DNA of 47,092 nucleotides from Candidatus Thalassarchaeaceae archaeon (GTDB lineage: Archaea > Thermoplasmatota > Poseidoniia > Poseidoniales > Thalassarchaeaceae). This document shows, piece by piece, positions 1 to 47,092 of the stretch; within the stretch, counting starts at the first letter, position 1; every line of letters starts with the position of its first letter. Both the position numbers and the translations under genes were made by a program. A model generated the notes under the pieces. It made no database searches, was not told the origin of the DNA, and saw only the letters and a program-made list of their open reading frames with translations. The stretch is taken from the NCBI GenBank assembly GCA_029940695.1, contig JAPYUP010000010.1, positions 2,148-49,239 of the forward strand. Direction: 5' to 3'.

Positions 1-242
1 AGCCAGAACCCGAACCAGAGCCAGAGCCAGAGCTAGAACCCGAACCAGAGCCTGAACCCGAACCAGAGCCTGAGCCAGAGCTAGAACCCGAACCAGAACC
101 CGAGCCTGAGCCAGAACCCGAGCCAGAACCCGAGCCAGAGCCAGAGCCTGAGCCCGAGGACAACGCATTGCCGGGCTTCGGGCTCCTCCTCAGCATCACC
201 GCAGCATTTGGAGCCGCTCTAATTGCGACCCACCGTGAGTGA
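1..242 (+). CDS. Partial surface protein: Glu-Pro stalk and PGF-CTERM-like anchor
   Basis: Only the last 79 codons are present; the gene starts outside the window and the frame opens at base 3. The visible part is about 52 residues of alternating Glu-Pro (with a few Leu), then DNALPGFG, a hydrophobic stretch of about 15 residues ([15 protein letters not shown]) and a short basic tail THRE before TGA. This matches the layout of PGF-CTERM signals, which archaeosortase A processes to move surface proteins from a C-terminal helix to a lipid anchor. The acidic-proline run looks like an extended spacer holding an outer domain away from the membrane. The function of the missing N-terminal part cannot be judged. 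The C-terminal signal is fairly clear; assignment to this exact signal family is inference, and no archaeosortase gene is in the window. Confidence 0.7.
3..158 (+). repeat. Glu-Pro coding tandem repeat (6-base unit)
   Basis: A degenerate hexanucleotide repeat (GARCCN, for example gaaccc, gagcca, gagcct) runs from the window edge to 158 and codes for the Glu-Pro stalk. Every third base varies while the dipeptide stays the same, so selection acts on the protein. Such tracts change length easily by slippage. Confidence 0.85.
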
Positions 243-330
243 ATCAGACCCTATAGAATAGGGGCGAAGTCAGAGACCACAGTGGGTTGCTTAGTGAGAC
301 CCTCTGACATGGGTCCCATCTCAATGGGTA

Positions 331-339
331 GTGATATAC
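331..339 (+). promoter_or_regulatory. Possible TATA box upstream of the choline-kinase-like gene
   Basis: GTGATATAC lies about 50 bases before the GTG start at 389. A start of transcription about 25 bases downstream would give a short leader. Two copies of CTGAGTA follow at 347-353 and 370-376, 23 bases apart, about two helical turns, and could be a regulator site. This rests on base composition and position only. Confidence 0.3.
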
Positions 340-388
340 GGAAAGTCTGAGTAGAAATGCTCAAATTTCCTGAGTAAAAGTTCGCTAC

Positions 389-1216
389 GTGGTGGAGGTG
401 CCCAAAAGGAAAGTCGGCCGTGTTTTCGGTGAGAGTCACCCCTACAATGGTGAGGAACCAATCGGGAAGGGTAGAATCCGCACCCTCACGTCGGCGCTCA
501 GTGATCTTGGATGGAACCTCGCGGCACCCCTGCAAATTGAACTCTGTCCGTTTGGGCTCAGCAATGCCAACTACAAGATTTGCTGCGGCGATCATGGTCC
601 ACTCCTTCTGAGGATTTTCGGACCTAGCCACGACGACTCCAACCCAGATGAGAGACACATTCAGGACTATAGGTTCGGAGCACAGGTGGTGCAGCGACTT
701 GACTGGGGTCGACTTGAGATGTGGTTGCCGGGACGACCAATGAGGCGCGAAGATTGTGACAACAGCCAGACGTTGGCGGCGCTCGCCCATGAATTGCGCC
801 GCCTCCATAAGGTGGCTGGCCGGAATCATAACGATCTGAACTTCACCAATGTTCTGGTATGCGACGGTGACGACCCCCCCACCATTCGCCTTCTCGACTT
901 CGAATATGCCGGTCCACTTGATTCACCCTTCGATGTCGCCAACTTCTTCTGCGAGTGGATGTATGATTACGGATCACCCCGCTGGTTTGAACCGGATCCG
1001 ACGCGGTTCCCGTCTGACGCGCAGGCTCGCTCCTTCGTCGCACAGTATTTGGGAATCGACGATTGCTCCAGCGGTAAGGTGTCGGCCTTTCTGAAGGAAG
1101 TCCGGGCGAGGATACCTGACGTGCACACATTCTGGATTGACTGGGCCATGACGAATTTCTCAGACCGTGATGAGTACGTACAATACGCCGAGCGGCGGCA
1201 AATCCTCGTCTCCTAG
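389..1216 (+). CDS. Choline/ethanolamine kinase-like protein
   Basis: This 275-residue protein has the kinase signatures of the choline/ethanolamine kinase family. HNDLNFTN at residues 147-154 is the Brenner-type catalytic loop with Asp149. LLDFEYAG around 168-175 supplies the metal-binding Asp170, and DVANFFCEW at 182-190 is the family-specific block (eukaryal enzymes have D-I-A-N-H-F-C-E-W). The N-terminal part (FGLSNANYKI) fits the G-N/T-N nucleotide-binding segment. It probably phosphorylates choline, ethanolamine or a related amino alcohol with ATP in the cytoplasm, for a phospholipid head group or for osmolyte use; the substrate cannot be read from the sequence. The start is GTG; no strong Shine-Dalgarno site is visible. 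It stands alone on the plus strand with no lipid genes beside it. Confidence 0.8.
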   Translation: MVEVPKRKVGRVFGESHPYNGEEPIGKGRIRTLTSALSDLGWNLAAPLQIELCPFGLSNANYKICCGDHGPLLLRIFGPSHDDSNPDERHIQDYRFGAQVVQRLDWGRLEMWLPGRPMRREDCDNSQTLAALAHELRRLHKVAGRNHNDLNFTNVLVCDGDDPPTIRLLDFEYAGPLDSPFDVANFFCEWMYDYGSPRWFEPDPTRFPSDAQARSFVAQYLGIDDCSSGKVSAFLKEVRARIPDVHTFWIDWAMTNFSDRDEYVQYAERRQILVS

Positions 1217-1347
1217 CAAACTCAATCAATCAGGAGTGGTCGTATTCCCTACCCTCTGACATTTGTACGAGTTAGATGCACCCTCAGTTTGGCAAAAAGA
1301 GTATTCCGCTTCGATGGATTCACAAGTGCTAGTCATGGCGCATTGTC

Positions 1348-2100
1348 GTGACAGAGCCCTCCGTTGAGTATGAATCACCTTCGGGGGTACAGGAGGAAAT
1401 GGTTCCCGAAAGGGTGGTTGACGGCCTCCCGACGATGTACTGCTTCGAGACCTGTCCGTTCTGTTTCAAGGTCAAGGCGCTCCTGGGTTCTAGGGGAATT
1501 GAGTACTCGAAGGTCGAGGTCGACCCTACCTTCAAGACGCAACTAAAGTGGTCCGAATGGGGAAAGGTACCAGTATTTGTCGACGTCGATGGAACCCAGG
1601 TGACCGACTCGAACTATATCCTCCATTACATTGACTCCAATGACTCGAACGCGTTCCCGCGAATGGGTGAGGACCCTGAGCAGGACCGGTGGATGGAATT
1701 CTCTAACAAGGTCCTAGGGAAATCCATTGTAGCTGTAATCTACACCTCATACAGGACATCTCTCCAAGCCCTCGATTACGTGACTAGGGTGGACAATTTC
1801 ACGTTTGGCAGCCGCCTGATCAACAAGTGGCTCGGGGGTTTCATAATGCGCATGATAGGCAAGAGCAGGGCAAAGATGTTCAAGCTCCCGCCCCGTGAGA
1901 ATCTCCAGTACCAACTGGACGAGATGTCCATGGGAATCAAGGGGAACTTCTTCGGAGATGAAGAGCCTAACGGGTCCGACTATGCCAACTTCGGGATACT
2001 TCGATCGATGCAGGGCCTGAATGGGTTCGACATAGTAGAGAGACATCAGGTAGTGTCCGGCTGGTATGGAATGATGCAGGAGCACTCCGGTGTTTACTGA
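1348..2100 (+). CDS. Glutaredoxin/GST-fold protein, prostaglandin-E-synthase-2-like
   Basis: The 250-residue product has a glutaredoxin-like N-terminal domain with CPFC at residues 36-39, followed by the GK-VPV turn that holds the cis-proline of thioredoxin folds, then an all-helical C-terminal half typical of glutathione-S-transferases. The layout and motif resemble membrane-associated prostaglandin E synthase 2 and related CPFC GST-like proteins. A thiol-dependent redox or isomerase role is likely; prostaglandin synthesis itself is not implied. The C-terminal half has one mildly hydrophobic stretch near residues 165-172 but no clear membrane segment. The start is uncertain: GTG at 1348 gives 250 residues, while ATG at 1399 lies behind AGGAGG (1391-1396), only two bases away, which is too close for a normal site. 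A T-rich tract follows the stop. Confidence 0.72.
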   Translation: MTEPSVEYESPSGVQEEMVPERVVDGLPTMYCFETCPFCFKVKALLGSRGIEYSKVEVDPTFKTQLKWSEWGKVPVFVDVDGTQVTDSNYILHYIDSNDSNAFPRMGEDPEQDRWMEFSNKVLGKSIVAVIYTSYRTSLQALDYVTRVDNFTFGSRLINKWLGGFIMRMIGKSRAKMFKLPPRENLQYQLDEMSMGIKGNFFGDEEPNGSDYANFGILRSMQGLNGFDIVERHQVVSGWYGMMQEHSGVY

Positions 2101-2124
2101 GTCACCCCCTATGATGCATGGTGA

Positions 2125-2137
2125 TTTGTTTGTTTTT
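2125..2137 (+). terminator. T-rich transcription terminator
   Basis: TTTGTTTGTTTTT begins 24 bases after the stop of the CPFC protein. Archaeal RNA polymerases stop at such pyrimidine-rich tracts without a hairpin. It would separate this gene from the next one on the same strand. Confidence 0.5.
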
Positions 2138-2174
2138 GCATAGATGTTTTGAACCAAATTAGTCATCGGAGGCC

Positions 2175-2798
2175 ATGGACAAGAGTGCCTTGGATGTTTG
2201 GCGCATGATTCCCCAGACTCCCGAGGTGGTGACATTCTTCACTGGGATATTCGATATAATTGGGGTAAGCATCTCTGAGACTGGAGAGGAGCTAACCGTA
2301 GCGATTGAGAGTGATGCGATTAGGATTGATCCGGGACTACCGGAAAAGCCTGACTTCGTAGTTCCGATTGCATGGGAGAATGTGGAGAACATGGTTGCTC
2401 ATGCGGAAGACGGGGAAATTGATCCTAGAGAGGCATGGAGGATAGTCTCGGTGCTATTCACGTCGTTGACCCAAGCTACCCTCCGCAATCCAGTCATGTC
2501 GAATAACCTGATGCGCAGAATTGCCATGGTCGAGGACATTGCGCATGTATTTCTGGTTGCCCCGGACGGGAAAGAGGCAAATTGTCACACCCTTGTGTAC
2601 GTGAAGGGGCAGTGGCTTGTGATTTCTGGTCTTCACGGCAACCCGAAGAGAACCTTCAGAATGTCTGCTGAAGATTGCATCGATTACCAGAGGAAGGTAT
2701 TCTCTGCGATAAAGAAGAACAGCCTGTTCGAGTGGTTCAGATTCTCCTCTTGGTATAGGAAGTGGAGAAAAGAGGTCTCAGTGCGGCACAGACGGTAG
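2175..2798 (+). CDS. Hypothetical protein, possibly with a sterol-carrier-like domain
   Basis: I do not recognise this 207-residue protein with confidence. Residues about 35-115 alternate short hydrophobic strands with the pattern DFVVPIAWENVENMV followed by an acidic-glycine turn and helices, which recalls SCP2-type lipid-carrier domains (pattern: partner-binding strand, then helix, then small residues). The second half has two more strand-like blocks and a strongly basic C-terminus (RKWRKE, RHRR), suggesting contact with nucleic acid or membrane surface. There is no signal peptide, transmembrane helix or cysteine cluster. GGAGG at 2168-2172 lies just before the ATG, closer than usual. The gene is flanked by a T-rich terminator upstream and a 160-base gap downstream, so it is probably transcribed alone. 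Confidence 0.6.
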   Translation: MDKSALDVWRMIPQTPEVVTFFTGIFDIIGVSISETGEELTVAIESDAIRIDPGLPEKPDFVVPIAWENVENMVAHAEDGEIDPREAWRIVSVLFTSLTQATLRNPVMSNNLMRRIAMVEDIAHVFLVAPDGKEANCHTLVYVKGQWLVISGLHGNPKRTFRMSAEDCIDYQRKVFSAIKKNSLFEWFRFSSWYRKWRKEVSVRHRR

Positions 2799-2970
2799 TG
2801 TATTCCCTAGGAGTCGCATGGTTGATAATGGCAATTCAAGGGGGGGCCCTCAGATGATTCTATTTCTGTATATTGACTAGGGCCAGTGATGACCGGGTGC
2901 GATCCCAATCAAAGATCCCGGCAAAGAGGTGCACAATCTGTAGATAAAGGGCATAGGAGAAGTGATTACA

Positions 2971-3888
2971 ATGACAAGCAATTATGAACATGTTGTGCTA
3001 GATGGTGCTAATCTTATTCACGACGATAAGAAGGATACGGACGGAAACAAGATTCTTCTAATATTGCCCGAGAGATTGCAGATAGCAATTTCTCATTGTG
3101 AAAGTCTAGGTTGGCCTACTACTGCGATATTAAAGAAAGGGACCTATTTGCGCGCGCTAAGGACTAGGCATCTAGATACAGTGGGAGATATCGAAATACT
3201 GGACAAGCTAATCGCCGATCAAAAAGTGATTCTAGTAAATCGAAAAAAGGACGATATCTATTGGATTGATTTCGCACTTCAACGTAATGCGCTAATAATT
3301 ACCCATGACAAGTTCAATGACAAAATTCGAGACGGGGTGACTATTCAAGGCGAACGGAGTCTATATCCCGATAGAGATTGGGATGATATTGATCAAAGAA
3401 CACTAAGAGGGCACGAATATATTGGGGATCGCTTCATTGTTCCTGGATTATCAAAGAAAAGAATAATCGAACAAGATACTGTGACAATTGAGATGTTCGA
3501 GCGCTTATCTAAAAGAGTAATAGAATTAGAAGAAATAGTAAGAGAGGAGCCTCATTCTGAACTGAAAAAAGCAACAATTAGTGATGCCGATTCACAAGAT
3601 GCCGAAGAATTGAACGAAATTGTTCATTCTGTATTTGAACAGATGCTATCCAGTGGAGAGAAGGTGGAGATGTCCCATATGCAACGGTCGATTGCTAGCG
3701 TAGTTTTGGGTTGTGACATTGAAACATATCCAAAAAGTTGGCCAAAGGGATGGGTGAAAGAATTAGGCGATTCTCTAGACTTTCAAGGATCCTTGCATGA
3801 TTTGTTGGTACATTTCTCCCCAAGAAAACTCTGCCGGGAATCTGTAAGAAAAGATGGGCGGCCCCCATTGGTAGTGTTCTTCTGCTGA
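2971..3888 (+). CDS. NYN/PIN-like (Zc3h12a-type) ribonuclease domain protein
   Basis: The first 130 residues read as an NYN-family nuclease: VVLDGANL near the start gives the first catalytic Asp with the Asn that follows, R-L-Q-I-A-I then a strand with a Gly-Trp turn, and later DDIYWIDFALQRNALIITHDKFND, where the two acidic groups form the metal site. This order is that of Zc3h12a-like and other PIN-fold RNases. The remaining 170 residues include a coiled-coil segment and a helical end that I do not recognise. ATG at 2971 is preferred over GTG at 2962 because AGGAGA (2955-2960) lies ten bases upstream of it. The gene is clearly richer in A and T, with AGA, AAA, ATA and TTA codons more frequent than in its neighbours, so recent transfer is likely. 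A role in RNA turnover or defence is inference. Confidence 0.7.
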   Translation: MTSNYEHVVLDGANLIHDDKKDTDGNKILLILPERLQIAISHCESLGWPTTAILKKGTYLRALRTRHLDTVGDIEILDKLIADQKVILVNRKKDDIYWIDFALQRNALIITHDKFNDKIRDGVTIQGERSLYPDRDWDDIDQRTLRGHEYIGDRFIVPGLSKKRIIEQDTVTIEMFERLSKRVIELEEIVREEPHSELKKATISDADSQDAEELNEIVHSVFEQMLSSGEKVEMSHMQRSIASVVLGCDIETYPKSWPKGWVKELGDSLDFQGSLHDLLVHFSPRKLCRESVRKDGRPPLVVFFC

Positions 3889-4023
3889 ACTATCAATGCC
3901 CTAGCATCAGGCACTATGTGAATCTCGCTCTATATCTGGTCCGTGGCCGAAGGAGGAGAGGGCTGGAGTCTCAGAGACATCGAAACAAAGGGTAGCGCAT
4001 GAGTCGTCCCTCAGTCAGTAGGT

Positions 4024-4075
4024 ATGAATGAGTCACGGGCGATTCATTGGGTTCCTTAGTTACGCCAACCTAAGG
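4024..4075. repeat. Two short inverted repeats between convergent genes
   Basis: ATGAAT (4024-4029) pairs with ATTCAT (4042-4047), and CCTTAG (4054-4059) pairs with CTAAGG (4070-4075). They sit in the 209-base gap between the NYN gene and the convergent MazG-like gene, and may help transcripts end on either strand. Nothing else was seen in this gap. Confidence 0.35.
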
Positions 4076-4097
4076 CAGAGAGTATGTTTCCCCCCTG

Positions 4098-4487
4098 TCA
4101 CTCGTCCGAGTACTCTGTCACACGAATCCCTAGTTTACCCCAACGGGCCTCCCTCAGCATTATGCGATCCATCTTGCGGTGGAACTCGGTCTCCAAATCG
4201 ACCTCCATAGCCAGAGAGTGGCCGAGTATCAAAATCAGTAGGTCAGCCAGCTCCTCGGCTGCCTCCTCGTCTGGCTTGCCCTTTGTGATTGCAGCTGCGA
4301 ACTCTCCCAATTCCTCGACAGTGAGAGCCACCCTGTAGCCCATGTCGTGCCCGTGGTTCTCCTCTGAAGCGAAGGCGTGTTTGTGGTGGAACGCAGCCAC
4401 TCGCGACATCATGGTCAACCAAGAGCCATCAGGGCTGTCCTGCGCCTCTATCTCTATCCAGTCATTCACACTCACGGGTCGTGCCAT
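4098..4487 (-). CDS. MazG-like nucleotide pyrophosphohydrolase
   Basis: This 129-residue protein has the all-alpha NTP pyrophosphohydrolase signature: EELGE at residues 58-62 and EEAAEELADLL at 74-84, giving the ExxE...ExxD metal site. Such enzymes cleave non-canonical or excess nucleoside triphosphates to monophosphate and pyrophosphate. The frame is open further upstream to 4562, but ATG at 4487 (MARPVSV) is chosen because the upstream gene ends at 4513 and the residues before it look like translated shadow. It is the last gene of a minus-strand block with a small membrane protein, a nucleoside phosphorylase and ribosomal eS1. Nucleotide house-cleaning next to a purine phosphorylase makes functional sense. 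Confidence 0.78.
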   Translation of the reverse strand: MARPVSVNDWIEIEAQDSPDGSWLTMMSRVAAFHHKHAFASEENHGHDMGYRVALTVEELGEFAAAITKGKPDEEAAEELADLLILILGHSLAMEVDLETEFHRKMDRIMLREARWGKLGIRVTEYSDE

Positions 4488-4512
4488 GGTACTGGCTGCG
4501 CAAGGAGACCCA

Positions 4513-4845
4513 TCAACGTAGTTCTCTGCCTGGGGGGGGCTGCTTGGGGTCCCTTTCATCATATGGAAGCACCATGACCAGTCCGCCTAGACCCGATACT
4601 ACGAACATACCCAATGACCCTAGGAAGTACGTCGTCATGCGCGCTTTTTCTCTCTCCAACTCCTTGCATAGCACCGGGTCGGGGGAGTCAAGGGTATCGA
4701 GGACCAGCCACCTGTAATCCATGTCACACTCACGCTCATGCTCCCTGACTGAGTCGTCGTGATCCTGCATCAAATTCATCATTAGAGGGAATAGGAGCAA
4801 GGCGCACCCTATCAGTCCGAAGCCAATCATTAGATCCCTGTCCAA
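4513..4845 (-). CDS. Small two-helix membrane protein
   Basis: A 110-residue protein with one transmembrane helix at the N-terminus (LMIGFGLIGCALLLFPLMM, residues 5-23) and another near residues 72-93 (TYFLGSLGMFVVSGLGGLVMVL). An acidic, charged loop of about 45 residues lies between them. No family is recognised. The ATG sits directly after the stop of the nucleoside phosphorylase gene (4846), with no gap, so the two are almost certainly translated from one message. Its job is unknown. Confidence 0.65.
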   Translation of the reverse strand: MDRDLMIGFGLIGCALLLFPLMMNLMQDHDDSVREHERECDMDYRWLVLDTLDSPDPVLCKELEREKARMTTYFLGSLGMFVVSGLGGLVMVLPYDERDPKQPPPGRELR

Positions 4846-5619
4846 CTAACCACCCAAATCAGCTAGAAGCGCCATCAGGCAATCGCCGACACGTTCCCCC
4901 ATAGTGCCCGCAATTGAATCGACTGCTGCGTGGTCTATGACAGCATCAGGAGAGCCCGGGGTTCGTCCCGCCGCCCAATTTGACGAGCAAATGATAGCTA
5001 GATGGGGCAGACCCGTCTCGGCCACCAGCCTGGACTCAGGACCCAGCGTCATACCAACAACATCGGCGCCCATGAGCTCCAAGGCATCAATCTCGGAGGG
5101 ACTCTCGAACTGGGGGCCCACGCACTGAGCAACTATCAGCCCGGACAAGACTCCTCCTTGGCGACCCACTAGTTCGGTGCTGCACACCGAAACCGCGCGA
5201 GAATCGAAAGGAGAGTTCCTGTCGGCGTGGATGGCGTCATCGTCATAGAAGGTCCAAGGGCGTTCAGCCAAGTCTAGAACATCCCCTGCGATCCCTATGG
5301 TTCCGGGTCTCAAGTCCTCACGCATGGTTCCCACTGAATTGACGCTGACCACGAGATTGGGAAGGCAACTTGCGGCTGCGTGTACGTTGGCGCGGTGCTC
5401 GATTGCATGCGGTGGGGTCCTCTTCGCACCTTCGGAGTGGTGACGGTCAATCACCACAACCTCACCGTTTGAAACAGATGTAATGGTTATGGGGACCTCG
5501 CCCCACACGGACTCGATTATTGCATACTCCGAGGCTGCCCCTAGCATCGATGACGTCATACTAGCAAGGGCGCCCATCCCGGTACCGCACAGCACCGCGA
5601 TGCGGGCCATTGTACTCAC
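4846..5619 (-). CDS. Purine nucleoside / 5'-methylthioadenosine phosphorylase family protein
   Basis: The 257-residue product belongs to the PNP/MTAP family. The diagnostic blocks are DRHHSEGAKRTPPHAIEHRAN (phosphate and ribose site, around residues 58-78), VGPQFESPSEI (around 166-176) and GADVVGMTLGPE (around 183-194), the last holding the Met that contacts ribose. It would split methylthioadenosine or a purine nucleoside with phosphate, feeding purine and methionine salvage. Whether adenosine-type or guanosine-type substrates are used is not clear. The GTG start overlaps the stop of eS1 by four bases (GTGA); an alternative ATG lies three codons later at 5610 and gives MARIAVLCG. It is co-transcribed with eS1. 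Confidence 0.82.
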   Translation of the reverse strand: MSTMARIAVLCGTGMGALASMTSSMLGAASEYAIIESVWGEVPITITSVSNGEVVVIDRHHSEGAKRTPPHAIEHRANVHAAASCLPNLVVSVNSVGTMREDLRPGTIGIAGDVLDLAERPWTFYDDDAIHADRNSPFDSRAVSVCSTELVGRQGGVLSGLIVAQCVGPQFESPSEIDALELMGADVVGMTLGPESRLVAETGLPHLAIICSSNWAAGRTPGSPDAVIDHAAVDSIAGTMGERVGDCLMALLADLGG

Positions 5620-6635
5620 TCTGCTAAGCGGGCAACGAGATCTGCCTTCTTTCCCGAGACCGGCTTGTCGGCCTCCTTGAGAAGGGTCTTGAGTTCGGGA
5701 ACGGTCAAGGACTCGTAAATCCTAATCACAATCTCCTGCTTCGTACCGGTTGAATCCAGACCCCTGGACTTGGCGATTGAGACGATCTCAGCCTTGAGGG
5801 TCTTGGACAGTTTTGAGAGGTCGCTGTCACCCTCAGTGGGATGAGCCTTTGGTCTCTCTTCAAGCTCGGTTTCTACCTCCTCCTCTGCAGCTAGTGTGAT
5901 GGAGTCTGGTGAATCGTCGCTAATTGGCTCTGGGTCCGATTCCACCAAAACGTCGGTATCATCTTCTCCAGACTCTTCCTTGCCTTTCTCATCTGCAATG
6001 ATTTCCTCGAGGGTCGGGCCCTCGTCGATGACGACGCCCGACTGAATCAGTTGGCTGCGTCGGAAGAAGGCCGACCTGACAGGCTGTATCTTTGAAACGG
6101 CTTTCCTGACTTCCTCCTCCAGAGACCCGTCTAGCAGGGCCTTCTGAACGGAGATCCACGTTGACCTCGAGCAGAACTTGATGATCTCGTTCCTTGCTAT
6201 AGTCCTGGATTCCTGCTTCTGGCTGCCCTTAATTCGGCCGCGGGTGACGATGAACGGCTTGAGCCTGATGAAGTAACCATCCTCCGTGACTATGTCGATG
6301 GAATCGTCAATCTTGCCGCGCTCACGGCGAATCTGGCGCCTCACATGGTCCTTCATGACGTCGTGGCCAACGAACTCGGTGAGGGCATCGCTGCCGATGA
6401 CGTCGGAGACCCTGAACCGAATCTTGACGTGCATCTTCGAGAAATCACCATCGAGTTCGCTCTGCATGACCTCGTAATGCCGACCGAGCAGAGTCTTCTC
6501 CTCCGCAGCGATGGTCTCCCCTATGACCTTGAATGACCACGGGTTTCTAGGGGCTCGGATGGAGTACCAACGCTTTCCCTTCCACTTGTCCTTCTGCCTA
6601 CGAGCAGCTGCTCTTGCCGATGCGCCTTTGGCCAT
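5616..6635 (-). CDS. rps3ae: Ribosomal protein eS1 (S3Ae) with C-terminal SAP-like repeats
   Basis: Residues 1 to about 205 are ribosomal protein S3Ae/eS1, recognisable by the basic start, KDKWKGKRWYSI, the SDVIG and GHDVMKDHVRRQIRRERGKID blocks. eS1 sits on the platform of the small subunit near the mRNA exit. Archaeal eS1 normally ends soon after this, at about 200-220 residues. Here an acidic low-complexity linker (about 215-275) is followed by two short helical repeats, SKTLKAEIVSIAKSRGL and SLTVPELKTLLKEADKPVSG, with the L-K-x-L-x-x-x-x-x-x-V-x-G-x-K-x-D-L-V-x-R-L pattern of SAP nucleic-acid-binding motifs. The extension is one frame with no break. It is the first gene of a minus-strand operon and divergent from the COG1325-type gene. 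The core call is firm; the SAP call is good but made by eye. Confidence 0.88.
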   Translation of the reverse strand: MAKGASARAAARRQKDKWKGKRWYSIRAPRNPWSFKVIGETIAAEEKTLLGRHYEVMQSELDGDFSKMHVKIRFRVSDVIGSDALTEFVGHDVMKDHVRRQIRRERGKIDDSIDIVTEDGYFIRLKPFIVTRGRIKGSQKQESRTIARNEIIKFCSRSTWISVQKALLDGSLEEEVRKAVSKIQPVRSAFFRRSQLIQSGVVIDEGPTLEEIIADEKGKEESGEDDTDVLVESDPEPISDDSPDSITLAAEEEVETELEERPKAHPTEGDSDLSKLSKTLKAEIVSIAKSRGLDSTGTKQEIVIRIYESLTVPELKTLLKEADKPVSGKKADLVARLAE

Positions 6636-6692
6636 AGAAACGACTCCTTCTTTCGGGGGCTGCCCCGTTTGCGGGCCGTCCGAACTGGAACC

Positions 6693-6702
6693 AGTATTTG
6701 AA
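6693..6702 (-). promoter_or_regulatory. Possible TATA box for the eS1 operon
   Basis: Read on the minus strand, TTCAAATACT lies about 58-67 bases upstream of the eS1 start. A start of transcription about 25 bases downstream leaves a leader of roughly 30-35 bases. Position and composition are the only evidence. Confidence 0.35.
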
Positions 6703-6740
6703 CGGAATGCCGAAGGCTTCGCTGCGTAGCACTACGGCGG

Positions 6741-6749
6741 TTTGAATAC
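6741..6749 (+). promoter_or_regulatory. TATA-like box for a leaderless transcript
   Basis: TTTGAATAC lies 22-30 bases upstream of the ATG at 6771, the normal distance from a TATA box to the first transcribed base. The COG1325-type mRNA may therefore begin at or next to its start codon. Confidence 0.4.
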
Positions 6750-6770
6750 AACACAGCAGCCCGAGGCTAT

Positions 6771-7199
6771 ATGGGTCTGCATGGAGGCACATGGAGAGTC
6801 CACTCCAGTGCCGTTGACGACATCGAACTGATCACTGAGGCGTTGACTTGGTTGGCTGGAGAGGATTCGATGATAGATGTCAAGAGTGGGAAATCTACCC
6901 TCGGAGCTCCACAGACGACCCTCATTGCTCGCCTTTCAAAAAAGGACGCTCTGAAATCCCTCGGAAGGCTCAGCATTGATTCCTTGGGAAGGTTGCTCGA
7001 GGATGGTTTAGACACGCGCATTGACGACGAAAAGGTCCTGCATCTAAGGATCAGTATCTCAGAGTTGGTTAGGGGAAATGCTAAGCTATGCGAAAACACA
7101 GATGAGCCCGTAGTCAAAGGGAGGTTCAAGCTAGAGGCATATCCAGGAGACGATGTCGTTATCCTAGCTACCAATATGATATCTGAAATCAGAGGCTAG
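6771..7199 (+). CDS. COG1325-type RNA-binding protein (exosome-associated family)
   Basis: A 142-residue protein that fits the archaeal PF01877/COG1325 family, described as RNA-binding and linked by gene context to the exosome. The pattern seen is: a first strand-helix with HSSAVDDIELITEAL, a central TLGAPQTTLIARL block, and a second half with KVLHLRISISELVRGNA followed by a strand reading VKGRFKLEAYP. In the family this is the place of the conserved dimer strand. It stands divergent from eS1, which fits an RNA or ribosome-related role. No enzyme motif is present. The family call is from pattern only. Confidence 0.6.
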   Translation: MGLHGGTWRVHSSAVDDIELITEALTWLAGEDSMIDVKSGKSTLGAPQTTLIARLSKKDALKSLGRLSIDSLGRLLEDGLDTRIDDEKVLHLRISISELVRGNAKLCENTDEPVVKGRFKLEAYPGDDVVILATNMISEIRG

Positions 7200-7257
7200 A
7201 AGGGCCTGTGACCAAGCGTTCTTATGCACAATGCCCATCCCTCAGACAGGGTATTAG

Positions 7258-7536
7258 ATGACTCATGTAGTTACTAGTTCGTGCGTGGGATGCAAGTACC
7301 AGGATTGTGTGGCAGTCTGCCCCGTAGAATGCTTCAGAGAAGCCGACGAATACCTAGTAATTGACCCGGACGAATGCATCGATTGTGCCGCCTGCATACC
7401 CGAATGTCCTGTCGACGCTATCTACGCAGATACCGACCTGCCAGACGAAGAAATGAGCTGGCTGGACAGGAACGAGGACGAGGCCCCCAACCTCCCCCTG
7501 GCAGAGGGTGACTCGCCGGTCTTGGCCGATTCTTGA
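7258..7536 (+). CDS. Seven-iron ferredoxin ([3Fe-4S]/[4Fe-4S])
   Basis: A 92-residue ferredoxin. The first cluster site is [18 protein letters not shown] at residues 9-26 and the second [16 protein letters not shown] at 40-55. The spacing around the first site (C-x6-7-C in addition to the usual order) is that of FdxA-type seven-iron ferredoxins, with one [3Fe-4S] and one [4Fe-4S] cluster. The tail after residue 60 is acidic and resembles the C-terminal extension of this type. It is a soluble electron carrier whose partner is not evident; the neighbouring pdxS is not a redox enzyme and has its own upstream region. Confidence 0.88.
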
Positions 7537-7560
7537 GCACTCACAACAACTTCTGCGGTG

Positions 7561-7567
7561 AAATAAG
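7561..7567 (+). promoter_or_regulatory. pdxS: TATA-like box upstream of pdxS
   Basis: AAATAAG is 30-36 bases upstream of the GTG at 7597, giving a very short or absent leader. Confidence 0.35.
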
Positions 7568-7596
7568 TTCATCAGTGTGCGCCTCGAGGGAGCGAT

Positions 7597-8586
7597 GTGT
7601 CACATAGAGTCGACTTGGAGAGCCTGCGCTATGGAACTGAACTGCTGAAGCGTGGCTTTGCCAAGATGCAACAGGGCGGCGTAATCATGGATGTCGTGAC
7701 GCCCGAGCAAGCCCACATCGCAGAAGATGCAGGGGCTGTCTCGGTGATGGCTCTCGAAAGGGTCCCAGCCGACATCAGGGCAACTGGGGGGGTCGCTCGC
7801 ATGAGTCACCCAAGCCTGATCAAGGGTATTATCGAGACGACCAGTATTCCCGTGATGGCCAAAACCAGAATCGGGCATGACGAAGAAGCTCGAGTCTTGG
7901 AAGCCCTAGGAGTTGACATGATAGACGAGTCTGAGGTGCTAACTCCGGCTGATCCATTCTTCCACATAGCCAAGAATAAATTTACCATACCTTTCGTATG
8001 CGGTTGCACTAGTCTGGGAGAGGCAGTCAGGAGAATCGCTGAGGGGGCTGCCATGATTCGCACCAAGGGGGAAGCTGGGACCGGCAACGTGGTTAGCGCT
8101 GTGAAGCACGCTCGCTTGCTAAGAGCCGAGATTGAGTCCGCAAAGGTCGCCGACTCCAACACGAGGGAGGGGATGATTGACACCATCATGGGCGGCTTCC
8201 ACCGGCTTGAGGCGGCATCCGAACTGGACATCTCGCTATTGGGCACGCCGTTCGGTGACGTGAAGTCCCTGAGAAGCGAAGTTTCCTCGGTCTTTAGCGA
8301 TGTGATTGACCACAACAGGCTGCCCGTAGTCACCTTCTCCGCAGGGGGAATCGCAACTCCAGCCGATGCAGCTCTAATGATGCAACACGGGATGGATGGG
8401 ATATTCGTGGGCTCGGGAATTTTCAAGAGTTCTGACCCTACAAGGACCGCTGAGGCCATAGTTCTCGCTACTCACCATTACGACGAGCCAGAGGTAGTTG
8501 CCGAGGCGAGCACGATGGTCGGGGAAGCCATGGCTGGACTTGAAATTGACACACTAGAGTTACGTCTTGAAGAGCGCGGCTGGTGA
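7597..8586 (+). CDS. pdxS: Pyridoxal 5'-phosphate synthase subunit PdxS (Pdx1)
   Basis: PdxS builds the PLP ring from ribose 5-phosphate, glyceraldehyde 3-phosphate and ammonia as a (beta-alpha)8 barrel. The key residues are present: Asp32 in MDVVTPEQA, the first catalytic lysine Lys89 in MAKTRIGH, and the second, Lys157, in [10 protein letters not shown]. The core is highly conserved throughout. The protein is 329 residues, somewhat longer than the usual 290-300; the extra length lies in the middle (around residues 180-210) and at the C-terminus. The glutaminase partner PdxT is not in this window. The start is GTG. PLP made here would serve, among others, threonine synthase at 44.9 kb. Confidence 0.95.
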
Positions 8587-8587
8587 G

Positions 8588-9571
8588 TCAACTCTTCTTG
8601 CCTCTGGTGGTTCGCAGGCGTCGTGTTGGGCGCTTCCCCCCCTGGTGGCTTGACTCGCCTCCCTCGGAACCAGCCACCGTGCCACCAAAGGTGATGGAGC
8701 CACTCTCCATGAGCTCCTGAGACAATGAGTCAACCAATCCCTCGTCCTGATCAGGTGTCTTGAGGGCGTCTCTGACAGATTGGTTGTGGTCTCTGACAAG
8801 CCTCTCCCTCTCTTCGTGCTGAGACTTAATTTCATCTCTGATTACATTGACCTTAGCAAGCATCTCTACGATGCTGGAATGGGTGTCGTCGGCCTTTTTC
8901 CTCTCGCTGAGGAACGCTTCATGGAGGCGATCTCCCTCCGCTCTAAGGAAGTCGCGTTCCTCGAGCATAGGCTTGATGTCTGTCCAAATACTGTCTGCAA
9001 GCTTGTTCTGGTCGATCATTAGTTGATGCTCATTGTCCGATTCGGCCTTGAGTCGTTGTATTGACCCCTCCATGTCCCCCAGGTCTATGGTGATAATCTG
9101 ATGCTCCTTGACTGCGGGAAGAAGCTCATCTCTCCTAGAAATCAACGACCTCAGTTGCTTAATCAAATCGTTCTCCTTGTCGAGAGTCAGCCGTCCGTCA
9201 GTCATGATTTTGTTCTCTATTCTCTCAATGTCGCTAACTGTTTCCGAGAGTTGGATGATCACCGACTTGCTAGGACCATCCCCCCTTCTTCCCCGCTTCT
9301 TAGAGATGAGTGCCCCTATGTGCTTCTGAATCTCATCGCGACGGACCTGATGCGCTTTGGCCTGTGAACGCACCACCTTCTGCTCATCCATCCGCGCCGT
9401 GATTTCCCCCCTCAACTCAGACCCCTGCTGTTGGACGGAATTTCTTGAATCGGCGGCCCGCCGAGCAGTCTCGCTGTGGCCGTTTCGCTGCTCTCTCATC
9501 CTCCTGAGCTTGGCCTCCATGGCATGGAGTCGGTTTCTGAGATCGTTGCTGATGGAATCCTCCGCCTCCAT
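8588..9571 (-). CDS. Coiled-coil protein (COG1340-like), copy 1
   Basis: A 327-residue protein that is almost entirely charged helix with heptad patterns from residue 1 to about 275, then a Gly/Ser-rich and strongly basic tail (RRLRTTRGKKS). There are no cysteines, membrane segments or enzyme motifs. It resembles the archaeal long coiled-coil proteins grouped as COG1340. It lies 34 bases downstream of the membrane-protein gene on the same strand, as the last gene of the minus side of a module whose plus side contains three more coiled-coil proteins (13.5-16.3 kb). The tail segment LMESGSITF loosely echoes the SG-x-LST tail of copies 3 and 4. It may form elongated oligomers; function unknown. 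Confidence 0.7.
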   Translation of the reverse strand: MEAEDSISNDLRNRLHAMEAKLRRMREQRNGHSETARRAADSRNSVQQQGSELRGEITARMDEQKVVRSQAKAHQVRRDEIQKHIGALISKKRGRRGDGPSKSVIIQLSETVSDIERIENKIMTDGRLTLDKENDLIKQLRSLISRRDELLPAVKEHQIITIDLGDMEGSIQRLKAESDNEHQLMIDQNKLADSIWTDIKPMLEERDFLRAEGDRLHEAFLSERKKADDTHSSIVEMLAKVNVIRDEIKSQHEERERLVRDHNQSVRDALKTPDQDEGLVDSLSQELMESGSITFGGTVAGSEGGESSHQGGKRPTRRLRTTRGKKS

Positions 9572-9605
9572 GGACCCGCGAGGGACGGTTCCTTATTGAA
9601 TCGAA

Positions 9606-11198
9606 CTAAAGCCCTAGTAGGGACGCTATGAACGGAACTAAGGGAGATAATACAGCTAGAGCCGCGCCGAACATGAAAAGGGCCCCGGTGGTCATCCTCA
9701 ATCGAGTGAACAGATCAGATCTGACCTGCGCAGTCAGGACCTTACCCGAAATCAGGTTACCAGAGGAGTCCTCTAGCCTGACGGTCACTGTTGCCTCGCC
9801 CATGGAAGATGGGATTAGGCTCTGCCAAACAATGCGAGATGAGAGCATGGCGTCAGTGAGGGACTCGAACAGGGGCTTGCCCTGTTGGAGTGATTCGAGG
9901 TCCTGTGGATTGCTACGGAGGCGGTACACGCATTCGTTGGGTCGGAAGTCCGGTGTTTGCACCCTTAGAATCAGGTCCTGACTCTCACCGGTCTGATTGA
10001 GCACGAAAGCGAATAGGTTTGCGTGGCCTAGGGTGAGGTTTTCCATATCCACATCGAACCAAACGCCAGAGGCCGTTGTGTTGTTGAGGTGCATTCGCAA
10101 TCGATCGTGTAGTCTGAAGAAGGGGGCACAACGCCGTCGGGCATGCATGAGGAGCCGGTCAAGGGTCTCCTCACCAAGGTCTGGGTGGTTGATAATCTGC
10201 TCGATCGTTTTCGAGGGTATCACTGATTCCAATGCGAAGTGGAACTCTTGCTCGTCGATCAACCCTGATCGATACATGTGAAGCAGTTGCAGAAGGTACT
10301 CCTGTAACTCCGAGAGCGTGACGCCTCTACGCAGGTCACCTGAGAAGGATGACACGTACTTGGATACGCGAACAGCGAGGAGGGGGTCGACATGCGCCCT
10401 GATGACATCGCTGAACGGCTTGTTGAGAAGGGCAGGGTGAATGGGGGGGGAGAATGCTTCTAACAACCCCCACGGCTTCACGGTATTGAATCGCGGGCGA
10501 CTGGAAACCATGTACACACTGTGACCAGAGAGCAACGCACCCGTGGATAGGGCAATCAACACTGGGACGCCTTGGGCGCCGCTGGAGAAGTAAAACGCCA
10601 AACCAAGAAGTACGGTGGCGAGTACCATCAGAGTGGTAGTGAGATTCAGTTGCTTGGAGGCGCCATCGATGACGGCCCTCATTTCAGTGTAGCCATGGAC
10701 GCTGCGGAAGGTCATGCCAGTTTTCGTAATTTCATCGGTCTCAATCTGGAAGATGCGCTGTGTAACCCAAAGAAGATAGTGCAGGATGAAGAGGAGGACG
10801 AGGTCGGCGACCATGATGACCAGTGAAAGTGCATAGATCGCAGTGGAGAGTCTGAGGTTGAAGAAAATATCCTCCACACTTCCCGTCCACCACTCCGGAT
10901 CAGACCCGCGATAAGACTGAGCAAGACCAAAGAGCACTACAACGATGATTGGCAGGAACAGAATCAGCCTGATACCTCCGCTTATTAGGAAGTCGTCAAT
11001 GCCCTTCAGGGCAAGTTCCTTGGCCTTGAGTGACTGTTTCAAAATACGTAGTGTGGTCATATAATCGTCTCCGACTTTCGGAGACCTGAGATCGGGAGCT
11101 GGAGGAGCCTCTGGAGCAAGCGTCGCCATCATGGAATCGAGTTCCGAATCGGTATGAAGCGGAGTCAGGGGGTTGTCTTTCGCGTCCATGAGGTTCAA
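9606..11198 (-). CDS. Multipass membrane protein with a large cytoplasmic/soluble middle domain
   Basis: A 530-residue protein. Transmembrane helices are visible at about residues 73-95, 116-143, 188-206, 209-228 and 507-529. Between the fourth and the last helix is a soluble region of about 270 residues: first helical with repeated acidic and Leu-rich turns, then beta-rich, resembling a small immunoglobulin-like or C2-like domain (residues about 375-490). No family is recognised. The TTG start at 11198 overlaps the DtxR-like stop by four bases (TTGA); an ATG three codons on, at 11189, is an equal candidate. Position in one operon with a regulator, a zinc-ribbon membrane protein and coiled-coil proteins suggests they work together at the membrane. 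Confidence 0.68.
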   Translation of the reverse strand: MNLMDAKDNPLTPLHTDSELDSMMATLAPEAPPAPDLRSPKVGDDYMTTLRILKQSLKAKELALKGIDDFLISGGIRLILFLPIIVVVLFGLAQSYRGSDPEWWTGSVEDIFFNLRLSTAIYALSLVIMVADLVLLFILHYLLWVTQRIFQIETDEITKTGMTFRSVHGYTEMRAVIDGASKQLNLTTTLMVLATVLLGLAFYFSSGAQGVPVLIALSTGALLSGHSVYMVSSRPRFNTVKPWGLLEAFSPPIHPALLNKPFSDVIRAHVDPLLAVRVSKYVSSFSGDLRRGVTLSELQEYLLQLLHMYRSGLIDEQEFHFALESVIPSKTIEQIINHPDLGEETLDRLLMHARRRCAPFFRLHDRLRMHLNNTTASGVWFDVDMENLTLGHANLFAFVLNQTGESQDLILRVQTPDFRPNECVYRLRSNPQDLESLQQGKPLFESLTDAMLSSRIVWQSLIPSSMGEATVTVRLEDSSGNLISGKVLTAQVRSDLFTRLRMTTGALFMFGAALAVLSPLVPFIASLLGL

Positions 11199-11857
11199 CC
11201 ACCAACATCACTAGTGAGTCTAGCAAGTATCCTCAAGGACATCGAACTAGACACCTCGAGCTCACTGCCATCACAAGTGAGCACGCCCCCGGAGTTAGTG
11301 ATTGTGGAACCGACCATTAACCCGGCGGCTCCTATGGTAACTCCCTCGACACCACTAACCAGAATGAGATCCACCGTAGCGGTGGCACCTTCTGGAAGTG
11401 CGCCAATGGGTAGCAGAGTACCTTCACCGAAAGGCTCCACAGCACGTTCAACCATAGGGATGCGAGTACCATCGGGAGCATATTCCGGATATCCCAGCAG
11501 TCTGTCCAAGGCAGCCTCCAAATCGTCACCAATGGCATGTTCCATCCTGCATGCAACTGCAGAGACGTCTCCGGAGAAACCTATCACCTCTGAGAGGAGA
11601 ATTTGAAGCAATCCCTCGCGTCGCTTTATTCGTGCTGCATACTGAAATCCAATAGGGGAGAGTCTGCAACCCTTGTATGGAACGTGAGTCACCATTCCCC
11701 TATTGGTGAGGCGATGAATCATCTCGGTGGCTGAGGCTGGGCTTACATCCATGAGGTTCGCAAGCTGGGTAGTCCTGACGATTGCATCGGGAGTGTCGAC
11801 GTGAACCTCGAAGATGCGCTTTAGGTACATCTCCTCAATTTCGCTGTAGTCAGACAT
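11195..11857 (-). CDS. DtxR/MntR-family metal-dependent regulator
   Basis: The 220-residue protein has the DtxR layout. An N-terminal winged helix (residues about 1-65: EEMYLKRIFEV, then TTQLANLMDVSPASATEMIHRL as the helix-turn-helix) is followed by a helical dimerisation domain with metal-ligand-type residues (VACRMEHAIGDDLEAALDRLLG). The C-terminal domain is a FeoA/SH3-like beta barrel (about 145-220). Such proteins sense Fe or Mn and bind DNA. The frame runs upstream to 11908, but ATG at 11857 (MSDYSEI) begins two bases after the stop of the zinc-ribbon gene and starts where the family does. It is second in the minus-strand operon. It may regulate this operon itself. Confidence 0.85.
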   Translation of the reverse strand: MSDYSEIEEMYLKRIFEVHVDTPDAIVRTTQLANLMDVSPASATEMIHRLTNRGMVTHVPYKGCRLSPIGFQYAARIKRREGLLQILLSEVIGFSGDVSAVACRMEHAIGDDLEAALDRLLGYPEYAPDGTRIPMVERAVEPFGEGTLLPIGALPEGATATVDLILVSGVEGVTIGAAGLMVGSTITNSGGVLTCDGSELEVSSSMSLRILARLTSDVGG

Positions 11858-11859
11858 CC

Positions 11860-13455
11860 CTACTCCTCGGAAGCCTCGGCTAAGAACTCCAACTTGCACA
11901 CTGGGCAACGCGAACGAATCGGCCTACGTTCGATTGGGACGCGAAGAGTCTGGCTGCAGTCAGGACACTGGAGGAGATCGTCTGATGACCTAGAGATGGA
12001 ATCTACTGGGTCCGACGAATCTGAGATTTTGGGGTCCCCCGTTTCGGTTTCCGAGGTGACATCTGTGCGCGTTGGCTGGATAATCTCGTCTTCGACGTCA
12101 AACTGCCTGGTGCAAGCAGGGCACTTAACTCTCCCCGAGTGATTGATGGGCACATTGAGGCGTTGTTCGCAATGAGGGCAGGACACTTCCCTCTTCACTT
12201 GTTCTCCTCGGCTGGACCTCAGCGCTCTGGGAGCTCTCAGACCCCCCTGCGCAGTAGAAGCTGTCCTTGATGAGACCGTACGCCAAGTCACCCTTGCTGC
12301 TAGGATGGATGCTATGCCAGCAAGGATACCGTAGATTGCAGGGGCGGCGTCGAATGGCAACTTGAAGCCGTCGTCCTCGACCTTGGACTCGATAGAAACG
12401 AAACTAGTGGTAGACTCTTCGCCCATCATCCAGACGAGATCGAACTCGACGACAGTTGCATCGGGCCATGAAGGAATTTCCATGACGCTGGAGAAACTAC
12501 CTAGGGGGGGAACCGAAGGGACTGAGGTCTCAGACAGAATGGCATAATCGGGGAAGTGCACCAACCTTGCCTTTCCTACAGGGGTGGCGGAATTGCCGTC
12601 ATTGGACAGAGAGAATTCAACGAGTACAGACTCTCCCTCCTTCGGAAATTCAGGTGAAGAGACTACGAAAGATGCAGAGGGCTGTGGATTAGGTACAACA
12701 AGGGATATGGTAGTAGAATTGATGGACGTCTCCGCGGTTGCCCACGAAATCGGAATCAACTCGATGGAAAGCGAGTCAGCCTCCGGATGGCCGAGTTCGA
12801 TGGTCACGCTTCTTCTCCCCGGGTCCAACTCAACCGTGAAACTCTGCATCAGTGAGCTATCACCCCGATACTCCTTAGAGATCTCGAGAAACAAGGTACG
12901 AGAACGGCCGGGTGAGAGGATCATAGAAACATCCACGGAGAGGCCCTCTTCCAACGACCAATCGTATGATTCCACGGATGCTTCGATTGCCTGGGACCGG
13001 TAAACCTCCACGACAAAAACCCCGTTCAACGAAGAGTCGACTTGGGCGCCAATGCTAGTAAGCCACCAGCGATACGCCAATGATCCATTGGATTCTGGAG
13101 TGAATGCAACGCTGGCCTCCCTACTGGAGCCAGAAGTTATCTCCACCTCGCTCCCTGAGACAGTAACTCCATTGATTGTGTCTTCTAGGTGGAGGACGAC
13201 AGAACCAGTCTCCGAACCATGATTACTCACGAGGATAGATGCTACCAGATTGTCGCCCTTGTGCGCAGGCTCGCCAACTAAGGCTACGCCAGAACCACCT
13301 GCTGAGGTGAAGTTCGCAGGAGTTGACCCTGAGGTCAATGACGCGTTCAAAGGCTCTGTAGAAAGCCCTGCAGTGCCCTGGCTAGATGCGAGAAAGACGG
13401 ATCCCAGCATCAAGAGCAAGGTTATGCACAATGCTCTAACTACTGTTCTTGACAT
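11860..13455 (-). CDS. Secreted Ig-like membrane protein with two cytoplasmic zinc ribbons
   Basis: A 531-residue type I membrane protein. Residues 1-26 are a signal peptide (VVRALCITLLLMLGSVFLASS). Residues about 30-365 are beta-rich with Asn-x-Ser/Thr sites and two or three Ig/CARDB-like modules (for example LVSNHGSETGSVVLHLE and FSLSNDGNSATPVGKARLV). One transmembrane helix lies at 371-391, then a basic stretch. The inside part carries two zinc ribbons: Cys426, 429, 445, 448 and Cys497, 500, 517, 520, each C-P-x-C-x15-16-C-P-x-C, joined by an acidic linker. An outside adhesive or sensing part linked to inside zinc ribbons suggests a receptor or scaffold. The ATG has GGAGG eight bases upstream. 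It heads the minus operon, 15 bases from the divergent coiled-coil gene. Confidence 0.75.
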   Translation of the reverse strand: MSRTVVRALCITLLLMLGSVFLASSQGTAGLSTEPLNASLTSGSTPANFTSAGGSGVALVGEPAHKGDNLVASILVSNHGSETGSVVLHLEDTINGVTVSGSEVEITSGSSREASVAFTPESNGSLAYRWWLTSIGAQVDSSLNGVFVVEVYRSQAIEASVESYDWSLEEGLSVDVSMILSPGRSRTLFLEISKEYRGDSSLMQSFTVELDPGRRSVTIELGHPEADSLSIELIPISWATAETSINSTTISLVVPNPQPSASFVVSSPEFPKEGESVLVEFSLSNDGNSATPVGKARLVHFPDYAILSETSVPSVPPLGSFSSVMEIPSWPDATVVEFDLVWMMGEESTTSFVSIESKVEDDGFKLPFDAAPAIYGILAGIASILAARVTWRTVSSRTASTAQGGLRAPRALRSSRGEQVKREVSCPHCEQRLNVPINHSGRVKCPACTRQFDVEDEIIQPTRTDVTSETETGDPKISDSSDPVDSISRSSDDLLQCPDCSQTLRVPIERRPIRSRCPVCKLEFLAEASEE

Positions 13456-13463
13456 TGTTACAT

Positions 13464-13468
13464 CCTCC
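13464..13468 (-). promoter_or_regulatory. Strong ribosome binding site within the 15-base divergent gap
   Basis: On the minus strand GGAGG lies eight bases before the ATG at 13455. It occupies most of the gap to the opposite ATG at 13471, so both promoters must lie inside the neighbouring coding regions, or one annotated start is too far upstream. Confidence 0.6.
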
Positions 13469-13470
13469 CT

Positions 13471-14388
13471 ATGTCATCGTATCAATCAAACCCAAAAAGT
13501 TCTGCCACAGAGGTCTTTAATGCATGGATTGCTACGCGCCAGATGGCCATGGACAACGAGGCACTGCTCAGGGTCAAGCCCGATGAACTCGCCCAATCTC
13601 TGCTAAATCGGAGGAGGATGCTGAAAGAAAGCCTGCCAGGTGTAATTAGAAACCTAGAAGCTGCGGAGGAGTCGCTCACGCCCAAGCTAGAGAGACAGAC
13701 GAAGGCTCACCAGCAAGCTAACGAACGAGTCGCAGAATTGAAGCGAATCCGGGATGAGAGCCAACGAGATGCGGGGTTGGTATTAGTCGAAGTGAAATCT
13801 GCCAGAGAGAACCTGATGCAAAGCGGTGGCATGGTCAACCTAGATCCGAAGTGGAAGAAAGAGAGACTCTTTGAGAAACTAGAGGAAATTGAGCATAAGA
13901 TTCAGACCTCGGCCCTTGACCACAAATCAGAGAAAAATATGTTGGACCAGAGAAGGAATCTGCTCAAAGAGAACGAACGCTGGATTGAAGACAGGAGAGA
14001 GTCCAACCAGGAGATGGCGGATTTCATCGTAAAGAGAAGGAAGATGTCCAAGTTCTACAAAGCCGCTGACAAAGCGCATATGGGGATGCTTGCCGCAGTG
14101 GAAAAGGCACAGCCTCTTTATGATAATAAATCAGTGCTCTCGGCGGAACTGAGAGATGTAAAGAGTCAACTCGATAGGGCCAAGGAGTTGCTCTCCCAGT
14201 CAGGCAAGGCAATCAGGCATTGGGAGAGGAGGCTATTGGAAGGCTACGGCGACCTCGGGCCGGGATTCCCTGACTTGCTCAAGGGCATGAGGAAGGTCAC
14301 GGAAGGAGGGGCCTCGTCATTTGCGAGAAAAACCAGTTCTATCAAGAAACACAACACAACTGAGCACTCTGGGGGTAAAGAAAAATGA
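13471..14388 (+). CDS. Coiled-coil protein (COG1340-like), copy 2
   Basis: A 305-residue, highly charged, helical protein with heptad repeats from about residue 45 to 260 and a Gly-containing break near residue 270 (LLKGMRKV), then a basic tail. No cysteine, membrane helix or catalytic motif. It is the first of three coiled-coil genes joined by four-base ATGA overlaps. ATG at 13471 is used; Met25 (MAMDNEALL) is a possible later start that would leave more room for a divergent promoter. Members of this type are widespread in euryarchaea, without an assigned role. Possible partner of the other coiled-coil proteins by hetero-oligomerisation (inference). Confidence 0.7.
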   Translation: MSSYQSNPKSSATEVFNAWIATRQMAMDNEALLRVKPDELAQSLLNRRRMLKESLPGVIRNLEAAEESLTPKLERQTKAHQQANERVAELKRIRDESQRDAGLVLVEVKSARENLMQSGGMVNLDPKWKKERLFEKLEEIEHKIQTSALDHKSEKNMLDQRRNLLKENERWIEDRRESNQEMADFIVKRRKMSKFYKAADKAHMGMLAAVEKAQPLYDNKSVLSAELRDVKSQLDRAKELLSQSGKAIRHWERRLLEGYGDLGPGFPDLLKGMRKVTEGGASSFARKTSSIKKHNTTEHSGGKEK

Positions 14389-15350
14389 GTGATTCAGTGC
14401 ATATCGGTTTATGGGACGACCTAGAGGAAATGGACCAATCTGATATCGAGGATATAAGAGGGGATCAGAAACGTTTGCTAGCTACGTTTCAGAACGAACT
14501 TAGGGAACTCAGAGCAGAGAGGAAGGTACAAGTCGAGATTGTGAAATCTCTCAGGTCAGCGATTGGCAAAGTGGAAGTTGCGGATTCTGGCCGAAAGACA
14601 CTACTGAGAGAGTTTCATCGCTCAAGAAAATCCGCTCATCAGGATAAGGAAAAGAGGGATCTAATCAACAAGTGCATCCCACCTCCAACGGACATCTTGT
14701 TCGAATGGCTATCCGTTACCTACACGAGACTCACCACCATCGACAATGACCTGACTGCGGTTCCAATGCTCAATAGAGAGCTCGGTTCGTTCAGCAGGTT
14801 CTTCGAGTTGCAATCCTCGATAGGAAGAAAGAAAGTGGCGGAATCCGCCCACGCTAGATATGTAGCGCACATCGGCGAAATTAGAAGGATAACGACGAAG
14901 CTCGATGAAAACAAGGCTGACAAGGGAAGAAGCGTGTCTGAATTCACTGGAGACATAGGAATAGAAGACGGGAAAATCTCTAGGGAGGAAATTAGGAGTG
15001 TTAGCAATCGAATCTCTGCCATCGACAAAAGGCAGGAGATCCTTGAGGGGGAGCGTAAGGCCACCCGCAAGGAACTGAGTCGTATCGAAGCATACTCTAG
15101 GATCACCCAAGGTAGGCTGGGACGAGTCAAGATCTCCGACATCAAGGATATCGCACGCAGTGGGGGTAGCTTAAGCACAGCCGAAATGGATGCCTTGCTC
15201 GATATGGGTGGTCTCTCTTCTTTGGGAGAAGGGGCCGATGCGGAACCGGAGCCTACTCTAGAGAGGAGGCAGAAGAAGAAAGGGAGGAAACTAGGTGTGG
15301 CCAGAAGTGGCAGTAGGAAAGGAAACTTAGCTACTCGTAAGGAAGAGTGA
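14385..15350 (+). CDS. Coiled-coil protein (COG1340-like), copy 3
   Basis: A 321-residue coiled-coil protein that starts inside the stop of copy 2 (ATGA). An acidic N-terminus (DDLEEMDQSDIEDI) leads into charged heptads; a Pro/aromatic break near residues 90-110 (CIPPPTDILFEWLSVTY) splits two coiled-coil arms, which would let the chain fold back like a hairpin. After the second arm comes KISDIKDIARSGGSLSTAEM, a short tail also found in copy 4, followed by a basic C-terminus (RRQKKKGRK). The tail is the best clue that copies 3 and 4 share a partner. Confidence 0.7.
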   Translation: MSDSVHIGLWDDLEEMDQSDIEDIRGDQKRLLATFQNELRELRAERKVQVEIVKSLRSAIGKVEVADSGRKTLLREFHRSRKSAHQDKEKRDLINKCIPPPTDILFEWLSVTYTRLTTIDNDLTAVPMLNRELGSFSRFFELQSSIGRKKVAESAHARYVAHIGEIRRITTKLDENKADKGRSVSEFTGDIGIEDGKISREEIRSVSNRISAIDKRQEILEGERKATRKELSRIEAYSRITQGRLGRVKISDIKDIARSGGSLSTAEMDALLDMGGLSSLGEGADAEPEPTLERRQKKKGRKLGVARSGSRKGNLATRKEE

Positions 15351-16288
15351 ATGGCATTACTGCACGTTGGTATGGCTTAAATGGAAGGTCAAATTCGAGC
15401 GTAACGGGCCTAGCTTTGGAACTCAATCACACGGATCTAAGTGAGATCTTCGAACCCCTGTCCATTATGGTTAGCGAGAAGCTCTCTGATAGCAAGATCA
15501 AGCGAGATGTTTTGAACAAGGTAGGAAGGGGCCATCGCGACAAGAGAAACGAGATTAACAGGCAAGTGAAAGAACTGATTTATGAAGTTCAGGGTCAGAA
15601 GTCAATACGAAACGAAGAGAATGGTAAAGTCAAGGAACTGAAGAAAGTCAGACTGGATAGGTCCAATGAACTTAAGGAACTACGTGAAATTCTTAGGAAC
15701 GGCAACATTCGACGAACGGTCGAGGAAGGCGTGAAGACGAATACAAAAGAGCGCCCCGCTCGCGTAATTAAGACTGCTAGAGAAAATCTCGAAAAGAAGT
15801 ACGAAAAAGGCGGGTTTCCGGGAAACAAAGAGAAGGATTTTCACAATATGATGAAGAAGTTGCAGAAGGAGCTCAAGGAGGCCACAGATAGGGAGAAATC
15901 GAGCAATTCCAATGCCTTGAAGAAAGTGCGGTCAGCCGAACTACTTCAGACAGAAGCCCACAAATCTGTAGAGAAAGCGGTCATTTCTGCCCAAAGTGCA
16001 CACGATTTGATGATAGAACTCTCAGATGAGGTAGATAAGCTAAGAGAGAGCGCTAACAGTGAGCATGGTAGCCTCATTTCCGCTAAGGAGGAGGCTGATC
16101 TTCTCCATAACAAATACATAGTTTCACTTCGTTGCATTCACTCAATGCAGGACATCATGAAAATATCTGAATCCAGACAGAAACTGCACGATGTAGACGG
16201 CAAGGTCGGGATTTCCGACTTGATGACCCGTCTGATGTCTGGCGACACCCTGTCTACCGAAGAGCTCCTGTTGTTGCAGAGGAACTAG
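15347..16288 (+). CDS. Coiled-coil protein (COG1340-like), copy 4
   Basis: A 313-residue coiled-coil protein starting inside the stop of copy 3 (ATGA). The two arms are separated by a Gly/Pro-bearing region (KYEKGGFPGNKEKDFHNMM, about residues 147-166). It ends with VGISDLMTRLMSGDTLSTEE, aligned with the tail of copy 3 as ISD-x7-8-SG-x2-LST-x-E. It is the last gene of the plus-strand set and its last 35 bases overlap the convergent gene at 16254-17219. Function unknown. The N-terminal 15 residues may not belong to the protein; Met44 (MVSEKL) is a later option. Confidence 0.68.
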   Translation: MNGITARWYGLNGRSNSSVTGLALELNHTDLSEIFEPLSIMVSEKLSDSKIKRDVLNKVGRGHRDKRNEINRQVKELIYEVQGQKSIRNEENGKVKELKKVRLDRSNELKELREILRNGNIRRTVEEGVKTNTKERPARVIKTARENLEKKYEKGGFPGNKEKDFHNMMKKLQKELKEATDREKSSNSNALKKVRSAELLQTEAHKSVEKAVISAQSAHDLMIELSDEVDKLRESANSEHGSLISAKEEADLLHNKYIVSLRCIHSMQDIMKISESRQKLHDVDGKVGISDLMTRLMSGDTLSTEELLLLQRN

Positions 16289-17219
16289 TCACTAAATCAT
16301 AGGTTCGGCCGTTCCTGCCATGCAATATCTTCTCCTCGGTAGTGTGAATAATCCACCCCGGAATCAGTAGTGCGGATTCCTGGAAATTAGCTGACTCAGG
16401 GCTGAACGACCATGTCTCTAGAAGCATGCTTCTGACCGGCCCGGATAAATTGCTGTTCTCCACACTCCCTTTTTTCCTCACTTCGAGCAAATTTTGAATC
16501 TCCGTGGAGAGGCTGGCCTCAGACAGCCAAGATTCCTCAAGGGGAAAGATAACTCGGAGGTTGGGGGTGTGGTCAATCCTGTCGAGGGGGTCTAGAAGAT
16601 TCAGGCTAGCCGACCATGGGTCCTCGGTGACTAACCAACGTCCCTGTTCTAACTCCATGGAGGGCCCCACTAGCTCGCCGCTTACTGTCCACATCCTCGC
16701 TTTGAGGAGGACTGGGGTGGTAACAGTCCCCTCCATGCCCCTCTGTGCAAGCCAGTTGGCAGGGTCAACCAACGACCTCAACGAAGTGGGGTCGTCCTTA
16801 CTCAGATCCTCTAGCTCGGTAGCAAGAAAATTCATTCTTGGAACAACATCGGGAGTTCGAGCGACCAATTCGCCGGAAAGCACCGCCCCACCAATCCATG
16901 TTGAAATGGTATCTGGACCCCACAATACGACATCGTGCGTGCCGATTAGGCTTGCGTCCGATGGTAACAATCTCTCGCTCAGTATCCAATGCCTCCCCGC
17001 AGGAGCATCCACCCCCCAACGCTCCAAGTCCTGTTCCGTGAGCGGAAGCAAGCCGGAAGGAACATGCCAGACGAAGACTTCACGGTCATCTGTTGAGTCC
17101 AAGTCTGGTATTCTCTCCGCGATACCGATACACACGAAACCGTGTGAGGAATCGGTTCCCGGAGATGGTCTAAGCCTGACGGCTCGGCTCTCAAGCAAAT
17201 CTCTCACCGCCGCCTCCAT
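16254..17219 (-). CDS. Hypothetical protein downstream of the RNA polymerase operon
   Basis: I do not recognise this 321-residue protein. It has no signal peptide, membrane helix or cysteine motif. The first 130 residues alternate beta strands and helices (for example GFVCIGIAERI, REVFVWHVPSG, HDVVLWGPDTIS), like a small alpha/beta domain with a later acidic helix; the pattern faintly recalls restriction-endonuclease-like folds, but no catalytic D/E-x-K is clear. The second half is mixed, with WLAQRGMEG and repeated Trp-containing segments. It follows L30e after 70 bases on the same strand, where many euryarchaea have NusA, uS12 and uS7. Its 3' end overlaps the convergent coiled-coil gene by 35 bases. 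Confidence 0.6.
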   Translation of the reverse strand: MEAAVRDLLESRAVRLRPSPGTDSSHGFVCIGIAERIPDLDSTDDREVFVWHVPSGLLPLTEQDLERWGVDAPAGRHWILSERLLPSDASLIGTHDVVLWGPDTISTWIGGAVLSGELVARTPDVVPRMNFLATELEDLSKDDPTSLRSLVDPANWLAQRGMEGTVTTPVLLKARMWTVSGELVGPSMELEQGRWLVTEDPWSASLNLLDPLDRIDHTPNLRVIFPLEESWLSEASLSTEIQNLLEVRKKGSVENSNLSGPVRSMLLETWSFSPESANFQESALLIPGWIIHTTEEKILHGRNGRTYDLVTSSSATTGALR

Positions 17220-17289
17220 GTTGCCAGGGAGTAAGGGGTGATTTTGAAACGAACCCTAGGTGGAGGTGGCTCGATGCCGATTTCAAGCG

Positions 17290-17586
17290 TCAGATATTGG
17301 AGCCGAAGTCAAGGAGTTCGCTCTGGCCTGCATCCAAAATGCAAAGAGTGCTGACAGGAAAGGGCTTTCCGCAAGCAGCACCTAGTTGACGATTGACCAT
17401 GAGAACCTGATGAATCGGAACTTCGGGATGAGAGGTCCGTAATTTATCGATGAAAGACTCGGGGCAGTTTGCCGCTACGAGTACGAGTTGGGCTTCGCCC
17501 TTGGCGCAAGCAGAAGACGTCTGACGTTGTCCGAATACGAGGCTCCCTGTGTTGATGCCTTGCTTCAATTGCCTTGCCATATCCAT
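17290..17586 (-). CDS. rpl30e: Ribosomal protein L30e (eL30)
   Basis: A 98-residue L30e of normal length. Characteristic segments are QLVLVAANCPESFIDKL, VPIHQVLMVNRQLGAACGKPFPVS and LDAGQSELL; the A-C-G-K-P-F block forms the RNA-contacting loop of the L7Ae/L30e fold. In archaea this gene follows rpoA2, as it does here, nine bases after its stop. GAGGT overlapping the rpoA2 stop region gives a ribosome binding site six bases before the ATG at 17586; a second ATG lies two codons on. Confidence 0.92.
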   Translation of the reverse strand: MDMARQLKQGINTGSLVFGQRQTSSACAKGEAQLVLVAANCPESFIDKLRTSHPEVPIHQVLMVNRQLGAACGKPFPVSTLCILDAGQSELLDFGSNI

Positions 17587-17595
17587 TCGCTTACC

Positions 17596-19176
17596 TCAGG
17601 AGTGTTCCTCTGGGATGTAGAACAGCTCAACGCTGCCCGTTCCTAGTGCCACTGGCTGGCCAACGATGATGTTCTCCGTAACCCCGGACAGACCGTCCCT
17701 CTCTCCGATGATACCCGCCCTGAGGAGATGGGTCACGGTGACCTCGAAAGCCGAACGAGCAAGAATCGAGTGCTTGGTGCCGCTGACACCGTGCCTCCCT
17801 ATGGCCCTCACCTCGCCCCCCGTGGTCATGACATCAGACACCATGAGTAAGTGCCGTACATCAACATCGAGTCCCGCTCCCTCCAAGGTATCCCACATCT
17901 CGTTGATGATGGCTTGGCGGGCGGCTTCGATTCCTAGGTTGTCGTTGATTTCGTTGATGTTGTTGGTGTAGGTACGAGATGTGTCTATTCCCGCGAACTC
18001 GCTCACTTTTGCTAAGTTGGAGCCGATGGTGGAGATGTAATACTCCCCAGTATCTGCGACGGGCCCTTGGACGTTCGCCCTCGAAATTCCAGGAAGTCCT
18101 TTCAGTCTCAACTTCTTGATTTTGTCCTCGAGCTGCAGTAAAGCGGTGTAGGTAGGCGGGTCGGTGGAAATAGTTGCAAGATCCTGCTCTTTTACGATTC
18201 CGGGAATGATTCTCAGGGACTTGGGCCTGACATCGTTATCGGCTTGGACATAGAGTCGGAGGGCCCTAGATAGCTTGTCCCTAATCTCGGCGCCAGTCAT
18301 CTTCTTCAGCCTCATGTTGCTAGCATTCAACTGGAGGCTGATGTTCCTCTGTGCCACGTCTACATCGATAGTTGCAATGTCTGTGGCGGTGGTCGTCTCA
18401 ATTCCGGCGGCGATGTCACGAATGAGCTTCTCGTTGGTTCTCAGAGGTTTACCCTTAGCATTGAACTCATCCAGATAGATAATCATGGTAGGGGTCTTGG
18501 GAACCTTGCGAGCATCGACGATCTCTATGATTCGTGGCAGTCCCTGGGTGACGTTTACGGTAGCGACTCCAGCATAGTGGAAGGTTCGCATAGTCATCTG
18601 GGTGCCCGGTTCTCCGATTGACTGAGCTGTGGTAATCCCGACGGCTTCGTATGGAATCGCCTTGGCCTCATTGGCGAAGCTACTCGCTGTTTTGACTATC
18701 TTCTTGGCTTTAGCAGCAGTCAACTTCTTCTCGCCGCGCTTCTGTAGCCCCTTGACTAGGTCATCTATCATCCTCGGTGTCATTTTGGCGCCACTGCCCT
18801 GTGAGACCTCAAAAAGTTGGATGTACATCTCGTCGTCCGAATCGACGTCACGGATGAGTTGCTTCATCTTGAAATCTTGATTATAGACATCGAGGGGGAG
18901 GGTACGCTTCATCCGCCTGGTTCTCGACACAGTTCTCCTGCGAACTATGGTCTTCTGCGAGGAAGCGGAAGTCGCCCTAGTGGACTTCGTGGAACTGGAC
19001 ATGATTTCGTGAATCCTCTGGGAGGTTCCAGAGTCAATGCCGCATATCTGAGCTATCTGGCCCGGAGAGAGGCCTTTGACATCATCCCACTTTCTGTCGT
19101 CTGCTAACTTGTGAGCATACTCTTCCTCGATTCCGAGGTCCATCAGCTTCTTCTTTGTCGCGCTCTTGACGACCAT
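17596..19176 (-). CDS. rpoA2: RNA polymerase subunit A'' with N-terminal helix-hairpin-helix-like extension
   Basis: The C-terminal part of the largest RNA polymerase subunit. The core is unmistakable: [21 protein letters not shown]-type block (here [11 protein letters not shown]..., about residues 172-191, the bridge/trigger region) and [16 protein letters not shown] after it, then the late [21 protein letters not shown]. Length is 526 residues against about 390-400 in most euryarchaea. The difference is an N-terminal extension of roughly 105 residues: a folded part of about 60 ([14 protein letters not shown], then [21 protein letters not shown], like the RadA N-terminal helix-hairpin-helix domain) and a basic Ser/Arg linker. 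The same domain begins RpoH. The ATG overlaps the RpoA' stop by one base (TGATG). Confidence 0.95.
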
Positions 19177-22100
19177 CAGTTAGCACCCCCCAATGCGTCA
19201 TCTAGTACTTGATCGACATCAAACGGGTTTCCTTTACGACTACGAGCAGGATCTACGCCATCTTCACCGTACTCAAACTGGACGATTCGGTTGGCGGTAT
19301 TTCTCACAGATGCCTTGATGTCGTTTGAGACCTTGAGGTCGTCCATCGCATTAATCAGCCTGCGTTGCATGTAGCCGGACTTGCTCGTTCTGACTGCGGT
19401 GTCTACGAGAGACTCCCTGCCTGAGACTGACAGCATGAAGAACTCTGTGGGCTCGAGGCCACTCTTGAACGATGAAGAGACGAAGCCCTTCTCCTTGGCC
19501 CCCTTGACCTTACGGGGGAAGTGCGAAAGTACGCGGTCCTGATAGCCACGCTCTAGTCTCTTGCCTCGGACCTTGGGCTGTCCGATAGACCCAGCCATCA
19601 TCGCCAAGTTGTCCATGGAGCCTCGGGCTCCCGAAGTGGCCATCAACACGGCTGAGTTGCCCTCACCCAACATTGACTTGGCAACGTTGCCCGTCTCGGA
19701 CTTGCCTTCGTCGAGAATTGTCAGGATATTTTCCTCTAGCGTCTCTAGGGGGGTCCTTCCTGGCCTCGATTCGTATTTCTTCCCATCCTTGCCGAACTTC
19801 TCCAACTCGGAATCGACCTTGGCGCTGGCAGCGCGGTTGATTTCTGCAATTTCCTCCTTCGCTTCGGGTGGAAGATCCTCATCATCTATGCCCGTAGTGA
19901 ATCCCATGGACGTGCACATAGCGATGGTCATCTTGGTCATCTTATTGATGAAGTCGGCCCCTATATCTGTGCCGTGAGTCTGAACTACTGCATCGAGAAG
20001 CCTGCCGTCCTCAGCACCTATTCCGCGCTTGTCTATCGCGCCAACTACATCGCCCTTTGAGACTTTCACAGTCTCTCCAGAGCGGTTTTTGTAATTGAGG
20101 TTGAACCCCTCCGTCACGAGAAGGCTGAAGATTTCGTTCCCCCTGAAGCCGATCTGGCCATTCTCCTCAACTTCCTCTGGAATGCTGCCATCCCAGCCCA
20201 CTGAACCTAGGACGTCCATCACCACGTGCTTTGGTATGAAAGCATCACTGTGAGTCAATAGGTATGCACCGGTGATATGGTCATGAATTCCTCCGATGAC
20301 ACTGCCCCCGTAGCGAGGGGAGATGATGTGCTCCTGCACGCGCATCAGGATTCTGGCCTCGGCTCGCGCCTCCTCGCTCTGAATTACATGGAGGTTCATC
20401 TCGTCGCCATCGAAATCTGCGTTGTAGGGGGTGCAATCAGCGAGGTTGAATCTGAACGTTTTTCCCTGCATCACACGTATCTCATGTACTAGCATGGACA
20501 TCCTGTGCAGTGATGGCTGGCGGTTGAATATCGAAACGTCACCATCGATGAGGTGCCGTTCGACGACTACTCCCGGGCGTGGATTGCCGTCCCTGTCGTA
20601 GGTACTGAGGCGGTCCTCCACCTCAGTGGGATACACGTTTCCGTGCTCGTCCTCTATCTCTGGGCTTCCACAGTGAGGGCACTTTACCTCCAGATGCTCA
20701 GGCAAGTACTCAGAGGGGTGCTCGACCTCCCACCTCCATCGGTAGTGAATGACTGCATTGTGGTCACCCTCGGCCAAAGGATTTCCAAGTTTGTCCTCCC
20801 CCCTGAGGTTGGAAAGCGTGCTCTCGAGGTCGACGGCCCACTCCTCATTCAGGTCGTCGGTAATGTGGTCCCTGCGCATCTGTCGCATCAGGGCCAAACC
20901 AGGCAGGAAGTTTGGAGCGGGTAGAACCTCATTCAAATCGGGTTTGTATCCCGTGTAGGGCTCATCATCACTGCCGGCAAGGCACTCTGGGTTCAGGCAC
21001 CTGAAACCAGACCAGATGAACTTCGTACGATCGGTGATTCTGACTCGGAATCGATCGCCCCTGATGATGTAGTTTACTCCAGGGTGCACATCTGGGCCAC
21101 GCAAAATCATCTGTCGGAGCTGCTCCCTGTTCCTGCTGGTGACGCGGATGGGCACGGTGAGTTCCTTGGCTGACGAAACGGGGACTCCGACTTCGTTGAT
21201 GCCGAGGTTGGGGTCGGGGCTGATTACCGTCCTAGCGCAGAAGTTGACACGCTTGCCCGAGAGGTTGCTGCGGAACCTGCCCTCTTTGCCCTTGAGGCGC
21301 TGGGAGAGCGTCTTCAGGGGACGGCCTGATCTGTGCCTCGCTGGGGGGATACCACTGGTCTGATTGTCGAAATACGTCGTGCAGTGGTACTGCAGCAACT
21401 CCCATAAATCTTCAACAATGAGTTGGGGGGCGCCCGAGTCTCGGTTCTCCCTAAGCCTCTGGTTAATCCGCAGTACATCGACGAGCTTGTGAGTCAGGTC
21501 GTCCTCTGACCTGTCGCCGCTCTCCAGAGTTATGGAGGGGCGGACGGTGATGGGGGGGACGGGAAGTACCTTCATAATGGTCCATTCCGGCCTGCTGACG
21601 TCCTTTTCCATTCCGATAAAAATCAGGTGCTCGTCGGGAATTTTCTCTAGCCATTCCCTGATATCTCTGGCGTTCAACTTGTGCTCGCCCTTGTCGGCCT
21701 TCTTCTCCTTGAAGGTAGTAGGCTTGTCGAGAATGATCTTGCCTTGTTCCGACCCGCAGTGCATGCAAATGGCCCTCTTCGGACCCGCACAGATATTCTC
21801 TATGTCCTTGGTGACCTTCTTGAATTCCCTGCCACCTACGCCGTGCTTCAGGATGACGTCGTTCACCTTGTCGCGGTAGTAATCCTGTTCAGACTTCTCA
21901 GGGTCGAGAGGGTGCGTCTCGGGTGCGTCAAGGAGAAGGACCTTGCTGCATTTGTTGCACGTTGCCCTTAGGCACGTCTTGATTAGCATGGAGAAGCCGA
22001 TGTGCATCACAGGCAGCTCCAGTGCGATGTGGCCGAAGTGACTGGGGCACTCCTCATGCTTGTTGCCACAAGTCTCGCACCTGATACCCGGGTCAATGAC

Positions 22101-22271
22101 GCCCATCTTGGGATCCATCAAGCCCTGCTTGAAGGCATGCCCATCGTCCTTGTAAGTATCCGCGGTCTTGACCTCTACCGAGGACATCTTTCTGATTTCG
22201 TTGGGATCCATCAAGGTGAACCTGATGGAATCAATTCGCTTCGGGATTTTTGCTGCGTCACGGGCGCTCAT
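19176..22271 (-). CDS. rpoA1: RNA polymerase subunit A'
   Basis: The N-terminal part of the largest RNA polymerase subunit, 1031 residues, longer than the usual 870-910. Two zinc sites are near the start ([17 protein letters not shown] at about 60-76, and CLRATCNKC near 106-114). The catalytic magnesium loop [12 protein letters not shown] lies near residue 617. The clamp, [19 protein letters not shown] and the funnel segment with [17 protein letters not shown] are all clear. The extra length lies mainly in insertions around 800-860 (acidic-basic linker) and the C-terminus. The ATG overlaps the rpoB stop by four bases. It must pair with RpoA'' to complete the active subunit. Confidence 0.97.
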
Positions 22272-25200
22272 CTTCGATCCTCCAATTCCAGTCTCATGGC
22301 CACGCCAAGACTCTTCATCTCATCCAAAAGGAGCTTGAATGCGTACGAAGTCTGCACAGCATGAACATCTGCTCGGTCGCCGCAGACTGGACAGACACTG
22401 GTTCTCCTCTTCCAGTCGTAATAGGCTATGTGCCCACATCTGGGAGTGTTGCATACCATGAGGTTCCACCCATCAGACTCGTCGAGGAGTCGATCCTTGA
22501 TTACCATGGAAGCCCCATGGGAAATCAGGCAATCCCTCTCCATCTCACCGAACCTCAAACCACCTTGGCGAGCCCTTCCTTCAGTCGGCTGCCTAGTAAG
22601 AATCTGGACTCGCCCGCGACTTCTAGCGTGAAGTTTGCTACTAACCAAGTGATGTAGTCTCTGGTAGTAGATGACGCCAACGAAGGTGTCCACCGAGAAT
22701 GACTCGCCGGTCTCACCATTGACCATAGCCTGACGTCCAGTGTGATTGAGGCCGTTCCTGAGGAGGCCTGCGCGTAGAGACTCCTCCTTCTCACCGGTGA
22801 AGGCGGTCCCATCGATTCGGTGGCCCTCCATAGAGCCGACCTTGCCTCCAATCATTTCGAGGACGTGGGCAACGGTCATCCTAGAAGGAATAGCGTGAGG
22901 GTTAATCAGGAGGTCGGGAATGACGCCGTCCTCAGTGAACGGCATGTCCTCCTGGTTCACCAGTCTGCCGATGATGCCCTTCTGGCCGTGCCTGCTAGCA
23001 AACTTGTCCCCCAGCTCCGGAATCTTATTTGTTCGCAGTGTGATTCTGACTAGTCTGCCTGAGTCTAAGGACTCGGTGACGTACACGTTGTCGACCCATC
23101 CCTTCTCACCATGGCGAACGCGCATAGATGACTCTCGGCGCTCTTGCGCCTGTAAGAAGGCCCCATGTGCCTCTTCGAGGAAACGCGGGGGACTTGTTTT
23201 TCCCACTAAGATCGATCTTTCTTCCTCGGCGCTCGTGAGTTCTATCTCTGGGACGGGTAGTCCATCGCGTTCTAGGTGAGAATAGGAGCTCCAAGACTTC
23301 AGTCCTTTGATCTCGTCGAGTCCAGTGCCGGGGATCTCGATCTTTTCCTCCTGGCCTCCTGGGAATCTCTTGTTCTCAGCGTTGTAGGTGCGGATGAAGG
23401 CTGAGCGACCGAGCGCGCGCTCTACGGATGCCCTGTTCATGACTACTGCGTCTTGCATGTTGTAGCCGTGGTGACTAATGACAGCGACAACGTAATTCTG
23501 GCCACCGGGCCTCTGGTCGAAGTTTGTTGACTTCATCGCCCTAGTGCCCACAATAGACCTCTGGGGATAATGCATGACGTGAGCACGGGTGTCCGGGCGA
23601 AGCCGGAAGTTGGCACTGGCGACGCCAAGGCTCTGCTTGACCATCGCAGTGCCCCCCGTGACCCTAGGCGTGGAGTTGTGCTCAGGGTATGGGACAAGCG
23701 AAGCGCAGACACCGAGGATGAGTTGAGGGTCAATCTCGACATGGGTAAAAACTAGAACAGTCTTGGCCTTCTTTTCCTTCCTCTTGAGTGCGTCGATGTT
23801 GTCCTGGTAGTAGTTTAGGGGGACAGTGAACTTCTCGACAGCGGCTTCCCCATTGGGCATACTTACTTCCACTGAAAGCTCTGCATGGGAGATTCCATGC
23901 TCCCCCATGTTCAACCACTCCACCTTCGAGGGTTTCATCGGCCTCTTGTGCTTGGGGGAGATGTGGGGCAAATCGAAAGGCCGCGGAGCGATGAGTAGGT
24001 CCTCTTCTTCCTCTGCGTCAACCCACTCGACCACGCCTCCGGAGACGAGATCGGCGAAGGTAATCTCTCCTGAATTGAGGCCATCGAGATGCATCTTGGT
24101 AACCTGCAGACTGCCATGATCAAGGATAAGCAAGGGTCGAAGCATCCTGCCCCTGTCTGTGTTGATGTAAACATCACGATTCTCGAGATCGTGACGAATG
24201 CTGACCTCGGGCCTGATTCGACCAGAGCGCCGACGTCTCTTGAACTGGCTGACCAACTTGTGTGGTCTCTTATGCAAGCCAAAGATGTCACCGTTGACAT
24301 GGATTCTCGATCCGTCTGCCCAGCCATCGGGATTATCGTTGACGCCCGCTTCCTTGAGAAGGGCCTTGACATCGCCCTCCGGGACCTCTTCCGAGACATC
24401 GATCATCTGTGCGGCGTTCTTTACTAGGCCGCAATTCTGCCCCTCGGGCGTCTCGTTGGGACATAGGCGACCCCATTGAGTCGGGTGCAAGTCCCTAGCC
24501 TCGAAGTGAGGTTGGCTCCTGACAAGAGGGCTGGTCACCCTCCTGAGATGGGACAGGGCAGATAGATAGGTAGTACGGTCGAGGAGCTGGCTGACTCCGG
24601 AGCGGCCGCCTACCCAGTTCCCAGTAGCGAGAGCATGCATAATCTTGGTCGTGAGAACATCGGGTCGCAGGCAAGAGGCAATCCTCAATTCTCTCTTGCG
24701 GTTGTGGTGCCTTTCGAGTTGATACTTGAGGTCCCTTGCCAATTGCTGGAGGCTGACGCGGAACAAGTCCTCCACTAAATCGCCTGCAAGCCGAACGCGC
24801 TTGTTCGCATAGTGATCCTTGTCATTGGGATCCCTGTCCATAATCGCCATTTCGAGGACTTGCCTAGCTATCCTTCCGAGGAATATGGCCTTCTTCTCCC
24901 TGTTATCGGGGCTCGACCCCAAGTGTGGGAGGAGCTCGTTGTCCAGCAAGTTCTGAATGCGGGATTCCCTGTACTCCTTTTGCTGTCCGGCAGCGAACTT
25001 CTTCTCAAGCCACGAAAGTGCCTCTTCACAGGTGTCGACGCCGTACTCCTCATTGTCTCTGACATCATTCAAATTAGCGACAGTGTATTTCATGGCTTCA
25101 GGGGGTCCGGCTATGGAGGAGAAAATCTCTCTGTCATTCTCAACCCCTAGAGCCCTCATCAAGAGAACGAGGGGGACGGGGGTGGTGCCGGCACTGGGAA

Positions 25201-25960
25201 TCTTGACCATTAGCATGCCGTCTCTGCGCTTCTCGACATTGAGGGGTTTCCTGACGCCGTCCTTCTGTGAGAATATCTTCGCGACCTGTGTCTCGTGCGC
25301 GTACTTCTTGTTCTTCTCTACGGTTACTCTGTTAGGAGCAAGGTCTTCCATCGAAATGAGTACGCGTTCCGTCCCGTTGATTATGAAGTAGCCGCCCGTG
25401 TCGAGAGGATCTTCCCCCGACTTTCTCAGAAGGTGAGTATATCTCTCGGAGTCCTCGGTAGATGTGCCGGGGGAGAGCCTCCTGTTCTCATCTATGTGAT
25501 TTGGATGCAGGTTGCATCGGGCTGATCGGACCATTATCGGGAGATTACCAATGTGGACGCTCGTCTCTTCGATTGATCCGAAATCGGATTCAGGCAATGG
25601 GGGGAGGTCATCGCGGAAAATCTTGAAGTCAAGGTATACTGGGGAGAAATAAGTCAACTTCCTGAGGCGGCACTCTAGTGGAGTCGCGGGGTGCTCGGCG
25701 CCGTTGGCCTCCTTGATTGTGGGCCTCCCTAGTCTGAGGTTCTTCAGCCTCACAATAATCTCCTTGTCTAGCAAGTCGAGTTTGACCATCCCGCCTTCGT
25801 CGTCATCGATCGGCTCGTCGCTGCCAATCTTGATGTTCCTGACGATGCGTTCCATCCTGCTCTGCTTGCCATCGCCTACGGGAATGCAATCGTTATAGGA
25901 AGCAAGCTGGTGGTTGACTAGGCTTTTATGCTTGAAGTAACTATCAACTATCTCTTTCAT
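22268..25960 (-). CDS. rpoB: RNA polymerase subunit B (unsplit)
   Basis: The second-largest RNA polymerase subunit as a single 1230-residue chain; in many methanogens and haloarchaea it is split into B'' and B', here it is not, as in Thermoplasma. Landmarks: GGYFIINGTERVLISMEDLAPN near residue 195, HPTQWGRLCPNETPEGQNCGLVKN near 495, GYNMQDAVVMNRASVERALGRSAF near 830 and the C-terminal zinc site CNTPRCGHIAYYDWKRRTSVCPVCGD near 1175-1200. It starts 16 bases after the rpoH stop. Order rpoH-rpoB-rpoA1-rpoA2-rpl30e is the standard archaeal one. Confidence 0.97.
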   Translation of the reverse strand: MKEIVDSYFKHKSLVNHQLASYNDCIPVGDGKQSRMERIVRNIKIGSDEPIDDDEGGMVKLDLLDKEIIVRLKNLRLGRPTIKEANGAEHPATPLECRLRKLTYFSPVYLDFKIFRDDLPPLPESDFGSIEETSVHIGNLPIMVRSARCNLHPNHIDENRRLSPGTSTEDSERYTHLLRKSGEDPLDTGGYFIINGTERVLISMEDLAPNRVTVEKNKKYAHETQVAKIFSQKDGVRKPLNVEKRRDGMLMVKIPSAGTTPVPLVLLMRALGVENDREIFSSIAGPPEAMKYTVANLNDVRDNEEYGVDTCEEALSWLEKKFAAGQQKEYRESRIQNLLDNELLPHLGSSPDNREKKAIFLGRIARQVLEMAIMDRDPNDKDHYANKRVRLAGDLVEDLFRVSLQQLARDLKYQLERHHNRKRELRIASCLRPDVLTTKIMHALATGNWVGGRSGVSQLLDRTTYLSALSHLRRVTSPLVRSQPHFEARDLHPTQWGRLCPNETPEGQNCGLVKNAAQMIDVSEEVPEGDVKALLKEAGVNDNPDGWADGSRIHVNGDIFGLHKRPHKLVSQFKRRRRSGRIRPEVSIRHDLENRDVYINTDRGRMLRPLLILDHGSLQVTKMHLDGLNSGEITFADLVSGGVVEWVDAEEEEDLLIAPRPFDLPHISPKHKRPMKPSKVEWLNMGEHGISHAELSVEVSMPNGEAAVEKFTVPLNYYQDNIDALKRKEKKAKTVLVFTHVEIDPQLILGVCASLVPYPEHNSTPRVTGGTAMVKQSLGVASANFRLRPDTRAHVMHYPQRSIVGTRAMKSTNFDQRPGGQNYVVAVISHHGYNMQDAVVMNRASVERALGRSAFIRTYNAENKRFPGGQEEKIEIPGTGLDEIKGLKSWSSYSHLERDGLPVPEIELTSAEEERSILVGKTSPPRFLEEAHGAFLQAQERRESSMRVRHGEKGWVDNVYVTESLDSGRLVRITLRTNKIPELGDKFASRHGQKGIIGRLVNQEDMPFTEDGVIPDLLINPHAIPSRMTVAHVLEMIGGKVGSMEGHRIDGTAFTGEKEESLRAGLLRNGLNHTGRQAMVNGETGESFSVDTFVGVIYYQRLHHLVSSKLHARSRGRVQILTRQPTEGRARQGGLRFGEMERDCLISHGASMVIKDRLLDESDGWNLMVCNTPRCGHIAYYDWKRRTSVCPVCGDRADVHAVQTSYAFKLLLDEMKSLGVAMRLELEDRR

Positions 25961-25976
25961 TATCTCAACTCCGAAT

Positions 25977-26564
25977 CTAAGTTCTTTCCACTATAAGTCG
26001 AAAAGCGACAGAGCTGCCAGCGGACCTACTGTACCTAATGACCTTAACAACACGATTAGCTAGCCAACCAGCAGGGAGTTCATCGTTCTCAGACTCCTCC
26101 ATTTCCTTGATGGCCTGAATGGCTGGGTCAGTAATCAAAATCTTTGGGAGCAGTTCCTTAGCTAGGCGATCGTTACCATAAACATCCTTTTGAAGCAAGT
26201 CCCAAGGCTCGAGCACGTCGGCCTCGTGGTCAATGGGGACCAGTTCGTGATGGGGCACGAGGATGTGATTCAAGACGTTGAATCTGAACTCACCTCTGGG
26301 TATATCTTCGTCTAGTAGCGCCTTCCTCGAAATGGTAATCCGATTGCTCTTGCTGCGCTTACGGGATCCGACATGCTCGCTAATCACATTCATGATGTTC
26401 TCCAATGCAGAATCGCCGGTCTCAAGGCTGACTTTCTTAGCCACCTGATCAACGGTCATCCTCTTGATAGCATCCAGATTCGCATCGTCTGCTAGGCTGT
26501 GCGCGTGCGCTTCGGATATGCCGAGTTCTACAAGCCTTTTTTTCGTTGAACTCTTAACCGCCAA
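25977..26564 (-). CDS. rpoH: RNA polymerase subunit H with N-terminal extension shared with RpoA''
   Basis: The C-terminal 95 residues are RpoH (Rpb5 C-terminal domain): LVPHHELVPI, then LLPKILITDPAIQAI and VVKVIRYSRSAGSSVAFRLIV. Usual archaeal RpoH is about 75-85 residues; this protein has 195. The first 60 residues (VKSSTKKRLVELGIS, AHSLADD, then a second helical hairpin) match the extension of RpoA'' in the same operon, followed by a basic linker (GSRKRSKSNRI). There is also an insertion of about 12 residues (EESENDELPAGWLA) inside the core. The start is TTG, supported by alignment with the ATG-started RpoA'' and by GGGGGG six bases upstream (26571-26576). Confidence 0.92.
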   Translation of the reverse strand: MAVKSSTKKRLVELGISEAHAHSLADDANLDAIKRMTVDQVAKKVSLETGDSALENIMNVISEHVGSRKRSKSNRITISRKALLDEDIPRGEFRFNVLNHILVPHHELVPIDHEADVLEPWDLLQKDVYGNDRLAKELLPKILITDPAIQAIKEMEESENDELPAGWLANRVVKVIRYSRSAGSSVAFRLIVERT

Positions 26565-26583
26565 GCGCTTCCCCCCTACCCAG

Positions 26584-26588
26584 AAAAA
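26584..26588 (-). terminator. T-run after tRNA-Lys
   Basis: Five T residues on the minus strand lie 26 bases past the tRNA end and 20 bases before the rpoH start. They may end or attenuate the tRNA transcript before rpoH. Confidence 0.3.
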
Positions 26589-26613
26589 GCGAGTGCCTGA
26601 GGCGCTATTCAGG

Positions 26614-26687
26614 CGGGCCTGAGGGGATTCGAACCCCCGGCCACCGGGTTAAAAGCCCGGCGCTCTACCTGACTAAGCTACAGGCCC
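26614..26687 (-). tRNA. tRNA-Lys (anticodon TTT)
   Basis: A full cloverleaf on the minus strand. The acceptor stem GGGCCTG pairs with CAGGCCC, followed by G as discriminator. The D arm is GCTTAGTCAGGTAGAGC, the anticodon arm CCGGG-CTTTTAA-CCCGG with TTT, the variable loop is five bases, and the T arm has GGTTCGAATCC. No CCA is encoded and no intron is present. It lies 49 bases upstream of rpoH on the same strand, so read-through into the polymerase operon is possible. Confidence 0.96.
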
Positions 26688-26744
26688 AAGGCTATTGCTG
26701 GGCCATCCTCCGAACTGGGTAGGGTAGAAGAACCCTCCGGCAAA

Positions 26745-26792
26745 GCACACGCTGTGCGTGGGGGCTGCACTCCAGGGGTGGGAGCAAAGCGT
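26745..26792. other. GC-rich segment with nested inverted repeats
   Basis: GCACA-CGC-TGTGC (26745-26757) is a short hairpin, and ACACGC (26747-26752) can instead pair with GCGTGT (26787-26792). The segment lies in the 188-base region between tRNA-Lys and the divergent methyltransferase/biotin ligase gene and is G-rich compared with its surroundings. It could be part of a small RNA, a promoter-proximal leader or chance. Confidence 0.3.
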
Positions 26793-26875
26793 GTATCTCT
26801 TCCGGGCATTTCCGCATAAATGTTTTCAGTATCTCTAGATTGCAAGCACTAGATATCTTGTCTCGATGTGATAAC

Positions 26876-28225
26876 ATGGCGAATCAAGGGGTTCGAGGGG
26901 ATTTCCATGACTTTGTCCTAGACGGGATTGGATCGTGGAAATTACTAGTTCCACACACAGTCTATCCCCCCAGAGAGGATACTGAATTGATGTGCAAAGC
27001 TGTTGCGGCTCTCAGGCGTTCAGACGGATTGGCGCTTGAGATTGGTTGTGGCTCGGGCGCCGTCACCCTAGCCCTAGCCAGCTTAGGTTGGGACGTCCTA
27101 GCCTGTGATGTCAACCCCTTCGCTGTAGCTGCTACAAAAGGCAATTTGGAGGAACACCGACTGCAGGAAAATGTGGAAGTCGTGGAGGCAGGAATCAATG
27201 ATGGGCTGGAAATTCCCGATAACACTTCGCTTATAGTCTGGAATCTGCCGTATTTGGAGCCAGAGGTGACAATGGGCAAATTGGGTGCTATTGAGGAAGC
27301 TTCCTTCACTGACATAGAAGAGGGAGGTTGGAGTGAGCTTCTGATGGAGTTATTGACTAGGGATAACGGCGCGATGAACGACGACTGTCTAGTCCTGTTG
27401 CTGTTTCGAACCGATCCCAAGAGTCCTAGCTCTCCCTTCAGTTGGAAGAGGAGTGGGTGGTCTGCGCGCTCGGTAGCTTCGATGAGATTAGGGAGGGAAC
27501 GATTGCAGGTCTTCGCATTGTGGAAGCCGGGTCAAGGCATAGAACCTATGGAACTCGAGCGATGTGATTCGACTATGGATGAAGCGGTCTCGATTGGTGG
27601 CGATGGATGGCAAAGGGTCTTCGCACACGAACAGGCTAGAGGCAGAGGCAGAAGGGGCTCAGAATGGAAGTCTAGGAGGGGTGACGTCTCCGCGACGTGG
27701 TCTCTGTCTCCTGAAGTCGCTGGTAATCTCTCACCCGGACTCCTACAAACCAGCATCGGGGCCATCGTGTCCGATGCTCTCGGTGCTGAAGTCAAGTGGC
27801 CCAACGACATCATGTCGGATGATTTCAGGAAAATGGGCGGGATTCTCGTGGAATCAAGCGGTTCAGAGAATATTCGAGTTGGTGTGGGGGTGAATGGGTG
27901 CGACTTCGAAGAAGAAGGAATCAATGCGGCAGGGTGGTCGAATACCATAGGGGAAATGAGCGGGGTCGAAGTATTCCGCAGAATCGATGCATCTATTTCA
28001 ACCCATTTTGAGGATACAGGATGGTTGCCGATGCCGACAGCGGATGAGTTGCTGGATATCTCCTGGAGGGGCATTTCACGCCAACTATCCAGAGGAGTCT
28101 CTATCAACCTGGAGGGCATCAACTTGAGACCTGTTGGAATTTCAGCGAGTGGTGGACTTGAGGCCTTAGGCCACGAGTCATCTAGGATTGTTGACGATCT
28201 CGATGGACTCGAGTGGTTATTCTGA
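26876..28225 (+). CDS. Fusion of a HemK-type methyltransferase and biotin protein ligase
   Basis: One frame of 449 residues. Residues about 1-215 are an S-adenosylmethionine methyltransferase of the HemK/PrmC kind: the EDTELM block before motif I, EIGCGSG at 55-61, a DVNPFAVAA acidic turn, and NLPY at 123-126 in place of the usual NPPY that binds the Gln side chain of release factors. Residues about 222-449 are biotin protein ligase: LERCDSTMDEA, GRGRRGSEW (256-264, the biotinyl-AMP loop), WPNDI (308-312) and KMGGIL with the catalytic Lys at 319. No N-terminal repressor helix-turn-helix is present. The ligase would attach biotin to the carrier at 44.2 kb. ATG at 26876 is preferred to the longer TTG at 26840. 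Confidence 0.85.
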   Translation: MANQGVRGDFHDFVLDGIGSWKLLVPHTVYPPREDTELMCKAVAALRRSDGLALEIGCGSGAVTLALASLGWDVLACDVNPFAVAATKGNLEEHRLQENVEVVEAGINDGLEIPDNTSLIVWNLPYLEPEVTMGKLGAIEEASFTDIEEGGWSELLMELLTRDNGAMNDDCLVLLLFRTDPKSPSSPFSWKRSGWSARSVASMRLGRERLQVFALWKPGQGIEPMELERCDSTMDEAVSIGGDGWQRVFAHEQARGRGRRGSEWKSRRGDVSATWSLSPEVAGNLSPGLLQTSIGAIVSDALGAEVKWPNDIMSDDFRKMGGILVESSGSENIRVGVGVNGCDFEEEGINAAGWSNTIGEMSGVEVFRRIDASISTHFEDTGWLPMPTADELLDISWRGISRQLSRGVSINLEGINLRPVGISASGGLEALGHESSRIVDDLDGLEWLF

Positions 28226-28519
28226 GATTTCGAAGGACGACAACCTTAACCGGACCAAGCGAATTTTACCTGAACTCGTAATAGTCGTAATCGAAGCAGC
28301 GGCATTCAGATTCGATATTGCATAGGGGTGGTCTTCTAGGCGGACCTTAAGGATTGCATGAGTGGAGCCCCCTGATTGCTTGACGTCGAAAAGTACCCAA
28401 TTCAAGATACCAAGAGCGTCCCGCAAAGCGCTCTCAACTTCTTCTCTGGAGGACGGCGAATCTATGCAAATTCCTATCCACCTGTGTTTTCCGCGAGCAG
28501 CCTTGTTCAGCCTCACCAC
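28217..28519 (-). CDS. RNase P protein subunit 2-like (Pop5 family)
   Basis: A 100-residue protein with the Pop5 plan: a basic start with a strand (GKHRWIGICIDSP), the helix SREEVESALRDALGIL, the strand VLFDVKQSGGSTHAILKVRLED, then a helix-strand with ITTITSSGKIRLVRLRLSSF in the place of the family's I-x-G-x-x-V-x-x-R-x-x-x-V-S-G block. Pop5 dimers bind the specificity and catalytic domains of archaeal RNase P RNA. The family call is by pattern; the SGT motif is not exact. It starts with GTG and its last nine bases overlap the convergent fusion gene. Confidence 0.55.
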   Translation of the reverse strand: MVRLNKAARGKHRWIGICIDSPSSREEVESALRDALGILNWVLFDVKQSGGSTHAILKVRLEDHPYAISNLNAAASITTITSSGKIRLVRLRLSSFEISE

Positions 28520-28569
28520 GGCACCGGGTAGGGGTTTACCTTAACCAATGGTGGGTTGCCCCGATAACT

Positions 28570-29832
28570 GTGGAGGAAGTGTCTCAGTTCGACGAATCTG
28601 ATTCTCGGGGCATCCTCCAGTCCTATACTAATCCCTCCACCTTGCCTCACTTTCTACTGCTAATGGCAAATACTGGAGTCCTCTATGTAATCATGAAAGC
28701 AGATTGGTGGGGGTTTGCCGAAAGAGGGAGCGTGATATTTCTCTCCCTCACCATCTCGTACTGCTTCGCAGCAATTTTGTCCCCCAGTCGGATCGGGAAC
28801 CTGATATTTCGCGTCGACGATGGTGGCAGGGGCGTGCTCAATGCCTCCTATTGGTCGAGCAGTCTGCTGGCACTCTTGCCCATAGGGATAACAGTGGCTC
28901 TGGTCGCTGCAACTATCTTGACCCAACTGAAGTCAGATAACCTGACTACAATCGCCTACCTGATGGCTTCCCTGTTCGTACTCATGTCCATTGGTCAAGC
29001 ACTCTCACTGACTTTCGGGGGCATAGCCTATGCTAGGAGAATATCTAAGTTTGCCCGGTCCGGTAGATTGGGAATTCATTTCACAATCACAAGGGCCGCT
29101 TTGGCGGTGGTGGCATTCATTCCTCTTGTCTGGTGGTTCGGATACGGCGCCGGTGACATCTCTGGGCAGAGTCTGACAGGACATGCCGTGTGGTTGGGGT
29201 TTCTAGGAGTGGTCGCGCTTGTGAGCGTGGTTGCGGAGAGACACACAAGCAGAGCTAGGTCCAGAGAGGGGATAGATGGAGTGGCTGCCGACAGGCTGAT
29301 GGTGGTGATGGTGCTAACCATGTGCTGGCACCTGCTCAGCGCATGGAGAAGGAATCCTCTGTTCGTGGATTCGGCAACTGGCTCGATGCTAGTCGAGGAG
29401 GGAATCCTAATGGCCGTTGCAATATTGCTCGCTGTTTGGTCGATGTCTAACCGAGGCCACAAAAATGGATGGAGGGTCTTCCAAGGTCAATCGGCGGTTT
29501 TCTGGGGCATCGGATTCGGCTATGCCTATGGGGGAAGTATCGCCTCCCTGACCGCTCTTTCCGAGGGAAGTCTCCTCACGACAACTGCTGGGGGGCACCT
29601 CCTAACGGCCATAGTGATGCTGGCAATTCTACCGTTAGCAATATCGAGAGTCGGAAAGCCCGTGAGCGAGGAGCCGGAAACTGTAGTCGGTGTATTGGAA
29701 AACAGAGAAAGCCCCGGAGCATCATTCACTCAAGCGCCATCGGCGTACACCGGCGCGTATGAGCAGAGAGGTGTCGGAGATGAAAGACCGTTGGAAACGG
29801 CTCAGGAAGATGTCGTCGAGCTCATCGACTAG
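28570..29832 (+). CDS. Multipass membrane protein of unknown function
   Basis: A 420-residue protein with about nine or ten transmembrane helices between residues 27 and 360 (for example FLLLMANTGVLYVIM, LLALLPIGITVALVAATIL, WLGFLGVVALVSVVAE, AVAILLAVW), followed by a disordered acidic tail of 60 residues (EEPETVVGV..., ending VVELID). No transporter signature is recognised; the short loops and the many Gly/Ser faces suggest a channel or scaffold. Its stop and that of the convergent FtsZ-like gene share the palindrome CTAG at 29829-29832. GTG start. Confidence 0.65.
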   Translation: MEEVSQFDESDSRGILQSYTNPSTLPHFLLLMANTGVLYVIMKADWWGFAERGSVIFLSLTISYCFAAILSPSRIGNLIFRVDDGGRGVLNASYWSSSLLALLPIGITVALVAATILTQLKSDNLTTIAYLMASLFVLMSIGQALSLTFGGIAYARRISKFARSGRLGIHFTITRAALAVVAFIPLVWWFGYGAGDISGQSLTGHAVWLGFLGVVALVSVVAERHTSRARSREGIDGVAADRLMVVMVLTMCWHLLSAWRRNPLFVDSATGSMLVEEGILMAVAILLAVWSMSNRGHKNGWRVFQGQSAVFWGIGFGYAYGGSIASLTALSEGSLLTTTAGGHLLTAIVMLAILPLAISRVGKPVSEEPETVVGVLENRESPGASFTQAPSAYTGAYEQRGVGDERPLETAQEDVVELID

Positions 29833-30734
29833 AGGCCACTTACGACAGCAACCAGCCTCAGTTTCCCTACCATGCCATCGCTCGCCCGTGCGCCAAGAAT
29901 TACTTGGCAATCCTCATCTAGAGATGAGACGAAGGCCTCGGTGACCAAATTGAGATGAGAGAGCGTCATATCAGGGCCGCCTTCGACCTGTATGAGGCAG
30001 CCCTTGGCACCTTCAACATCAATTTCCGAAAGCGGGGAGTTCTTCGCCATGCCAACCACCCCAATGGGGTCATCAGTAGAACCGGTTCCAACAATCAGAG
30101 TGGCATTTCCGGGTCGATCGATAACAGTCCTGAGATCCATGAGATCGAGATTCATCTTACCGACTTTAGCAAGAGTCGTCACTAGGCCCTCGATGAGCTC
30201 GCCAATCCATTCCGAACCCAACTTCCAGTCAGAGTCCCTGTGCCTAGCCTGCCAAGCCAGCCTCTCGAGACTGACTCGGATGCAGAGGTGCGAGTTGCGT
30301 TCGATTGCTGGGAGGGCCCTCTCCGCTATGGCGCACCTCAAGGGCTGCTCAGCGAACGGCAGACCTACGATGCTCAGAACGAGACTACCGGCCTCCCTAG
30401 CTCTGGCTGCGAGTTCAGCAGCGGCCCCGGACCCGGTACCGCCGCCGAGTGCGGTAAGGAAGACCACCAGTTCCGATCTAGTAAGGAGTGGCGAAATGTT
30501 TCCCAAACCTTCCATGAGCCTGTGTGCGGCCAAGTTCGGAAGTGCTGCCGTACCCCTGGCGTCTCCCATCGCATCAAGATGGAGGCAATGGGCTTCTTGG
30601 GAAGACGAGAAGGAGGACTCGTCGGCGTCAATGAGAAGCAGTTCTGCCAACTCCGAACACCTAGCATGGGCTCGCTCGGACCATCCGCACCCAATACCCC
30701 CCACACCAACGATGAGAATCGCGCCTTGCTCCAT
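29829..30734 (-). CDS. Short divergent FtsZ/tubulin-family GTPase
   Basis: A 301-residue FtsZ relative. GGGTGSGAA at 97-105 is the tubulin signature (T4) loop, LIVGVGGIG at 7-15 the first nucleotide loop, and NLDLMD at 195-200 gives the T7 loop N-x-D-x-x-D that completes the GTPase site of the next subunit. The AD-x-K-I-x-L-G block after the first strand, usual in FtsZ, is not recognisable, and the protein ends with the C-terminal domain, without the disordered tail and conserved peptide that bind FtsA/SepF. So it should polymerise or at least bind GTP, but partner binding must differ. It is upstream of nothing obvious; a TPR gene 35 bases upstream on the same strand may be co-transcribed. 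Confidence 0.78.
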   Translation of the reverse strand: MEQGAILIVGVGGIGCGWSERAHARCSELAELLLIDADESSFSSSQEAHCLHLDAMGDARGTAALPNLAAHRLMEGLGNISPLLTRSELVVFLTALGGGTGSGAAAELAARAREAGSLVLSIVGLPFAEQPLRCAIAERALPAIERNSHLCIRVSLERLAWQARHRDSDWKLGSEWIGELIEGLVTTLAKVGKMNLDLMDLRTVIDRPGNATLIVGTGSTDDPIGVVGMAKNSPLSEIDVEGAKGCLIQVEGGPDMTLSHLNLVTEAFVSSLDEDCQVILGARASDGMVGKLRLVAVVSGL

Positions 30735-30769
30735 GGTGAGCGGTTAGTAACAGACTAGATGATGTTGTT

Positions 30770-31075
30770 CTAGTCATATGTTTGGTAGCGCCTGTATCTA
30801 CGCCTCTCGTCGCGTGCCCATGCATTATCGGGCTCTAATGACAGGACTTGGTCATAATACGCAACAGCACGCTCAAAGTCAGATAGGTGCCTACCATGCA
30901 GATGGCCGAGGTTGTTCAGCGCTGGAATGCAATCCGGGTCCTCATCGAGGAGAGCCAATAACATACGTTCAGCCTCATTAATCTCCATCATTTCCATGTG
31001 ATTCTCTGCCTGATCGAGCCTGTGAATTTGAGCCTCGGTGAGGTCGTACACGTTCTTCCAAACCGGCCCCGCCAT
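30770..31075 (-). CDS. Small TPR protein
   Basis: A 101-residue protein with two or three tetratricopeptide repeats. The clearest run is from residue 35 to 95: EAERMLLALLDEDPDCIPAL, then NNLGHLHGRHLSDFERAVAYY and LSLEPDNAWARDE, with the small-residue and Pro positions of TPR helices. It is likely a binding adaptor. It precedes the FtsZ-like gene by 35 bases on the same strand, so it may bind that protein or a membrane partner (inference). ATG at 31075. Confidence 0.75.
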   Translation of the reverse strand: MAGPVWKNVYDLTEAQIHRLDQAENHMEMMEINEAERMLLALLDEDPDCIPALNNLGHLHGRHLSDFERAVAYYDQVLSLEPDNAWARDERRRYRRYQTYD

Positions 31076-31139
31076 ACACCAGCCTCAATGACTTCGTGTT
31101 TGAGTCTTATTCGGTTGTGATTGCAGACGGGTAATTGAC

Positions 31140-31154
31140 GGCCCCTAAGGGGCC
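31140..31154. promoter_or_regulatory. Perfect palindrome in a divergent promoter region
   Basis: GGCCCC-TAA-GGGGCC is a 15-base inverted repeat with a three-base centre, 10 bases upstream of the TATA-like box of the respiratory operon and 65 bases upstream of the TPR start. The position fits a regulator site for one or both directions. Confidence 0.45.
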
Positions 31155-31163
31155 GAAGTGGAA

Positions 31164-31172
31164 CGTTAATAT
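31164..31172 (+). promoter_or_regulatory. TATA-like box of the respiratory operon
   Basis: CGTTAATAT, with a start expected near 31197, gives a leader of about 17 bases that still contains GAGGTG (31203-31208) five bases before the ATG at 31214. Confidence 0.4.
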
Positions 31173-31213
31173 CCCCCTTTTTTGTGGGCGGGACAGTCTC
31201 AAGAGGTGCTGGC

Positions 31214-32029
31214 ATGAATCGATTCGTGATATCCTATCAGAAGGCCGTCATTCTGTGTATTGTAACCGTTTTCGTCACTGGTTCCGGCCAAGGTCTGCAC
31301 ACTGGCATCGGTGGGGATGCCAACAGCCAAGGAGACGTAACCATGGCCGGGTGCACCTGCCACGCCGAACAGCCCGACAACTCCGTCACAGTAGTACTAG
31401 ACGGCATTCCCTATCATTATGGATTGGGACAGGAATACGAGTTGAGAGTGCAGTTAATCGGGGGGCCAGCAATCGACACAACCTCACAAACTGGTGGTTT
31501 TTCCATGAAGGTCAGCTCAGGAACTCTGGGGCCCGGTACGGGCTATGATGGGCTCGTTCAGAATTGGGAGGATGATTCCACATCCTTGACTCACACTGAC
31601 TCTGGATCCAAGACCGCCGATAGGACTTGGGTAGTCTCTTGGACCAGTCCGGAAGAAGTTGGTGGTGCCGTCACTTTCTGGCTGGCTGGTAACGCCGTCA
31701 ATGGCGATTCAATCCCGTCTGAGCTTGACAGATGGAACAGGCTGACTACCACAGTGGATGAAGGTTCCGACAACGGTAGGACTAGGACGGTGTTCTCGGG
31801 CAACGGGGACATTGATCCCCCGGCACCAATCGATGACCACGTAGACATTCACCTAATGGGGGCCGAGCTCTTGGCTCACTGGCTAGGTCTGCTCGGGTTC
31901 ATCTCCGTGTTCCTCGTGATTATCTTCTGCGGATTCTTCCTCAGGTATGGATTCTCGCGCCACTACGAGGGCAGAAGCAACCTCTTGAAGCTGAGGATCA
32001 AGCACCTTCGAAGGGGTGATCAATTGTGA
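31214..32029 (+). CDS. Reeler/choice-of-anchor-V-like membrane protein with CxCH motif
   Basis: A 271-residue secreted membrane protein opening the respiratory operon. A hydrophobic signal covers residues 7-24, and a C-terminal helix of about 25 residues is followed by a basic inside end (RIKHLRR). The outer part has the pattern of choice-of-anchor V/Reeler-like domains: G-C-T-C-H near the start, then a strand with GQEYELRVQL, GGFSMKVSSG, and WVVSWTSPEEVGGAVTFWLAGNAVN. Members of this family often carry a Cys-x-x-Cys-His heme-like motif; here only one residue separates the cysteines (Cys47, Cys49, His50). With a Rieske/cytochrome b operon behind it, a redox or heme/metal role is possible. ATG at 31214 has GAGGTG upstream. 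Confidence 0.7.
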   Translation: MNRFVISYQKAVILCIVTVFVTGSGQGLHTGIGGDANSQGDVTMAGCTCHAEQPDNSVTVVLDGIPYHYGLGQEYELRVQLIGGPAIDTTSQTGGFSMKVSSGTLGPGTGYDGLVQNWEDDSTSLTHTDSGSKTADRTWVVSWTSPEEVGGAVTFWLAGNAVNGDSIPSELDRWNRLTTTVDEGSDNGRTRTVFSGNGDIDPPAPIDDHVDIHLMGAELLAHWLGLLGFISVFLVIIFCGFFLRYGFSRHYEGRSNLLKLRIKHLRRGDQL

Positions 32030-32475
32030 AAGACGATGTAGTGATGCGCCTCCTCAAGGAGGTCAAGTCTGGTCAGGTCAGTATCGATGATGCTAGAAAG
32101 ATACTCGTGGATGTAACTATCTCTGAGGATTCGTATGTTGCTGCCGTAGACCATGGTGTGTTTAATGACCCGGAGCCCGGAACCATTGTGCGGGCGAGCA
32201 TCTCGCCCTCTGGAGACTCCTGGTTAATCATCATCGTCGGTCTATGGGGCTTGCTCTGGACTCTATACTGGGCCGGTGCCCTTTCTTATGGCCTATTCAA
32301 CAACTGGGATCAGCAGATTCTCTCATTCAACTGCGGGATGACCTTACTCACGGTGATTATTTTGGGGATAGTCCACCTGAAGTACGTGCTTCCCGATGTT
32401 GTAATGGTCAAATACAGGCGGAACAAGTACATCACAAAGAACGACCCAGATGCATGGAAAGAATACGAGGTGTAA
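32026..32475 (+). CDS. Small two-helix membrane subunit of the respiratory operon
   Basis: A 149-residue protein. The first 65 residues are soluble (KEVKSGQVSIDDARKIL resembles a short helical oligomerisation segment); two transmembrane helices follow at about 66-88 (SWLIIIVGLWGLLWTLYWAGAL) and 100-121. The C-terminus is charged. The GTG overlaps the previous stop (GTGA) and the Rieske gene starts two bases after its own stop, so it is probably a subunit or assembly factor of the complex. No family recognised. Confidence 0.65.
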   Translation: MKDDVVMRLLKEVKSGQVSIDDARKILVDVTISEDSYVAAVDHGVFNDPEPGTIVRASISPSGDSWLIIIVGLWGLLWTLYWAGALSYGLFNNWDQQILSFNCGMTLLTVIILGIVHLKYVLPDVVMVKYRRNKYITKNDPDAWKEYEV

Positions 32476-32477
32476 TA

Positions 32478-33326
32478 GTGTCGAGAAGATTCAAACTACG
32501 TCCTCTTTCCAGTGCGAATGATGACCTCCGTGAGGTCTCCCGTGGAATCGATCGCAGAGAGTTCATGCGATTGTCGTTCAATACGGCTGCTGGGCTCATC
32601 ACCATGGCGAGTCTGGGTAGTGTGGGATTCGCTTCATTCCTGATGGGGCAATCGAGTTCTGGTGATTCTGACTCTGCCATCACCTTCTATGCCCCCAAGG
32701 GTTCGGACGTGTGGTACAGCAGCATGGATGGGCAGCCAATGACGCACCAGTCCTTCGTTACAGAAGCAGCGAATTCCGAAACCGGAATGTCGGCGGCAGC
32801 CGGACTCTGGTCGGGACTCCCCGTGATAGCAACCTACGTTCCCCACCAAGAGAACTCGAGCAAGCCACTTGTCGAGAATGAGCCTAGGTTCCAGTTCCAG
32901 GATGGCTACACATCAAGCGGTGCCTATGTCGGGTCCGGTTACGAGATTAACGAGAAGGAGGAGTACGCACCACTGTCGGTTCACGACAACATGATCATCA
33001 TCTTCTCCAGATGCCCTCACCTCTGCTGCATACCCGGGTGGCAACTGGTCAACAACGATTTCACTACTGACAACTGGTACCCTGGCGGGACCGACTCGGG
33101 CGGTAACAAGTTGTTCTGCATCTGCCACTCCAGCCGCTATGACCCGACAGTGATAGAAAAGAATCGGAACCGAAACAGGTCGAGTGGTGCTGAGTTCGAC
33201 TACATTGGAATCAAACGCACCGGCGGCCCCGCTCCGGTCGGGATGCCGCTGATTCCATTCGTTGTTAATGGGGACTTAATAGAGGCCTTGCCCGACTTCA
33301 AGGATTGGTACACGTTCTGCGCCTGA
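32478..33326 (+). CDS. Rieske iron-sulfur protein with Tat signal
   Basis: A 282-residue Rieske protein. RREFMRL at residues 26-32 followed by a hydrophobic helix (35-57) is a twin-arginine signal anchor, as expected for a folded [2Fe-2S] protein. Cluster box one is CPHLCC at 179-184, with Cys179 and His181 as ligands and Cys184 for the disulfide; Cys183 stands where Gly is usual. Box two is CICH at 214-217 with Cys214 and His217 as ligands and Cys216 for the disulfide. About 30 residues separate the boxes, longer than in mitochondrial proteins. The frame continues upstream to 32244, but GTG at 32478 is chosen because it follows the previous stop by two bases and starts the Tat region. Confidence 0.9.
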   Translation: MSRRFKLRPLSSANDDLREVSRGIDRREFMRLSFNTAAGLITMASLGSVGFASFLMGQSSSGDSDSAITFYAPKGSDVWYSSMDGQPMTHQSFVTEAANSETGMSAAAGLWSGLPVIATYVPHQENSSKPLVENEPRFQFQDGYTSSGAYVGSGYEINEKEEYAPLSVHDNMIIIFSRCPHLCCIPGWQLVNNDFTTDNWYPGGTDSGGNKLFCICHSSRYDPTVIEKNRNRNRSSGAEFDYIGIKRTGGPAPVGMPLIPFVVNGDLIEALPDFKDWYTFCA

Positions 33327-33332
33327 GGTGAG

Positions 33333-34208
33333 ATGATGATTCAGTTCTGGTTCCTCTGGATATTCATCGCCATAGTCATCGTCATCGTGGCTTTCACGCT
33401 CCGACAGGAGCGAGACGACATTCCACGGAAGGACATCTTGAGGGCAGTGGAAACCAGTTCAGGTGGCATGGGCCTCGCGGAGAAGAGTTTTCTCTGGGCA
33501 TTCTCCTGGCTCGATACCCGCTTCAGGATTCAGGACTACTGGGGCATGAGCAGGGATGCCTACCACAGCATGCACAGACAGATGCCTCTCACTCACGCCG
33601 AGAAGTACAAGCTACGTATCATCTGGTACTGGTACCCCCTATACTGCCTCGGTGGCATATCGTTCCTCGCTTTTATCATCCTCGTTATCTCAGGCACCAT
33701 CCTCGGCTTCTACTATGTTCCCGGGGGAGACCTGAGTTCAGACCCCACGCCAGCCTACGCCTCGATGGAATTCATCATGGTGGAGCTGCCCTTTGGCTAC
33801 ATAATGCGCTCCATACACCACTGGGGCACTCACTTCATGGTGGCCTCCGTGTTCCTCCACATGTGCAGAGTGTACTTCACCGGAGCGTACCGAAACCCCA
33901 GAGAGCTAAACTGGCTGATTGGAGTGTCTCTCATGTTCTTCACAATCTTCTTCGGTTACTCCGGTTACCTCCTTCCTTGGGATAGTCTTGCATTCGGAGC
34001 GGCGACCATAGGCATCAATATGGCCAATTCCACTCCACTGATTGGTGATTGGATGTCGGCCCTCCTGTTCGGAGACACCGTACTGAGTGGGCAGACCGTC
34101 GTCCGGATGTATTTTCTGCACGTGTTCGTGCTTCCCGTCATCGTGACTGCACTAATACTAGCGCATCTGTTTATCGTGTGGGTACAAGGCATAGCGGAGC
34201 CGCATTGA
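33333..34208 (+). CDS. Cytochrome b (b6-type N-terminal subunit)
   Basis: A 291-residue heme b protein. An extra N-terminal helix (residues 4-22) precedes the four-helix heme core. The four ligand histidines are visible: His162 with His176 (RSIHHWGTHFM, FLHMCR) and His263 with His278 (YFLHVFV, LAHLF). Thirteen and fourteen residues separate the pairs, the second value being that of cytochrome b6. GYSGYLLPWD is the Q-site segment. The C-terminal quinol-site half (PDWY) is in the next gene, as in split b6/subunit-IV arrangements. GAGGTGA precedes the ATG. With the Rieske protein it forms the quinol-oxidising core, moving electrons outward and across the membrane. Confidence 0.93.
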   Translation: MMIQFWFLWIFIAIVIVIVAFTLRQERDDIPRKDILRAVETSSGGMGLAEKSFLWAFSWLDTRFRIQDYWGMSRDAYHSMHRQMPLTHAEKYKLRIIWYWYPLYCLGGISFLAFIILVISGTILGFYYVPGGDLSSDPTPAYASMEFIMVELPFGYIMRSIHHWGTHFMVASVFLHMCRVYFTGAYRNPRELNWLIGVSLMFFTIFFGYSGYLLPWDSLAFGAATIGINMANSTPLIGDWMSALLFGDTVLSGQTVVRMYFLHVFVLPVIVTALILAHLFIVWVQGIAEPH

Positions 34209-34217
34209 GGTGAGAGC

Positions 34218-37046
34218 ATGGGGATGATGGAGAGATTCGGTAGGATCGCTGACACTTACATCAGCGAGAAGGAGCAGTTAATCGAGGCAGAAGAGGAGCG
34301 CAGGAGGGTCTTCGTCGGACACATGTTCTGGCCTACGGAGGCACTGAGGGACTCCATCATTTTCGCTGCCGTCCTGATGGTCATCGCGTTCTACTCGTGG
34401 ATAATCCCCCCACCCCTCCACAACGCTGCCGATCCGTTCGCACAAGCCGGTTTCGTGTTCCCTGACTGGTACGTTCTTTTCTCCTACGGGTACCTCAGAT
34501 GGGGCGAGTACCTCCCTCAATTCACTATCCCAGCTGGTCCAATAGGTGACTTCTTCGGTTCTCCGGTAATCTCCTGGAATGCCGCTTGGTGGGGATCGGT
34601 CATCACCGGCGTTCCCGTTGGCCTGCTAGCTCTTCCCCCGTTCCTCATCGGCAGGAGAGAGAAAAGGGGGGTGGAGGATCCGTGGTTCGCCTCTGCAGGT
34701 GCTGTCTACCTCGCTCACGTCTGGTTCATCTCGGTGTTCTCCATCAATATCTTCCTCGAACTTTATGCGAAGGACAGGAGGGACCACTGCTGGGCTGGAT
34801 CCCATGGCAACTTCATGTGCGGTACACAACCGCCTTGGACTGCCGAGGTGTTCAACGCCGTTCCTTGGGTGCTCACCGGAATCTTCCTGTTCGCTCTAGT
34901 CTACTTCTGGAGCAGACGCTTCTTGCTAGGCCCATTGGGTGCTAGGCTGACTCCTTTCCTTGGCAAGCAAGTCGCTGTGGGCTCGCTCATAGCAACTGTT
35001 CTGATCTGCGCCGTCACTTGGCCAGTCTACGAAAACGGGTTCTGGGACCAGAGGGGGCTTGGAACGATGGGTTTCTGGGAGTACCAAGCCGACGATAAGA
35101 TGGAAGAACTTGATGGTATCAGGGGCCAGCCTGCTGACACGTTGGTCCTCTTCGAGCACGGAAACGTGTGGGTTGAGTGGGAGGACGAGTGCCTGACTTA
35201 CGAAAGCACGGGTGAACTACCAGCATGGGAAGGTATCCAAGAGGAGTCAGAATACGCAGATTGGTGCGTGATTCCAGCAGTACATTGGCTTGATTGGGGG
35301 GTCTACCAACCAACTAAAGCCACAATAATCGATTTCAGTGACGTCAACGGGCATTCCGTTGCGCAGACGTCTAGGAACTACGGCGGTGGGAAATTCAATT
35401 ACACAGGGCTGGATGATGGCGGCCCAATCGAGATCACCGAGTCGCGAACTTTCAGCGTCGAGAACCTCGGAGTCGGTAGTGTTCCCGTTGATGTCGGATG
35501 CAACTTCAGAACCACGGCGAGGGGAGCGGGTACCCATGCCCAGAGTGTTTCCCTCACTGATTCTTCGGGACAACTCCTCTGGGAGAACGAGGGGGATACG
35601 TGCGACTCAACTACGATGTACCTAACTTCCGGCCAAGCCTACACGATAGTGTTCGTGGCCTCCTCATTGGGAGTCGACGAGACAGTGACCATGATTACGG
35701 ATTTCTCTGCTGTCGCTTACCAACCGCTGCTCCTCAAAGAGGATGGGACCGCACTGGTGCGTGCCGATAGCACTCACGATGCCGATGCTTTGGCAGCGAT
35801 GTCCATTTCAAATCCAACCTTCCACAAGAACCCGAAGAGCCTAGATGCCAAACTGGTCTACTCGCTGTTCATTCCCTGCCTCGGTGTTGGGGCGATGGTG
35901 TTCATGCTCATGCGTAGCATGGCTAGGGGATACGAGTGGGAGATGAACAAGTGTTACGGCTGCGACCTGTGTGACGACGCCTGCCCCATTCGCCTGTTCA
36001 ACGCTGGAGACAAGCTCAACATCATCTACAACACGTGGAACAACGAGGACGATGGAGTTCCACTATACTCCTGCCTAACCTGCACGGCTTGCACCAACGC
36101 ATGCCCACAATTAGTAGACTACGACTCTTACATCGACATCAGGCGCAACCTGATTGTAGGTGGGCCCCCTGCGACTGAGATTCCCCACACCGTGCTTCAG
36201 GCTGTGTTGGCAGCCGAGGCGGAGGAGGATGCCGACGAGGCTTTCATCTCGGTTGAGGACTACCCAATCGACTCCAGTGTTGGCTACTACCCTGGGTGTG
36301 TGGACTACATCGATCAGGAGATGATCTTCAGCCACGTCAATGAAGGCACTATGGATCTCGGTGATACAACAACCGCGGCCTTCACCCTGTTCGAGGAGAT
36401 GGGTCAGGAAGTCACCTATCTAGGAAGGGACTTCCTCAAGTGCTGTGGACACGACCAGAAGTGGCAGGGCATGAGCGAGGTCTTCGAGAAATTGAAGGCC
36501 TACAACCAGAAGAAACTGGGACAGAGCGGAATCGATACCCTAGTAACCTCGTGCGCGGAGTGCTTCCGCACCTTCGCCATGGACTATGAGCTAGGAGATA
36601 TGAAGGTCATGCATACCACTGAGTTCCTGCTTGAGAACGGTTTTGACATGCAATTGCAGGCCAAAGACGAACTCACAGTGACATTTCATGACCCATGTCG
36701 CCTGGGCCGACAGATGAACATCTACGACGAGCCCAGAAGCCTTGTCAGTTCGGTGGAGGGAGTCAACCTCGTCGAGATGGAGCACCACGGTGAGGATGGG
36801 CTGTGTTGTGGCGTCTCTAGCATGATGGCATGCAACGAAAACAGCAGGGCCCTCAGACTACAGCGTTTCGACGAGGTCATGGCAACTGGAGCGGAGATAA
36901 TGCTAACGTCCTGCCCCAAATGCGTCAGTCATTTCGAGTGCCTGAAGTTTGAGGGTGATCCCAGGCACGACTTCGAAATCCTCGACGTAGTGAGCTTCCT
37001 CGCCCGGCAAGTCGATGCAACAAAAAGTGACTACGAGAATGCATAG
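34218..37046 (+). CDS. Cytochrome b C-terminal part fused to an HdrD-like iron-sulfur module
   Basis: A 942-residue fusion. Residues 45-270 hold five transmembrane helices; the quinol-site motif PDWY is at 82-85, as in cytochrome b subunit IV. Residues 275-555 are an outside beta-rich domain with Asp/Trp-rich segments. A sixth helix (about 555-575) returns the chain to the cytoplasm. Then come two [4Fe-4S] sites (CYGCDLCDDACP near 580, CLTCTACTNACP near 620) and two CCG cysteine-rich domains: PGC/CCG/CAEC at about 696, 741, 779 and DPC/CCG/CPKC at about 826, 862, 899. This is the plan of HdrD, DsrK and GlpC. The result is a bc-type complex with its own cytoplasmic dehydrogenase or heterodisulfide-type reductase. 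GAGGTGAGAGC precedes the ATG. Confidence 0.88.
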   Translation: MGMMERFGRIADTYISEKEQLIEAEEERRRVFVGHMFWPTEALRDSIIFAAVLMVIAFYSWIIPPPLHNAADPFAQAGFVFPDWYVLFSYGYLRWGEYLPQFTIPAGPIGDFFGSPVISWNAAWWGSVITGVPVGLLALPPFLIGRREKRGVEDPWFASAGAVYLAHVWFISVFSINIFLELYAKDRRDHCWAGSHGNFMCGTQPPWTAEVFNAVPWVLTGIFLFALVYFWSRRFLLGPLGARLTPFLGKQVAVGSLIATVLICAVTWPVYENGFWDQRGLGTMGFWEYQADDKMEELDGIRGQPADTLVLFEHGNVWVEWEDECLTYESTGELPAWEGIQEESEYADWCVIPAVHWLDWGVYQPTKATIIDFSDVNGHSVAQTSRNYGGGKFNYTGLDDGGPIEITESRTFSVENLGVGSVPVDVGCNFRTTARGAGTHAQSVSLTDSSGQLLWENEGDTCDSTTMYLTSGQAYTIVFVASSLGVDETVTMITDFSAVAYQPLLLKEDGTALVRADSTHDADALAAMSISNPTFHKNPKSLDAKLVYSLFIPCLGVGAMVFMLMRSMARGYEWEMNKCYGCDLCDDACPIRLFNAGDKLNIIYNTWNNEDDGVPLYSCLTCTACTNACPQLVDYDSYIDIRRNLIVGGPPATEIPHTVLQAVLAAEAEEDADEAFISVEDYPIDSSVGYYPGCVDYIDQEMIFSHVNEGTMDLGDTTTAAFTLFEEMGQEVTYLGRDFLKCCGHDQKWQGMSEVFEKLKAYNQKKLGQSGIDTLVTSCAECFRTFAMDYELGDMKVMHTTEFLLENGFDMQLQAKDELTVTFHDPCRLGRQMNIYDEPRSLVSSVEGVNLVEMEHHGEDGLCCGVSSMMACNENSRALRLQRFDEVMATGAEIMLTSCPKCVSHFECLKFEGDPRHDFEILDVVSFLARQVDATKSDYENA

Positions 37047-37294
37047 TACGCTGACACACCGGCGAGCATCGCGTTTAGGATGATTCCCCCTACACTTGCT
37101 CTCGCGAACCTCTGATTCTCGTAGCCAAGCGCCACCAGCAGAAGGAAGAATCCAATCAATCCACCGCAAGCGATTGAAATCCACGCTACGGTGAGGCCCA
37201 GAAGCATTGCCATGACTGACCAAATCGCCGCCCCTTGCAGTAGTCCTAGCCAGACCATGGGGTCCACCCACCACGGACCTTCGAATTCCTCCAC
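37031..37294 (-). CDS. Small membrane protein
   Basis: An 87-residue protein with three likely transmembrane helices (residues about 12-30, 31-57, 67-86), rich in Gly, Ala and Leu. Its last 16 bases overlap the convergent end of the cytochrome b-HdrD gene. The ATG is 79 bases from the divergent ferredoxin start. No family recognised. Confidence 0.55.
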   Translation of the reverse strand: MEEFEGPWWVDPMVWLGLLQGAAIWSVMAMLLGLTVAWISIACGGLIGFFLLLVALGYENQRFARASVGGIILNAMLAGVSAYYAFS

Positions 37295-37373
37295 GATCTC
37301 CCGTACAGAACCAAGTGAATCAAACTGACTATCTTAAGAACGGAAAACCTAGGTTGGAATCAAGGGGAACGAG

Positions 37374-37706
37374 ATGACAGGAATTCCTGACATGTTGGCT
37401 AGGAGGGCCATCGAGCAAGCGAGGATTCGGATGCTGCTAAATTCGTTGCGGGCAGAGGAGATGGCCAGCATCAAGGGGGGTCCCGAAGCCGTTGCTTGGG
37501 TAAAAGAAGGGCTCTGCATTGGTTGTGACCAGTGCACGATCGTCTGTGATGACGATGCAATCGAATTGTACGACACCCCGCTTGCCAGCCCAATCATGGA
37601 TGTCGACGTCAACAGGAAGGCAAGGATTCTCCGGGATCCATGCACCGGTTGCAAGCTCTGTGTTTTAGCTTGCCCTACAGATGCAATTGTAATGATTGAC
37701 AGGTGA
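37374..37706 (+). CDS. 2[4Fe-4S] ferredoxin
   Basis: A 110-residue ferredoxin with CIGCDQCTIVC at about 48-58 and CTGCKLCVLACP at about 89-100, each giving C-x2-C-x2-C-x3-C. The first 45 residues form a helical extension (RRAIEQARIRMLLNSLRAEE) not found in short bacterial ferredoxins, and about 30 residues separate the two sites. It might serve the HdrD-like module encoded just before, or be an accessory subunit of a larger complex. Confidence 0.85.
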   Translation: MTGIPDMLARRAIEQARIRMLLNSLRAEEMASIKGGPEAVAWVKEGLCIGCDQCTIVCDDDAIELYDTPLASPIMDVDVNRKARILRDPCTGCKLCVLACPTDAIVMIDR

Positions 37707-37710
37707 GGAA

Positions 37711-37995
37711 ATGGCGAAGGATGATCCTGTCAGGTTTGGTGCCGAATTCGGACCCAAGAGGACTGGGGGCTCCAGTGGGGTATCTTTGTCTACATTCAAG
37801 ACACTGGTCTGGGTCTCCAACCTCGGTGGGCTCTTGTTGTGTGTAATCGGTCTCGAACTGATGGTGGTCAAACAGTCCTTCGGATTCGGCCTGGCTTGCA
37901 TTGTTGCCGGCGTGGCAATTGCCCTATTCCCATCTAACTACGAAATCATCGGGATGGAAGAACTGGGTGGAGAAGACACCAACGAAGAGGGGTGA
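37711..37995 (+). CDS. Small two-helix membrane protein
   Basis: A 94-residue protein with a soluble Gly/Ser-rich start and two transmembrane helices (about residues 33-53 and 57-73). ATG at 37711 follows the ferredoxin stop by four bases and has GGTGAGG directly before it, so the TTG further upstream is not needed. The acidic end overlaps the frame of the alkyltransferase gene. Function unknown; likely co-transcribed with the ferredoxin. Confidence 0.6.
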   Translation: MAKDDPVRFGAEFGPKRTGGSSGVSLSTFKTLVWVSNLGGLLLCVIGLELMVVKQSFGFGLACIVAGVAIALFPSNYEIIGMEELGGEDTNEEG

Positions 37996-38272
37996 GACGA
38001 TCGTACTCACAGGAACTGAATTCCAAATTAAGGTGTGGAAAGAATTGAGGAAGATCCCATCTGGTGAGACCAGATCATACAAGGAGGTGGCGGAAGCCAT
38101 CGGGCACCCGAATTCCTCGAGGGCCGTAGCCAATGCCTGTGCGAAGAACCCTCGTCCGGATGTCGTTCCCTGCCACAGAGTAATCCGCTCGGATGGAGGA
38201 TTGGGCGGATACAGTGGAGAGGGGGGCGTGGAGACGAAACTCAGGCTCTTGAGTGATGAAGAGGCATTCTAG
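37901..38272 (+). CDS. Alkylated-DNA (O6-methylguanine) transferase domain
   Basis: The C-terminal 90 residues are the DNA-binding and active-site domain of O6-alkylguanine transferases: GTEFQIKVWKELRKIPSGET, SYKEVAEAIGHPNSSRAVANA, and PCHRVIRSDGGLGGY with the Cys acceptor in PCHR. The enzyme removes alkyl groups from guanine by one-time transfer to that Cys. The N-terminal domain of full-length Ogt is missing. The start is unclear: the only in-frame start codons are TTG at 37901 and 37919, inside the previous gene and giving unrelated residues. The domain itself begins near 38000, where GGGGTGAG (37989-37996) precedes an ATC codon at 38000. The listed start is therefore an upper limit. Confidence 0.82.
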   Translation: MLPAWQLPYSHLTTKSSGWKNWVEKTPTKRGETIVLTGTEFQIKVWKELRKIPSGETRSYKEVAEAIGHPNSSRAVANACAKNPRPDVVPCHRVIRSDGGLGGYSGEGGVETKLRLLSDEEAF

Positions 38273-38292
38273 ACCCTCGTGTTTTCATATAT

Positions 38293-40155
38293 TCAAGAGG
38301 GCCAGGGTCCGACATCTTCCAGAGCTGATAAGAGATTTCTCCCTGCTCTGGAAGCCCCGCCCTCAGTGAAGTGCAACGCATGGAGTAGACGAAGCCCGAG
38401 TGCCATGTCTGGCTGATTCCTGAGCATGGGCGCAAGTTTTCCATAATCCTCAGCCCACTCGAGTGCATGCGGTCCCATCTCATCAACCACATCGTTGACC
38501 ATAGAGGGGGTGGTGGCCGTGCCCGCTGGTAATTTCGGCCTGCTAACAATCTCTCTAGGAAGGTTTGTTTTCGAGGCGGCCTCCCTGAGTGCAATCTTCT
38601 CATGGAAACCAGAGACCCTCCAATTCATCGGTAGCCTATGTGAAATCTCCCTGTGTCTTGAGGCGAGGAACGGAACCCTCGCCTCAAGACCGTATGCCAT
38701 GCTGTGCCTATCTGCTAGTCTGAGTTGGAAATTGGAGAGTTGGCCCCTGTCTAGTTCAAACTGAAGAGTTGATTCGAGGTTTGAAAAATGTCGTTCAGGA
38801 GTTAAGTCAGCATCTACCCAAGGCTGTCCTGGACCTTTCGGAAAATGCTCTGTGTCCACCCCCCCAATGAGTTTCAGCCTGTTGCTTACCATGACGGAAT
38901 GGTCATGCAACTTACGATACCTCTCATAACCTCCATGCAACTCATCCGCGCCTTGACCGCACAATCCAACCTTGACCTTGGATGACATTTTCTCGAACAG
39001 GGGCTGCCAGAAAAGGACGGTCACGTCAAGGTCCTCGCCGTGCCAAACGAAGTGCGGTAGGCCCTTCCAGAACGAATCCTCCGGTAGGATCCGCGTGTGG
39101 TGTTCCAAGTCGAGATGGTCGGCTACCATCTTGGCTGAAACGAAGTCCGGATTGTCCTCGCTCCCAGCAACAGTCCAACACGCAGGTACTTCGTACGAAG
39201 TAGCATCTGCCACATCTTTGGCCAGCGAAGCAACGAGGCTCGAATCCAGACCCCCCGAGAGGACTACTCCCAATGGGACATCGGTCATCATCCTGTCCTC
39301 TATGCTGTCTCTGAGGCTGTCTAGTAGGAGACTGGTTTGTCTTGAGTAAGCCTGTCCCTGTTGTGGATCGACTGTGTCCGTCGAATATCTTGCGACGCCA
39401 GTCAATACCGCACGTCCATGCTCATCAAGAGACCACGTCTCGATGGTGCCCTGTGCGACTTGGTACACGCCTTCGAAGAGAGTCGTCCTGTCGAGTGGAT
39501 ACTCGTAAGCCAAACGAACAGCCAATGCGTCAATATCCGGATTCGCCACAAAATCGGGGTGCCCGTAAAACGCCTTTACCTCGGAGGCAAATAAGAGCGT
39601 TCCATCCGGCAGGATGGTCCGGAGCACCGGCTTCACTCCTAGCGGATCCCGACAGAGAAGGAGTTCCCGACGCGATGGGTCCCATAACGCAAAACCCCAT
39701 ATCCCATCTAGTTTAGACAGCCAGTCCACATGCGACTCTGCAGGATTTCCTAGCTCACCGGCCCGGGAGCTTTTTCTAACTCGTCCTTCCATATTTCCAG
39801 AAACCAATTGGGGGGTGCTGGTCAATCCTACAGAGGTGGCGCGATGCAGTGCGAGGATGACCTCAGAATCACCCGAGGTCCGCCAAGGATAGTCTCTGAG
39901 GACTTTCCGCAAAGTGAGATAGTTGTAAATCTCTCCGTTTTGGACTAGAATTGCACCGTGGTCACTCCCTATGGGTTGCTTAGATCCTTCGAAGTCGAGG
40001 ATAGACAATCTGGTGCTACCAAAGGCAACTGAGCCGAAATCCATAACCTCCTCGAAACCTCCAATGCCATCGGGTCCCCTATGTGACAGGGAAGCGGCCA
40101 TGCGCAACGCAAGGTCAGCATCCCCGTTACCAAGCAGCCCCGCAATTCCGCACAC
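38293..40155 (-). CDS. asnB: Asparagine synthetase (glutamine-hydrolysing)
   Basis: A 620-residue AsnB. The N-terminal nucleophile must be Cys2, and GTG at 40155 gives M-C-G-I-A-G exactly; the frame is open seven codons further to 40176, which would bury the Cys, so that start is rejected. The glutaminase part holds SHRGPDG (31-37 region) and QNGEIYN. The synthetase part has the PP-loop VLSGGLDSSLVASLA near residue 305 and GQGADELHGGYERY near 405, where AsnB cores have G-x-G-A-D-E. It converts aspartate, glutamine and ATP to asparagine. It is convergent with the alkyltransferase gene, 20 bases apart. Confidence 0.93.
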   Translation of the reverse strand: MCGIAGLLGNGDADLALRMAASLSHRGPDGIGGFEEVMDFGSVAFGSTRLSILDFEGSKQPIGSDHGAILVQNGEIYNYLTLRKVLRDYPWRTSGDSEVILALHRATSVGLTSTPQLVSGNMEGRVRKSSRAGELGNPAESHVDWLSKLDGIWGFALWDPSRRELLLCRDPLGVKPVLRTILPDGTLLFASEVKAFYGHPDFVANPDIDALAVRLAYEYPLDRTTLFEGVYQVAQGTIETWSLDEHGRAVLTGVARYSTDTVDPQQGQAYSRQTSLLLDSLRDSIEDRMMTDVPLGVVLSGGLDSSLVASLAKDVADATSYEVPACWTVAGSEDNPDFVSAKMVADHLDLEHHTRILPEDSFWKGLPHFVWHGEDLDVTVLFWQPLFEKMSSKVKVGLCGQGADELHGGYERYRKLHDHSVMVSNRLKLIGGVDTEHFPKGPGQPWVDADLTPERHFSNLESTLQFELDRGQLSNFQLRLADRHSMAYGLEARVPFLASRHREISHRLPMNWRVSGFHEKIALREAASKTNLPREIVSRPKLPAGTATTPSMVNDVVDEMGPHALEWAEDYGKLAPMLRNQPDMALGLRLLHALHFTEGGASRAGRNLLSALEDVGPWPS

Positions 40156-40198
40156 ACACGGGGCACGCGTCGACAATCAATCAAGGTGATGGAAAAAA

Positions 40199-40318
40199 TC
40201 AGAAGTAGACGAAAAATATGGCGAAAGACAGTATTGAAGCGATGGCCCAGATAACCAAGTAGGTATTCTGGGAAAGTGAAGATTCGACAATCTCCACTCG
40301 ATCGGGCTCGTCGGGCAT
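40199..40318 (-). CDS. 39-residue single-helix membrane peptide
   Basis: A short frame read by eye: an acidic start (MPDEPDRVEIVE), then one transmembrane helix of about 20 residues (YLVIWAIASILSFAIFFVYF) that ends at the C-terminus. It lies between asnB and the kinase-like membrane gene on the same strand, with ATG at 40318, 54 bases from the gene upstream. It is in the size range of small membrane subunits; coding status depends on conservation. Confidence 0.5.
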   Translation of the reverse strand: MPDEPDRVEIVESSLSQNTYLVIWAIASILSFAIFFVYF

Positions 40319-40372
40319 CTTGCTCGGCCTAACCAAAGTAAATCGGATTGTAAAGATAACGGGAGATGACTA

Positions 40373-41017
40373 TCACAGGAACGGCATCATCAGAACGAGT
40401 CCCGCCAGTGGCAGCAGGACCATGGTCGCGTTGTCATCGATGAACTTGGTCTTTGGCACCTCTCCTGCTACCGTTAGGGGTGCTAGTAGAATCGCAACCA
40501 ATAGTTCGGTTCCCAACCAAAAGTGACAACCAATCCATACGAGGTAGGAAACGACCAGCCCTGCGAAGATAGCGGCTCTCATGTCTTTCTTTATTCGCTT
40601 CACCTCACCCATGACGGGATCTACGAACGTCAGACCGAATATCAAAGGTATCCCGTACATTCCGGACTTCAGTCCCCCGCCTTCTCCCTCTGGAGAAAGC
40701 AGAAGTGCCAGAGAAACTGCGAGGGCCCCCCAGGCTAATGCCGAAATCTGCCTAGACTCGTACTCCCTCTGACCTATGATAACGATTCCTAGCCTGAGTC
40801 TAGCAACCTCAATTAGTAGAATCGTAATGCAGGCAGCACTCACGAATTCCCTTGGGTTGAGTGAGACGACAGCCGCGATTGACTCCCCGTGAAGGTAGTA
40901 TGCCACGGGGATGAGTGACATGGAGATGTGCGTAAGTCGTCTGAAGGCATGACCACCAAGGCCCCCAATAGAATGTTCGACGTGATCGACGAACTGAGTC
41001 ATCTCTGTCTGTGTCAA
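40373..41017 (-). CDS. Phytol/dolichol-kinase-like membrane protein
   Basis: A 214-residue protein with about six or seven transmembrane helices. The start has R-R-L-T-H-I-S-M-S-L-I-P, like the R-K-x-x-H block of phytol and dolichol kinases, then E-V-A-R-L-R after the second helix. Near the end AGEVPKTKFIDDNATMVLLPLAG corresponds to the P-x-K-x-x-D-D-N-x-x-x-P-L element of the CTP-dependent polyprenol kinase/cytidylyltransferase family. It may phosphorylate isoprenoid alcohols for membrane lipids or glycan carriers. TTG at 41017 overlaps the MeaB stop; ATG at 41002 is an alternative. Confidence 0.65.
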   Translation of the reverse strand: MTQTEMTQFVDHVEHSIGGLGGHAFRRLTHISMSLIPVAYYLHGESIAAVVSLNPREFVSAACITILLIEVARLRLGIVIIGQREYESRQISALAWGALAVSLALLLSPEGEGGGLKSGMYGIPLIFGLTFVDPVMGEVKRIKKDMRAAIFAGLVVSYLVWIGCHFWLGTELLVAILLAPLTVAGEVPKTKFIDDNATMVLLPLAGLVLMMPFL

Positions 41018-41901
41018 AGCTTCTCACCATCCGCTTTGAGCGAACATCCTATGTCTATTATCGCTTCACCGACGGTTAAAGAACCGTCACCTATTTTTCC
41101 CAAATATGATTTAATTTGGGAGTGAGATAGCAACGCCGCATCCCAACTCGCGATGAGTCGCTCGCGAATCCTGAGCATGTCCCTACTGGGTTCTAGTTCA
41201 CATGATTCCAGATCGGCAATCAACTCCGAAACCCCCGTCCCCTCAATGGCTGAAACCAAATGTACCTGGGCACCAGGACCTTCACCCATATCGAGAGCTT
41301 TTCGAACAGCTGCAGCGGCGGACTGGGCATTGGGCAAATCGGCCTTATTGATCGCAATGACGTCCGCTAGCTCCAAAATTCCCGCCTTCTCGGCCTGGAC
41401 GATATCCCCCCTGTCAGGCCCGTCAATCAGAAGCACCCTATCGGCAAACGCTACCACCCTGATCTCAGATTGTCCCGAACCCACTGTCTCGATGATCACC
41501 CTAGTCCAACCACAGGCAGAAAGGGCTTCCGTCATTTTTCCTAGGCATGGCATCAGTCCTCCTGGATGATTTCGCGTAGCAAGAGATCGTACGAAAACCG
41601 AATCCGTCGAATCCGCATCTCCCATCCTGAGCCTGTCGGCTAGAATGGCCCCTCCCGTCATGGGGGACGTGGGGTCCACCGCCAACACGGCAACGGTTTC
41701 GCCCCTAGAGACCCAATACTCAATCATGCGACCAATGAGGGTTGATTTTCCAACCCCAGGAGGTCCTGTGACCCCCAAAATCCAGCCTCTTTCCTGTTGA
41801 ATTACTGGAGTCTGACCTGATTCTATCGCAGTAAGCAACTTGGCCAGACTCCTGCGATTTCCGGAGCGTGCTGAAACTAAAAGCTGGTTGACTGTGCTCA
41901 C
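41014..41901 (-). CDS. meaB: MeaB/ArgK-type G-protein chaperone of methylmalonyl-CoA mutase
   Basis: A 295-residue G3E-family GTPase. GVTGPPGVGKST (about residues 42-53) is the P-loop; AVDPTSPMTGGAILADRLRM is the switch region; IIETVGSGQSE is the G3 segment and NKAD the base-recognition motif. MeaB guards the B12 cofactor of methylmalonyl-CoA mutase. GTG at 41901 overlaps the stop of the mutase small subunit by four bases (GTGA), the strongest start; the frame is open four codons further to 41913. Co-transcribed with the mutase subunit. Confidence 0.93.
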   Translation of the reverse strand: MSTVNQLLVSARSGNRRSLAKLLTAIESGQTPVIQQERGWILGVTGPPGVGKSTLIGRMIEYWVSRGETVAVLAVDPTSPMTGGAILADRLRMGDADSTDSVFVRSLATRNHPGGLMPCLGKMTEALSACGWTRVIIETVGSGQSEIRVVAFADRVLLIDGPDRGDIVQAEKAGILELADVIAINKADLPNAQSAAAAVRKALDMGEGPGAQVHLVSAIEGTGVSELIADLESCELEPSRDMLRIRERLIASWDAALLSHSQIKSYLGKIGDGSLTVGEAIIDIGCSLKADGEKL

Positions 41902-42335
41902 TCCCAGTGCCACCCCGTGCCTTCACCAACTCCGACAGGCTCACCTACACGTCGACGTTTAGCAGCGGTCTCGAGGAAGTCGAAGATTGATGCAGAGAGG
42001 GTTCCAGGACCGAACACTGCTCTCACACCAGACTGGAATAGACTCGCCCGATCACGCTCGGGAATGATTCCTCCAGCAAACACGATTACGCTGTTGAGAC
42101 CAGCCCCCCTAAGGCCATCGCAGACAGTGAGGATTAGCGGATCATGGGCTCCCGAAAGTGTAGATAGGCCTAAGGCGTCAGCGTCCTCATCGCTCACAAT
42201 TCTGACGATTTCCTCCGGCCTCTTCCTAATCCCAGTGTATATGACCTCGTGGCCATCATCCCTGAGAGCTCTGGCAATTACCTTGGCTCCTCTGTCATGA
42301 CCATCGAGGCCAGGCTTAGCTATCACGATGCGCAT
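41898..42335 (-). CDS. Methylmalonyl-CoA mutase, B12-binding small subunit
   Basis: A 145-residue cobalamin-binding Rossmann domain. DGHDRG at residues 11-16 is the D-x-H-x-x-G motif whose His coordinates the cobalt; LSTLSGAH and FAGGIIP supply the S-x-L and G-G parts. Archaeal mutases often have this as a separate subunit (McmA2). The large catalytic subunit is not in the window. It opens the minus-strand set mutase-MeaB-kinase-like, divergent from the carboxylase genes, so both arms of propionyl-CoA conversion start here. Confidence 0.93.
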
Positions 42336-42393
42336 CTTCTGTATTCATGCAACTAGTGTACCGCCTTCAAGCAACCGCACCTCTGAACATGTC

Positions 42394-42401
42394 GAAATTA
42401 C
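42394..42401 (+). promoter_or_regulatory. TATA-like box of the carboxylase operon
   Basis: GAAATTAC lies about 35 bases before the ATG at 42433, with a start expected near 42425. This supports 42433 rather than the upstream ATG at 42328 as the real start. Confidence 0.4.
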
Positions 42402-42432
42402 ATTAGGAATGCTCATGGGCGGTCGTGTCCCT

Positions 42433-43998
42433 ATGGTAACCGTAATGGTGGAGCAAGTGGACCGCATCGAGGATCTGAGGCGACGAAAGGCAATGGCAGA
42501 GGCAGGGGGTGGACAGGGTCGGATTTCAGTACAGCACGCGAAGGGCAAAATGACAGCTAGGGAGAGAGTCGAGCTCTTGCTTGACAAGGGGTCTTTCATG
42601 GAGGTAGATGCTCTGGTAGAACACAGATGCAGGGACTTCGACATGGATCGTAACGTTATCTCAGGCGATGGAGTGGTTTGTGGCCATGGGACCATCGATG
42701 GAAGACTGGTCTACTGCTTTGCTCAAGACTTCACCGTCTACGGTGGTTCTCTGGGGGAGATGCATGGGTTGAAAATATGCAAGATCCAAGACATGGCCCT
42801 TAAGACTGGCGCACCCATAATCGGCCTCAACGACAGTGGTGGGGCGAGGATTCAGGAAGGAGTCGCTAGCCTTGGCTCGTATGCCGAGATATTCTTCAGG
42901 AATGTTAGAGCCAGCGGCGTGATACCTCAGATCTCAGTGATTATGGGGCCATGTGCAGGCGGTGCGGTATATTCCCCTGCCATCACTGATTTTGTCGTGA
43001 TGGTCGACAAGACTGCTCACATGTTCATTACGGGTCCAGAGGTAATCAAGACCGTTACCAACGAGGAAGTAAGCTTCGAAGAACTTGGGGGCGCCTCCAC
43101 ACACGCAACTCGGTCGGGGGTGACGCACTTCACTGCCGAGGATGACGAGGGTGCGATAGGCATAGTGAGAGAGCTAGTGAGCCTGCTCCCATCTAACAAT
43201 CTCGAGAAGGCTCCCGTACTGATGACTGACGATCCATTTGATCGTGCTTGCGAGGCCCTAGAAAACCTCATTCCCGAGGATTCGAGCCAACCCTATGACA
43301 TGCTCCTAGCAGTCGAGGAGATTCTGGACAGAGGCAGCTTCCTTGAGGTCCAAGCCGACTTCGCTACCAATATCATCGCCGGCTTCGGTCGACTCGGTGG
43401 ACACACCATCGGCGTGGTCGCCAATCAGCCTATGTTCTTGGCTGGCTGCCTCGACATTGACGCCTCGATTAAGGCTGCGCGTTTCGTGAGGTTTTGCGAT
43501 GCGTTCAACATACCACTCTTGACCTTCGTCGACGTACCCGGATTCCTACCGGGTGCTAGTCAGGAATGGGGTGGCATCATTCGTCATGGGGCCAAGTTGC
43601 TGTACGCATTCGCCGAAGCGACCGTGCCGAAGCTCACTGTCATTACTAGGAAAGCCTACGGTGGCGCCTATGATGTAATGTCATCGAAGCACATCAGAGG
43701 AGATTACAATATCGCTTGGCCCTCTGCAGAGTTAGCAGTAATGGGTGCTCAGGGCGCTGTGCAAATCATCCACCGAAAGCGAATCGAGAGCTCGAAGAAC
43801 CCCGATCAAGAAAGGGGCAGGCTGGTCGATGACTACGCCGAGACCTTCGCTAACCCGTACAAGGCTGCTGCTTTGGGATATCTGGACGATGTCGTTCAGC
43901 CATTGGAGACTAGGGCGGCTCTGACGCGAGCCCTTGGTGCACTTCTAGAGAAGGAGGAAGTTAGACCTGCTAGGAAGCATGGTAACATACCACTGTGA
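42433..43998 (+). CDS. pccB: Propionyl/acyl-CoA carboxylase beta (carboxyltransferase) subunit
   Basis: A 521-residue carboxyltransferase. [23 protein letters not shown] near the start, [34 protein letters not shown] (first oxyanion hole, Gly-Gly) and [29 protein letters not shown] plus [14 protein letters not shown] (second) are the family landmarks. It moves the carboxyl group from carboxybiotin to propionyl- or acetyl-CoA. The frame opens upstream at 42328 but the first residues overlap the divergent mutase start; ATG at 42433 is used, with ATG 42445 (MVEQVDRI) also possible. First gene of pccB, small subunit and biotin carrier; biotin carboxylase is elsewhere. Confidence 0.94.
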
Positions 43999-44007
43999 GG
44001 GTGCTAG

Positions 44008-44205
44008 ATGGAAGAATCCGAACACGAAGGTAAGTTGCTGGCCGCTGCAATCGCAGCAGTATTGGCCGAAGCGTCCAAGGGGGAGGTTCTGCTTCCATCT
44101 TCCCAAAGACGAGGAGGTAGCGCCTGGTCCAAGAATCACAGGCTCATGGTGATTGGCAGGTGCAGCCTCTTCCCTGCCCGGACAAGGCGAAGTGCCACGA
44201 GGTGA
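44008..44205 (+). CDS. Small carboxylase-associated subunit (oxaloacetate-decarboxylase-gamma-like)
   Basis: A 65-residue peptide: KLLAAAIAAVLAEASKG forms an amphipathic, Ala-rich helix, then SSQRRG and SAWSKNHRLMVIGR. The A-I-A-A-V-x-A...W...G-R pattern is that of the short acyl-CoA carboxylase/decarboxylase subunits that lie between the carboxyltransferase and the biotin carrier in archaea. It sits ten bases after pccB and four before the carrier start, so all three are one operon. Its likely role is to bind and stabilise the complex. Confidence 0.6.
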   Translation: MEESEHEGKLLAAAIAAVLAEASKGEVLLPSSQRRGGSAWSKNHRLMVIGRCSLFPARTRRSATR

Positions 44206-44209
44206 TTCG

Positions 44210-44620
44210 GTGACTAAGAAGAGGAGAGTAACCGTTGATGGGGAGGAGTTCGAAGTTGAAATCGAATACGATGGCGAGGAGTGGGGCGTTACAATTGAAG
44301 GGAAGTCATTCTCCATCAAGGTCGATCAGGATACTCAATACCCCCCCAGAGCCCCGAGAGAGCGAACTACTCGCAGAGTTAGTGGTTCAGGCACTATCTC
44401 ATCGGCGATTCCTGGGAAAATCGTCTCAATCCACGTTTCAGAGGAGGAAATAGTAGCCGAAGGCGACGTAGTCCTCATACTCGAAGCGATGAAAATGCAA
44501 AACGAGATTAAGGCGACAATGGGGGGAGTCATTAGACAGGTAAATTGCCAATCTGGTGATCGGGTAGAAGCGAACGTGCCATTAATCGTAATCGAATCGC
44601 AGTCGAATGAGGAGGGGTAA
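44210..44620 (+). CDS. Biotin carboxyl carrier protein
   Basis: A 136-residue biotin carrier. AIPGKIVSIHVSEEE leads into the barrel, and EAMKMQNEI near residues 92-100 carries the biotin on Lys95. The first 60 residues (TVDGEEFEVEIEYDGEEWGV) are the N-terminal linker domain. GTG at 44210 follows the previous stop by four bases with GAGGTGA upstream, and starts where the family does; the longer frame from 44153 is a shadow of the small subunit. The biotin ligase half of the fusion at 26.9 kb would modify it. Confidence 0.93.
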   Translation: MTKKRRVTVDGEEFEVEIEYDGEEWGVTIEGKSFSIKVDQDTQYPPRAPRERTTRRVSGSGTISSAIPGKIVSIHVSEEEIVAEGDVVLILEAMKMQNEIKATMGGVIRQVNCQSGDRVEANVPLIVIESQSNEEG

Positions 44621-44853
44621 TGGTGGCAGTGTGCAACTACGATGAATGTAACCGACGAGGAACAGTCGTAAGCAGGCTCTCGCCAGAGGGCTTCCTAGTA
44701 TCCAGTGGTAAGAAAGCATATTCATTCAGGGAGGCGTACGAACGCTTTCACTATTGCAAGGAATGCCACGAGATGCTGATGAAGGAAGTATGGTCTCGTG
44801 TTAGATCGTCCGGAGACAAGGATGATGACCATGTAGCACCTACAGCAGTGTGA
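44620..44853 (+). CDS. Small Cys-rich (zinc-finger-like) protein
   Basis: A 77-residue protein with C-x4-C (CNYDEC, residues 5-10) and C-x2-C (CKEC, about 46-49), the right set of four ligands for one zinc, with a His (HYCKEC) beside the second pair. A helix (YSFREAYERFH) lies between. Its ATG uses the final A of the carrier's TAA stop. The partner is unknown; its operon place suggests a link to the carboxylase or its regulation. Confidence 0.6.
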   Translation: MVAVCNYDECNRRGTVVSRLSPEGFLVSSGKKAYSFREAYERFHYCKECHEMLMKEVWSRVRSSGDKDDDHVAPTAV

Positions 44854-44892
44854 TTCCGGTAGGTTCATCGAATCGGTGTCTTCAGTAGTTCT

Positions 44893-46116
44893 GTGTCATG
44901 CTACGTGAGCCATCTTGAGTGCTCGTTCACTGGAAAGCGCTTTGAGATGGATGGCGTGAGAACCGTCTCTGAATCCGGGAAGCCACTGTTGGTCAGATAC
45001 GATCTCGAAAGGATGGGAAGTGAGGTGTCGCGCGAAGACATCGAATCATCCTCTGAACCGGGATTCTGGAGATACTCGTCCCTGCTACCAGTGGAGAGGG
45101 AAGAGCATAGGATCTCCCTCGGTGAGGTAATGACCCCACTTGTCCCAATAGAGCACTCAGCCTCTGTCTTAGGCGCAGAACCAGGAAGGATCATTGTGAA
45201 AGATGAGTCGAGATTGCCGACTGGCTCGTTCAAGGCTAGGGGGCTCGCTCTCGCAGTATCGATGGCCAAGCAACTCGGGCTAGTTCATCTCGCCGTTCCG
45301 ACAAATGGAAATGCAGGATCTGCGCTCGCAGCCTACGCCAGCCGTGCGGGCATCAGGGCCACCGTCTTGTGTCCTGACAACACTCCCGAAATCAACCTAC
45401 AGGAAACCATGGCCCAAGGCGCTGACACGCATTTGGTAAACGGCCTGATTGGGGAATGTGGCCGAATAATCTCAGATGGTTCTGCAGAGGTTGGTTGGTT
45501 CTCCGTCTCGACACTTAGAGAGCCATACAGAATAGAGGGAAAGAAGACAATGGGCATCGAGCTGGCTGAACAGATGGGATGGAAGTTGCCCGACGTCATC
45601 TTCTACCCCACCGGTGGCGGTACTGGGATTATTGGGATGTGGAAGGCGTTCGCGGAACTCAGGGAACTTGGATGGATTGATTGCGAATTACCACGAATGG
45701 TCGCTGTGCAGTCGACCGGCTGCGCCCCAATGGTGAAAGCTTGGGAGTTAGGTGAGGAGTTCGCCGAATACTGGGAGAACGCTGAGACTGTGGCCTCAGG
45801 AATTCGTGTGCCCGCTGCCCTCGGAGACTTCCTGATACTCAGGGCCGTGAAGGAATCCGGAGGCTTCGCCGTAGCCGTATCAGACGACGACACGCTTGAA
45901 ATTCAGCGAGAGATTGGGGTGCGGGATGGTCTGCTTCTCTGCCCAGAAGGAGCGGCAACGGCAGCTGCCTGCAAGAATGCCATAGAATTGGGACTGATCA
46001 GTACCAGTGACAATGTAGTGCTTTTCAACACCGCGACAGGGCTGAAGTATCCAATGCCTCGAGTGACTTCAAGAGTCGACAAGGACGAAGTTGATTATGG
46101 ACTATTTCAGCCTTAG
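44893..46116 (+). CDS. thrC: Threonine synthase (PLP-dependent)
   Basis: A 407-residue fold-type-II PLP enzyme. The PLP lysine is in TGSFKARG near residue 113-118; VPTNGNAGSALAAYA is the Asn-loop, YPTGGGTGIIGMWKA the phosphate loop, and CPEGAATAAACKNA the late part. The N-terminal 75 residues hold the family's C-x...C-like start (CSFTGKRF) and the FWRYSSLLP segment, which separates threonine synthases from other deaminases and cysteine synthases. It makes threonine from phosphohomoserine. GTG at 44893, or 44905 (SHLECSF). It ends four bases into the convergent aIF6. Confidence 0.9.
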   Translation: MSCYVSHLECSFTGKRFEMDGVRTVSESGKPLLVRYDLERMGSEVSREDIESSSEPGFWRYSSLLPVEREEHRISLGEVMTPLVPIEHSASVLGAEPGRIIVKDESRLPTGSFKARGLALAVSMAKQLGLVHLAVPTNGNAGSALAAYASRAGIRATVLCPDNTPEINLQETMAQGADTHLVNGLIGECGRIISDGSAEVGWFSVSTLREPYRIEGKKTMGIELAEQMGWKLPDVIFYPTGGGTGIIGMWKAFAELRELGWIDCELPRMVAVQSTGCAPMVKAWELGEEFAEYWENAETVASGIRVPAALGDFLILRAVKESGGFAVAVSDDDTLEIQREIGVRDGLLLCPEGAATAAACKNAIELGLISTSDNVVLFNTATGLKYPMPRVTSRVDKDEVDYGLFQP

Positions 46117-46775
46117 AATAGTCCCAAGGCATCCTCAATTCGATTGAGTTCTGGACCGGTTGACCCCGAACCGACGAGGGCATGGGTGTCGCTAGCCGTG
46201 CAACCAGCTCCGACGTAAGGCGAACCGAAGGTCACGGTACCCACCATTATGGGGACGCTCAACACCGACTGAATCGACTCTACCTCCTTGGTTGTCACGT
46301 CTGGATGGACAAGGGCCCCGTGCCCGTTGGCGACAATCATGCTACCGACTGTCTTGTGCCCGGACACCTCGGTTCGAACGACTTTTACACCAAGGACTTC
46401 AGAGATCATCTTGGCTCCCGAGTCGGGAATTATTGTGCTGACGACAGCACCGTTGTCGTTGCACTCTATGAGATTGCCAGCTGCGTTGACGCCGCTCTCC
46501 ATCACCACGACGTCGCCGAAGCTTGTCAACTCGTCCAAATCTTCCTGGGTTGCTATGTCAGCCACGGCGATGCCCTTCCTATTGCCTCTCACTAAGCTAC
46601 CTAGCAGCGCCGAACCGCCAACGAGAAAGGGGTGGGTCTCCATCTCAAATGCAGACTCTATCTCGGCGACAGCGCTCTTTTCCAAAGAACGTGGAATGAA
46701 CAGAACGTCACCAACGACGCTGAGGTAGACGCCGACCTGAGCATGGCCGAGAATATCCCCCGTTGATACTGGCAT
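46113..46775 (-). CDS. eif6: Translation initiation factor 6 (aIF6)
   Basis: A 220-residue five-fold pseudosymmetric protein that binds the large ribosomal subunit and prevents premature joining. The repeats are visible as GVYLSVVGDVLFIPRS, VMESGVNAAGNLIECNDNGAVVS, TVGSMIVANGHGALVHPDVTTKE and VGTVTFGSPYVGAGCTASDTHALV. The ATG lies about 67 bases downstream of the 5S rRNA, on the same strand. Confidence 0.93.
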   Translation of the reverse strand: MPVSTGDILGHAQVGVYLSVVGDVLFIPRSLEKSAVAEIESAFEMETHPFLVGGSALLGSLVRGNRKGIAVADIATQEDLDELTSFGDVVVMESGVNAAGNLIECNDNGAVVSTIIPDSGAKMISEVLGVKVVRTEVSGHKTVGSMIVANGHGALVHPDVTTKEVESIQSVLSVPIMVGTVTFGSPYVGAGCTASDTHALVGSGSTGPELNRIEDALGLF

Positions 46776-46842
46776 TCCCTCACCTGAACTCCCTGAGTAC
46801 GTCGCTCGTTAGTAAGATTGTGTGCGGGGAAGTGAAGGAGCG

Positions 46843-46961
46843 TGGCACAGCGACGATCTTTCCCGTGGGCTTGCGCACCACAGTACAGGAATCGACGTAG
46901 GAGGGCTTGACTTCCGGGTTCGATATGGGACCGGGTAGAACCCCTCCGCTGTGGCCGTGCA
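46843..46961 (-). rRNA. 5S ribosomal RNA
   Basis: On the minus strand the block GGCCACAGCGGAGGGG, then CCCATATCGAACCCGGAAG, TAAGC/CAAGCCCTCC-like pairing and GTGGTGCGCAAGCCCACGGG are the loop A, helix III, helix II and helix IV-V landmarks of archaeal 5S rRNA. The end helix is GCACGG with CTGTGC. The boundaries are good to about three bases. A 60-codon frame inside it is not a gene. Confidence 0.92.
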
Positions 46962-47038
46962 CAACTCATCCTTCGAATTGAATTGATATGCGCTTTTGGA
47001 CAGAAGCTCACATTGGTGTTGACGTTAGAAATAGTAGA

Positions 47039-47092
47039 TGCTCGGGGGGTTAGTGCAGCTGGGCTGAACACCTCGGCGAACCTCGGTGCTTA
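47039..47092 (-). rRNA. 3' end of 23S ribosomal RNA (partial)
   Basis: On the minus strand AAGCACCGAGG...CCGAGGTG forms the last large-subunit hairpin, followed by GTTCAGCCCAGCTGCACTAACC, the usual 23S ending pattern of G-x-x-x-A-G-C-C-C-x...A-C-T-A-A-C. It runs off the window end; the 3' terminus is set at about 47039 by eye. The spacer to the 5S rRNA is about 77 bases and holds no tRNA. Confidence 0.8.

Follow-up and report, generated by a model that had tools for sequence, protein, structure and literature searches.

The window analysed here is a stretch of 47,092 nucleotides from the genome of a Candidatus Poseidoniales (MGII) archaeon of the Thalassarchaeaceae / MGIIb (G000; 1.42 Mb, 94% complete). 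MGII, which are uncultured, count among the most abundant archaea of the plankton. Five co-directional ORFs, reported at positions 31214-37046 by a first-pass annotation and confirmed there, encode a Reeler-like protein, a small membrane protein, a Rieske protein, a cytochrome b6 and a fusion protein. The locus extends beyond this five-gene call, as a ferredoxin gene and a gene for a protein with two transmembrane (TM) helices lie further downstream and are part of the same unit. The features are the following.

31214..32029, + strand: Reeler-like / choice-of-anchor V exported protein with a C-terminal TM helix, probable accessory subunit (NF041895, E 2e-24)
32026..32475, + strand: small membrane protein, accessory subunit (weak DUF7318 similarity, PF24002, E 0.0014)
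32454..33326, + strand: Rieske [2Fe-2S] protein with a Tat-type N-terminus (TIGR01416, E 4e-9, under its cut-off)
33333..34208, + strand: cytochrome b6-type subunit with an N-terminal extension, four heme-ligand His and Cys105 (PF00033, E 7e-41)
33645..33647, + strand: codon of b6 Cys105, aligned with Cys35 of b6f, the thioether cysteine of heme c_n (c_i)
34218..37046, + strand: 942-residue fusion of subunit IV, beta domain, two [4Fe-4S] sites and two CCG domains
34218..34772, + strand: subunit IV (cytochrome b C-terminal) part, with PDWY at 34461-34472 (PF00032 homologues, alignment, hydropathy)
35031..35852, + strand: extracytoplasmic beta-sandwich domain, a fast-evolving insertion specific to Poseidoniales (AF2, Foldseek, conservation)
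35952..36107, + strand: two cubane [4Fe-4S] binding motifs (PF13187/PF13183, 98% column conservation)
36297..36563, + strand: CCG domain 1, five Cys (alignment of cysteines)
36696..36923, + strand: CCG domain 2, five Cys (best PF02754 stretch and alignment of cysteines)
37374..37706, + strand: RnfB-like 2[4Fe-4S] ferredoxin, proposed docking/donor subunit (PF14697)
37696..37995, + strand: small membrane protein with two TM helices, accessory (in 74/74 loci)

With the exception of an antisense ORF (37031-37294) that sits between the fusion and ferredoxin genes in the window, every neighbour recurs in MGIIb loci wherever the contig reaches. The Reeler-like gene is found at the equivalent place in 70/70 MGIIb loci, as well as in family f4 and in f3, which from its placement is probably MGIII, the other family of the class. 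The small membrane protein gene is kept in 71/71 loci. This constancy supports the earlier idea that both proteins are extra subunits, and both also occur in lineages devoid of the CCG module. The cytochrome b6 gene is present in 77/77 loci. A survey of the co-occurrence of fusion and Rieske genes, suggested by the first-pass annotation, places the Rieske gene within the same cluster in 73/73 loci; in the window its product has both ligand boxes, CPHLC (187-191) and CICH (222-225).

The fusion protein starts with subunit IV and its PDWY motif, continues through extra helices, the beta domain and a last helix, and ends with the two cubane motifs and the two CCG domains. Its cytochrome b C-terminal part is recognised through homologues matching PF00032 and through PDWY (residues 82-85; Qo motif P[DE]WY), which is invariant among 36 sequences. 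The domain search proposed earlier for this ORF recovers a 4Fe-4S dicluster region as well as CCG (PF02754, E 4e-22) in two stretches. The cubane motifs begin at C579 and C619, and both CCG domains are complete, with five cysteines each (C694, C742, C743, C779 and C782 in CCG1; C827, C863, C864, C899 and C902 in CCG2). From hydropathy and the positive-inside distribution of charges, the iron-sulfur part is assigned to the inner side of the membrane and both the PDWY loop and the beta domain to the outer side, which bears out the proposal of an outside beta domain, here at residues ~272-545. Column conservation reaches 98% in the cubane region and 90-92% in the CCG domains and falls to 62% in the beta domain, the iron-sulfur part being the most conserved portion of the fusion and the beta domain the least. 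AF2 modelling of the whole fusion gives a mean pLDDT of 49.6 (about 25-50 in the CCG half) and is confident for the beta domain alone (80-92 across most of 300-535). Foldseek matches of this domain are GOLD/jelly-roll-like and without redox meaning; the domain is absent from MGIII and, by alignment, from families f22 and f25.

Distribution was followed within one phylum, Thermoplasmatota, sampled by 293 genomes. There the module is carried by 78 Poseidoniales genomes belonging to both families of the order, in an open frame of about 920-990 residues with a handful of exceptions, mostly shortened. Nearly all of 80 named loci possess a fusion homologous along its full length (65-79% identity). 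An assembly or frame error joining two genes is rejected, since virtually all Poseidoniales genomes have the fusion at full length and the b6 gene adjoins it on the same strand in 73/76 cases; the three others have fusion and b6 on separate contigs.

The b6 subunit finds its best PDB match in cytochrome b6 of the b6f complex (E 2.6e-41) and carries all four heme-ligand histidines. Residue Cys105 corresponds in the alignment to b6f Cys35, the ligand of heme c_n, and the position is a cysteine in 79/79 MGIIb b6 sequences matched. On the basis of this alignment, heme c_n is predicted in this b6. Strict co-occurrence of the cysteine with the CCG module does not hold: the position is a serine in two MGIII genomes possessing the module, and the b6 of family f31 has the cysteine and no CCG module. 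Heme c_n is therefore neither sufficient nor strictly necessary.

The CCG module is common to Poseidoniales and three other Thermoplasmatota families, where it occurs split or fused. In MGIII the gene order is the same, the CCG part is a separate gene, subunit IV ends in two cubane motifs, and the next gene encodes a ferredoxin or a flavodoxin-ferredoxin fusion. In f22 a 789-residue fusion without the beta domain is followed by a polyferredoxin, while in f25 a 606-residue fusion is followed by an HdrA-like protein with a FlpD domain. Thus, in all lineages seen, the module is accompanied by a low-potential carrier or by HdrA. In families f4, f21, f23 and f31 no CCG gene lies beside the complex III genes, which comprise Rieske, b6 and subunit IV or, at the least, the latter two; given that the same core is kept in these families, the module behaves as a plug-in. 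A protein related to the two-TM protein of the window directly follows subunit IV in f4, itself without CCG. The small protein of locus L118 shows no BLASTP similarity to the two-TM protein and is equated with it by position and TM pattern only.

The CCG module has a single origin. In the tree, all seven complex-III CCG modules group together in a single clade (100/100) that falls among HdrD-like proteins and apart from EtfD. These HdrD-like proteins include several MvhD-HdrD fusions. Long branches in some rows make the exact nesting unsure. Against curated Hdr models, no score of the fusion exceeds the cut-off (16 bits versus 160 for TIGR03290). Two CCG domains with five cysteines each, as in HdrD, are found in the fusion and are partly lost in MGIII. 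An HdrE or HdrA partner was not found, the fusion being paired with the Rieske/b6 complex and no HdrA lying in the neighbourhood in the window.

The ferredoxin gene is present in 74/74 MGIIb loci and in 77/79 Poseidoniales genomes, at most 2.1 kb from the fusion in 69/73 cases. Its product scores best with RnfB models but remains under the cut-off of TIGR01944 (44.1 versus 68.7 bits). Orthologues exist in MGIII and f22; between f1, f3 and f22 the ferredoxin sequences can be aligned at both clusters and across the insert separating them. The genome inventory is in keeping with such a carrier. POR_N, the mark of 2-oxoacid oxidoreductases, is found in 21/21 Poseidoniales genomes, NuoF and the FlpD family each in 0/21, and the complex I core in 9/9 near-complete genomes. 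The presence of 2-oxoacid oxidoreductases and of the complex I core, without NuoF and FlpD, makes ferredoxin an expected electron currency.

Taken together, these data lean, at somewhat better than even strength, towards a b6f-like complex III in which a cytoplasmic HdrBC-type iron-sulfur relay provides a second entry point, for reduced ferredoxin. Ferredoxin would be reduced by 2-oxoacid:ferredoxin oxidoreductases during amino-acid breakdown. Electrons would then pass from the RnfB-like ferredoxin subunit to the two CCG clusters, to the two cubane clusters and to the n-side of cytochrome b, an order of clusters that is itself putative. They would arrive at the Qn site, formed with heme b_n and the predicted heme c_n, and reduce menaquinone there. 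The resulting quinol would give up its electrons at the PDWY/Rieske site, as in an ordinary Q cycle, and these would pass on to the oxidase. The gene neighbourhood suggests ferredoxin as the donor, and electrons probably enter rather than leave.

Several lines of evidence favour ferredoxin entry: the constant company of low-potential carriers or HdrA; the position of the module clade away from EtfD, the existence of the core without CCG domains and the presence of a separate EtfD to handle ETF; the inventory of POR_N, NuoF and complex I; and the high conservation of the iron-sulfur part, the alignment of Cys105 with Cys35 and a similar proposal made in a passage of Diamond et al. 2022 (PMC9038741). 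The first-pass annotation had described a bc-type complex bearing an HdrD-like module on its cytoplasmic side, hence with an uncommon electron path for this kind of complex, and this part is supported. The direction and the partner that it proposed, with quinol oxidation feeding a cytoplasmic disulfide, sulfur or small-acid reaction, are not supported, the companions of the module being one-electron carriers or HdrA in four lineages.

Four observations weigh against ferredoxin entry. In 33/69 adjacent cases, mostly in Poseidoniaceae, ferredoxin and fusion are encoded on opposite strands, and the antisense ORF intervenes in the window. The five cysteines of heterodisulfide reductase are kept in both CCG domains, beyond the needs of a plain relay. 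The cysteine of heme c_n and the module occur independently of each other in f31 and in two MGIII genomes. Finally, oxidation of ferredoxin could already be the task of the complex I that lacks NuoF.

A quinol:disulfide reductase of the HdrDE/DsrMK type, in which electrons would flow from the b hemes through the cubanes and the CCG domains to a cytoplasmic disulfide, trisulfide or similar acceptor, is unlikely. It would account for the full set of five cysteines in both CCG domains, as in HdrB and unlike EtfD, and for the placement of the module clade among HdrD-like proteins. However, CCG1 of MGIII lacks one Hdr-type cysteine (KCSG or CAEG) while the whole complex is retained, a loss that makes disulfide cleavage improbable as the conserved function. 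Moreover, in none of the lineages seen does the module have a recognisable thiol, sulfur or DsrC-like partner gene next to it, Poseidoniales lack FlpD, and the partners are ferredoxins or flavodoxin.

The solved structure closest to the CCG half, that of EtfD (9ojn, E 1.5e-24), raises the question of whether the module is fed by ETF (from acyl-CoA dehydrogenase) or by another flavoprotein dehydrogenase, as in mycobacterial EtfD. The absence of a classical ETF-QO in Poseidoniales would agree with this. It is nevertheless an improbable solution, as the window genome has a true EtfD homologue (673 residues, E 5e-108 to 9ojn) that branches elsewhere in the tree and, judging from its sequence, would itself fill the ETF role. 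The cysteine signatures differ accordingly, with GCSG and CPHC in this homologue and KCCG and CAEC in the fusion, and the features of EtfD (CCG1 without the supernumerary cysteine, CxHC, linear [3Fe-4S] cluster) are not found in the fusion. No flavoprotein dehydrogenase or etf gene is seen beside the fusion.

It is also improbable that the module serves as the HdrBC part of an enzyme of flavin-based bifurcation with a distant HdrA-type partner, which would join flavin and quinone bifurcation. The f25 loci L119 and L125, where the HdrA-FlpD gene overlaps the fusion gene, provide an argument for such a partner. Against it, the FlpD family is missing from all 21 Poseidoniales genomes and no HdrA gene is seen beside the fusion in f1, f2, f3 and f22. 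It is highly improbable that electrons run outwards. In that arrangement quinol would be bifurcated at the Rieske/PDWY site; one electron would go to oxygen, and the second would travel via the b hemes, heme c_n and the iron-sulfur clusters and reduce a ferredoxin, flavodoxin or disulfide in the cytoplasm. The complex would then be a quinone-based bifurcating enzyme supplying reductant in an aerobic heterotroph.

Compared with known systems, the complex III found in MGII genomes combines elements of several. Like cytochrome b6f it has a split b6/subunit IV, a Rieske protein and an equivalent of the heme c_n Cys35 in b6; it differs in that no cytochrome f is seen in the gene cluster and in having two extra TM helices, the beta domain, the iron-sulfur module and the ferredoxin. 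With HdrDE and HdrBC it shares the pair of CCG domains with five cysteines each and a dicluster ferredoxin part, but HdrD pairs with HdrE and the fusion with a Rieske/b6 complex, so that an Hdr-type module appears grafted onto an aerobic respiratory complex. EtfD, the ETF:menaquinone oxidoreductase (PMC13083937), is likewise a membrane protein with two [4Fe-4S] clusters and two CCG domains that conveys electrons from a cytoplasmic donor to menaquinone, as is proposed for the fusion. Unlike the fusion, it is a single chain of five helices with a linear [3Fe-4S] cluster, a CCG1 without the supernumerary cysteine and no Rieske or b6 partner (PMC13083937).

In MGII, Tully 2019 (PMC6336850) reported that most genomes have cytochrome b and Rieske proteins, without a canonical bc1 complex, and RnfB without the rest of Rnf; the CCG fusion is unmentioned and RnfB is not tied to complex III. 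This orphan RnfB is probably the ferredoxin described here, and its link with complex III may explain its presence. The open-licence literature searched appears to contain no account of the fusion or of its universality in MGII, and no description of the single origin of the module or of its separation from EtfD was found there either. The closest precedent is the Angelarchaeales locus of Diamond et al. 2022 (PMC9038741), also from Thermoplasmatota, with a complex III of split cytochrome b and adjoining HdrD-like and RnfB-like genes, from which ferredoxin entry was proposed in passing. In the passages concerned the two genes are described as proximal, with no report of a subunit IV fusion, a distribution or a cluster analysis and no mention of MGII. 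In the MGII fusion, the proposed ferredoxin route is covalently attached. If ferredoxin electrons do enter at the n-side, this would be a genetically explicit ferredoxin:quinone reductase within complex III, with the predicted heme c_n in between.

In the Thermoplasmatota family f4, which lacks the CCG module (the HdrD-like iron-sulfur part of the cytochrome b fusion), a 2-TM protein carries a glutaredoxin-like domain, and in families f22 and f25 the b6 genes encode N-terminal Big_5 Ig-like domains:

L131:11338-11859, f4, 2-TM protein fused to a glutaredoxin-like domain, directly after subunit IV
L118:10086-11975, minus strand, f22, b6 with Big_5 domains
L119:788-3613, f25, b6 with Big_5 domains

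In f25, the gene of the cytochrome b-CCG fusion is overlapped by that of an HdrA-like protein with a FlpD domain. The Reeler-like protein of family f31 contains CTSCH, a CxxCH motif and possibly a heme c site, where that of the window reads CTCH:

L125:757-2292 and L119:5435-6379, f25, HdrA-like protein with FlpD domain
L133:11493-12380, minus strand, f31, Reeler-like protein with CTSCH

Upstream of the complex III locus lie three further genes, all of which are also found in Poseidoniaceae (L122); among the MGIIb loci compared, the FtsZ-like protein is kept in 67 of 67 and the TPR protein in 68 of 68:

window 28570-31075, membrane protein, FtsZ-like protein and TPR protein

Elsewhere, the window's own genome (G000) encodes:

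L087:2212-5048 (contig C43), ferredoxin, flavodoxin and SdhB-like fusion (658 aa), then an SdhE-like CCG protein
L086:6459-8480 (contig C11), EtfD homologue, 673 aa

In sequence comparison, the flavodoxin of the 658-aa fusion shares 58% identity across 176 residues with the flavodoxin that MGIII carries joined to its complex III ferredoxin (L121:7004-7993). Because classical ETF-QO is absent in Poseidoniales, the EtfD homologue is likely to be the genome's ETF:menaquinone oxidoreductase.
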